Shown one piece after another: positions 1-40,096 of a DNA stretch of 40,096 nucleotides (position 1 is the first letter of the stretch; the number at the start of each line of letters is the position of its first letter). The stretch is from positions 1 to 40,096 of the forward strand of contig JANYBJ010000315.1 in assembly GCA_025360845.1 (NCBI GenBank), given 5' to 3'. Origin of the DNA: a bacterium. GTDB taxonomy: Bacteria > Verrucomicrobiota > Kiritimatiellia > RFP12 > UBA1067. Under the pieces are notes generated by a model. That model saw nothing but the letters and a program-made list of their open reading frames with translations. It was not told the origin of the DNA and ran no database searches. A program made the translations under genes and the position numbers.

Positions 1-176
1 AGTTTCATCGGCACATTCGGAAGACGCAGTTTCATTCGTGACAGGAGAACGGCCAGCTCCTTTTCCGGTCTTGTTACGACACGGAGCTTGACGGTCTGCC
101 CTTGCCTGGTCGGCATGTGGATGTCCATGGAATGGATCTGCGTCTTCCGAATGTGCCGATGAAACTGGAAATGTAG
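1..176. mobile_element. Possible insertion-sequence remnant with a 29-bp inverted repeat
   Basis: Bases 1-29 are the exact reverse complement of bases 138-166. The minus strand is open from about base 176 to the window edge. Between about base 128 and base 1 it encodes a tail containing LRVVTRPEKELAVLLSRM followed by LRLPNVPMK, which resembles the C-terminal end of DDE transposases of the IS1634/IS4 type. The second copy of the repeat, on the plus strand, encodes the same LRLPNVPMK and then reaches a TAG stop. This suggests an inverted duplication of a transposase tail. It could also be an assembly fold-back if the contig begins here. The family assignment is by eye and weak. Confidence 0.3.
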
Positions 177-328
177 TCAAGACTTTTGAGGTCGTTTTGT
201 TGATCTCCAACGACTTGCGACCTCAATTACCGCCCAACTGGCGAACTCGGGTTAGCAGGGTGGACTCAGGGCGGTCAAGGTGTGAAAGCCAAGTTGCCTC
301 CCCCGAAAGGAGTCCAACGCTCAACGCC

Positions 329-364
329 CAACGTTCACCTCTGAAGTGAAACACTTGAACGTTG
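329..364. repeat. Intergenic inverted repeat (9-bp arms)
   Basis: CAACGTTCA at 329-337 is exactly complementary to TGAACGTTG at 356-364, with an 18-base spacer. The surroundings hold further variants (CAACGCTCAACGCCCAACG), so this looks like degenerate intergenic repeat sequence. It lies downstream of hipA on the minus strand but has no T-tract that would make it a clear terminator. Bases 1-400 otherwise contain no supportable gene apart from the transposase-like tail. Confidence 0.5.
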
Positions 365-400
365 AAAGTTCATGTCCAGTTTGATTTAGGATTGACACCT

Positions 401-1597
401 TTACTTGGCAATCGCCTTCGCCATCCGTTCCCACGTCGACTTTCGTACCCCGCACGATCGCGCGAAAACCGGCCATTTGTTCACCGCATCGCGCACCTCG
501 TCCATGATCTTTCTGGCGTTCTTTGCGTCGAGGCCCGCACCCTCTGCCACACGAAGCAAGTGTTCCTGACCCGGCGAGCGTCCCTCACCGCAGACCGAGG
601 TCGTATGTTCGCCACCGGGTCCTTCCGCAAAGGTCAGATCAAAGCCCGGCGAAAGCAGCCAGCCCTTTCCCGGCTTGTAAAGAAAGGCGAAATTCTTAGC
701 ATGGTCATCGCGGTTGTGCGCCAGCACATTGAACACCATCAGCCGGAAGGTTTTGCGCACTTCAACCTGGCTTCCCGTCAGGAGGCGCGCCACCTTGTGG
801 ACATCCTGGTAGTCGAGACACGGCACGCGAAAATCCGCGCCGATCAGATTTCCCAGACTGTGCATGTGGATGCGGCGGCCCTCTTCACGGTCAAATCGCC
901 TGACCCCAAAAAAACGTCCCTCGCGGATCACGAACAGCCGGTGTTCGGGAAACTCGATTCCCGCAGCCTGCGCCATGCGGGCGTACGCTTCCTCGACCGC
1001 TCCCGTGTCCGGTGCATCGCTTTTTGCGAAGAATTTGACTAGCCACGGTTCGTATCCTTCGGGGTAGGGTTCCGGTCCGGTCACGAGACCATCGCCGCAA
1101 ACCCCGACCAAGACTTTCGGACGCGCCCCGCCAGGCGAACCTCCGGCTCGCAGCAGTTCCGGCAGAACAACGCCGGCTTCGCCTTCCAACACCGCCCGCG
1201 CATCCCGCGCCAAGCGTCCGAGGCTGAACCCGTCCACCGGAGTGTTCGCCGCTTGCGATGGCGGATGGAACGAGAGCGCTCCCATGGCCTGCTCCCCCAT
1301 CCACGCCAGCCGGTCCAACTCGGTGAACGCGGCAGGCGAGCCACCTCGCTGGCGTAGAAACCGGTCCATCAAAAGGCGTCCCCACCCGTCCGGCAGCGCG
1401 TCATCGAACACGCCCGGCAGCCGTTGGAAGGTCTGCAAGCCCGGCACCACCGGCAACTTGAACGGCGAGAGCGGAAATCCCTGCGCAATAAACGATTCGG
1501 CGAATTCGAAGAAGAAGCGCCCGCGGTCTTCCGCCAACTCGCCCACATCGAACGACTGCGCCGGCTCCGAGTGACACCGCACCCGCAGCCGTTTCAT
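401..1597 (-). CDS. hipA: HipA-family serine/threonine kinase toxin
   Basis: This is the toxin of a type II toxin-antitoxin system. HipA kinases phosphorylate translation-related targets such as glutamyl-tRNA synthetase and cause growth arrest or persistence. The 398-residue protein has the N-terminal HipA couple domain (FQRLPGVFDDALPDGWG). It also has the ATP-binding segment GGSPGGARPKVLV, the catalytic-loop motif HNRDDHAKNF with the likely catalytic Asp at residue 297, and a following SPGFDLTF segment that supplies the metal-binding Asp. The length is within the usual range. The start overlaps the hipB stop in an ATGA, so translation is probably coupled. The target is not visible from sequence, and HipA relatives differ in substrate. 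Confidence 0.9.
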   Translation of the reverse strand: MKRLRVRCHSEPAQSFDVGELAEDRGRFFFEFAESFIAQGFPLSPFKLPVVPGLQTFQRLPGVFDDALPDGWGRLLMDRFLRQRGGSPAAFTELDRLAWMGEQAMGALSFHPPSQAANTPVDGFSLGRLARDARAVLEGEAGVVLPELLRAGGSPGGARPKVLVGVCGDGLVTGPEPYPEGYEPWLVKFFAKSDAPDTGAVEEAYARMAQAAGIEFPEHRLFVIREGRFFGVRRFDREEGRRIHMHSLGNLIGADFRVPCLDYQDVHKVARLLTGSQVEVRKTFRLMVFNVLAHNRDDHAKNFAFLYKPGKGWLLSPGFDLTFAEGPGGEHTTSVCGEGRSPGQEHLLRVAEGAGLDAKNARKIMDEVRDAVNKWPVFARSCGVRKSTWERMAKAIAK

Positions 1598-1899
1598 CGC
1601 ACACCCCTCTTCGGCAGGGGACGGTTCAACTGCCGATCCAGTTCATCCATGCTCTGCGCCGGAGGCGGTTCCAGCAGACCTTCGAACTCTGCCAGTCGCC
1701 CCAGGGACAGCGCGACCCGCAAAACGAGTTCCAGCGAAGCCTGCCCCGTCTGCTCAAACCGTTTCAGCGACGCCTCGGTGACGCCGGCACGCTCTGCCAG
1801 CGTCGCCCGTTTCCACCCGGCGGACAACCGCCGCGCCTTGGCCTTGGCACCCAATTTCACGGCGCATTCTTCCGGCAAGACTTTGTCTAAATAATTCAT
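1594..1899 (-). CDS. hipB: HipB-like helix-turn-helix antitoxin
   Basis: This small 101-residue protein directly precedes and overlaps hipA by 4 bases, the classic hipBA order. It contains an XRE-type helix-turn-helix (ATLAERAGVTEASLKRFEQT, roughly residues 33-52). HipB proteins neutralise HipA and repress their own operon. The chosen ATG at 1899 lies only a few bases downstream of a good -10 box and has no clear Shine-Dalgarno sequence, so the mRNA may be leaderless. The C-terminal region (PPPAQSMDELDRQL) is probably the flexible tail that contacts the toxin; this is inferred from the family. Confidence 0.85.
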   Translation of the reverse strand: MNYLDKVLPEECAVKLGAKAKARRLSAGWKRATLAERAGVTEASLKRFEQTGQASLELVLRVALSLGRLAEFEGLLEPPPAQSMDELDRQLNRPLPKRGVR

Positions 1900-1907
1900 A
1901 TGGATAA

Positions 1908-1936
1908 AATATAGCCTTTAATTTGCATAATATCAA
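1908..1936 (-). promoter_or_regulatory. Predicted sigma-70 promoter of hipBA
   Basis: Read on the minus strand, TTGATA (1936-1931) and TATATT (1913-1908) are separated by exactly 17 bases in an AT-rich stretch. Initiation about 7 bases downstream falls at about 1901, two bases before the hipB ATG. Autorepression by HipB at this site is expected from the family. Confidence 0.65.
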
Positions 1937-1982
1937 TAGTAAAGGAAATATATTATCTTTTGTCTAAAAGCCACCCGCTGGT

Positions 1983-4082
1983 TCAGGAGCGGGCTTTGGC
2001 CCGATAGGGTTCGAGCACGGTGGGCTTGGTCTGCTCTTTGAGACGCGCCGCCTCGCAGGCCTGCCGGTAGAGTTCCCCCTGGCTGCGGAAAGGCGACTTG
2101 CCCTTCTCGACCCGTTCGTACGCGCCGTCGGGAAGCAGGCGGCTGGCCTTCTGATTGTCTTTGAAGTAGCATTTCAGGATCTTCAGCATCTGTCGCCGCG
2201 CCTCTTTGTCGAGGACCGGGATCATCAGCTCGATGCGGCGGTCGAGATTGCGCGGCATCCAGTCGGCGCTCGCCATGTAAACCTTTTCGCTGCCGCCGTT
2301 GTAGAAGGCGCAGATGCGGGAGTGCTCCAGATAGCGGTCGATGATGCTGATCACCGTGATGTTCTCGCTCAGCCCCTTCACGCCCGGACGCAGGCAGCAG
2401 ACGCCGCGCACATTGAGCTGAACCTTGACGCCCGCCTGTGACGCCTGATACAGGTGCTCGATCATCTCCGCGTCGGTCAGGGTGTTCACCTTGATCGTGA
2501 CCGCCGCTTTCTCGCCGGCTTTCGCGCGGGCGGTCTCGACATCGATCAGCTCCAGCAGGGTGCTGCGGAGGTTGAAGGGCGACATGCGCAAAAGGTGCAG
2601 CGTCTGCGGTTGCGAATAGCCTGCCACCGCGTTGAAGAACGCCGCCGCGTCGTGTCCGAGTTGCACATCGCTCGTGAAGTAGCCGAGATCGCTGTAGAGT
2701 TTCGCCGTCGTCTCGTTGTAGTTGCCGGTCGCGAAATGGATGTAGCGTACGATGCCCTGCGGTTCGCGCCGCACGATCAGGCAGACCTTGGCGTGTGTTT
2801 TCAGGTTGCGGACGCCATAGATCACCTCCACGCCCGCCTGTTCGAGACGGTGCGCCTGCGTGATGTTGCGGGCCTCGTCGAAGCGGGCCTTCAGTTCAAT
2901 CAGCACGGTCACATGCTTGCCGCGCTGCGCGGCGCGGATCAGCGCCTCCACGATGGCGCTGTCGCTGGCCGTCCGGTAAAGCACCTGCTTGATCGCGAGC
3001 ACGGCCGGATCGTCTGCGGCGTCCTCAACGAGCTTGATCACCGGATCGAAACTCTCGTACGGCAAGTGAAGTAGGAGGCCCTGCGCCGCGAGCTGCGGAA
3101 AAATACTCTCTTTCAGATCGATCAGCGGCGAGGGCTGCGGAGACCACGGCGGATCTTTCAGCGCCTCAAAGCCCTCGACGAAAGCCAGCTTCATGAAGGC
3201 GCGCAAGGCCAAAGGCCCGTCGATCGGATAGATGTCGTTGCGGTCCAACTCGAAGAGGCGCGTCAGGAAAGAGGTCAGTTGACGCGACGCCCGACGCCCG
3301 ATCTCCATCCGGAGACACGCCGTCTCCTTGCGCTCGTCGAGCAGTTCCTGCATGCCGGTCATCAGGTCGGGTGCGAGATCTTCGCGCAACTCGATATCGG
3401 CGTTGCGCGTGACCCGGAACGGCACGCACTCGAGCACCTCGCACCCGTCGAACCAGCGCCCGATCCACTCGGCGACCGCATCCTCCAACAAGACGACGGC
3501 GAGGCCTCCAGGCGAGGGCAGGCGGAGGAAGCGGTTCACATTCGGTCCCAGCGGAATCAGCGCAAAACGTTCCTCCTGTGAGCCGGACGCCGGCGCGAGC
3601 CGCACCGCCATGTGCAGGAGCAGGTTTGCCGGACGGTAGGGACGCCCCTCGACCAGCGACACCGGCGTCAGGATCGACAGGACGTCGTCCTCAAACGTTC
3701 GCAGCAGGATCTTGCGCTGCGCCTCGTTGACCGACGACACCGGCTGGATCTGGAACCCGTTGTCGAACAACTCCCCCCGCAGTTTCCGATAGAGGGCGGA
3801 TTGGTCGGCCGCCATCTTACGGATGCGGCGCGTGACCGCCTGAATCTGTTGCCGCACGGTCAAACCGGAGAGGTCGCGTGCCTTGTGCCCCTCGTTCATC
3901 AGCAGGTCCAGCCCGCCGACGCGCACCATGTAGAACTCGTCGAGGTTGGACGCCGTAATGGCCAGAAACTTCAGGCGCTCCAACAGCGGATTGTCCTGAT
4001 TCAGGCCCTCATCGAGCACGCGCTGGTTGAAGGCGAGCCAACTCAATTCGCGGTTGAAATAGCGGTCTGTAATGGGTTTCAT
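1983..4082 (-). CDS. ppk1: Polyphosphate kinase 1
   Basis: Catalyses reversible transfer of the ATP gamma-phosphate to inorganic polyphosphate, a phosphate and energy store and stress factor. The 699-residue length is typical of PPK1. The N-terminal domain begins with the family signature YFNRELSWLAFNQRVL. The phosphorylated histidine is in LKTHAKVCLI (His430) and the second active-site histidine in YLEHSRICAF (His587), matching E. coli His435 and His592 in context. HFATGNYNETTAKLYSDLGY is the conserved stretch between them. The ATG at 4082 lies 18 bases after the stop of the upstream ppx/gppA-type gene, so the two are probably co-transcribed, pairing polyphosphate synthesis with degradation. 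Confidence 0.97.
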   Translation of the reverse strand: MKPITDRYFNRELSWLAFNQRVLDEGLNQDNPLLERLKFLAITASNLDEFYMVRVGGLDLLMNEGHKARDLSGLTVRQQIQAVTRRIRKMAADQSALYRKLRGELFDNGFQIQPVSSVNEAQRKILLRTFEDDVLSILTPVSLVEGRPYRPANLLLHMAVRLAPASGSQEERFALIPLGPNVNRFLRLPSPGGLAVVLLEDAVAEWIGRWFDGCEVLECVPFRVTRNADIELREDLAPDLMTGMQELLDERKETACLRMEIGRRASRQLTSFLTRLFELDRNDIYPIDGPLALRAFMKLAFVEGFEALKDPPWSPQPSPLIDLKESIFPQLAAQGLLLHLPYESFDPVIKLVEDAADDPAVLAIKQVLYRTASDSAIVEALIRAAQRGKHVTVLIELKARFDEARNITQAHRLEQAGVEVIYGVRNLKTHAKVCLIVRREPQGIVRYIHFATGNYNETTAKLYSDLGYFTSDVQLGHDAAAFFNAVAGYSQPQTLHLLRMSPFNLRSTLLELIDVETARAKAGEKAAVTIKVNTLTDAEMIEHLYQASQAGVKVQLNVRGVCCLRPGVKGLSENITVISIIDRYLEHSRICAFYNGGSEKVYMASADWMPRNLDRRIELMIPVLDKEARRQMLKILKCYFKDNQKASRLLPDGAYERVEKGKSPFRSQGELYRQACEAARLKEQTKPTVLEPYRAKARS

Positions 4083-4100
4083 AGGAATTCTGAGCCCTCT

Positions 4101-5678
4101 TTAAGGATTGCGGATCAGGCACCGCCGCCCGTAGATCTGCTCGAACAGATCGCCTTTCTCGGCCAGCGCGAGCTGCTCCGCGCTGATGTCCACGGGCTGC
4201 GCCGGAATGCAGGTCAGAATCTCGTCCTGCAGGTCAAACCGGATCTCGCCGAGGCTCTGGTCATGCACGCGGTCGAACGCGTCGGCCACGCGCAGGAGCG
4301 CGGCCAGCTTGCAGACCACCAGACGGTCCTCGTGCGGAAGCGCCATATAATCCGGATGGGTCGGTTGCGGCGCGGCCTTGCGGTGGTAACGCGCCACCAG
4401 CGCGATGAGGTTGATGACGCGGGCGTTCAGCCCCGGAAACTCGGTGTGCTGGATGATGTACATCGAGTGCTTGTGGTGGCCGCGCGTGTTGATGAACACG
4501 CCGATGTCGTGCAGCCACGCCGCCACCTCAAGGATGAGGCGGTGCAGCGGCGTGCCGCGGTGTTCGGCCTGCACCAGGTCGAACAGGCGCGTGGAGAGCT
4601 TCGCCACTTGGCGCGCGTGGCGCACGTCGTGGCGGTATTTCAGCCCCGTCTCCGCCGCGATCCGCAAAATGTGGTGGCTCATGCGCGGGTCCCACGCCAA
4701 GCCCTCGACCGCTTCGATGACCAGCCCGTCGCAGAAGGACATGCCGCCGACATAGACCGTTATGAGCGAGAGCGCCTTCGCGATGCGCAGCGCGATCATC
4801 AGCGCCGGACCGAGCGTTTCCGCGTCCGGATAGGCAAGCTGCTCTCTCCGCGCCAACTCGTCGATCGGCTGCGCGATCACCTCTTGCACCAACTTGGCGA
4901 AGGTGGCCACCGGAATCGCCGCCAGCCTCTCCCCTTTCCACTTCGCGAGAATGCGCGAGGCGGCGAACCTCATCTCGCGCCCCAGCAACACCAGTTTGAG
5001 GGAGTCCAGGTTCCGAATGTTCTGCGACAGGTTCAGTTCCATCTCTTTGGCGCGGCCTTCGGCCATTTCGGTCATGCGCGTATCGGGAATGCCCGACTCC
5101 TGCAACTGGTGGCGGATGCGCAGCGAGCCGTTATTGTAGGTCTGCGCGAAGCGGATCTCGCGGTGATCCACGTAGAGCACCTCGGTGGTCAGGCCGCCGA
5201 TCTCCATGACGCAGTACGCGGCCGTGTCGGCCTTCTTGTCCTTGGCGAGGACCGGCTGGAGCGCGAGGTGGTGATAATAGCCGACCTCGCTGATATCCAG
5301 CACGTTCAGGCGAAGGCCGGTCGCAACCGAAAGCCGGTCGATGAACGCATCGCAGTTTTCCGCCTCGCGCACGGCTGCCGTCGCGGTGACCTGCACGGTC
5401 TCCAGCGGAACGCCATACTCGTTGAGCAGGTTCTGATAACTGCGCAGGATCGACACGCACTTTTCGATGGTGGCGTTGCTGATCCGTCTGGAGGCCACCA
5501 CCTCGCGTCCGATCGCCACCGACTGCACGACGCGCTCGAGAATCGTGAACGCGCCCTCGCCCTTGCCTTCCGCGATGGTCATACGGATGAAGGTCGAGCC
5601 GATGTCCATCACCCCCACCGGCGCATGGACCGGCAGGCTTTTCTTTTCATTTCTTTTCACCGTTGGTTCACCTCGCAT
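4101..5678 (-). CDS. ppx: Ppx/GppA exopolyphosphatase with C-terminal HD domain
   Basis: Members of this family release terminal phosphate from polyphosphate or hydrolyse pppGpp. The 525-residue protein has the actin-like ASKHA phosphate-binding start GVMDIGSTFIRMTIAEG and a second phosphate loop MEIGGLTTEVLYV. The C-terminal half has an HD-type fold (AAWLHDIGVFINTRGHHKHS), as in long Ppx proteins. It is upstream of ppk1 with an 18-base gap, which supports an exopolyphosphatase role, but GppA activity cannot be excluded. The ATG at 5678 is the longest reasonable start. The basic VKRNEKK stretch just after it leaves a start a few codons later possible. Confidence 0.9.
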   Translation of the reverse strand: MRGEPTVKRNEKKSLPVHAPVGVMDIGSTFIRMTIAEGKGEGAFTILERVVQSVAIGREVVASRRISNATIEKCVSILRSYQNLLNEYGVPLETVQVTATAAVREAENCDAFIDRLSVATGLRLNVLDISEVGYYHHLALQPVLAKDKKADTAAYCVMEIGGLTTEVLYVDHREIRFAQTYNNGSLRIRHQLQESGIPDTRMTEMAEGRAKEMELNLSQNIRNLDSLKLVLLGREMRFAASRILAKWKGERLAAIPVATFAKLVQEVIAQPIDELARREQLAYPDAETLGPALMIALRIAKALSLITVYVGGMSFCDGLVIEAVEGLAWDPRMSHHILRIAAETGLKYRHDVRHARQVAKLSTRLFDLVQAEHRGTPLHRLILEVAAWLHDIGVFINTRGHHKHSMYIIQHTEFPGLNARVINLIALVARYHRKAAPQPTHPDYMALPHEDRLVVCKLAALLRVADAFDRVHDQSLGEIRFDLQDEILTCIPAQPVDISAEQLALAEKGDLFEQIYGRRCLIRNP

Positions 5679-5802
5679 CGTCCGTCAACATACCTGCGGC
5701 GTGTTAGGAAACCATGAGCGCGCACGACAGCAAGAAACTCCTCACGGCGACGACTCATGCAAGAAATCGGGAGAGACTCCGTTTGTGTGCCCGTAAGGGC
5801 CT

Positions 5803-6960
5803 TCACTCCACGCCGTGGATTCCAAGGCAGGTGCCGACCCGCGCGGCGGCGTGCAGCCACTCGTGGCCCGCAGGCACGCGGCGCACAACCCCTGCCACCT
5901 CGTCGAGCGGCACCGGGACGCAGGCGTCGCCCTTGACCCCTACCATCACGTTGAAATGCCGGCTCGCGAGCAGCTCGCCCGCCGTGGTGCCGAGCCGGGT
6001 GCAGAGCAGGCGGTCCGTCGGCGTCGGCGTGCCGCCGCGCTGCACATGCCCCAGCGACGTGGTGCGAGCCTCAATGCCCGTAAGCTCCTGAAGTTCGCGT
6101 GCAAGACGGTTCACCTTGGGCTCCCTGATCATCAGGTGCCCGCCTTCCTCCCCGTTGGCACTTTCGGCCTTGGCCTGATTTTTCTTTTTCGCCGCTGCCG
6201 GCGCCCTGACGTCGGTTTTCGCGAGTGCGGCGGCCTCTTTGACCGAAAGCGCCCCTTCGGCCATGGCGATGATGGAAAAGCGCTTGCCGCTGTGACGGCG
6301 CGTCAGAATGAAGTCGACCACTTCGTGGATATCATAGGGAATCTCCGGGATCAGGATCACGTCCGCGCCGCCCGCGATGCCCGCGCCCAACGCCAGCCAG
6401 CCGGCCGCGTGGCCCATCAGTTCGCACACGATGATGCGGTGATGGCTCGTGGCCGTCGTGTGCAGGCGGTCGATCGCCTCGGTGGCGATGGAGAGCGCGG
6501 TGTCGAACCCGAAACTGATATCCGTCATGGCGACGTCGTTGTCGATGGTTTTCGGAAGGGTCAGCACGTCGAGCCCGGCGTTTTTATGGAGCTGCCACGC
6601 GTTTTTCTGCGTGCCGTTGCCGCCGAGACAAACCAGACACTCCAGTTGCAACCGCTTGGCGTTTGCGACCGCCACATTGGTCATGTCCATGACCTTGCCG
6701 CCCATGTTCATCTTGTGCGGCTTGTCGCGGCTGGTACCCAACAGGGTGCCTCCGTGCGTGAGGATGCCGCTGACCACCCGGTCCTCAAGCAACATGCTGC
6801 GGTTCTCGACCAGCCCGCGGAAGCCGTCCATGAAGCCAATCACCTGAATGCCGTGATGATGCGCCGACTTGGCCACCGCACGGATAGCCGCATTGAGCCC
6901 CGGGCAGTCACCGCCCGCCGTCAGAATTCCGATACACCGCTTCGTGGTTCTTGTCCTCAT
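5803..6960 (-). CDS. pfkA: 6-phosphofructokinase, mixed-type active site
   Basis: Phosphorylates fructose 6-phosphate in glycolysis. The 385 residues contain the nucleotide-loop start GILTAGGDCPGLNAAIR and the substrate segments PKTIDNDV and LGHVQRGGTPTPTDR. The donor-determining positions are mixed. The usual GGDG motif reads GGNG (113-116), keeping the Gly typical of ATP-dependent enzymes but replacing the Asp with Asn. Lys137 in PKTIDND is the residue seen in pyrophosphate-dependent and group III enzymes. A Lys/Ala-rich insertion (AAAKKKNQAKAE) sits near residue 245. The gene diverges from icd across a shared 154-base promoter region. Family assignment is firm; the phosphoryl donor is not settled. 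Confidence 0.93.
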   Translation of the reverse strand: MRTRTTKRCIGILTAGGDCPGLNAAIRAVAKSAHHHGIQVIGFMDGFRGLVENRSMLLEDRVVSGILTHGGTLLGTSRDKPHKMNMGGKVMDMTNVAVANAKRLQLECLVCLGGNGTQKNAWQLHKNAGLDVLTLPKTIDNDVAMTDISFGFDTALSIATEAIDRLHTTATSHHRIIVCELMGHAAGWLALGAGIAGGADVILIPEIPYDIHEVVDFILTRRHSGKRFSIIAMAEGALSVKEAAALAKTDVRAPAAAKKKNQAKAESANGEEGGHLMIREPKVNRLARELQELTGIEARTTSLGHVQRGGTPTPTDRLLCTRLGTTAGELLASRHFNVMVGVKGDACVPVPLDEVAGVVRRVPAGHEWLHAAARVGTCLGIHGVE

Positions 6961-6969
6961 ATAGCCAAG

Positions 6970-6998
6970 AGTTTAACAGATACTCCCGTTTCGAACAA
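6970..6998 (-). promoter_or_regulatory. Predicted promoter of the phosphofructokinase gene
   Basis: On the minus strand TTGTTC (6998-6993) and TAAACT (6975-6970) are 17 bases apart. The expected start site, near 6963, is about 3 bases before the ATG at 6960. There is no Shine-Dalgarno sequence in that gap, so a leaderless mRNA is implied. Confidence 0.45.
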
Positions 6999-7039
6999 GA
7001 AGGGGCAGAATTCGCATACCCCACCGGATGCTGTTTTAA

Positions 7040-7068
7040 TTGCCAAGCCCCATGTGCTTACCTATAAT
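7040..7068 (+). promoter_or_regulatory. Predicted sigma-70 promoter of icd
   Basis: TTGCCA (7040-7045) and a perfect TATAAT (7063-7068) are separated by 17 bases. The -35 box coincides with the TTG used as the start of the long ORF in the track. That start would therefore lie upstream of transcription, which supports the ATG at 7115 as the real start. Confidence 0.75.
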
Positions 7069-7114
7069 CTCGCGCCATTTCTTTTCACAGCTTAGGACTT
7101 CAGGAGACAACGCA

Positions 7115-8380
7115 ATGGCCTACGACAAGATCACGCTTCCCGCTTTCGGCGACAAGATCACCCTGCGCGCGGACGGAACCCTCAGCGTTCCCGCTCAGCC
7201 GGTCATCCCTTTCATCGAGGGCGACGGTACAGGACCCGACATCACCCGTGCGGCCATGATCGCCTGGGACGCCGCCGTCGAGGCCGCCTACGGCAGCAGC
7301 CGCAAGATCGCCTGGATGGAAGTCTACGCGGGCGAGAAGGCCAACGCCGTCTACGGCCCGAACACCTGGCTGCCGAAAGAGACCCTCGACGCCTGCCGCG
7401 ACTACCTGGTCTCCATCAAGGGCCCGCTCACGACCCCCGTCGGCGGCGGCATCCGCTCGCTCAACGTGGCCCTGCGCCAGGAGCTTGACCTCTATGTCTG
7501 CCTGCGCCCCGTGCGCTGGTTCAAGGGCGTGCCCTCGCCGGTCAAGCGTCCGGACCTCACCGATATGGTGATCTTCCGCGAGAACACCGAGGACATCTAC
7601 GCGGGCATCGAGTGGTTCGCCCAAACCGACGCCGCCAAGAAGGTCGTCGACTTCCTCCGCAACGAGATGGGCGTGAAGAAAATCCGCTTCCCAGAGACCT
7701 CCTCGATCGGCATCAAGCCGGTTTCGGCCGAAGGCTCCAAGCGCCTCGTCAAGGCCGCGATCGACTACGCCATCGCCAACGACCGCAAGAGCGTGACGCT
7801 CGTACACAAGGGCAACATCATGAAGTTCACCGAAGGCGGCTTCCGCGACTGGGGCTACGAGCTCGCCCGCGAGGCCTACGGCGCGCAGCCCATCGACGGC
7901 GGTCCCTGGTGTAAATTCAAGAACCCCAAGACCGGCCGCGAGATCGTGGTCAAGGACTGCATCGCCGACGCCTTCCTGCAGCAGATCCTCACCCGCCCGG
8001 CGGACTACGACGTGATCGCCACGCTCAACCTCAACGGCGACTACATCTCCGACGCCTTGGCGGCCTGCGTGGGCGGCATCGGCATCGCGCCCGGCGGCAA
8101 CATCAACTACACCACCGGCGTGGCCTGCTTCGAGGCGACCCACGGCACGGCTCCCAAATACGCGAACCTCGACAAGGTCAACCCCGGCTCGCTCATCCTC
8201 TCCGGCGAGATGATGCTGCGCTACATGGGCTGGACCGAAGCCGCCGACAAGCTGATCCAGGCGATGGACACCGTGATCGCGGCCAAAACCGTGACTTACG
8301 ATTTCGCCCGCCTGATGGAAGGCGCCGCCGAGGTCTCGTGCAGCGCCTTCGGCAAAGCCCTCGCCGCCGCCATGCGCTGA
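7115..8380 (+). CDS. icd: NADP-dependent isocitrate dehydrogenase
   Basis: Oxidatively decarboxylates isocitrate to 2-oxoglutarate in the TCA cycle. The 421-residue product matches the E. coli-type enzyme throughout. It has the substrate loop [20 protein letters not shown] with Ser115 equivalent to the regulatory Ser113, the metal-binding [13 protein letters not shown], and [12 protein letters not shown], whose Lys-Tyr pair indicates NADP rather than NAD. The ATG at 7115 is chosen because AGGAG lies 8 bases upstream and the promoter occupies the longer ORF's extra 25 codons. A strong terminator follows, so this is a single-gene transcript. No kinase/phosphatase AceK is in the window. Confidence 0.97.
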
Positions 8381-8399
8381 ACTTATCAGCGCCAGCCTT

Positions 8400-8440
8400 G
8401 AACCCTCCCAGCAGAAGACGCAGGGAGGGTTCTTTCTTCA
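8400..8440 (+). terminator. Rho-independent terminator after icd
   Basis: GAACCCTCCC (8400-8409) pairs perfectly with GGGAGGGTTC (8423-8432) around a 13-base loop. It is followed by a T-rich stretch (TTTCTT) 20 bases downstream of the icd stop. Confidence 0.85.
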
Positions 8441-8465
8441 CACCATCGCAATATCGACCAACGGC

Positions 8466-8747
8466 CTATTGCCTTTTGATAAGGCGGTCATATTCCGCAT
8501 GAGCGCCAATCCAGAACCAGAGGATAACCAACCCTTCACCGATCACCTCAACGCCCAACGCTCGGTAGTGGAGGCCTGCCCGCACCGACCAGACGTTTCC
8601 GATTTTCTTGAGGTGCAACGATGGATGCTTGGGATTATCTTTCAGAAGTGTAAATTGCGTATCTGCCGCTTCTCGTACGTGGGATGGCAATCGGTGATAC
8701 AGTGCCCAATAGTCGGGACTGGCAAAATGGGTCAGATGCGTTTGCAT
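8466..8747 (-). CDS. RelE/ParE-like toxin
   Basis: This 93-residue protein has the compact RelE/ParE fold pattern. It has an N-terminal helical part (DYWALYHRLPSHVREAADTQ), HPSLHLKKIGNVWSVRAGLHYRALGV for the core strands with conserved Arg residues, and a basic C-terminus. RelE-type toxins cleave mRNA at the ribosome; ParE types poison gyrase. The sequence resembles the short toxins annotated as cytotoxic translational repressors, so mRNA interference is the better guess. The internal ATG at 8747 is chosen over the longer ORF because it overlaps the antitoxin end by only 16 bases, and the upstream extension is just the antitoxin gene in another frame. Confidence 0.75.
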   Translation of the reverse strand: MQTHLTHFASPDYWALYHRLPSHVREAADTQFTLLKDNPKHPSLHLKKIGNVWSVRAGLHYRALGVEVIGEGLVILWFWIGAHAEYDRLIKRQ

Positions 8748-8935
8748 GTGCCCGCCTTGTAATCGGCCCTGGCCTTCTCCATGAGCATTGACAACGGGTT
8801 CGCTGTCTCTTGGTCGTAATCGATCTGATGATCCCAACGCGCTTCCTCGTATGTGTCAAACCATGAGGAAAACGCCATAAACTCCGCCTCCGGGAGCGCG
8901 CTGACGGCTTTCTGAATATCGATTACGGTAGTCAT
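8732..8935 (-). CDS. Antitoxin of the RelE/ParE-like pair
   Basis: This 67-residue, acidic protein precedes and overlaps the toxin gene, the usual antitoxin-first order. Its pattern (IQKAVSALPEAEFMAFSSWF, then WDHQIDYDQETANPLSMLME, ending ADYKAGTCKRI) matches short antitoxins found with RelE/ParE toxins, whose C-terminal helix with a D-x-x-A-G segment binds the toxin. No DNA-binding domain is obvious, so autoregulation is uncertain. A perfect GGAGGAG ribosome site lies 8 bases before the ATG. Confidence 0.75.
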   Translation of the reverse strand: MTTVIDIQKAVSALPEAEFMAFSSWFDTYEEARWDHQIDYDQETANPLSMLMEKARADYKAGTCKRI

Positions 8936-8961
8936 GGTAATAGCTCCTCCAAATGTTTAAT

Positions 8962-8991
8962 AGAATACCGTTTTATTTAGCACCGTGTCAA
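8962..8991 (-). promoter_or_regulatory. Predicted promoter of the toxin-antitoxin pair
   Basis: On the minus strand a consensus TTGACA (8991-8986) lies 18 bases from TATTCT (8967-8962). The antitoxin GGAGGAG ribosome site (8950-8944) follows. Confidence 0.65.
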
Positions 8992-9127
8992 ATTGGCAAC
9001 CGTCCGCAGAAGCCCATGGGGAAGGATTCAAAGTCTGCTTGCGTTTTCTCTGGCAAATATTCCAGACCCGCTATATGTTTTGAATGTGTTTGATCGACTG
9101 TGATCACGAACCGAGCCGGAGAAAACA

Positions 9128-10687
9128 ATGTCCTCGTTTGAATCGAAAGAAACGGATACGAACGCGCGGCTGAAGCTCGCGGCAAGAACCCTGTTTTGTT
9201 TCGCCGTGACCGGTCTACCTCTTGTCATTTTAAAGGGAGTTGCAAATCATTTAGAAAAGGAGGACGCGGGAGGGCTCCTTGTTCGGCTCTTTTTCATCTT
9301 ACCCTTAACTGTAACCTGCCTCCGGATGTTCCAGCTAATCTCGCTGAGACATCTTGCGCTGTCTCTAATTCCGTCAGCGCTTTCATTTGGCGTTATACAC
9401 GTGATGGGAAGAAACGACTTGGGCGTTGATGCTGTAATGCCGATTGCGACTATTGTTGCCGCTTTGTTTGTGATGGGCGGCCCTGGCATAGCGGTCGGTG
9501 GTCATCTTGCCCCGCGCGCAAAATCCTCCATGCGTCACAGAATCCTTTATCTCACCGTTATTGCCGCACTTTACGGCCTGATTATTGGGCCGTGGCTTTA
9601 TCGCTATGCCGTGGCAGGCATCACCTCGGCGAGGGCAGGGATAGCGGGCATCGCCCAGCTTAACGCGAACATCACCGATTTGAAACGGACTGTCATCGTG
9701 CCAACGCTCGACACTCCGTTGTCTGCCGGAACCAATATGATCTGGTGCGGAACGATGCAACTCGCATGGAACGAACTCTGCGCGCTTGTGGGCGAAGACG
9801 TACATATGGAGAATGAGGACCCCATCGTTGGGCAACTGAGCAAGCGGGATGTCTCGGCCAAGAACTTGGACGAGAATACGTACCTTCTGGCAGCATTGCC
9901 CGCTGACAGTTCAAGTTTGAGTGCCCTTCGGAAGCGCGTATCCACGAAGTTCAGTGGTGCGGTTTCCCCCGAATTGATTCCAGCAGCCGATACGCTTCCT
10001 CGTAATTCGATTATGCTTTATGCTGCCCTTTTTGTGAACATGCCTTTCGACTGGGCCTTCGACAGGCTGAAACACCCTCTTAAGTTTGGCGGGGGCGACG
10101 TCGCCGCATTCGGGATCGATGGCGATGGCGATTTGGGAGACCGGAGAAGAGTGCGTTCGGTCCGCTCGCAGGTCAAAGTGATCGATTTTAACGGCAATGA
10201 CGACTTCGTCATCGAACTGAAAACAAAGAAGTCGAATCACCAGTTGATCCTCTCCAAGTTACGGCCAGAACTGACGCTGGAAAGTACCGTCCGGTCGGTG
10301 CTCACGCGCATGACCGTAACTCAGCCCGAATCGTCCTTCTGGTTCAACCGCCTGATCGTTCCGGTTGCCGACTACGACCTCGCGCACTGTTATCCAGAAC
10401 TTGTCGGTCGTCCCCTTTGCGTCAAGACGCCCTTGTTCGACAAGATGCCGATCGTCGCCGCGAACCAGAACATCCGCTTTAAGCTGGACGAGCGTGGAGC
10501 CGTATTGAAATCGGAAGCGCTCATAGGGGTTAAAACCGCATCAAAATCCCCGAAGGGGCCGCCTGACCTGATCTTTGACAAGCCGTTCCTTGTCCTGCTG
10601 AAATGCACAACCAGCGATAAGCCCTACTTCGCGATGTGGGTCGATAACCCCGAGATCCTTGTGAAATTCGGGAAGGATGCAAAATAA
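9128..10687 (+). CDS. Multi-pass membrane protein with serpin-like C-terminal domain
   Basis: This 519-residue protein has about five hydrophobic segments in its first 165 residues (around 19-37, 52-70, 74-92, 99-120 and 134-155). A soluble region of about 320 residues follows, the size of a serpin core. Three stretches fit serpin landmarks. RNSIMLYAALFVNMPFDWAF (from 292) resembles the strand carrying the vNA-yFkG-W signature. LDERGAVLKSEALIGV (453-468) sits where the reactive-loop hinge belongs. FDKPFLVLLK, ending in FAMWVDNP, resembles the C-terminal PFLF...G.v.NP signature. The distance from hinge Gly457 to FDKPF fits a normal reactive loop. Hinge positions P12-P9 are bulky or charged, unlike inhibitory serpins, so it may not inhibit proteases. 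Identification is by eye. Confidence 0.5.
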   Translation: MSSFESKETDTNARLKLAARTLFCFAVTGLPLVILKGVANHLEKEDAGGLLVRLFFILPLTVTCLRMFQLISLRHLALSLIPSALSFGVIHVMGRNDLGVDAVMPIATIVAALFVMGGPGIAVGGHLAPRAKSSMRHRILYLTVIAALYGLIIGPWLYRYAVAGITSARAGIAGIAQLNANITDLKRTVIVPTLDTPLSAGTNMIWCGTMQLAWNELCALVGEDVHMENEDPIVGQLSKRDVSAKNLDENTYLLAALPADSSSLSALRKRVSTKFSGAVSPELIPAADTLPRNSIMLYAALFVNMPFDWAFDRLKHPLKFGGGDVAAFGIDGDGDLGDRRRVRSVRSQVKVIDFNGNDDFVIELKTKKSNHQLILSKLRPELTLESTVRSVLTRMTVTQPESSFWFNRLIVPVADYDLAHCYPELVGRPLCVKTPLFDKMPIVAANQNIRFKLDERGAVLKSEALIGVKTASKSPKGPPDLIFDKPFLVLLKCTTSDKPYFAMWVDNPEILVKFGKDAK

Positions 10688-10688
10688 G

Positions 10689-10826
10689 ATGCGATTGCTT
10701 CTGTCACTCCGCAGCGCCTTGGCGATGGTCCTGCTCTCTTCGGCCTTGACCGTCCCGGCCCTCGACATCAAGACGCTCGGCGGGCGCGAGTTCAAGAACG
10801 CGAAGGTCCTGCACCAAACGAGGTGA
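10689..10826 (+). pseudogene. 45-residue truncated secreted ORF
   Basis: One base after the previous stop, an ATG opens a signal peptide (LAMVLLSSALTVPALD). It is followed by IKTLGGREFKNAKV and then an early TGA. The post-signal segment resembles the start of secreted proteins that continue as tl.G..ykna.V..v.pdgl, so this looks like the 5' remnant of a longer gene. It is probably co-transcribed with the serpin-like gene. It could instead be a functional short secreted peptide. Nothing downstream restores the frame convincingly before the next promoter. Confidence 0.45.
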
Positions 10827-10930
10827 AGCAGAACCGGCAACTGTCTGTCGTGGTTAGCGCAAACCAAGCGTCGGTTGTTATGGTCTTGGCCAAACAAGAT
10901 GGACAAAGGCGATACAACCCATCCTTTCGG

Positions 10931-10960
10931 TTGCGGACATCCGACGCTGTGGGGTATGAT
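10931..10960 (+). promoter_or_regulatory. Predicted promoter of the kinase-galU operon
   Basis: TTGCGG (10931-10936) and TATGAT (10955-10960) are separated by 18 bases. The ribosome site AGGAG (10976-10980) follows, 6 bases before the ATG at 10987. Confidence 0.55.
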
Positions 10961-10986
10961 GACAACATCCTGTTTAGGAGCACACC

Positions 10987-11982
10987 ATGATTATTCGCAC
11001 GACTGCTTACCCGCGGGCGGCGCTCATCGGAAATCCGTCCGACGGCTATTTCGGCAAGACCATCGCCTTCACCTTTTCGAACTTTTCGGCGCGCGTCACG
11101 CTCTACGAGTCGCCCGAGCTGGAGATCGTTCCCAGCCGCCGTGACAGCTCCACGTTCGACAGCATCGCCGCCCTGTACGACGACGTGCGCCTGTTCGGCT
11201 ACTACGGCGGCATCCGGCTGCTCAAGTCGGCCATCAAATCCTTCTACGGCTACTGCCTTGATAACAAGATCGGGCTGCATGGCCATAACTTCACGATCCG
11301 CTACGACTCCGACATCCCCAACCTCGTCGGGCTGGCCGGCTCCAGCGCCATCATCACCGCCACGATGCGCGCGCTGCTCGCCTTCTACGGCGTCTCCATT
11401 CCCAAGCCCCAGCTCGCCAACCTGATCCGCGCCGTGGAGAACCGCGAGCTCGGCATCGCGGCAGGGCTTCAGGACCGCGTGGCCCAAGTCTATCAGGGCA
11501 TGGTGTACATGGACTTCGACAAGGGGCTCTTCGACAAGCAGGGCTTCGGCCACTACGAGCCGCTCCAGCCCGCCCAGTTGCCGCCGCTCTACATCGCCTA
11601 CCGCACCGACCTCTCGGAAGGCTCCGAGGTTTTCCACAACAACATCCGCGAGCGCTTCGACCGCGGCGAACCCCAGGTCGTCGACGCCATGAAGTACTGG
11701 GCCAACCTCACCGTGCAGGCCAAGGACGCGATCCAGCGCGGCGACTGGACGAAACTCTCCGAACTCATGGACGCAAACTTCGACAAGCGCAAAGAGATCT
11801 TCAAGCTCAGCCAAGGCAACTTGAGCATGGTGGCGACGGCCCGCGCGGCCGGCGCGGCCGCCAAGTTCACCGGCTCCGGCGGCGCGATCATCGGCGTCTA
11901 CACCGACGAGGCGATGTTCGCCAAACTGACCGAGGCCTTCGCCTCCCAGAACATCTGTGTCTTCAAACCCACCCTCGTCTGA
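10987..11982 (+). CDS. Glucuronokinase-like GHMP kinase
   Basis: GHMP-superfamily sugar kinase of 331 residues. It resembles plant glucuronokinase, which makes glucuronate 1-phosphate, across its whole length. It has LIGNPSDGYFGKTIAF near the N-terminus, YYGGIRLLKSAIK, and the ATP loop GLAGSSAI at 115-122. The ELGIAAGLQDRVAQVYQGMV block and the C-terminal KFTGSGGAIIGVY are also present. The next gene is a UTP-sugar-1-phosphate uridylyltransferase 54 bases downstream on the same strand, which fits a salvage route to UDP-glucuronate or another UDP-sugar. Other anomeric sugar kinases of the GHMP family are possible, so the substrate is inferred. Confidence 0.75.
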   Translation: MIIRTTAYPRAALIGNPSDGYFGKTIAFTFSNFSARVTLYESPELEIVPSRRDSSTFDSIAALYDDVRLFGYYGGIRLLKSAIKSFYGYCLDNKIGLHGHNFTIRYDSDIPNLVGLAGSSAIITATMRALLAFYGVSIPKPQLANLIRAVENRELGIAAGLQDRVAQVYQGMVYMDFDKGLFDKQGFGHYEPLQPAQLPPLYIAYRTDLSEGSEVFHNNIRERFDRGEPQVVDAMKYWANLTVQAKDAIQRGDWTKLSELMDANFDKRKEIFKLSQGNLSMVATARAAGAAAKFTGSGGAIIGVYTDEAMFAKLTEAFASQNICVFKPTLV

Positions 11983-12036
11983 TCTCTTCATGAGTTCCTG
12001 ACAGCCTTCCGCCTAAACCGCAAAAGCCTCTTTCTT

Positions 12037-12924
12037 ATGATCACCAAAGCCGTCATCCCCGCCGCCGGTTTCGGCACGCGGTTCCTGCCCGCCACAAAAG
12101 CCTCGCCCAAGGAGATGCTGCCCATCGTGGACACCCCGGTGATCCAGTACGTGGTCGAAGAGGCCGTGGCCTCGGGCATCACCGACATCCTCATGGTCAT
12201 CGGCAAAGGCAAGCGCGCGCTGGAGGAGCACTTCGACCGCAGCTTCGAGCTTGAGCTTGAACTGGAAGCCAAGGGCAAGCTCAAGGAGCTCGAAAGCATC
12301 CGCGCCATCTCCGACCTCGCGAACATCCATTTCGTGTGGCAGCGCAAGATGCTCGGGCTGGGCGACGCGATCCGCTGCGCCCGCCACCACGTGGGCAGCG
12401 AACCCTTCGCGGTCCTGCTGGGCGACACGCTCATGCAGAGCCTGAGCGGCGTGCCCGCCACGCGGCAGCTCATCGACGTCTACGACCGCTTCGGCGGCTG
12501 CGTGGTGGCGCTGGAGGAGGTGCCGCTGGAGCGCGTCAGCCGCTACGGCGTGATCAGCGGCGAGCAGCTCGACGGGCGCACCTACCGCGTAAACGACATG
12601 GTCGAGAAGCCCTCGCCCAAGGAGGCCCCCTCCAACCTCGTGGTGGCCAGCCGCTACATTCTCACGCCGGACATCTTCGAGTACATCGACGCGGCCAAGC
12701 CCGGCAAAGGCGGCGAGATCCAGATCACCGACGCGCTGCGGGCACGCGTGGCCGCAGGCCAGCCCATGCACGGCTGCCGCGTGCAGGCCCGCCGCCACGA
12801 CGCGGGCAACACGCTGGACTTCATCAAGACCAATATCCTCTACGGCCTCGAACACAAGGACATCGCGCCCGCGCTCTCTGACTTCATCATCGCGAAGGCC
12901 GACGAGCTCCGCAGCAAACGCTGA
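12037..12924 (+). CDS. galU: UTP-glucose-1-phosphate uridylyltransferase
   Basis: Makes UDP-glucose from glucose 1-phosphate and UTP for cell-envelope sugars. The 295-residue protein has the nucleotidyltransferase start VIPAAGFGTRFLPATKASPK, GLGDAIRCAR, the metal-binding LLGDTLM, VEKPSPKEAPSNL, and the substrate motif GKGGEIQITDAL. All are standard for GalU. It follows the glucuronokinase-like gene with no promoter or terminator between, so the pair probably forms one operon. Some relatives accept glucuronate 1-phosphate, which would complete a UDP-glucuronate salvage route; that is inference. A terminator follows. Confidence 0.93.
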   Translation: MITKAVIPAAGFGTRFLPATKASPKEMLPIVDTPVIQYVVEEAVASGITDILMVIGKGKRALEEHFDRSFELELELEAKGKLKELESIRAISDLANIHFVWQRKMLGLGDAIRCARHHVGSEPFAVLLGDTLMQSLSGVPATRQLIDVYDRFGGCVVALEEVPLERVSRYGVISGEQLDGRTYRVNDMVEKPSPKEAPSNLVVASRYILTPDIFEYIDAAKPGKGGEIQITDALRARVAAGQPMHGCRVQARRHDAGNTLDFIKTNILYGLEHKDIAPALSDFIIAKADELRSKR

Positions 12925-12964
12925 GCGGGAAAAGAATATTTCAGTCCTTCTCTGTCCGGCCAAT

Positions 12965-12997
12965 AAAAAAAGCCCCGCGTTTCCGCGAGGCCTTTTT
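12965..12997. terminator. Bidirectional terminator between galU and lsrF
   Basis: A run of seven A's leads into GCCCCGCG (12972-12979), a TTTC loop and CGCGAGGC (12984-12991), followed by five T's. One mismatch interrupts the 8-bp stem. The A and T runs let it serve both converging genes. Confidence 0.85.
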
Positions 12998-13012
12998 GCT
13001 TGTCCCTGGGCG

Positions 13013-13035
13013 GGCGAACAGCCGTTCGCCTCTAC
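13013..13035 (-). repeat. REP-like palindrome abutting the lsrF stop codon
   Basis: GGCGAAC (13013-13019) and GTTCGCC (13024-13030) form a perfect 7-bp stem. Read on the minus strand the unit begins GTAGAGGCGAAC, so its TAG is the lsrF stop codon. A related unit sits at 24793-24814. Confidence 0.6.
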
Positions 13036-13901
13036 TTCAGGTCGTTGAACATCTGGAAGGCATCGGCCGGCTTCATGTTCTTGTGGACGACCGCCGAGAC
13101 CGCCTGGATCATCGCCGCGGGCTTATCGGACTGGAAGACGTTGCGTCCCATGTCCACGCCCGCCGCGCCGCTCTGGATCGCCATGTAGGCCAGCTCCAGC
13201 GCCTCCAGCTCGGGCAGCTTCTTGCCGCCCGCGATCACGATCGGCACCGGGCAGCACGCCACGACCTTCTCGAACCCTTCGGTGTAGTAGGTCTTGACGA
13301 TGTTCGCGCCGTTCTCCGCGCAGACGCGCGAGGCCAGCCCGAAGTAGCGCGCGTCGCGTGCCATATCCTTGCCCACCGCCGTCACGCCCATCACCGGGAT
13401 GCCGACTGCCAAGCCCGCGTCCACCGCGTTGTAGAGATTCGCCACGGTCTCCGCTTCCGTGCTCTGGTCGCCGATCGCCACCATCACCGCGATCGCCGAC
13501 GCGTTCAGCTTCACCGCGTCCTGGATGTCGATGACGACGTTGTGGTTCAGCTCGGTCAGGATCGTCGAGCCCGCGTCGGCCCGCAGGCAGACCGGCTTGC
13601 GGCTGGTCGGCGGCACCAGCGCGCGCAGCACGCCGCGGGCGCACATCAGGCAGTCCGCATACTCGATCAGCGGGGTGATGGTGAGGTCGATGCGCTCCAC
13701 GCCCGAGGTCGGCCCCATGATGAAACCGTGGTCGAACGCCAGCATCACGCTCTTACCCGTCGCGGGGTTGAAGATGCGGCTGAGGCGGTCCTTCATGCCC
13801 CAGTCGAGGTTGTTCGAGCCCTTCAGATAGAAGCCGTCGCTCGCCTGCGCCACGCCAACGCCGTAGCTTTTGCCTTCCCGAATGTCGTCTAAATCTGCCA
13901 T
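13032..13901 (-). CDS. lsrF: LsrF-like class I aldolase/thiolase
   Basis: Resembles E. coli LsrF along its 289 residues, from the identical start MADLDDI through LDWGMKDRLSRIFNP, VMLAFDHGF, the Schiff-base strand IVKTYYTEGFEK, IVIAGGKKLPELEALE and GVDMGRNVFQS. The lysine in VKTYY is residue 203, the same number as the catalytic lysine of E. coli LsrF. LsrF transfers an acetyl group from a phosphorylated AI-2 product to CoA; relatives are fructose-bisphosphate-type aldolases. No lsrK, lsrR, lsrG or lsr transporter is nearby. It is last in a run with dhaK and dhaL, so an aldolase role on a phosphorylated ketose is plausible. The ribosome site GGGAG precedes the ATG. Confidence 0.82.
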   Translation of the reverse strand: MADLDDIREGKSYGVGVAQASDGFYLKGSNNLDWGMKDRLSRIFNPATGKSVMLAFDHGFIMGPTSGVERIDLTITPLIEYADCLMCARGVLRALVPPTSRKPVCLRADAGSTILTELNHNVVIDIQDAVKLNASAIAVMVAIGDQSTEAETVANLYNAVDAGLAVGIPVMGVTAVGKDMARDARYFGLASRVCAENGANIVKTYYTEGFEKVVACCPVPIVIAGGKKLPELEALELAYMAIQSGAAGVDMGRNVFQSDKPAAMIQAVSAVVHKNMKPADAFQMFNDLK

Positions 13902-13923
13902 GACCGTCTCCCTTTTCTCGATG

Positions 13924-13949
13924 GAATCGAAAGAATCGATTCTCTCGAC
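13924..13949. repeat. GAATCGA-type repeat between dhaL and lsrF
   Basis: The 49-base spacer contains a perfect 12-bp palindrome AGAATCGATTCT (13932-13943). On the minus strand it also has one copy of the 14-mer GTCGARRGAATCGA, which recurs twice in the dhaK-dhaL spacer. Confidence 0.5.
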
Positions 13950-13950
13950 A

Positions 13951-14565
13951 TTATTTAACCGTCTTCGCGAACGCGTTGAAGATGCAGGCCATCGACGCGG
14001 AACCCGCGTCGCGCGGACCGATCGAGCGCTCGCCGAGATTCTTCGCGCGGCCGAATTTGGCGCGCATCGCGCAGGTGGCCTCCGAGCCTTTCGCGGCCCC
14101 CGACGCGCCCTTCTGAAACATCGCGGCGACGCCCTCGGCCTGCGCGGCCACCAGCGCCTCAGTCGCCGGGATCAGCGCGTCCATCAGCGTCTTGTCGCCC
14201 ACGCGGGCCTTCGTCGTAAACCCGATCTCTTCGAGACCGCCGGCGAAGACCTTGGCCAGCGCGGCCGCATCGAGTTCCGCCGCGCCCTCCGGTGCCGCGT
14301 CGCTCATGCCTTGCAGCCAAGCGCCGTACAGCGTGCTGGTCGAACCGCACGCCTCGTTCTGCAGCGCGTCGGTCAGCGCCTTGAGATAGCCTTTGAAATC
14401 CGCGCCGTCCGCCTTCCGCATCGCGTTGAAGGCCGTCACGATCGCGGTCCCGTGGTCGCCGTCGCCGCCTGATGCGGCGTCCAGCTCGGAGAAGGTCTTC
14501 TCCTCCGCCCGGATATCCACACCGGCGGCCGCGACCATTTCTTTGAATTGTGAAAGCGTGAGCAT
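13951..14565 (-). CDS. dhaL: DhaL-like nucleotide-binding subunit of a ketose kinase
   Basis: DhaL carries the nucleotide in dihydroxyacetone-type kinases, and DhaK carries the sugar. The 204 residues have the metal/nucleotide motif GGDGDHGTAI near residue 33, GSTSTLYGAWLQG where the family has its conserved Ser-Gly loop, VGDKTLMDALIPA, and the closing GERSIGPRDAGSASM. No phosphotransfer DhaM is present, so this is more likely an ATP-dependent kinase than a PTS-linked one. The gene lies between dhaK and lsrF on the same strand. The substrate could be dihydroxyacetone or a longer ketose such as an erythrulose. Confidence 0.88.
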   Translation of the reverse strand: MLTLSQFKEMVAAAGVDIRAEEKTFSELDAASGGDGDHGTAIVTAFNAMRKADGADFKGYLKALTDALQNEACGSTSTLYGAWLQGMSDAAPEGAAELDAAALAKVFAGGLEEIGFTTKARVGDKTLMDALIPATEALVAAQAEGVAAMFQKGASGAAKGSEATCAMRAKFGRAKNLGERSIGPRDAGSASMACIFNAFAKTVK

Positions 14566-14582
14566 GCCTGTTGGTCTCCCTT

Positions 14583-14643
14583 GTCGAAAGAATCGAGAAA
14601 ACCGAAGGAGTCGAATTCAATCGATTCCTTCGATTCCCTCGAC
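14583..14643. repeat. Imperfect inverted repeat between dhaK and dhaL
   Basis: GTCGAAAGAATCGA (14583-14596) and the complement of TCGATTCCCTCGAC (14630-14643) match at 12 of 14 positions. They fit the consensus GTCGARRGAATCGA also seen in the dhaL-lsrF spacer. The unit could fold as a hairpin in the mRNA between the cistrons. Confidence 0.5.
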
Positions 14644-14656
14644 GCTGCCTTCTTCT

Positions 14657-15655
14657 TTACGCCGTCCAATACGGCGTGCGGGCGCAGGCCTTCAGATACG
14701 CCACGTGGTCCGGGTCCAATTTGCAGAGGATCATCTGGAAGCCGGCCATCTCCTGCACGGTCAGGTACTCGCCGCAGGCGCCGGGGGTCACATGGACGCC
14801 TTTCGAGGCCAAAATCTGTGCGGTCTTGCGGTAGACGATCAGCATCTCCATCAGGGTGGTCGCGCCCACGCCGTTGATGATCAGCAGAGCGGTGTCGCCC
14901 GCCTTCACGCCGGTCGCCTGGACGAGCGGCTCGATCATGCGCGCGGCGGTCTCGTCGGCGCTCAGGATCTTGGTGCGTCCGCCGCCGGCCTCGCCGTGCT
15001 GGCCCATGCCGATCTCCATCTCGTCGTCGGGGAGGACCGCGATCACGCCGCCGTTCTGCGGATGGGTGCAGCCGGTCATGGCCACGGCCAGCGTCGCCAT
15101 CTGCTTGTTGAAGCGCTCGCCGATGTCGACGATCTCTTCGAGGCTCTTGCCCGCTTCAGCCGCCGCGCCGACCACCTTGTAGAGCGGGATGCAGCCGGCC
15201 AGGCCGCGCTTATCGTCGATCGGGGTGTCCACGCCGGCCGAGATGTCCTCGTGCGTGACGATCTCGACGACCTTGATGCCTTCCTTCTGCGCGTCGCGCA
15301 GGGCCTTGCTCGCGCTCATGCGGTCGCCCGCGTGGTTCAGCGTCACCAGCAGGATGCCGGCTTCGCGCTTGAACAGGCGCAGCGCCTCCAGCACTTTCGG
15401 CGCGCCCGGCGCGGCGAAGATGTCGCCGACCACGCTGGCGTCGAGCATGCCTTCGCCCACGAACCCGCTCAGCGCCGGCTCATGGCCCGCGCCGCCGAGC
15501 GTGACGATGGCTACCTTGCTCTGATCCTTCGGCGTGGCACGCACCACGACCTTCTCGTTCACCAGCGTGACTTTACCGCTGTAGCACAGCGCCAGGCCTT
15601 CCAACAACTCTTTGGTCAGATTCGCGGGATCATTGACAAACTTTTTCATCGGCAT
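14657..15655 (-). CDS. dhaK: DhaK-like sugar-binding subunit of a ketose kinase
   Basis: This 332-residue protein matches DhaK. It has GGAGHEPALSGFVGEGMLDA near residue 54, the loop LNHAGDRMSASKA, and GMGQHGEAGGGRT with His220, the residue that in C. freundii DhaK binds the substrate carbonyl as a hemiaminal. LIINGVGATTLMEM is the conserved C-terminal motif. The usual N-Y-T-G-D-R-L-N-F loop reads NHAGDRMSA, a change near the substrate pocket that could signal a different ketose. It is followed by dhaL and then lsrF. The start ATG at 15655 is two codons ahead of an alternative MKKF start. Confidence 0.88.
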   Translation of the reverse strand: MPMKKFVNDPANLTKELLEGLALCYSGKVTLVNEKVVVRATPKDQSKVAIVTLGGAGHEPALSGFVGEGMLDASVVGDIFAAPGAPKVLEALRLFKREAGILLVTLNHAGDRMSASKALRDAQKEGIKVVEIVTHEDISAGVDTPIDDKRGLAGCIPLYKVVGAAAEAGKSLEEIVDIGERFNKQMATLAVAMTGCTHPQNGGVIAVLPDDEMEIGMGQHGEAGGGRTKILSADETAARMIEPLVQATGVKAGDTALLIINGVGATTLMEMLIVYRKTAQILASKGVHVTPGACGEYLTVQEMAGFQMILCKLDPDHVAYLKACARTPYWTA

Positions 15656-15692
15656 GATAAGAATCCTTAGATAGCGGTTAACGGTTTATGGG

Positions 15693-16004
15693 TTAGCCCA
15701 ACTGCATCAGTTCGATCGGCATTCCCTGGTCGTAGATGAAGGCGATCTTCAATCCCGGCATCGGCTCGCAGACCGGCCACAGGATGCTCTTGCCGTTGAC
15801 GGCCTCGACGATGTTCTCGACGATGTAAGCCACATGCGTCTCGTCCTGGATCGCCGCGGCCATGGGGCTGTCCGGCTCGAAGTAGAGCCACTCGACCTTG
15901 TAAGTGCTCGCGCCCGCGTCGGTCACCCAAACCTTGAGCGGCTCGACAAACATCATTCCTTCCATCTTCTCGAAAACCGGAATGCCCGTGTGGTGATACG
16001 TCAT
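15693..16004 (-). CDS. Small VOC-like (glyoxalase fold) protein
   Basis: This 103-residue protein sits between the cupin gene and dhaK on the same strand, with a good ribosome site (GAGGAGAAAG) before its ATG. The pattern HTGIPVFEK at the start, HVAYIVENIVEAVNG in the middle and a final strand IAFIYDQGMPIELMQ fits one VOC beta-alpha-beta module pair. The paired metal ligands cannot be assigned with confidence (His at about residues 5 and 57, Glu near 98). VOC proteins isomerise, epimerise or cleave small molecules. Its role in this cluster is unknown; an LsrG-like or epimerase step is only a guess. Confidence 0.65.
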   Translation of the reverse strand: MTYHHTGIPVFEKMEGMMFVEPLKVWVTDAGASTYKVEWLYFEPDSPMAAAIQDETHVAYIVENIVEAVNGKSILWPVCEPMPGLKIAFIYDQGMPIELMQLG

Positions 16005-16075
16005 AACTTTCTCCTCTTGTGAACAGACGCGTCCGGCTCTGGTCCGGACGCTGTCGCGTGTTAAAAAACAGAGAC

Positions 16076-16810
16076 TTACAGCGAAACGCCCGGCACCGAG
16101 AAACGCAGGCCCGCGCCATCATGGAAGGTCGCGTACTCGCTCACGATCGCGCCGTCCTTGCCGCCCATCATGAAGTGCCACGTCTCAGGTCCGGGCAGCT
16201 TGCGCACCGAACCGTCGGCTTCCCATTTCTCGACATGGACACTCTTGAGATGCGGGATCTGAACCTTGGAGATCATCGCCTTGGCTTCCGGATACTTGTC
16301 CAGATTGGGCTCGCCAACCTCGCTGAAGCCGTACACATAACCATAGCGGACCTGCCAGCTCTCGATCTTGCAGCGGAGGTCTTTGCCGTCTTTATCCTTC
16401 GTCGCCAAATGCTTGTGCTCCGGGATGGCCTGGTTCGGCAACAGGTAGATCTCGTGACCGAAATACCCTTCGGCCTTCTCGTTGCACCAGAAGACGCCGG
16501 CCATGCCATACGAAAGGAAGTCTCCCTTACCGAAATCCGTCGCCCAGAAAAACCCGTCGTCCTTCTTCAGCGCGGCATAAATCGGCACGTTGAACTTGGT
16601 CATCAGATCGAAATAGGCCTGCTTGGCCTTCGCGCTGTCGAACTTGCCGGCCTTGTAAAAATCCGCATTCTTCATCTGAACCGTCCCCTTTTTCGCTTGG
16701 TGACACGCGTCCCCCGTTACACAACCCCCCGTGAATCCCATCAATCCTGCGCTCAGACCGGCGACCAGAGCACCGGCCAGCACATGAGAGGTAACACCCG
16801 TTTTTTTCAT
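16076..16810 (-). CDS. Exported cupin, D-lyxose isomerase-like
   Basis: This 244-residue protein has an N-terminal export signal (VLAGALVAGLSAGLMGF) ending in TGGC at Cys30, so it may be a lipoprotein, though the lipobox is weak. The body is a cupin. EHKH supplies His132 and His134, CKIESWQVRYG supplies Glu150, and GPETWHFMMGG supplies His212. This H-x-H, E, H set and the following EYATFHDGAGLRFS resemble D-lyxose isomerases of the cupin type, which interconvert aldoses and ketoses. It opens the cluster with a VOC protein, dhaK, dhaL and lsrF. The ATG at 16810 is preferred over 16819 because AAAGG lies at proper distance and it gives a normal signal peptide. Confidence 0.7.
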   Translation of the reverse strand: MKKTGVTSHVLAGALVAGLSAGLMGFTGGCVTGDACHQAKKGTVQMKNADFYKAGKFDSAKAKQAYFDLMTKFNVPIYAALKKDDGFFWATDFGKGDFLSYGMAGVFWCNEKAEGYFGHEIYLLPNQAIPEHKHLATKDKDGKDLRCKIESWQVRYGYVYGFSEVGEPNLDKYPEAKAMISKVQIPHLKSVHVEKWEADGSVRKLPGPETWHFMMGGKDGAIVSEYATFHDGAGLRFSVPGVSL

Positions 16811-16885
16811 CTGAAGCATCCTTTCGCGTTAACGCACCTCTGTGAGGCGCAAAAAACCGTTTTTTACACTTATTGTAATTCCGGT

Positions 16886-16915
16886 AGTTTAGCCAAAGCG
16901 TGCCCATCCTGTAAA
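16886..16915 (-). promoter_or_regulatory. Possible promoter of the cupin-dhaKL-lsrF cluster
   Basis: On the minus strand TTTACA (16915-16910) and TAAACT (16891-16886) are 18 bases apart. The roughly 70-base leader would include a small hairpin, CCTC-ACA-GAGG. The match is moderate. The remaining bases up to the next promoter show no gene. Confidence 0.4.
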
Positions 16916-17057
16916 TGCGGAACGCCAACTTTTTTCCCTTTTCCTTCCTCCAACTTATGAACCCGCTCCTTTGGCGGCCGCTTTTTAAAAATCTTTCAGG
17001 CGAATCTTGGTACACGTGGGGTCTAGGTGGTAAACTCTCTTCCGTCATACGCCGTCG

Positions 17058-17087
17058 TTGACAAACGACTTTCATGTGGCATAATCT
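17058..17087 (+). promoter_or_regulatory. Predicted promoter of the hybrid sensor kinase
   Basis: A consensus TTGACA (17058-17063) is followed by CATAAT after 16 bases or TAATCT after 18 bases. Transcription would start after 17090, which rules out the GTG start at 17027 used in the ORF track. Confidence 0.65.
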
Positions 17088-17137
17088 ACATTGGAACTGT
17101 GGACGATGGTTACGGGTTGGGAAAAATGAGGCATTGC

Positions 17138-20080
17138 ATGAAAGAAAAAGACCGAATATCAGTTCCCAGACAGTGGCTCTGGATTGCGGCCTTTGCCGTA
17201 TCCGCAGTATTGATAGCGATCATCGGCATCTCCCGCCAACGCATCACGGAGGACCATGTGTACGCCGAGCGGGCACGGGATCTTGCGGCCACCGGCATTC
17301 TCAAGGCAGGACAGGTCGCCGAGTGGCGTAAAGAGCGTCTCGCCGACGCGATCCGCTTTGCGCAAGGGCCCACCTTGACGCGGGCGATCGCGAAAACGGA
17401 TGACAGCGATTTGCACACCATGCTGGTCCTCAACCGCAAGGGCTCCTTTTACGAAGACGCGCTTCTTCTCTCCCAGACCGGTGCGATTGTACGGTCAGCC
17501 ACCGACGCACCCATCCCGACGACGCCGGCGACGCAGCGCGCGGTCGCCATTGCTCTTGCGACCCGTTCGCCCACCCTCTCGGACTTCTTTACGAGTGCCG
17601 ACGGCGGCGTTCACATCGACACCGCCGCACCGGTCTGCGAAGCCGACGGACGGCTGATCGGCGCGCTCATCCTGCGCAGCGACGCGGAAGATTTCCTTTA
17701 TCCGCTGATCCGTTCTTGGCCCGTGACCAGCCGAAGCGCGGAAACACTGCTCGTGCGGCGCGAAGGCAAGGACGTGGTCTATCTCAACACGCCGCGCCAC
17801 CCGATCGACAAGGCCATGAAACTGCGTGTGTCCCTCACAAAAACCGACGTGCCTGCCGTACAGGCGGTGCTCGGCAAGCAGGGGTTGTTTCTGGGCAGGG
17901 ACTACCGGGATGTTGAGGTGGTGTCCTTCCTTCACCCCATCGCCAACTCTGACTGGTTCTTGGTCGCCAAAGTGGACCGCAGCGAGCTTCTGTCGGAAGT
18001 CCACTACCGAACGGTCATGACCACGCGGCTCGTGATCCTCGGCATCCTCTTCGTTGCGGCCGTTGCAGCCTTCGGCTCACGGCTCCAGCAGGCCCACGTC
18101 TACCGCAACCTCTACCGCGTGGAGCGGGAGCAGCGGGCGGCCAACGAGAAGTTCCGCACCATTCTCTACAGCATCGGCGATGCGGTCATCACGTCCGACG
18201 ACAAGGGGCATGTGCTCCAGATGAACGCCGTCGCCGAGCAGTTGACCGGCTGGCCGGAGTCCGAGGCGTCCGGGCGTCCCATCGAAGATGTTTTCCACAT
18301 TGTCAGTGAAGATACCCGTGCCCCCGTCCAAAGCCCGGTCTGGCGCGTGTTGCATGGGGGTGAGACCGTGGAATTGGCGAATCCTTCGGTGCTCCTCGCC
18401 CGCGACGGAAAGGAGCATTTGATCTCTGACAGCGGCGCACCGATACGCGGCGAGAACGGCCAGTTGACCGGCGTGGTCATGGTCTTTCGCGACCAAACCG
18501 CAGAACACGCCTCACAGCAGGCGTTGCGGGAAAGCGAGCGCCGCCTGTCCACGCTCATGAACAACCTCCCCGGAATGGCTTACCGGTGCAATTACGACAC
18601 GTATTGGACCATGCATTTCGTGTCGGAGGGGTGCTTCGCCTTGACGGGTTACAGTCCGGCCGACCTGATCGACAATTCACGCCTCGCCTATGCAGACCTG
18701 ATCCATCCCGATGACCGCCAATACGTCTGGAATACGGTCACGCAGGCCCTCAGCACACGGCAACCCTTCACCATGGAATACCGCATCCGCACAGCCGACT
18801 GGGGCGAGAAGTGGGTCTGGGAACGCGGGTGTGCGATCATGGGGACAGACGGTTCGGTCCAGGCGCTGGAGGGTTTCATCACCGACATTTCCGAGCGCAA
18901 ACGCGCCTCCGTAGAACAGGCGAAGCTCGAGGAACAGCTCCACCAGTCGCAAAAGATCGAGGCGGTCGGGCGTCTCGCAGGTGGCGTCGCCCACGATTTC
19001 AACAACATGTTGTCCGTCATCATCGGGAACGCCGAACTGGCCATGGGGCGTCTCGGCAACGCCAATCCGGTCCATTCCGAACTCAGCGAGATCATGACCG
19101 CCAGCAGCCACTCGATCAAACTCGTCAAACAGCTTCTGGCCTTCGCCAGCAAACAGACCATCATGCCCCGCCACCTGAATCTCAACGACACCATCAGCGG
19201 CATGCTCGTGATGTTACGCAGACTCGCGGGAGAAGAGATCGTCGTGGAGTGGCATCCCGACACCGCTCTTTGGTCTGTCCTGCTGGATCCCGGACAGCTC
19301 GACCAGATCCTGGTCAACCTGATCGTCAATGCCCGCGATTCGATCACCGATGTCGGCCGGATCACCATCGAAACCCGCAACGTGCCGTGTTCGACGCTCG
19401 CCGCCGGCGCGCCGCCGGACGGCGCCGCTGCCGTCGACTACGTCTTGTTCTCGATCAGCGATTCCGGCTGCGGCATGGACGCCACCACGAAGTCCCGCAT
19501 CTTTGAGCCTTTCTTCACCACCAAGCAGAGCGGCGCGGGCTCCGGGCTCGGACTTCCCTCCGTATACGGCATCGTCAAACAGAATAAAGGGTTCATCGAG
19601 CTCGACAGCAAGCCGGGGAGCGGTTCGCGGTTCGCCATCTACTTGCCGCGGCAAGACGCGCCGGCATCGTTGCCGGACTCTCAGAAAGAGGTGTCGCTCG
19701 CGCCCCCTTCCGGAACGGAGACCATCCTGTTGGTCGAAGACGAGCCGGCCCTGCTCGCGCTGGCCCAAACCTTGCTCAACAAGCTGGGATACGCGGTATT
19801 GCCCGCCAGCAGTGCGGAAGAGGCGCTCGAACGGGTCAATGCCTTTACAGGAACCATCCATCTGCTGATGACCGACGTCGTCATGCCGGGGATGAGCGGA
19901 CGCGATTTGTGGAAGCAGCTCAGCCGGCAATACCCCGATCTCAAGGTCCTGTTCATGTCCGGCTATACCGCCGACATCATCGCCAATCGGGGGATGAGCG
20001 AAGGCGATTTCCAATTTATTCAGAAGCCCTTTACGCTGGGCAAGCTGGCCGCCAAATTGCGCACAACTCTCTCCTCCTGA
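17138..20080 (+). CDS. Hybrid sensor histidine kinase (TM sensor, two PAS, REC)
   Basis: This membrane signalling protein of about 980 residues has a first TM segment (LWIAAFAVSAVLIAIIGI), a periplasmic sensor of about 250 residues and a second TM (TTRLVILGILFVAAVAAFGS). Two PAS domains follow, then a HisKA domain with phospho-acceptor His619 (GGVAHDFNNML). The ATPase domain has N, G1, F and G2 boxes (LIVNARDS, DSGCGMD, FEPFFTTK, GSGLGLPS). A C-terminal receiver has acceptor Asp913 (MTDVVMPGMSG) and Lys963 (QKPF). No DNA-binding output or partner regulator is adjacent. The ATG at 17138 is chosen for GAGG 6 bases upstream; 17126 is possible. The fucosidase gene begins 26 bases later, hinting at a sugar-related signal. 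Confidence 0.93.
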   Translation: MKEKDRISVPRQWLWIAAFAVSAVLIAIIGISRQRITEDHVYAERARDLAATGILKAGQVAEWRKERLADAIRFAQGPTLTRAIAKTDDSDLHTMLVLNRKGSFYEDALLLSQTGAIVRSATDAPIPTTPATQRAVAIALATRSPTLSDFFTSADGGVHIDTAAPVCEADGRLIGALILRSDAEDFLYPLIRSWPVTSRSAETLLVRREGKDVVYLNTPRHPIDKAMKLRVSLTKTDVPAVQAVLGKQGLFLGRDYRDVEVVSFLHPIANSDWFLVAKVDRSELLSEVHYRTVMTTRLVILGILFVAAVAAFGSRLQQAHVYRNLYRVEREQRAANEKFRTILYSIGDAVITSDDKGHVLQMNAVAEQLTGWPESEASGRPIEDVFHIVSEDTRAPVQSPVWRVLHGGETVELANPSVLLARDGKEHLISDSGAPIRGENGQLTGVVMVFRDQTAEHASQQALRESERRLSTLMNNLPGMAYRCNYDTYWTMHFVSEGCFALTGYSPADLIDNSRLAYADLIHPDDRQYVWNTVTQALSTRQPFTMEYRIRTADWGEKWVWERGCAIMGTDGSVQALEGFITDISERKRASVEQAKLEEQLHQSQKIEAVGRLAGGVAHDFNNMLSVIIGNAELAMGRLGNANPVHSELSEIMTASSHSIKLVKQLLAFASKQTIMPRHLNLNDTISGMLVMLRRLAGEEIVVEWHPDTALWSVLLDPGQLDQILVNLIVNARDSITDVGRITIETRNVPCSTLAAGAPPDGAAAVDYVLFSISDSGCGMDATTKSRIFEPFFTTKQSGAGSGLGLPSVYGIVKQNKGFIELDSKPGSGSRFAIYLPRQDAPASLPDSQKEVSLAPPSGTETILLVEDEPALLALAQTLLNKLGYAVLPASSAEEALERVNAFTGTIHLLMTDVVMPGMSGRDLWKQLSRQYPDLKVLFMSGYTADIIANRGMSEGDFQFIQKPFTLGKLAAKLRTTLSS

Positions 20081-20106
20081 CACAACCCTCAACGCACGGA
20101 CGTCCT

Positions 20107-21387
20107 ATGCAACGTATACTCGCCCTCGCCTTCCTCCTCGCCTGCATGAGTTCACTTCAAGCCCAGACCCCTTACAAGGCGGACTGGGAATCTCTCGACA
20201 AGCGCCCCATCCCGCAGTGGTGGCAAGAGGCGAAATTCGGTATTTTCATTCACTGGGGCGTCTACGCCGTACCCGCCTACGCGCCCACCGACGAGGCGAA
20301 CGTTTACGCGAAGTACTCCGAGCATTACGACAACCGGCTGCGCACGAAGACCCCGGCCTTCACCAATTACCATGCCCGCGTTTACGGCGACCGCGTCGCC
20401 TATGCCGACTTTGCCTCACAGTTCCGCGCCGAGCATTTCAACCCCGACCAATGGGCCGACCTCTTCAAAAAATCGGGTGCCAAATACGTGGTCCTCACCT
20501 CGAAACACCATGACGGCTACGCGCTCTGGCCCAGCGCCTACAGCCCGCGCTGGAACAGCCAGTTCCTCGGCTCCCACCGCGACCTGGCCGGCGACCTGAT
20601 CGAAGCGGTCCGCAAACAGGGCCTGCACATGGGTTACTACTACTCGCTGCTCGAATGGGGCAACCCGCTCTACTCCAAAGAGACCATCGGCCGCTGGTTC
20701 ACCGAGATGAACTTCCCGCAGATGAAGGAGCTCGTCACTCGCTACAAGCCCGACATCGTCTGGACCGACGGCGAGTGGGATTACTCGGACGAGGAGCTGC
20801 ACAGCGTCGACTTCCTCGCCTGGCTCTACAACGAGTCGCCCGTCAAAGACACCGTGGTGGTCAACGACCGCTGGGGCAACAAGACCCGCGGCCTGCACGG
20901 CGGCCACTACACCACCGAGTACGACCTCGTCCACACAGGCAGCGCCCTGGACACCCAGTTCGTTCACCCGTGGGAGGAGTGCCGCGGCATCGGCGGCTCC
21001 TTCGGGTTCAACCGCTTCGAGACCACCACCGACTACATGACCTCCGCGCAGTGCGTCGAAACCCTCGTCGAAAAAGTCAGCCGCGGCGGCAACCTGCTGC
21101 TCAATATCGGACCGCAGGCCGACGGCCTCATCCCTGTGATCATGCAGGAGCGCCTGCTCGACATGGGCAAGTGGCTGGAGGTCAACGGCGAGGCCATCTA
21201 CGGCACCACCGCGTGGGGGTTCCGCCCTAAAAACATGCGCGAAACGAAGGTCTACTTCTCCAAGAAGCCCGACGCGCTCTACATGATCTGCGCGCGCTGG
21301 CCGCAGGCGCCGCTGGTGATCGACCATGTCGCCAAGGCCGAGACCGTCACGCTGCTCGGCAGCAAGCTGCCCGTGACCTTCGCCTGA
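20107..21387 (+). CDS. Secreted GH29 alpha-L-fucosidase, C-terminus cut by an in-frame TGA
   Basis: Releases L-fucose from glycans. The start at 20107 gives a clear signal peptide (LALAFLLACMSSLQAQ), unlike the longer ORF, which begins inside the kinase gene. GH29 features are WWQEAKFGIFIHWGVYAVPAY, KYVVLTSKHHDGYALWPS, and KPDIVWTDGEWDYS with the likely nucleophile Asp221. The C-terminal lattice includes GGNLLLNIGPQADG. Translation stops after 426 residues at TGA (21385-21387). The next 32 codons continue in the same frame with the expected C-terminal beta-sandwich end, stopping at 21486. The catalytic domain is whole, so the product may still be active. It lies 26 bases after the sensor kinase and may share its transcript. 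Confidence 0.92.
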   Translation: MQRILALAFLLACMSSLQAQTPYKADWESLDKRPIPQWWQEAKFGIFIHWGVYAVPAYAPTDEANVYAKYSEHYDNRLRTKTPAFTNYHARVYGDRVAYADFASQFRAEHFNPDQWADLFKKSGAKYVVLTSKHHDGYALWPSAYSPRWNSQFLGSHRDLAGDLIEAVRKQGLHMGYYYSLLEWGNPLYSKETIGRWFTEMNFPQMKELVTRYKPDIVWTDGEWDYSDEELHSVDFLAWLYNESPVKDTVVVNDRWGNKTRGLHGGHYTTEYDLVHTGSALDTQFVHPWEECRGIGGSFGFNRFETTTDYMTSAQCVETLVEKVSRGGNLLLNIGPQADGLIPVIMQERLLDMGKWLEVNGEAIYGTTAWGFRPKNMRETKVYFSKKPDALYMICARWPQAPLVIDHVAKAETVTLLGSKLPVTFA

Positions 21388-21486
21388 GCCGACGGCAAGC
21401 TCACGATCCAGCCGCCCGCGCTCAACCCCGGCAACCTGCCGTGCGATTTTGCCTGGACCCTCAAGATCGCCAAGCCTCAGGAGTGA
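21385..21486 (+). other. Read-on tail of the fucosidase beyond an in-frame TGA
   Basis: After the TGA the same frame stays open for 32 codons (ADGKLTIQPPALNP, then GNLPCDFAWTLKIAKPQE) and ends at a second TGA. This matches how GH29 proteins usually finish, so the first TGA looks like a recent nonsense change, a sequence error (TGG to TGA would give Trp), or a read-through site. The tail overlaps the end of the convergent downstream gene by 10 bases. Confidence 0.75.
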
Positions 21487-22340
21487 TCCGCGCGGCACGT
21501 CCCGAGCGCCAGCAGCGCGTAAAAGGTATGCTCGGCATCGCCGCGCAACGCGGCGGGCGAAGCGCCGAACAGGCCGTCGTCCAGCCAGCACGCCTCGATG
21601 AACGCGAGATCGTCACGCGTGCGGCTCGACAGCGTCTCGCCCTCCCTGCGCACCGAAGAAACCTTGGAGGGCGAGCGACCCCGCGAGCCGAAGCCGCAGG
21701 CGAATCGCGCCACCGCGGTAGCCAGCAGGTCCGCCTCTGCAACGTCAGCCGAGGCGAACCCGCCACCCGCCCGCCGCCTCGACTCCAACACGGGCAGGAG
21801 GCCCGTGCCACATTCACCTGCCAGCGTCGCCAATACCAGCCCGGCCGCCAGACGCGGCGTCGGCAAGCGTTCGGCTAATCCGGCGGCAACTGTTTTCCGC
21901 TGACTCCGCCACGCCCAGCGTGCCGCCCAGCGGGGGACCTCTCCGGTCGCGAGCGCCAGCAGAAACGCGCCGTAAACCGCGCGCGGCTCGCCCCGCAACA
22001 GGGCGCTCCCCAGCGCAAGCCACCCCGAGCGTCGCGAACGCCGTCCCTCGCACGCCAGCAGGATCGCGGCGCATTGCGCGTCAACCCCTTTTGCCCGGCG
22101 CGACTGCGTCTCGGCATAGGCGCACAGCCGCCCGCGATCAAACGGCTCGCCCAACGCCCGCAGACTCAGCCAGGCGAAAAACGAAAAGTACAGGTCCGGC
22201 CGGCCGTCCAGACCCGCGAAGCCGCCGTCTGCGGTCTGCAACGCACACACAGCCTGCGCCAGCGTCTCGCGGGCTTCCGCCGTCAGCCCCGCCGCACCGC
22301 GCGCGGTTGTATCTTCGAGCGTTTGGAACACGTTCGACAT
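21477..22340 (-). CDS. Prenyltransferase/terpene-cyclase-fold protein with repeat-derived inserts
   Basis: This 287-residue protein is built of alpha-alpha barrel repeats like protein prenyltransferase beta subunits and squalene cyclases. QTADGGFAGLDGRPDLYFSF (about residues 35-54), RRRAGGGFASADVAEADLLA and LDDGLFGASPAALRGDAEHT each carry the D-G-x-F/G repeat. Many bacterial proteins with this repeat have no known substrate. Two stretches, GTGLLPV and SRGRSPSKVSSVRREGE, look like translated interspersed repeats rather than family sequence, yet the frame stays open. No signal peptide is evident. The function is unknown, and the inserts may have impaired it. Confidence 0.65.
   Translation of the reverse strand: MSNVFQTLEDTTARGAAGLTAEARETLAQAVCALQTADGGFAGLDGRPDLYFSFFAWLSLRALGEPFDRGRLCAYAETQSRRAKGVDAQCAAILLACEGRRSRRSGWLALGSALLRGEPRAVYGAFLLALATGEVPRWAARWAWRSQRKTVAAGLAERLPTPRLAAGLVLATLAGECGTGLLPVLESRRRAGGGFASADVAEADLLATAVARFACGFGSRGRSPSKVSSVRREGETLSSRTRDDLAFIEACWLDDGLFGASPAALRGDAEHTFYALLALGTCRADHS
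21648..21695. repeat. Candidate interspersed repeat inside the prenyltransferase-fold gene
   Basis: The stretch includes GGGCGAGCGACCCCGCGAG, a reiterated GCGAGC-type element that translates to the non-family segment SRGRSPSKVSS. Its style resembles repeats dispersed in Verrucomicrobiota-type genomes; that comparison is from memory. Confidence 0.4.
21789..21807. repeat. CACGGGC palindrome inside the prenyltransferase-fold gene
   Basis: CACGGGC (21789-21795) and GCCCGTG (21801-21807) form a perfect 7-bp stem around AGGAG. On the minus strand it encodes GTGLLPV in frame. This is the form of a common mobile palindromic repeat. Confidence 0.5.
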
Positions 22341-22440
22341 GCGTTACCTCACTCGATACATATGACAGTCCACACAGACAACACAGCCCCTCCCGGAGCA
22401 CCGGAAGAGGCCGCGTTTGTTTTCGGCTGAAAGGGCAGCT

Positions 22441-23205
22441 TTATTTGAACAGCTTCTTCAGGCTCTTGGCCGCGTCCTTCGCGCTTTTCGCGGCGTCTGT
22501 CGCGCCGCCGGCCGCACCTTTCAGCAGATCGTTGGCCGACCCTGCCAACCCGGAAATCATCTTTGTCAGTCCGCCGACAATGCCGTTGACGATCTCGGTG
22601 AGCGCGTCGGCGGCCGTGGCTCCGCCGGACGCCTTGCCGATATCGTGGAGCGTCAGCGACGGCAACGGCAGCGTCACCGGCTTGCCGAATGTGACGGATG
22701 AGGTATACGACACCTTCGCGCCGTTCAGCGTGAACTCCTCGATGATCATTTTCTTGGACGTCCGCTTCGCCTCCGGCTTCTTGGCATTCTGCTCCGCGGC
22801 GTTCTTCTTGGCGTTGGCCAGCATCGTGTCGAAATTGGACTTGCCGTCCTTGCTTTCGAACCCGATGGCGGGCGCCTCGATCCGAATTTCCTTTATCATG
22901 ATCGTGTCACTGAACAGAGAAGCGGTTTTCAGTCCGATCTCGACCTTCTCGACCGCAAAGGCCTCACCCTTGGAGTAGCCCTCCGGATTGCCGATCTTCA
23001 CCTGCGTAATCGTCAGAACACCCAGCAGCGGCCTGAGTTTGACGTCGCCCACCGACACGGGAACGCCCAGCGCGGCGGGGCCGCCGACCTTAGCGGCCGC
23101 CTTCACAACAGGACCGATGTAGAGCGGCAGCGACAGCGCGGCGACCAGGACCAACACGACCAGCGCGATAACGATGCCGGCCAGAATCTTGATTACTTTC
23201 TTCAT
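22441..23205 (-). CDS. AsmA/DUF748-like membrane-anchored protein
   Basis: This 254-residue protein has one N-terminal TM helix (GIVIALVVLVLVAALSLPLY). An envelope-facing region follows that resembles the AsmA/DUF748 beta-structure, with repeated strand patterns (LRPLLGVLTITQVKIGNP, MIKEIRIEAPAIGFES, KMIIEEFTLNGAKVSYTS). AsmA-like proteins help lipid movement or envelope assembly. The C-terminal 50 residues are Ala/Gly/Lys-rich and probably helical or disordered. The ATG at 23205 has AGGAG upstream, so the longer ORF start is rejected. It is the last gene in a minus-strand run after gnd, 80 bases downstream, but no functional link is evident. Confidence 0.7.
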   Translation of the reverse strand: MKKVIKILAGIVIALVVLVLVAALSLPLYIGPVVKAAAKVGGPAALGVPVSVGDVKLRPLLGVLTITQVKIGNPEGYSKGEAFAVEKVEIGLKTASLFSDTIMIKEIRIEAPAIGFESKDGKSNFDTMLANAKKNAAEQNAKKPEAKRTSKKMIIEEFTLNGAKVSYTSSVTFGKPVTLPLPSLTLHDIGKASGGATAADALTEIVNGIVGGLTKMISGLAGSANDLLKGAAGGATDAAKSAKDAAKSLKKLFK

Positions 23206-23285
23206 TGCATGTCTCCTTTTATCCAAAAAACGGAGCACCCGCAGAGGATTGCCCCGACTAATGCACTCACGCACTAAAGGACTTC

Positions 23286-24752
23286 TTACACGGTGTACGT
23301 CGAAGAGGCGGTGTTGCCTCCACTCTCCGTCCAGATATGATGATAGAACTCGCCGCGCGGCTTGTCAACACGCTCGAAGGTGTGCGCGCCGAAGTAGTCG
23401 CGCTGCGCCTGCAGGAGGTTGGCCGGCAGACGGGCGCTGCGGTAGGCGTCGTAGTAGTTGAGCGCCGTACCCATGGCCGGCACCGGGATGCCCAGGTCCA
23501 CCGCCGTCTTGATGACCGCGCGCCACGCGCTCTGCGCTTTGGCGATCACCTTCCTGAAATAGGGGTCGAGCAGCAGGTTGGCCAGCGCGGGATCGGCGTC
23601 GAACGCCTCCTTGATCTTGCCGAGGAAACGCGCGCGGATGATGCAGCCCTGACGCCAGACCAGCGCGATCTCGCCGTAGTGCAGGTCCCACTTGTACTCG
23701 GCCGCCGCCGCGCGCATGAGCTGGTAGCCCTGCGCATACGAACAGATCTTCGAGGCGTAGACCGCCTGCGCGAGCTGCCGGACAAAAAGTTTCTTATCCA
23801 CCTCTGTCCGGGTGGCGGGCCCCTTGAGCACCTTCGAGGCCGCGACGCGCTCCTCCTTGACCGCCGACAGGCAACGCGCGAACACCGCCTCCGCGATCTG
23901 CGGGATGGCCACGCCCAGGTCGAGCCCCGCCTGCGAGGTCCACTTGCCCGTGCCCTTCTGCCCGGCCGTGTCGAGGATCACGTCAACCATCGGCTTACCG
24001 GTCTCTTCGTCTTCCTGCGAGAGGATGTCCGCCGAGATCTCGATCAGGTAGCTGTCGAGGTCGCCCGCGTTCCACTTGGCGAAGACCTTCTGCATCTCCT
24101 TGGCGCTCAGGCCCAGCCCGCGCGCCAGCAGGTCGTACGCCTCGCAGACGAGCTGCATGTCGCCGTACTCGATGCCGTTGTGGACCATCTTCACGAAGTG
24201 GCCCGCGCCGTCGCCGCCGATCCACGCGCAGCAGGGCGTGCCGTCGTCGACCTTGGCCGAAATGTCCTGGAAGATCTCCTTCACATACGGCCACGCCTTG
24301 ACGTCGCCGCCGGGCATGATCGCCGGGCCCTTGAGCGCACCCTCCTCGCCGCCGGACACGCCTGTGCCGATGAAGCGCAGGCCCTTCTCGGCCAGAGCCC
24401 GCGTGCGCCGGACGGTGTCCGGAAAGTGGCTGTTGCCGCCGTCGATGATGATGTCGCCCTTTTCCAAAACGGGGAGGAGCGCCTCGATGGTCTGGTCCAC
24501 GGCCGAGCCGGCCTTGACCATCAGCATCACGCGGCGCGGCTTCTTGAGGCTCGCGGCCAGCTCTTCCAGCGTGTGGCAGCCGATGAGCCTCTTGCCCGCG
24601 CCGCGGCCGCTTATGAAGGCGTCGACCTTCTCCACCGTGCGGTTGAAGCACGCCACGGTGTAGCCCTTGCTCTCCATGTTCAGGACGAGGTTTTCGCCCA
24701 TCACCGCCAGCCCGATCAGCCCGATATCCGCTTTGCTTGTTTTCTTTGCCAT
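23286..24752 (-). CDS. gnd: 6-phosphogluconate dehydrogenase (decarboxylating)
   Basis: Oxidises 6-phosphogluconate to ribulose 5-phosphate with CO2 release in the oxidative pentose phosphate pathway. The 488-residue protein has the nucleotide loop [16 protein letters not shown] and FNRTVEK, whose Arg favours NADP. It also has the substrate loop [18 protein letters not shown], the catalytic Lys in [15 protein letters not shown], and the C-terminal [13 protein letters not shown] tail. The ATG at 24752 has AGGAG before it; the track's longer start extends into the SDR gene. It follows the mannonate-oxidoreductase-type SDR by 59 bases. This suggests the locus feeds gluconate-type intermediates into the pentose phosphate pathway, although no gluconokinase or zwf is in the window. 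Confidence 0.96.
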
Positions 24753-24792
24753 GGTCTTCTCCTCTCCACTCCTAATTCCTAACGCCAACTTT

Positions 24793-24814
24793 GGGCGACC
24801 GCCGGTCGCCCCTA
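24793..24814 (-). repeat. REP-like palindrome abutting the SDR stop codon
   Basis: GGGCGACC (24793-24800) and GGTCGCCC (24804-24811) form a perfect 8-bp stem. On the minus strand the unit reads GTAGGGGCGACC and its TAG is the SDR stop codon, as with the related unit at 13013-13035. Confidence 0.65.
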
Positions 24815-25669
24815 CACCCCGCTGTACGCCGAGAACCCGCCGTCCACCGGCACGACCACACCGGTCACGAAACCGGCCGCCTGGTCCGACACCAGCCACA
24901 GCAGGGCGCCGGTCAGGTCGGACGCCTCGCCGAAGTGCCCCATCGGGGTATGCGCCAAGATCTTCGCCGAACGCGGCGTCGGCGTGCCGTCCGGATGGGT
25001 CAGCAACGCGCGGTTCTGCTCCGTCACGAAAAAGCCCGGCGCGATCGCGTTGACGCGGATGCCCGCCTTCGCCATGTGTACCGCCAGCCACTGCGTGAAG
25101 TTGTTCACCGCGGCCTTGGCGGCGCTGTACGCGGGGATCTTGGTGAGCGGGCTAAACGCGCTCATCGACGAGATGTTGATGATCACGCCCGAGCGGTTCA
25201 GCGCCATCTTCCTGGTGAAGGCCTGCGTCGGCAGCAGCGTGCCCAGAAAGTTCAGGTCGAGCACAGACTCGATGCCCTTGGTGTCGAGATCGTAGAAAGT
25301 CGCAAAATCGCGTTTATCGTTGAGCAGGTCGTCGGGATTCAGGTCTTCCATCGCCGTGGCGCCCTTGGGATGGTTGCCTCCCGCGCCGTTGATAAGGATT
25401 GAGACCGGTCCCAACTCCCTTTCAACCGCCTCGTTCGCGGCGTCCAGGCTCGCCTTCTCTAAAACGTCACAGGCCACCGCCATGGCTTTGCCGCCCGCCG
25501 CCGTGATCTGATCCGCGATCAGCTGCGCCTTTTCCAGATTCCGGCCTGCCACGGCCACGGCCGCGCCGCACTCGGCCAGCGCGATGGCCATCGCGCTGCA
25601 CAACACGCCGCTGCCGCCGGTCACCACCGCAACCTTGCCGTTCAAATCAACCTTAAATGGAACTGACAT
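24812..25669 (-). CDS. SDR oxidoreductase, D-mannonate oxidoreductase type
   Basis: Short-chain dehydrogenase of 285 residues. It has the cofactor loop [16 protein letters not shown] (16-31), [14 protein letters not shown] (92-105), and the catalytic set Ser167/168, Tyr181 and Lys185 (NISSMSAF, then AYSAAKAA). The NGAGGNHPK stretch is typical of the SDR subgroup annotated as D-mannonate oxidoreductase (fructuronate reductase), which interconverts fructuronate and mannonate; gluconate 5-dehydrogenases are close relatives. The ATG at 25669 has AGGAA upstream. It lies 20 bases after the LarA-family gene and 59 bases before gnd, so the three are probably one operon handling hexonates. Confidence 0.85.
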
Positions 25670-25689
25670 GAGAGATTCCTTTAGTTGCG

Positions 25690-26967
25690 TTACGGTTGAA
25701 ACCGTTCGCGTACGGCCCAGAGGCCGAGCGCCGGATTGCTGATATAGAAAATCTCCTCGCCGTCGGGCATCACGTTGACGCCGTCCGTCAGCGTATCCGG
25801 ATTGTAGCGTGCCAGCATCGCCTGCACGTCGGCGTACTTGAAGCCCGCGCCCTCGATCTCCTCGCGCGTGAGGCGCCCCGGCGCATAGGTGATGCCGAAG
25901 CGGCCCTCGGAGGAACCGTGGATCAGATGCGCCGCCGCGCCGAGGTTCTCGCGCAGCTCCGGGTTCGCCTTCACGGCCGCCAGCGTCCTCGGCGTGCCGC
26001 AATAGCCGTACTTGCGGATCAGCGCGTCGATCTGCGCGTCCTCGCCGAACTCCTGTACGCCGGGTGCGAGAATCAGCAGCTCGCCGCCGTCGGCCATCGC
26101 CATGCGCGTGCGGTAGATCGCCTTGTTGCCCAGCCAAGTGCTCTTGAACTCGGCGGGGTCCAGATAGACCACGCACTTCTTGAAAGGCTTCGGCACCCGC
26201 TCGAAATTCACCTCAAGCGACAGCGCCGCGGCGCGGTTGAACGCTTCGCTGTCCGGGCCCGCATAAAGTCCGCGCACGGCCAGCCCGCCGCCCGCCGCGC
26301 GGCCCACCACGGTCAGCACGTAGACCGTCTCGGGCAACAGATGGCCGAAATGCTCCGACCCGTAATTGAACAGTTTCCGCACCGGCGTGTCGGCCCGACC
26401 CATGATGCGCTCCATGCCGTACACCGCGCCCACGAAGTGGCTGCGGTTGATCGCCGTCGCGCCGCCCGTGCCCACGAACAGGTTCTTGTTGTAATTGGCC
26501 ATGCCGATCACCTCGTGCGGCACCACCTGGCCCAGCGAAAGGACGAGGTCGAAGCCGCCTTCGACCAGCAGCTTGTTGACCTGTACGGGCCAGTCGAAGT
26601 CCAGCTTACCTTCGGTGATCTCGCTCACATAGGCGGACGGCACCGTGCCCAGCGTCACCGCGTCGTTGCGCCAGTCGTGCGGCTTAAAGAGCGACAGCGG
26701 CATTTCGCCGAACATCTCGCGGATCTGGCCCGGCGTCATGGGCGAATGCGTTCCCAGCGCGGGCAGCACCGCCGCGAGACGCTCCCCGTAATACTCCCGG
26801 ACGTACCGGGTCAGGAGCCCCGCCTGAGAGTGGAGCCGGGTGAAGTCGGGCGGCAGCGCCAGCACTTTCGCGCGCGGCCCGAGCTTGTCCAGCGCCTCGA
26901 ACAGCCCCCGCTTCAACTGCGCGCGGTCAAGCACCTCGCTGACCGCACCACGTCCATAGTACAACAT
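25690..26967 (-). CDS. LarA-family (DUF2088) nickel-pincer racemase/epimerase
   Basis: This 425-residue protein belongs to the lactate-racemase family, whose members racemise or epimerise 2-hydroxyacids with a nickel-pincer nucleotide. Known members act on lactate, malate and gluconate. The active-site residues are visible: Asp41 and Arg44 (PPDFTRLH), His74 (LGTHSPMT), His151 (VVPHEVIGM), Lys161 (NYNKNLFVG) and His177 (NRSHF). Spacings D-R (3), His151-Lys161 (10) and Lys161-His177 (16) equal those of L. plantarum LarA (72/75, 174/184, 184/200), where the Lys tethers the cofactor and the last His binds nickel. The ATG at 26967 has GGAAGG upstream. The SDR next door suggests a hexonate substrate. 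No larB, larC or larE is in the window. Confidence 0.85.
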   Translation of the reverse strand: MLYYGRGAVSEVLDRAQLKRGLFEALDKLGPRAKVLALPPDFTRLHSQAGLLTRYVREYYGERLAAVLPALGTHSPMTPGQIREMFGEMPLSLFKPHDWRNDAVTLGTVPSAYVSEITEGKLDFDWPVQVNKLLVEGGFDLVLSLGQVVPHEVIGMANYNKNLFVGTGGATAINRSHFVGAVYGMERIMGRADTPVRKLFNYGSEHFGHLLPETVYVLTVVGRAAGGGLAVRGLYAGPDSEAFNRAAALSLEVNFERVPKPFKKCVVYLDPAEFKSTWLGNKAIYRTRMAMADGGELLILAPGVQEFGEDAQIDALIRKYGYCGTPRTLAAVKANPELRENLGAAAHLIHGSSEGRFGITYAPGRLTREEIEGAGFKYADVQAMLARYNPDTLTDGVNVMPDGEEIFYISNPALGLWAVRERFQP

Positions 26968-27052
26968 GAATAAACCTTCCGTTAAACGCGCATTCAAGTG
27001 TTGCACAATGCCCCCGCCAAATCAAGAGCGGGCGCATTCCCGAAAATGAGGG

Positions 27053-27082
27053 TTGTCGAAGCGGCGCGGCGTGCCGTATACT
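27053..27082 (+). promoter_or_regulatory. Predicted promoter of the LptF/G-type gene
   Basis: TTGTCG (27053-27058) and TATACT (27077-27082) are 18 bases apart. Initiation near 27089 leaves about 5 bases before the ATG at 27094, with no Shine-Dalgarno sequence, so a leaderless mRNA is implied. Confidence 0.55.
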
Positions 27083-27093
27083 CTCCCCCGTTT

Positions 27094-28191
27094 ATGCGAA
27101 TCCTCACCCGATACGTGCTGCGCGAATTCCTGGTGCCGCTGTCCTACTGCCTGATCGGCTTCTTGGGCGTTTACGTGCTTTTCGAACTGTTCGGCTCGTT
27201 CAACCGGATCGTCGAAGCGAAGCCCGAGTTTCTGACGGTGCTCTCGTTTTTCGCGGGTTACCTCTCGCCCTATCTGGAATGGCTGATCCCCGCGGCTCTG
27301 CTGCTGGCCACGCTCTACACCATGTGGAACTTCTGCCGCCACAGCGAGATCACGGCCATGCGCGCCAGCGGGATCGGCTTCTTGGTCATCGTCCGTCCGC
27401 TGCTGGCGGTAGCCTGTCTCATGGCCGTCTTCGTCGCCTGCAACAACGAGTTTTACGCGCCCTGGGCCGCCGAGCAGGCCCGCGCGTACCGCGAAAACCG
27501 GTTCACCCTGGCGGACTCCTTGGTCCAGGAGAACACGCCCTATATCAACCAGCAGGCCGGGCGCGTCTGGCGCATCAACAAGATGACGCTCGACAACCCG
27601 CGCCTGCTCGAAGGCGTGCGCCTCTCGTTCGACCGTCCCGACGGCAGCCGCCAGCTTGACATCACCTGCCGCAAGGCCGAATATCTCGACGGCCAGTGGT
27701 GGTTCTTTTATCCGCAGTACCAGCACTTCGACGAGCTGAACAACCCCGTCGCAAATCCCACACCCGCCCTTGCGGGCCTCGTGATCCGCTCCTTCCCGGA
27801 GCTCACCGAGACCCCTCGCGACTTCCTGCTCATGAACAAGGCGTGGGAGTATTACACGATCCGCGACATGTTCCACTATCTCAAGACGCACCCCAATCTT
27901 GAGGCGAAAGAGGTCGCCTCCAAGACGTTCGACATTCACGCCCGCCTGGCTGCGCCGTTTTCCTGCCTGATCATCACCCTGTTCGCGATCCCCGCGGGTG
28001 TCGCCACCGGACGTCAGAGTGTCTTCAAGGGCGTGATCTACGCGGTCGCCATGTTCTTCGGGTTCTACGCCGCTTCGCTCGGCTGCATGGTGCTGACCAA
28101 GAACCAGTTTATCCCCGTCCTGCTTGGGGCCTGGCTCCCCAACGCGCTCTTCCTCGCCGCCGGCGGATACCTCTTCTCCCGCCAGCGTTAA
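27094..28191 (+). CDS. LptF/LptG (YjgP/YjgQ) family permease
   Basis: An inner-membrane subunit of the lipopolysaccharide export ABC transporter, which extracts LPS for passage across the periplasm. The 365 residues have the family layout. An N-terminal bundle starts MRILTRYVLREFLVPLSYCL and includes LIPAALLLATLYTM and the EITAMRASGIG loop. A periplasmic beta-jellyroll spans about residues 130-250, and three C-terminal TM helices begin RLAAPFSCLIITLFAIPAGV. LptF and LptG normally pair, but only one is here, so the partner lies elsewhere. The ATG at 27094 follows a promoter almost directly. The gene is divergent from the LarA-family gene. Confidence 0.9.
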   Translation: MRILTRYVLREFLVPLSYCLIGFLGVYVLFELFGSFNRIVEAKPEFLTVLSFFAGYLSPYLEWLIPAALLLATLYTMWNFCRHSEITAMRASGIGFLVIVRPLLAVACLMAVFVACNNEFYAPWAAEQARAYRENRFTLADSLVQENTPYINQQAGRVWRINKMTLDNPRLLEGVRLSFDRPDGSRQLDITCRKAEYLDGQWWFFYPQYQHFDELNNPVANPTPALAGLVIRSFPELTETPRDFLLMNKAWEYYTIRDMFHYLKTHPNLEAKEVASKTFDIHARLAAPFSCLIITLFAIPAGVATGRQSVFKGVIYAVAMFFGFYAASLGCMVLTKNQFIPVLLGAWLPNALFLAAGGYLFSRQR

Positions 28192-28230
28192 TCCTTCCTG
28201 CGGCAGGCCTGATGGAACAGTGAGGCCGCG

Positions 28231-28715
28231 CTACCGACGCGTCGCCCATACCCACACGACCACAATCGCAAGCGACGCGAGCGTAACGGGGATGCCGCAT
28301 CGCGCGTGCTTGCGGAAGGTCAACGTCACGCCGAACCCCCGCGCCTGCTCGATCACGATCAGGTTCGCGATGCTGCCGATGGTGTGATGAGGTTGCCGGC
28401 GAAGGTGCTCGCCAGCGCCAGCACGTACCACGCTCGGCGGGCGCCCCGCCGAGGAACCTCACCAGCAGCATCACCGCCGGCACGTTGCTCACCAGGTTGC
28501 TCAGCAGCGCGCCCACACCTGTCAACGCGTAAGGGCTCGCCACGGCCACGCCATGGCCCCCCAGCCACGCGAGCAGCCGCTCGGGTGCCCCGGTCGTCTC
28601 GATCCCCGCGATCACGACGAAGAGCCCGCAGTGAGCGCCGTGATCTCGCGCGGAACCCGCGTGAAGAAAAGGGCCATCACCGCGCCTGCGACCAGCTAAG
28701 AGGGTTCATTGTGGC
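28231..28715 (-). pseudogene. Decayed ArsB/SLC13-type anion permease
   Basis: Pieces of one permease appear in order but in different frames. A short upstream piece, AGAVMALFFTRVPRE, is followed by GLFVVIAGIETTGAPERLLA and GALLSNLVSNVPAVMLLVRF. In another frame comes YVLALASTFAGNLIT, and in a third TIGSIANLIVIEQARGFGVT with IPVTLASLAIVVVWVW up to a TAG. The fragments match the C-terminal half of ArsB/YbiR-like ion transporters. At least two frameshifts, probably three, and a missing N-terminal half show it is not functional. Frameshifts from sequencing error are possible, but the lost 5' half argues for decay. Confidence 0.75.
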
Positions 28716-28781
28716 CACCATCATACGTCATCACATCGGCAGCCGCAAAGCCGAGTTCACCTCGCCAGCCATTAGAGCCGG

Positions 28782-29330
28782 CTACTTCTTGGTCGGGTGT
28801 GGCTTCACGGGACTGGCGTTGCGCTTGGCGCCGGCGGGGCTGTTGGGCTTAGGCTTGTCGGTGGAACTGCGGGGCTTGGCCTCTTCGGCGGCCTCGGCGG
28901 AGCTGCCGCTGCCGGCGTCGCCGCGCTTGACGCTGACGCCCATCCGCTTGGCGCCGCAGCGCTTGGCGGCATCCATCGCCACGACCACCTTCTCGAAGGG
29001 CACGTCGCGGTCGGCGGCGATCACGACGGGCTGGTTTTCGGGGTCGGTCAGTTTGCTGTGGATGGCCTCGTAAACGCCGTCTTCGTCGACGGTCGTGCCG
29101 TCCACGCGGATAGCGCCGTCGCGCGTGACGTCGATCTGCACCAAACGGCGGGAATCCACCGGGTCATGGGCGGACTTGGTGGCGGGGAGGTTGATCTTGA
29201 TCTGCTCCTTCACGAGAAAGGGCGTCATGACCATGACGATGATGAGCAGCACCAGCGTGATGTCGATGAACGGGATCATGTTGATCTCCGCCACAAGCTG
29301 GTACTTATCGCTGGAAGAAGCTGTTTTCAC
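28782..29330 (-). CDS. exbD: ExbD/TolR-family energy-transducing protein
   Basis: This 182-residue protein has one TM helix (IDITLVLLIIVMVMTPFLV) with the conserved proton-path Asp23 (MIPFIDITLVLL), then a periplasmic domain ending near GAKRMGVSVKRG. With ExbB it turns proton flow into work for TonB- or Tol-type systems. The last 40 residues are a Lys/Pro/Ser-rich extension (DKPKPNSPAGAKRNA) longer than usual, perhaps a cell-wall contact. It lies 12 bases after exbB. No tonB, tolA or receptor gene is in the window, so the client is unknown. Confidence 0.9.
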   Translation of the reverse strand: MKTASSSDKYQLVAEINMIPFIDITLVLLIIVMVMTPFLVKEQIKINLPATKSAHDPVDSRRLVQIDVTRDGAIRVDGTTVDEDGVYEAIHSKLTDPENQPVVIAADRDVPFEKVVVAMDAAKRCGAKRMGVSVKRGDAGSGSSAEAAEEAKPRSSTDKPKPNSPAGAKRNASPVKPHPTKK

Positions 29331-29342
29331 AATGTGGCGGTT

Positions 29343-29999
29343 TCAGAAGCGCGGCACGGCACCTTGTGCCCCCGCGGGTGGTTGTGCCTGCTGCGCGTCA
29401 CGCTCCGACAACCAGGCCGCGAGTTCGTAGACGGCCAGCTCGGTCTCGCGGGCCAGGTTCTTGATCCGGTGGACACAGTAGTTGTAGGCGGCGACGGCCG
29501 GGATGGCGACCAGCAGGCCGCAGGCGGTTGTCACCAGCGCCTCGGCAATACCGGCTGAAACCACCTCGGTGCCGCCGGAATTCACGGCGATGCTGCCAAA
29601 CGCCTTAATGATGCCCACCACGGTACCGAACAGGCCGACGAACGGGGCGAGACTGGCAATGGTCCCCAGCGCCGCCACGCCCATCTCGATCTGGTGTACC
29701 TCCAACTCGATGGCGTGCGTCATGGCGGCTTCACGGTCGACGCGCGCGTCGAACACGGCCAAAGCGGCGCGGGCCACTGGAAAACTGTATTTGCCGCAGT
29801 AAGAACGGGCGGCGTCACGCCCGCGCTCCTCGGCAATGCGTATCACATGGCGCATGAACTTCAGGGCATCGCAACGGGTGCGCCGGAACGCCCGCCAACG
29901 GTCGATGAGCACGGCCGTGGAAAAGATCGACATCAAGAGCAGGACGGAAAGCACCGGCCAGCCTTGCTTGAACATCGAGAAGAGTGAGAAATCATGCAT
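29343..29999 (-). CDS. exbB: ExbB/TolQ-family proton channel
   Basis: This 218-residue MotA/TolQ/ExbB channel forms a complex with ExbD. It has a first TM ([20 protein letters not shown]), a cytoplasmic loop, and two C-terminal TMs containing the signature [20 protein letters not shown] and [20 protein letters not shown]. The ATG at 29999 starts just before the first TM. The upstream codons of the longer ORF look non-native and are rejected. Its ribosome site is weak. The C-terminus is Gln/Ala/Pro-rich. It probably leads an exbBD operon that is divergent from the DedA gene. Confidence 0.9.
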
Positions 30000-30124
30000 A
30001 ATAGGACATCTGGCGCGTACCGCGCCGCAACGAAATGAACGATTGAAAAATGGATTTAATTCTCTCACATGCGGCGGAGGAAGTCAAACCTGCGCCCCCG
30101 CGGAAAGGTCCGTTTTTTCTGTCG

Positions 30125-30155
30125 TTGACATCCGACAAATAATCTCCATTATATG
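30125..30155 (+). promoter_or_regulatory. Possible promoter of the DedA-family gene
   Basis: A consensus TTGACA (30125-30130) is followed after 19 bases by TATATG. The spacing is longer than optimal. The site would place the ATG at 30153 inside the -10 box, favouring the ATG at 30186. Confidence 0.4.
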
Positions 30156-30185
30156 GCTTTTACAGTGACAACAAAGGGGTCCGAG

Positions 30186-30845
30186 ATGTTGATTGAATTG
30201 TTCGAGATGACGGTGCGTTTCGTAGAGCAAACGGGATACCTGGGCGTTTTGATCATGATGACACTGGAAAGCACGTTCATCCCGTTGCCCAGCGAGTTGG
30301 TCATGCCGCAGGCGGGCTACCTTGCCGCCACGGGAAAGATGAACATCTGGATCGCCATCCTGATGGCCACGATCGGCAGCGTCCTGGGCGCACTGATCAA
30401 CTACGGGCTGGCCTACTGGCTGGGACGCCCGTTCTTCCTGAAATACGGCAAGTACGTATTGTGCCCCCCGCACAAATTCGCCAAGATGGAAACGTTCTTC
30501 CTGCGCCACGGCGAGGTGGGCACCTTCACCGGACGGCTGATCCTCGGCGTGCGGCACTTCATCTCTTTCCCGGCCGGTCTGGCACACATGAATCTCACGC
30601 GGTTCTGCCTGTATACGGGCGTGGGGGCCGGCCTCTGGGCGGCGGTTCTGGCCTGGATCGGCTATTTTGCGGGCAAGAACCAGGCGCTCCTGCACACGTA
30701 TTACCGCGAGGCGGCCCTGTCGTTGTGCGTGTTCTGTGTGCTGGTGCTGGCGGTTTACACCTTTTTCCACCGCCGCCGCCAGGCGCGGCTGGCACTCGCC
30801 GGCACAGCCGCCGAACCGGGGCCGTCGAGTGCCGCTAAACTCTGA
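30186..30845 (+). CDS. DedA-family membrane protein
   Basis: DedA proteins are inner-membrane transporters or flippases; some recycle undecaprenyl phosphate or phosphatidylethanolamine. The 219 residues carry family motifs ESTFIPLPSELVMPQAGYLA near residue 28, FLRHGEVGTFTGRLILGVRH, and FPAGLAHMNLTRFCLYTGVG, the SNARE-associated domain core with its conserved Arg residues. Several TM segments follow, ending LCVFCVLVLAVYTFF. The start at 30186 is preferred because AAAGGGG lies just upstream. Its end overlaps the convergent permease gene by 11 bases. Confidence 0.9.
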   Translation: MLIELFEMTVRFVEQTGYLGVLIMMTLESTFIPLPSELVMPQAGYLAATGKMNIWIAILMATIGSVLGALINYGLAYWLGRPFFLKYGKYVLCPPHKFAKMETFFLRHGEVGTFTGRLILGVRHFISFPAGLAHMNLTRFCLYTGVGAGLWAAVLAWIGYFAGKNQALLHTYYREAALSLCVFCVLVLAVYTFFHRRRQARLALAGTAAEPGPSSAAKL

Positions 30846-32799
30846 TCGGGAGCACGACGAAGGGTATGCCGCTCTGATAGAACTTCCGCTGGAGCGAAAA
30901 GACCGTGCCGTTGTGGAGCCAGCGGGTCCAGAGCGACTCCCTGGGGAACACCAGCTGCCCGCCGAAGATCACCGCATGCGGAAACCGCTGTGAAACAGCG
31001 GCAATGACCTTGTCGGCCTCCTCAAGGACGTCAACCCCCATATAGGCCAGTCCCTCGGAATAGTTCCCGTGACGCTGCATGAGTTCCACATAGCGCGCCA
31101 GATCTTTCTTGATCTGCGCGTCCAGATTGCTCACCTCGGACGCACCCTTGAAATTCCCCGCGTCGATCACGCCGATCTGGACAAAAATAAAGTTCTTAAA
31201 CTCCTTGCCGAAGAAGCGGGTGACATTGTACAGCGTGTGCAGCCCAAGGCCGTTGAACCCGTTCACCAGCACAACCGCCGTGCGGACCGCCGGATCGAAG
31301 ACGGGCACTTTCTCCATGACCTTCGGCTCTTTCGAGGCCATGTGAACCAGCGAGTTCAAGTGGCGGAGCATCTTGGCGACCTCGAGATAATGCCTTTTGA
31401 TGAGAACCGCCACAAAGATGAGAGAGCCCGTAACAAACAGGGTGATCCACCCGCCTTCATTGAATTTGAGGACCACCACTGAAACGAGGATCACCGTTGT
31501 CAGCATAAGGCCTGACCCGCTGACGAGGAGGCTGCGTTTCCACTTCTGATCCGACTCCTTGCGAAGGCTCCACCAATGCTTCGACATCCCAAGTTGGGAC
31601 AAGAAGAACGTGATGAAGACGTTGATGCTGTAGAAGATCACCAGGAGCTGGACCTTGCCGTGCGCAAGAACAACGGTCACCAGCGCGGCCGCACCCATGA
31701 TCAGAATGCCGTTCTGGGTCACCAGCCTGTCGCTCAGGTTTGCGAATTTGTTGGGGAACCAGCGGTCAAGCGCCATGTTCGCAATAACCCTTGGCCCCCC
31801 CAGAAAACCTGTCTGCGCGGCCACGAACAACAAAAGCGCTTCCGAAAGAAGGGTCGTGATCACAAAAACCGTTCCCCACCGGCCCCAGCCGCTTGTCATC
31901 GCCTCAAAAAGAACGGCATTGAGCGTTTTGCCCGGCTGAGGGCTCACCTTGAAAAGAAGATAAGCGACCATCAGCCCAAAAACGGTAAAGGCCAAAGACC
32001 AGACCATATAGGTCATGGTCCGCTTGCCTGTCTGAACCTTGGGTTCCCGCAGGATATTGAGCCCGTTGCTGACCGCTTCGATGCCCGTATACGTACCCGC
32101 ACCCAGGCTGTAGGAGCGGAAGATCAGCATGAGAACCCCCCACACGCCGATCTGGGCTGACGCGGCCCGGGCCTCCTTGGAGACATCGGCTACGATCTGC
32201 GGCACCTGCCCCGCATTCGTCAAGAAAGCATAAAGGATCACAAAGATGTGCGTCGCCACAAACACCAGGAAAATGGGAATCAGCGGCTCGACACTTTCCC
32301 GGGCGCCGCGCATGTTGAGGACGATCAAAACAACAATGACAACGACCGAGGCTTCGACCTTAAATACAAGCCATTCGTTGGGCAAAAAGCTGAACAGGGC
32401 CTCCACGCCGCTGGCCGCCGAAAGGGCGATGGTCAGAACATAGTCGATGAGCAGCGCGCAGCCCGAGACCATGCCCACGTTCGGGCTGAGCAGTTTGCTG
32501 GCGACCAGATAACCGCCGCCGCCGGTTGGAAAAAGCTCAATGATCTGTGAATAGCTCGCGCTGATGAGGAACACCGTGCCAACCGTCGCCAAAGCCACGA
32601 ACACGCTCAGATAGGTGTGTCCCTGCAACGCCACAAAAGCGGCTTCAGGACCATAACACGAGGAGGACAAGCCGTCCGCTCCCAGACCGATCCATGCCAG
32701 GAAAGCGATGAGCGATATCTTGTGGAACACATCGTGGTCAAACGGACTCTTGGCCCTGCCGATGAAAACGTGTTTAATCTGTCGGACAAAACTCTTCAT
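30835..32799 (-). CDS. kimA: KimA-type APC-superfamily permease (probable potassium importer)
   Basis: This 654-residue protein has about 12 TM helices and a C-terminal cytoplasmic domain of about 180 residues beginning near VPVFDPAVRTAVVLVNGF. The N-terminal signature LGADGLSSSCYGPEAAFVAL and the unwound-helix stretch IIELFPTGGGGYLVASKLL match KimA/YdaO-type potassium-proton symporters. Amino acid permeases of the same superfamily lack this tail. The tail is expected to regulate transport, in some relatives by cyclic di-AMP. The start at 32799 (MKSFVRQ) is chosen although no strong ribosome site is visible. Substrate is from family resemblance only. Confidence 0.8.
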   Translation of the reverse strand: MKSFVRQIKHVFIGRAKSPFDHDVFHKISLIAFLAWIGLGADGLSSSCYGPEAAFVALQGHTYLSVFVALATVGTVFLISASYSQIIELFPTGGGGYLVASKLLSPNVGMVSGCALLIDYVLTIALSAASGVEALFSFLPNEWLVFKVEASVVVIVVLIVLNMRGARESVEPLIPIFLVFVATHIFVILYAFLTNAGQVPQIVADVSKEARAASAQIGVWGVLMLIFRSYSLGAGTYTGIEAVSNGLNILREPKVQTGKRTMTYMVWSLAFTVFGLMVAYLLFKVSPQPGKTLNAVLFEAMTSGWGRWGTVFVITTLLSEALLLFVAAQTGFLGGPRVIANMALDRWFPNKFANLSDRLVTQNGILIMGAAALVTVVLAHGKVQLLVIFYSINVFITFFLSQLGMSKHWWSLRKESDQKWKRSLLVSGSGLMLTTVILVSVVVLKFNEGGWITLFVTGSLIFVAVLIKRHYLEVAKMLRHLNSLVHMASKEPKVMEKVPVFDPAVRTAVVLVNGFNGLGLHTLYNVTRFFGKEFKNFIFVQIGVIDAGNFKGASEVSNLDAQIKKDLARYVELMQRHGNYSEGLAYMGVDVLEEADKVIAAVSQRFPHAVIFGGQLVFPRESLWTRWLHNGTVFSLQRKFYQSGIPFVVLPIRV

Positions 32800-32887
32800 G
32801 AACAAACACCCGTACCCAGGCACGCGAAAAAACTGCGGGTGATTTTAAGCTCCCCCCTGCTCAAAAACCAGAAGAATCGTTGCTGTT

Positions 32888-34450
32888 TCACGGTTTCGCC
32901 GCAGCGACCCCCGGCTTCTGCGGCGCAGGTCCGCCGCCGAACGCGGCGTCGATCAGCGGCTGCGGCAGCGGGCGGGACAGCAAACTGACCAGCGGCACGA
33001 CCAGGAGGGGCAGGAACATCGTGATGGCCCCCGCGAGAGGCACGCCGTCTTGTCCCCACCGGGGAAAGAGGGTAAACGCGCTCGCCAGTCCGGCGGCGAT
33101 ACCCGCATAGACCCCCGCCAGCGAGGTCCGCCTCCAGAACAGGCCGTACAGGTACGGGGCGAGGAACACGCCGGCCAGCGTGCTCCACGACATGATCATC
33201 AGGTTCACGATGAAAACCGGCCGCTTCAGGGCGATGTAGAGCGAGCACCCCACAAACACGGCACACATGACGCGCAGCAAGACCATCGTCCGCTTGGAGT
33301 TGGCGTGCCGGTTCACGAACGCGCCGTAAAGGTCGATGGCAATGGCCGAACTGGACACCAGCACCAAGGACGACAGGCTGGACATGGAGGCCGAGAAAAC
33401 CATCAGCACGATCACCATGATGAGCACGGCGGGCAGGCCGGATGTCGTGATGAAATGCGGCATGATCTTATCCCAGATCGGCCCCTTCGGACTCATCAAC
33501 TCCGGCGGCAGTTTCGCGCCGTAGTAAAGGTGCGTCAGCGCGCCGCTGTAATAGGCGCCGAACGCCATGAAGAGCGCGAAAACACCGGCAATGACCATGG
33601 CCCGATTGACGTCGTCGCGACTGCGGATGGAGTAGAATTTTTGCACCATCTGGGGCAGCGCCCACGGCCCGAAGCTCGTGATCAGCACCAGCGACAACAG
33701 CGTGAGCCAGCCCGGCACGCTCACCGCCAGCCAGCTTCCGGCCCCCAGCGCCTTCACGCTTCCCAGTCCCGGCGCGAACGACGGGTTTGACAGCAGCTTG
33801 CCCGTGGCCTGAACGAAGCCGCCGATCTCCGGCCGGTGCGCCAGGAGATAGACCATAATCATCACGCCAACGAACTCAATGATCCCCCGGATGAAATCGC
33901 TGACGGCGACTGCAAAATAGCCTCCCATGACCAGATAGACGGCCGTCAGCGCGGTCAAGAAGTAAAGCGCGCTTTCGTAGGAGATGTGGAGGGTCATCTC
34001 GAAGAGGTAACTTAAGCCCATCAGCACCGACGCCGAATACGGAACGAGGAAAATGAACACGACCAGAGCAGCGACGACCTGAAGCGGCTTGTGGCCGTAA
34101 CGCGCGCAGAGAAACTCCGGCATGGTGATGGCGTTCAGGCGGACCGTCATGTCCCGCGTCCGGCCCGCCAGCAGCTTCCATGCAAGGATGGTGCCGATGA
34201 GCGTGTTGCCGAGCACGATCCACATCGTGTGGATGCCGAACCCCCACCCTAGTTTGCCGGCGTAGCCGATGAACAGAACAGCCGAAAAATACGTGGTTCC
34301 ATAGGCAAAGGCACTCATCCACGGGCCCAGCGTGCGCCCGCCCAGAAAGAAATCCCCGACCGACCGGGTCCGCCGCATGCACCAGTAACCGATCCCCAGC
34401 ATCGCCAAGACATAGCTCACAACCACGCCCATATAGATCCACGAACTCAT
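32888..34450 (-). CDS. Sodium/solute symporter (SSS family)
   Basis: This 520-residue transporter has about 13 TM helices. It opens with MGVVVSYVLAMLGIGYWCMR and the family motif SVGDFFLGGRTLGPWMSAFA. The core helix GYFAVAVSDFIRGIIEFVGV and the sodium-site region VFSASMSSLSSLVLVSSSAI are clear. SSS members import sugars, amino acids, pantothenate, proline or acetate with sodium; the sequence does not show which. A Pro-rich C-terminal tail (GGGPAPQKPG) ends the protein. GGGAGAAG precedes the ATG at 34450. It is divergent from cstA. Confidence 0.9.
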   Translation of the reverse strand: MSSWIYMGVVVSYVLAMLGIGYWCMRRTRSVGDFFLGGRTLGPWMSAFAYGTTYFSAVLFIGYAGKLGWGFGIHTMWIVLGNTLIGTILAWKLLAGRTRDMTVRLNAITMPEFLCARYGHKPLQVVAALVVFIFLVPYSASVLMGLSYLFEMTLHISYESALYFLTALTAVYLVMGGYFAVAVSDFIRGIIEFVGVMIMVYLLAHRPEIGGFVQATGKLLSNPSFAPGLGSVKALGAGSWLAVSVPGWLTLLSLVLITSFGPWALPQMVQKFYSIRSRDDVNRAMVIAGVFALFMAFGAYYSGALTHLYYGAKLPPELMSPKGPIWDKIMPHFITTSGLPAVLIMVIVLMVFSASMSSLSSLVLVSSSAIAIDLYGAFVNRHANSKRTMVLLRVMCAVFVGCSLYIALKRPVFIVNLMIMSWSTLAGVFLAPYLYGLFWRRTSLAGVYAGIAAGLASAFTLFPRWGQDGVPLAGAITMFLPLLVVPLVSLLSRPLPQPLIDAAFGGGPAPQKPGVAAAKP

Positions 34451-34512
34451 CGTCTTCTCCCTGCTGTCCGCCTAAAAGCAGACGCTTTTCAATTGCCTTC
34501 ACCCGCTTTGAA

Positions 34513-34540
34513 ATTATCAGATACGCTTAGGTTATTTCAA
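34513..34540 (-). promoter_or_regulatory. Predicted promoter of the symporter gene
   Basis: On the minus strand TTGAAA (34540-34535) and GATAAT (34518-34513) are 16 bases apart, giving a leader of about 55 bases before the ATG at 34450. Confidence 0.55.
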
Positions 34541-34649
34541 GCCCTATCTCCAGGGAGGTTTCGAATCGGGTGCCGTCCTGTCGCACCTGAGGAACGGGGT
34601 TGCAAATCCGGCTCAAAAGGGGGAAACTATCGCCTCATGAATTGAACCT

Positions 34650-34671
34650 TTGTTTCGCGCCCGTGAAACAA
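34650..34671. promoter_or_regulatory. Operator-like inverted repeat upstream of cstA
   Basis: TTGTTTC and GAAACAA form perfect 7-bp arms around an 8-base spacer, ending 29 bases before the cstA ATG. No T-tract follows, so it is not a terminator. It could be a repressor site or an mRNA hairpin. No convincing promoter boxes for cstA were found in the 250-base gap. Confidence 0.45.
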
Positions 34672-34700
34672 GGTGTTTGACGGATGAGCGGGGGACAAAG

Positions 34701-36515
34701 ATGAATTCGGCGTTTTTGGTGATCGCGGCGGCGTTGATACTCGTTCTCGCCTACCGCTTTCTGGGCGCCTTCATGGCCGCGAAAGTGCTGGCGCTGGATC
34801 CGACGCGCCGGGTCCCGTCCGAAACGCATCAGGACGGGCGCGACTACATGCCCACGAACAAGTGGGTCCTCATGGGGCACCATTTCGCCGCGATTGCGGG
34901 GGCGGGACCGCTGATCGGGCCGGTGCTGGCCGCGCAGTTCGGCTGGCTCCCCGGGGCGTTGTGGATCCTGATCGGCGCGGTGCTGGCGGGGGCGGTTCAT
35001 GACTCGGTCGTCCTGCTGGCCTCGGTGCGGCACCAGGGGCGTTCGATCGCGGAGATCGCACGCGAGATCATCGGCCCGCGTATGGGGCTCGTCACCTCCA
35101 TCGCCGTCCTCCTCATCCTGGTCATCGCCATGGCCGGGCTCGGCATTCCGGTCGTCAACGCGCTGAAGGAATCGCCGTGGGGCACCTTCACTGTCGGCTT
35201 CACGATCCCGGTCGCCTTCTTTGTCGGGCTCTACCTGAAGTTCCTCAGGCCGGGGAAGATCGTCGAGGCGACGGTGATCGGCATGACCCTGATCCTGCTC
35301 GGTGTCGCCGCCGGTCCCTACGTGAAGGAGCTGGCGTGGGCGCACTACATTTCCTTGGATGAGAAAACGATGTCGGTGGTGCTGGCGGCGTACGGCTTTC
35401 TTGCGGCGGCGCTGCCGGTCTGGCTCCTGCTCCTGCCGCGCGATTACCTGAGCACCTACATGAAGCTCGGCGTCATCTTTGCCTTGGCCATCGGCATTCT
35501 CATCGTGCATCCGGAGATCAAAATGCCGGCGCTGACGAAATTTACGGCCGGCGGCGGGCCGGTGATTCCCGGCAAACTCTTTCCGTTCCTTTTCGTCACG
35601 ATCGCCTGCGGCGCGCTTTCCGGTTTCCACGCGCTGATCAGCTCCGGCACGACGCCGAAGCTGATCCGCAACGAGCGCGACATCCTGCCGATCGGCTACG
35701 GCGCGATGCTGCTGGAGGCGTTTGTCGCCCTCATGGCGCTGGTGTCCGCCACCGTGCTGCCGATGCCCGACTACTTCGCGATCAACGCCAGGCCCGAAGC
35801 CTTCGCGGCCCTCGGCATGGTGCCGGAACAGCTCGCCGACCTCTCGAAGCTGGCCGGAGAGGATCTTGCCGGACGCCCCGGCGGCGCCGTCACGCTGGCG
35901 GCAGGCATGACCTGGATCTTCCACAAGATCCCGCTGCTGAACCGGCTGATGGGGTTCTGGTACCACTTCTGCATCATGTTCGAGGCGCTGTTCATCCTCA
36001 CCACGATCGATGCCGGCACGCGCGTCGGCCGATATCTGCTTCAGGACTTCGCGGGGCACGTGTGGAAACCGCTCGGCGACAAGTCGCGGTGGGGAAACAT
36101 CATCGTTTTCTCCGCGCTGTTTTCCGCCGCCTGGGGCTGGCTGCTTTATACCGGCGACGTCAAGACGCTCTGGCCGCTGTTCGGTGTCGCCAACCAGATG
36201 CTGGGCATCATCGCCTTCGGCGTCGGCACCGCCTTCCTCATCCGCACCGGCAAGGCGAAGTATCTTTGGGTCACGCTGGTCCCGATGGCGTTCGTGCTGA
36301 CGACCACGCTGACGGCGGCCGTGCTCAACATCACCGGCAACTTCCTGCCGAAGAAAAACTATTTGCTCGCCGGGATCTCCGTGCTGCTGATCCTGCTGGT
36401 GGCCGCCGTCACTGTCGAGAGCATCGCCGCCTGGGTCCGCCTGCTGCGGCATCGGCGCACCCCTGAAACCGCGCCCGCTCCTGATCCGCTCCCTGATCTG
36501 GATGTTCCCGATTAG
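34701..36515 (+). CDS. cstA: Carbon starvation protein A family transporter
   Basis: CstA-type proteins import pyruvate or peptides when preferred carbon is scarce. The 604-residue protein has many TM helices and the family signatures RVPSETHQDGRDYMPTNKWV, GHHFAAIAGAGPLIGPVLAA, and GALSGFHALISSGTTPKLIR. The C-terminal part has AWGWLLYTGDVKTLWPLFG and ANQMLGIIAF. The length is shorter than E. coli CstA, as in many non-enteric homologues. GGGGG lies 7 bases before the ATG. An inverted repeat just upstream may regulate it. Confidence 0.93.
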   Translation: MNSAFLVIAAALILVLAYRFLGAFMAAKVLALDPTRRVPSETHQDGRDYMPTNKWVLMGHHFAAIAGAGPLIGPVLAAQFGWLPGALWILIGAVLAGAVHDSVVLLASVRHQGRSIAEIAREIIGPRMGLVTSIAVLLILVIAMAGLGIPVVNALKESPWGTFTVGFTIPVAFFVGLYLKFLRPGKIVEATVIGMTLILLGVAAGPYVKELAWAHYISLDEKTMSVVLAAYGFLAAALPVWLLLLPRDYLSTYMKLGVIFALAIGILIVHPEIKMPALTKFTAGGGPVIPGKLFPFLFVTIACGALSGFHALISSGTTPKLIRNERDILPIGYGAMLLEAFVALMALVSATVLPMPDYFAINARPEAFAALGMVPEQLADLSKLAGEDLAGRPGGAVTLAAGMTWIFHKIPLLNRLMGFWYHFCIMFEALFILTTIDAGTRVGRYLLQDFAGHVWKPLGDKSRWGNIIVFSALFSAAWGWLLYTGDVKTLWPLFGVANQMLGIIAFGVGTAFLIRTGKAKYLWVTLVPMAFVLTTTLTAAVLNITGNFLPKKNYLLAGISVLLILLVAAVTVESIAAWVRLLRHRRTPETAPAPDPLPDLDVPD

Positions 36516-36535
36516 AGCGCCCGCTCCTGTTTAGC

Positions 36536-36565
36536 TTGTGTCTGTCAGGGCCAATGCGGTATAAA
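36536..36565 (+). promoter_or_regulatory. Predicted promoter of the DUF502 gene
   Basis: TTGTGT (36536-36541) and TATAAA (36560-36565) are 18 bases apart, about 28 bases before the start codon at 36593. Confidence 0.55.
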
Positions 36566-36592
36566 TCACAACAACACAGAAAAGAGAATCCT

Positions 36593-37246
36593 ATGAGTGA
36601 CGAAATCGAAAAACACACCGGCTCCGCCTTCGGCAAGCACTTGCGAGCCAGGCTGGTGTCGGGTCTGCTGGTGCTGATCCCCTTGGCGGTGACCCTTTTT
36701 GTCCTGAACCTGCTCTTCACGTCGCTCACGTCCTTCGCTCGCCCCGTGATGCGGCCTTGGGTGGGCGAACTGCCGGAGTGGGCACTGACGCTGATCGCCT
36801 TCTTTGTCACGGTGCTGCTGCTCTATTTTGTGGGCCTCATCACGAACCACATCATCGGACGCCGCCTGATCCATTGGGGTGAAACCCTGCTCATGAAACT
36901 GCCGATCGTGAAGTCCGTCTACTCCGCCTCCAAACAGGTGGTCGAAACCTTCTCGTCCTCGACAAAGGCGGCCTTCAAGGCCGTGGTGCTCGTCGAGTTT
37001 CCGCGCAAAGGCTCGCTCGCCGTCGGTTTCATCACCGGCACGATCCTCAACCCCGACGGCAAGACGCTCTACAACGTGTTCGTCGCCACCACGCCCAACC
37101 CGACGACGGGGTTCCTCGTGATCTATCCCGAGGAAGAGGTCATCTTCACGGACATCTCGGTCGAGGACGGCATCAAAATGATCGTTTCGGGCGGCATGTT
37201 GTCTCCCACGTCCTATCAGAAAAAAGAGCCTTCGTTTCAAAGATAG
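36593..37246 (+). CDS. DUF502 family membrane protein
   Basis: This 217-residue protein has two TM helices (SGLLVLIPLAVTLFVLNLLF and LTLIAFFVTVLLLYFVGLIT). The DUF502 core IPIVKSVYSASKQVV-like stretch follows here as LPIVKSVYSASKQVVETF, then a soluble beta domain with RKGSLAVGFITG and FVATTPNPTTGFLVIYPEEE. The family is widespread in Gram-negative bacteria and plants, and its biochemical role is not settled. The start is set by the promoter and an AAGAG ribosome site. It may be co-transcribed with the unknown gene 67 bases downstream. Confidence 0.9.
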   Translation: MSDEIEKHTGSAFGKHLRARLVSGLLVLIPLAVTLFVLNLLFTSLTSFARPVMRPWVGELPEWALTLIAFFVTVLLLYFVGLITNHIIGRRLIHWGETLLMKLPIVKSVYSASKQVVETFSSSTKAAFKAVVLVEFPRKGSLAVGFITGTILNPDGKTLYNVFVATTPNPTTGFLVIYPEEEVIFTDISVEDGIKMIVSGGMLSPTSYQKKEPSFQR

Positions 37247-37313
37247 GCTTGAACTCATACGTGCCGTCTGTCAAGCTATACGCAAATAATGATCCTTCAA
37301 AAGGAGCGACTGT

Positions 37314-37934
37314 ATGGCTACGACACGTAAAGAGGTGGAGATCACCCTCCACAGCATCCGTATTCCCGAAACGGCCTCCGGGCTCGATACCGAAACGACG
37401 CACCTGCTCAGCGCGGACCTGATCTGGCCGCGGATCGGCGTCGCGCAAAAGAGCGCCTCCCAAACCTGTGCGCTTAAGGAGGGACGCGCCGATTTCGAAA
37501 CCGTCAACTGGGGCCGGCGCATCCTGTTCAAGGAACCGGTCGAGGGCCGCTTCGCGCTGTCGCTCACCCTGACCGAGTCGCTGGACGACGAGGATCTCGA
37601 ACAGTTCTTCCGCTTCTGCGCGGGGGCCTTTCTTTCCATCGGCGCGGGCATGGTCGAAAGCACGGTCAAGCCGGTCGGGAAACTGGCTGCGGCCCCGCTG
37701 GATTACGCCGCGAAAAACATCGGCAAGTATCCCGGGCCGAAGCTCCTCGTCGAGGGGCTTGCGGAACTGGACAGCACCGACTTCCCTGAAAGCGGCGGCG
37801 AACGCCTGCTCACGCTCAGGATGACCGCCGCACGCCGTCTGGTGAGCCTCGTCCGGCCTCGCAAGTCCCCCAAGCTGCTGCTTGAGAAGGGCGAGCCCAA
37901 CGGCGAGGTCACGCTCGCCGTCCGCACCCTGTAG
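37314..37934 (+). CDS. Unrecognised 206-residue protein
   Basis: I do not recognise this family. A strong ribosome site (AAAAGGAG) precedes the ATG and codon use looks native, so the gene is probably real. The N-terminal half is beta-rich (EVEITLHSIRIPE, ADFETVNWGRRILFKEPVEG, FALSLTLTESLDDEDLEQ). A helical, mildly hydrophobic middle follows (FCAGAFLSIGAGMVESTVKP), then a second beta-rich part ending GEVTLAVRTL. There is no signal peptide or clear TM helix. The pattern could be a C2-like sandwich interrupted by a helix. Its place after the DUF502 gene suggests a shared transcript. Confidence 0.7.
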   Translation: MATTRKEVEITLHSIRIPETASGLDTETTHLLSADLIWPRIGVAQKSASQTCALKEGRADFETVNWGRRILFKEPVEGRFALSLTLTESLDDEDLEQFFRFCAGAFLSIGAGMVESTVKPVGKLAAAPLDYAAKNIGKYPGPKLLVEGLAELDSTDFPESGGERLLTLRMTAARRLVSLVRPRKSPKLLLEKGEPNGEVTLAVRTL

Positions 37935-38049
37935 CCGGACTGGCGCTACGACAAGGAAAGCTCTCGTTCCTCATCGAATCTTACTCTTTATCTAACACGG
38001 TCATTTTGCATGCTAGTCACCTGATCAGGCAACAGGATATCATACAGTT

Positions 38050-39903
38050 ATGACGTTACTTGAACGACTTGAACAAGCGCCTTTGGTCGGTGACGGCGCG
38101 ATGGGAACTTATCTTCATGAGCTCGGGTTTGATTTGCGCGACGGCCCGGAGCAACTCAACATCACCCATCCTGATGCCATACGGCGCGTGCATGCCGCTT
38201 ACCTTGAAGCCGGAGCGGAACTCATACGCACCAACACCTTTTCTGCAAACCGCTTTGCCTTCGCAAACTATCAGGAGATTCTGCGTACTGGCGTTTCCTT
38301 GGCCAAGGAAGTTGCAGGTAACCGCGCGTACATCGCGGGTGCAATCGGTCCGGTTGCCCCCTCAGACGAGGAGGAAAAGAGCGACGAGCTTTCGAGGGAA
38401 ACCTATCAGGAACAAGTCGAGATCTTGCGGAGTGCGGGCGTCGATATGTTGCTTCTCGAAACCTTTGAATCCTTTGAACATGTCGCCCCTGCTGCCCAAG
38501 CCGCCCTTGCGGTTGCAAACAGCGAAATCCCTGTCTTTGTCAACATGGTCTTTTCAGACGGGTTTCTGGCTAGCGGAGAAGAGGCACCTGCCGTTTCAGA
38601 ACGCCTGTCGCGCTGGGGCGTGGCCGGCGTAGGCGTCAACTGCGGCCGTGGCATGCAAGCTGTACGCGCCGCCATTGACGGCCTCGTACTCGGCGCAGGA
38701 GATCGCGCCTTTATCTGCGTCTACCCCAACGCTGGCTATCCAGAACGCATCGGAGGCCGCACCGCCTATATTGACACGTCGCTCTATATTGCCCGTGAAG
38801 CGGTGAACTGGATACGCAAAGGCGCGCGCATTGTCGGCGGATGTTGCGGGACGACCCCGGATGCGATCCGAGCCATCCGTCACTCTGTCGCTGGCATGCG
38901 AAACGTGCCCGCTTCACGCGTGACCTGCAAAAAACCAGTTCACGCACACACACCTGCCATCACCCTGCACACACGCGAACACCATCCGGTAACCCCGACC
39001 ATACACGGCGGGTTTCTCGCGTCGGTCCAAACCAAGCAACTCCCCATCATCGCCGAGATCGATCCGCCACCTCATCTCGATATGAAACCTGTGTTCGCCG
39101 GAGCGAAGGCCTTGCTTGCAGCAGGCGCGGATGCCATCAGCCTTGCAGAAAACCCCCTGGCATCCGCACGCATGGAGAATTTTTTTGTCGCCAATCGCCT
39201 GCGTCAAGAGACAGGCAAGCAGGTGATCTGCCATATCACCGGACGTGACCGCAATGCACTTGCGACGCAATCTGCGCTCATGGCCGCGCATGTGGCCGGT
39301 CTTGAGGCCGTCCTCGCGATCACCGGCGATCCACCGCAAATCGGCGGACACCAAAAAGGAGTCGGCGTCTATGAGCACACCTCTGTCGGACTCGTCCGTC
39401 TGCTCAACACACTGAATAACGGCCGCACCCTGCGTGGCCGTGATCTCAAGGGCAAAACAAACTTCTCCATTGGCGTGGCCTTCAACTCGGCCGCCGCAAA
39501 CCTTGATGCGGAAATTTCGAAGCTTCGCCGAAAGGAAGCCGAAGGTGCGCAGTTTATCATGACGCAGCCCGTATTTGACACGGCCCAGGCGAAACGGGTC
39601 ATGGATGCGCTTTCCGCATTTCCACGCATGCGTGTTTTCCTTGGATTCCTGCCTCCGGTTTCTGAAAGATTGGCGCTCTACCTGCACAATGAAGTACCAG
39701 GAATTCGCCTTCCGGAAGCATTCCTCAACGACCTGTCTATGCTGGCGCCCGCAGACCAGGAACGCTATGCGGCAGAGGAGACGCTCACGCTTATTGACTC
39801 ACTGAAGAAGGAGCTGAAGGGCATCTACCTCATCACTCCCGGAGCAAAATGGCAGGTGCTTGAGAAGCTCATCCAAACCATCACGAACGACCTAAGAGGA
39901 TGA
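38050..39903 (+). CDS. yitJ: Fused homocysteine S-methyltransferase / methylene-THF reductase
   Basis: This 617-residue YitJ-type bifunctional protein has an N-terminal homocysteine methyltransferase. It begins LVGDGAMGTYLHELGFD and contains the zinc cysteines in GVNCGRGMQ and GGCCGTTPDAIRAI. After a linker near residue 310 comes a flavin-dependent methylene-THF reductase (PIIAEIDPP, VICHITGRDRN, AVLAITGDPPQIG, GAQFIMTQPVFD). It links one-carbon units to methionine synthesis. Base use looks less GC-rich than its neighbours, hinting at a different history. No S-adenosylmethionine riboswitch is recognisable in the 115 bases upstream, which hold a CCTGATCAGG palindrome (38020-38029). The ribosome site is weak. 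Confidence 0.93.
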   Translation: MTLLERLEQAPLVGDGAMGTYLHELGFDLRDGPEQLNITHPDAIRRVHAAYLEAGAELIRTNTFSANRFAFANYQEILRTGVSLAKEVAGNRAYIAGAIGPVAPSDEEEKSDELSRETYQEQVEILRSAGVDMLLLETFESFEHVAPAAQAALAVANSEIPVFVNMVFSDGFLASGEEAPAVSERLSRWGVAGVGVNCGRGMQAVRAAIDGLVLGAGDRAFICVYPNAGYPERIGGRTAYIDTSLYIAREAVNWIRKGARIVGGCCGTTPDAIRAIRHSVAGMRNVPASRVTCKKPVHAHTPAITLHTREHHPVTPTIHGGFLASVQTKQLPIIAEIDPPPHLDMKPVFAGAKALLAAGADAISLAENPLASARMENFFVANRLRQETGKQVICHITGRDRNALATQSALMAAHVAGLEAVLAITGDPPQIGGHQKGVGVYEHTSVGLVRLLNTLNNGRTLRGRDLKGKTNFSIGVAFNSAAANLDAEISKLRRKEAEGAQFIMTQPVFDTAQAKRVMDALSAFPRMRVFLGFLPPVSERLALYLHNEVPGIRLPEAFLNDLSMLAPADQERYAAEETLTLIDSLKKELKGIYLITPGAKWQVLEKLIQTITNDLRG

Positions 39904-39954
39904 CACCTCCATGAAAAGGGTTCACGCGTGAGCCGCGCTGAAACCTTACCCCTG

Positions 39955-39996
39955 TAAAAAAAGAGCGGCGCGCGTTCAACACGCGCGCCGCCTTTC
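39955..39996. terminator. Bidirectional terminator between yitJ and the SecF-like gene
   Basis: An A-run precedes a perfect 11-bp stem, GCGGCGCGCGT (39965-39975) with ACGCGCGCCGC (39981-39991), around a TCAAC loop. It is followed by CTTTCG. The A-run serves the minus-strand gene. Confidence 0.85.
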
Positions 39997-40013
39997 GAGT
40001 ATCGCCTCTCGCG

Positions 40014-40096
40014 TCACACGGGCTTGGACAACGCGAACGCGGGCCGGCGCCCGCGGTACCACGCCAGCATGATCGGCGTGGCGATACAGATGGAAG
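40014..40096 (-). CDS. C-terminal end of a SecF/SecDF-like translocase subunit (partial)
   Basis: The minus-strand frame entering from the right edge encodes SICIATPIMLAWYRGRRPAF and a few more residues before a TGA. A serine-led hydrophobic helix with a mid Pro and a trailing WYRGR is how SecF and fused SecDF proteins end. Those proteins use proton flow to help secretion through SecYEG. Only 27 codons are visible, so the assignment is tentative; other RND-family proteins end similarly. Confidence 0.5.
   Translation of the reverse strand, partial: SICIATPIMLAWYRGRRPAFALSKPV

Follow-up and report, generated by a model that had tools for sequence, protein, structure and literature searches.

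The window, by which we mean the whole 40,096-nt stretch of DNA analysed, carries on its forward strand a gene for a 519-residue protein in which a serpin-like domain of about 340 residues comes after a predicted region of five transmembrane (TM) helices. A preliminary description had proposed an open reading frame at 9128–10687, about five TM segments and a serpin-sized domain after them; all are present, hydropathy giving five segments. The features of the gene are as follows.

9118–9121 (+), GGAG, a possible ribosome-binding site 6 nt 5′ of the ATG, by direct sequence reading
9128–10687 (+), whole gene, encoding the five-TM region and the serpin-like domain; ORF with ATG start
9176–9232 (+), hydrophobic segment 1, residues 17–35, by hydropathy
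9266–9322 (+), hydrophobic segment 2, residues 47–65, by hydropathy
9353–9409 (+), hydrophobic segment 3, residues 76–94, by hydropathy
9419–9475 (+), hydrophobic segment 4, residues 98–116, by hydropathy
9542–9598 (+), hydrophobic segment 5, residues 139–157, by hydropathy and charge count
9668–10684 (+), serpin-like domain, residues 181–519, by profile-profile comparison, PDB profile search and Pfam
9734–9748 (+), NMIWC motif, residues 203–207, proposed s6B equivalent, by column frequencies and mapping by eye
10010–10054 (+), s3A-like strand IMLYAALFVNMPFDW, with Phe at the position of breach Trp194, by profile alignment
10490–10519 (+), hinge, P17–P8 E-R-G-A-V-L-K-S-E-A, with Leu at P12 and the invariant P15 Gly
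10520–10570 (+), loop at the position of the reactive-centre loop, by alignment and length comparison
10571–10600 (+), s4B-like IFDKPFLVLL, by profile alignment
10622–10648 (+), s5B-like PYFAMWVDN, by profile alignment

The gene is situated between those for isocitrate dehydrogenase and a GHMP kinase, in a gap that it shares with a toxin-antitoxin-like pair and in which GC3 is 0.58–0.63, compared with 0.83–0.93 in the neighbours. The same two flanking genes are separated by approximately 135 bp in a related genome (G007) and by approximately 1.6 kb, without a serpin-like gene, in a genome of the same genus (G011). The serpin-like gene was probably acquired by lateral transfer. The toxin-antitoxin-like pair, beside the serpin-like gene in the low-GC insert (8466–8935, reverse strand), comprises two overlapping ORFs, one of 93 aa, which matches ParE_like below threshold (E = 0.024), and upstream of it one of 67 aa. 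Positions 10685–10816 hold the remnant of another gene (MRLLLSLRSALAMVLLSS...), the DNA of which is 81% identical to G011 (L111:6249–6380); this remnant suggests that genes have repeatedly been gained and lost between the isocitrate dehydrogenase and GHMP kinase genes. The serpin-like gene occurs as a single copy in its genome, in which no canonical serpin was found. Plasmid and phage collections contained no match to the window protein and viral contigs no relative, hence there is no hint of a viral origin.

The loop ahead of hydrophobic segment 5 contains four Lys or Arg and no Asp or Glu, a charge pattern that would place the serpin-like domain outside the cytoplasm. Over the whole protein, Lys and Arg number nine in the predicted inside loops and three in the outer loops, and this positive-inside pattern predicts an N terminus inside the cell and a C-terminal domain outside. 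The five-TM region belongs to no recognized family and has no known signalling partner; a Bax1-I match to it (E = 0.75) was rejected as a chance pairing of hydrophobic segments.

Relatives were collected in several rounds. A search of the named genomes returned one, L002 from a Planctomycetaceae MAG (30% identity, E = 1e-35), which as query in the phylum of the window gave matches in eleven genomes. A 12-row profile (A2) identified members in seven genomes belonging to the class of the window, the four other matching genomes having canonical serpins, and it matched 23 of the 343 genomes in the phylum of L002, one through a canonical serpin. The final family alignment (A5) comprises 41 domains from a sample of genomes; weak whole-genome matches (L042–L045 and L092) were left out as canonical serpins.

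Taken by itself, the window sequence suggests a kinship with serpins that the family profile makes firm. The full-length protein matches Pfam Serpin with 13.4 bits (E = 0.047; residues 442–502 on profile positions 306–364) and the domain alone with 14.5 bits, both under the gathering cut-off of 27, and neither NCBIfam nor a single-sequence PDB search with the window protein gave a match. Across the family, Pfam Serpin matches 27 of the 41 members and any other Pfam family at most one. When the PDB was searched with the 41-domain profile, the best 60 matches listed were all serpins, headed by plasminogen activator inhibitor 1 (E = 2.4e-7). Alignment of this profile by hhalign with one of 24 ordinary bacterial serpins from related genomes (A6, the canonical serpins of this comparison) gave a probability of 96.9, E = 1.8e-10 and a score of 82.9 over 226 columns; reversed serpins scored 16.0 and 20 column shuffles at most 23.1. 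By these profile comparisons the domain is a divergent member of the serpin superfamily, as the preliminary description had supposed. When the profile was split, the signal proved to be carried by the C-terminal part, from s3A to s5B (E = 1.5e-9), whereas no significant alignment with serpins was obtained for the N-terminal third.

The alternative that the resemblance is convergent and the fold something else draws on that unalignable N-terminal third, on the failure of any single member to reach the Pfam cut-off in the reported searches, and on two AlphaFold predictions, each from the pair of the window protein and L002, whose mean pLDDT values of 32.4 and 31.3 give no confident three-sheet fold. 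Such convergence is very improbable given the distance of the profile score from its shuffled and reversed controls, the alignment of some 226 columns in order and the uniformly serpin composition of the best 60 PDB matches listed. The family profile run on whole genomes also retrieves canonical serpins (L042–L045), and the length from s3A to the hinge is equal in the two groups (median of 165 aa in the family vs. 164 in serpins).

Three landmarks had been pointed out in the preliminary description, with profile similarity at them set beforehand as one of two points on which the serpin assignment would turn, the other being a predicted three-sheet fold. In the profile-profile alignment, which is the one scoring 82.9 against 23.1 or less, all three pair in order with the matching serpin elements: the s3A strand with serpin LVLVNAIYFKGNW, the hinge LDERGAVLKSEA with the serpin hinge VNEEGTEAAAAT, and the C-terminal IFDKPFLVLL...WVDNP with FRADHPFLFLI...RVADP of s4B/s5B. 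The proposed s6B Asn and s3A are separated by 90 residues (86–95) in the family vs. 134.5 (119–184) in serpins, which leaves the N-terminal part of the family domain about 45 aa below serpin length and short of the complete serpin set of helices A–F and strands s1A and s2A.

The family keeps the P15 Gly (41/41), the P17 Glu (30/41) and the PF of s4B (40/41). Residues of the hinge, breach and shutter have been replaced in a fixed, family-specific manner. P12 is Leu or Val in 40 of 41 members vs. Ala in 23 of 24 serpins, and P14 is mainly Ala in the family and Thr in serpins. Phe stands at the breach Trp194 position in 39 members and Ala, Gly or Ser at the Asn186 position in all 41; the His334 position is Gln in 40, a residue also present there in seven of the 24 canonical serpins. 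By a motif alignment made by eye, on which the equivalences of Asn49, Ser53 and Ser56 are based, the Asn of NMIWC corresponds to serpin Asn49 and its Cys to the Ser53 position, where 32 members have Cys and 37 have Cys or Thr; Phe occupies the Ser56 position in 24.

Inhibitory serpin hinges have small side chains, and an Ala-to-Thr change at P12 of antithrombin abolishes inhibition (PMC3268027); the ExGTEAAAA hinge is kept by almost all prokaryotic hub serpins (PMC8233489). The inhibitory consensus (P17–P9) is absent here, the window hinge reading ERGAVLKSE. The preliminary description had remarked on this unlikeness to inhibitory serpins in the one sequence, and it is a trait of the family. 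Since the departure from small hinge residues and from ExGTEAAAA is family-wide, suicide protease inhibition is unlikely. Charged residues are found at P13 in 22 of the 41 members, at P11 in 31 and at P9 in 27, and in none at P14, P12, P10 or P8. This alternation is the pattern expected of a β strand with one buried face, so that the hinge may sit permanently inserted in the sheet; the charges at P13, P11 and P9 are compatible with a permanent strand, short of proof.

The opposite possibility, that the protein is a membrane-tethered and still inhibitory serpin with an odd hinge, trapping proteases at the cell surface, takes its plausibility from the serpin homology of the domain and from the uncharged P14, P12, P10 and P8, which leave loop insertion possible. 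The window loop also agrees with the serpin fit claimed for it earlier, its hinge-to-PF distance of 28 lying within the 24–35 (median 29) of canonical serpins, and in one genome a subtilase gene is directly upstream of a five-TM member. We nonetheless consider this reading improbable. The hinge has Leu or Val at P12 almost throughout and mainly charged residues at P11 and P9, where inhibitory serpins have Ala; the breach Trp is gone in 39 of 41 members and the Ser53 position altered in 37. Hinge-to-PF distances in the family are 21–33 (median 25), and many loops of 21–23 residues fall below all canonical serpins compared. In most related pairs the loop is less conserved than the remaining domain (mean identity 0.23 vs. 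0.40), as would suit an inhibitor and as holds for canonical serpins (0.34 vs. 0.48). Between the closely related secreted proteins L008 and L011, however, the loop is the better conserved part (0.74 vs. 0.62 elsewhere in the domain), unlike a fast-changing bait. Because canonical serpin loops vary too and the L008/L011 loop is conserved, loop variability decides neither for nor against inhibition.

Five or almost five TM segments are present in five members (the window protein, L003, L038, L039 and L046), L046 showing four strong segments at the same hydropathy threshold. These members come from four bacterial families of one class, and the tree of the domain groups them in a single clade (97/93, with a bootstrap that had not settled fully), so the fusion to a polytopic membrane region, which had seemed unusual for a serpin, recurs in relatives. 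L003, L038 and L039 are alike in the sequence of their TM regions; that of the window protein has no significant similarity to those of the other members (E of 0.08–0.26), and its kinship to them is drawn from the tree of the domain, the topology they have in common and the junction motif. One of the genomes concerned, G164, encodes two canonical serpins in addition to its own five-TM member. No conserved operon partner of the five-TM members was found, their neighbours being different. In G526 a subtilase gene (L052:2–1603, forward strand; Peptidase_S8, E = 2.7e-37) ends 83 bp before a five-TM gene, the sole such case seen. L047 and L049 (G526) and L041/L048 (G558) lack the middle of the domain and have both ends in frame; they are pseudogenes, assembly errors or genuine short forms.

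The other members are apparently secreted, lipid-anchored or provided with a single hydrophobic segment, those without a TM region having signal peptide-like or lipoprotein-like N-termini as judged by eye. In three related genomes (L056, L057 and L059) the secreted version adjoins a gene for a GNAT-acetyltransferase/carbon-nitrogen hydrolase fusion, possibly a conserved neighbour. Fusions to membrane and signalling modules recur in the family as judged from domain matches. In L002 the C-terminal module is a tyrosine/dual-specificity phosphatase domain; DUF1559 is fused in L088 and DUF2950 in L081. L080 (1501–3561, reverse strand) and L082 (916–2547, forward strand), from two genomes (G624 and G761) in the phylum of L002, each encode in one reading frame an ECF sigma factor (TIGR02937, E = 4.2e-19 and 3.6e-18), then a hydrophobic stretch rich in Ala, and then the serpin-like domain. 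The stretch in L080 is under the hydropathy threshold, and a membrane anchor is less certain there. A tblastn search with the two fused sigma domains found no sigma-factor genes beside other members in the fetched flanks. Members of the family are weakly detected or missed by the curated family libraries searched and are probably annotated as hypothetical proteins.

We favour, and consider somewhat probable, the reading that the domain derives from a serpin, is non-inhibitory, has its hinge pre-inserted and serves for recognition or sensing outside the cytoplasm on a five-TM inner-membrane protein. A polytopic inner-membrane protein with five TM helices and its N terminus inside would show a divergent serpin-superfamily domain on its outer face. 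This domain is of serpin descent; its hinge, breach and shutter residues have given way to a family-specific set that is itself conserved, and it is about 45 residues shorter than serpins between s6B and s3A. Protease trapping would probably have been lost, and a hinge held permanently in the sheet would give a stable domain, the state of which could be relayed to the attached module, here the five-TM region and in two relatives a cytoplasmic ECF sigma factor. The sensor role is argued by analogy with other members and is favoured mainly for the two sigma-factor fusions. These same fusions are hard to square with a purely structural role, in which the non-inhibitory serpin derivative would act near the membrane as scaffold, chaperone or ligand carrier without signalling. 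The evidence for homology and for lost inhibition applies equally to such a role, many relatives are simply secreted or lipid-anchored and have no signalling module, and the chaperone HSP47 and hormone carriers are among the serpins known not to inhibit (PMC3268027); we regard it as a serious alternative, if a rather unlikely one.

The favoured sensor reading can be extended to the whole bacterial family, in which a locked-hinge serpin fold would be a modular extracytoplasmic sensor joined to five-TM regions, to ECF sigma factors tethered to the membrane and to further modules. Transcription or membrane activity would then be under the direct control of the conformational chemistry of the serpin fold, for example when a protease outside the cell cuts the loop. 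This extension is speculative and on present evidence unlikely. Serpins have nearly always been studied as metastable protease traps. If the sensor reading is true, the family would show what the serpin fold can do without inhibition, the C-terminal two-thirds being kept, the parts of the trap replaced and part of the N-terminal third shed, and it would offer outside signals a new way of reaching sigma factors. The serpin-like family, which bacteria attach to sigma factors and other modules, is absent from the family libraries searched.

The closest known system is the serpins of PF00079, including the prokaryotic groups S–U (for example miropin, tengpin and thermopin), to which homology is detectable from s3A to the C terminus over 226 columns. 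Common to both are s3A, segments of sheets B and C, s5A, the P15 Gly, the PF motif of s4B, and s5B. The family differs in its N-terminal part, which is shorter by about 45 residues and unalignable, in its exchanged hinge, breach and shutter residues, in a loop that is often shorter, and in its five-TM or sigma-factor fusions. Like ovalbumin, HSP47 and the hormone-binding globulins, its members would be serpin relatives departing from protease trapping (PMC8233489, PMC3268027), but those are animal proteins with the full serpin fold, whereas the family is bacterial, shortened and modular. A literature search, thin on subscription journals, found no paper on serpin–sigma factor fusions, planctomycetes included. 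L080 and L082 resemble the ECF sigma factors with extensions (for example ECF41/42 and planctomycete ECFs) in combining an ECF sigma factor with a sensory-type extension, and C-terminal extensions are described as regulating ECF sigma factors in the accessible part of PMC8103513. Unlike L080 and L082, the extensions described in that part have no serpin-like domain behind a hydrophobic segment.
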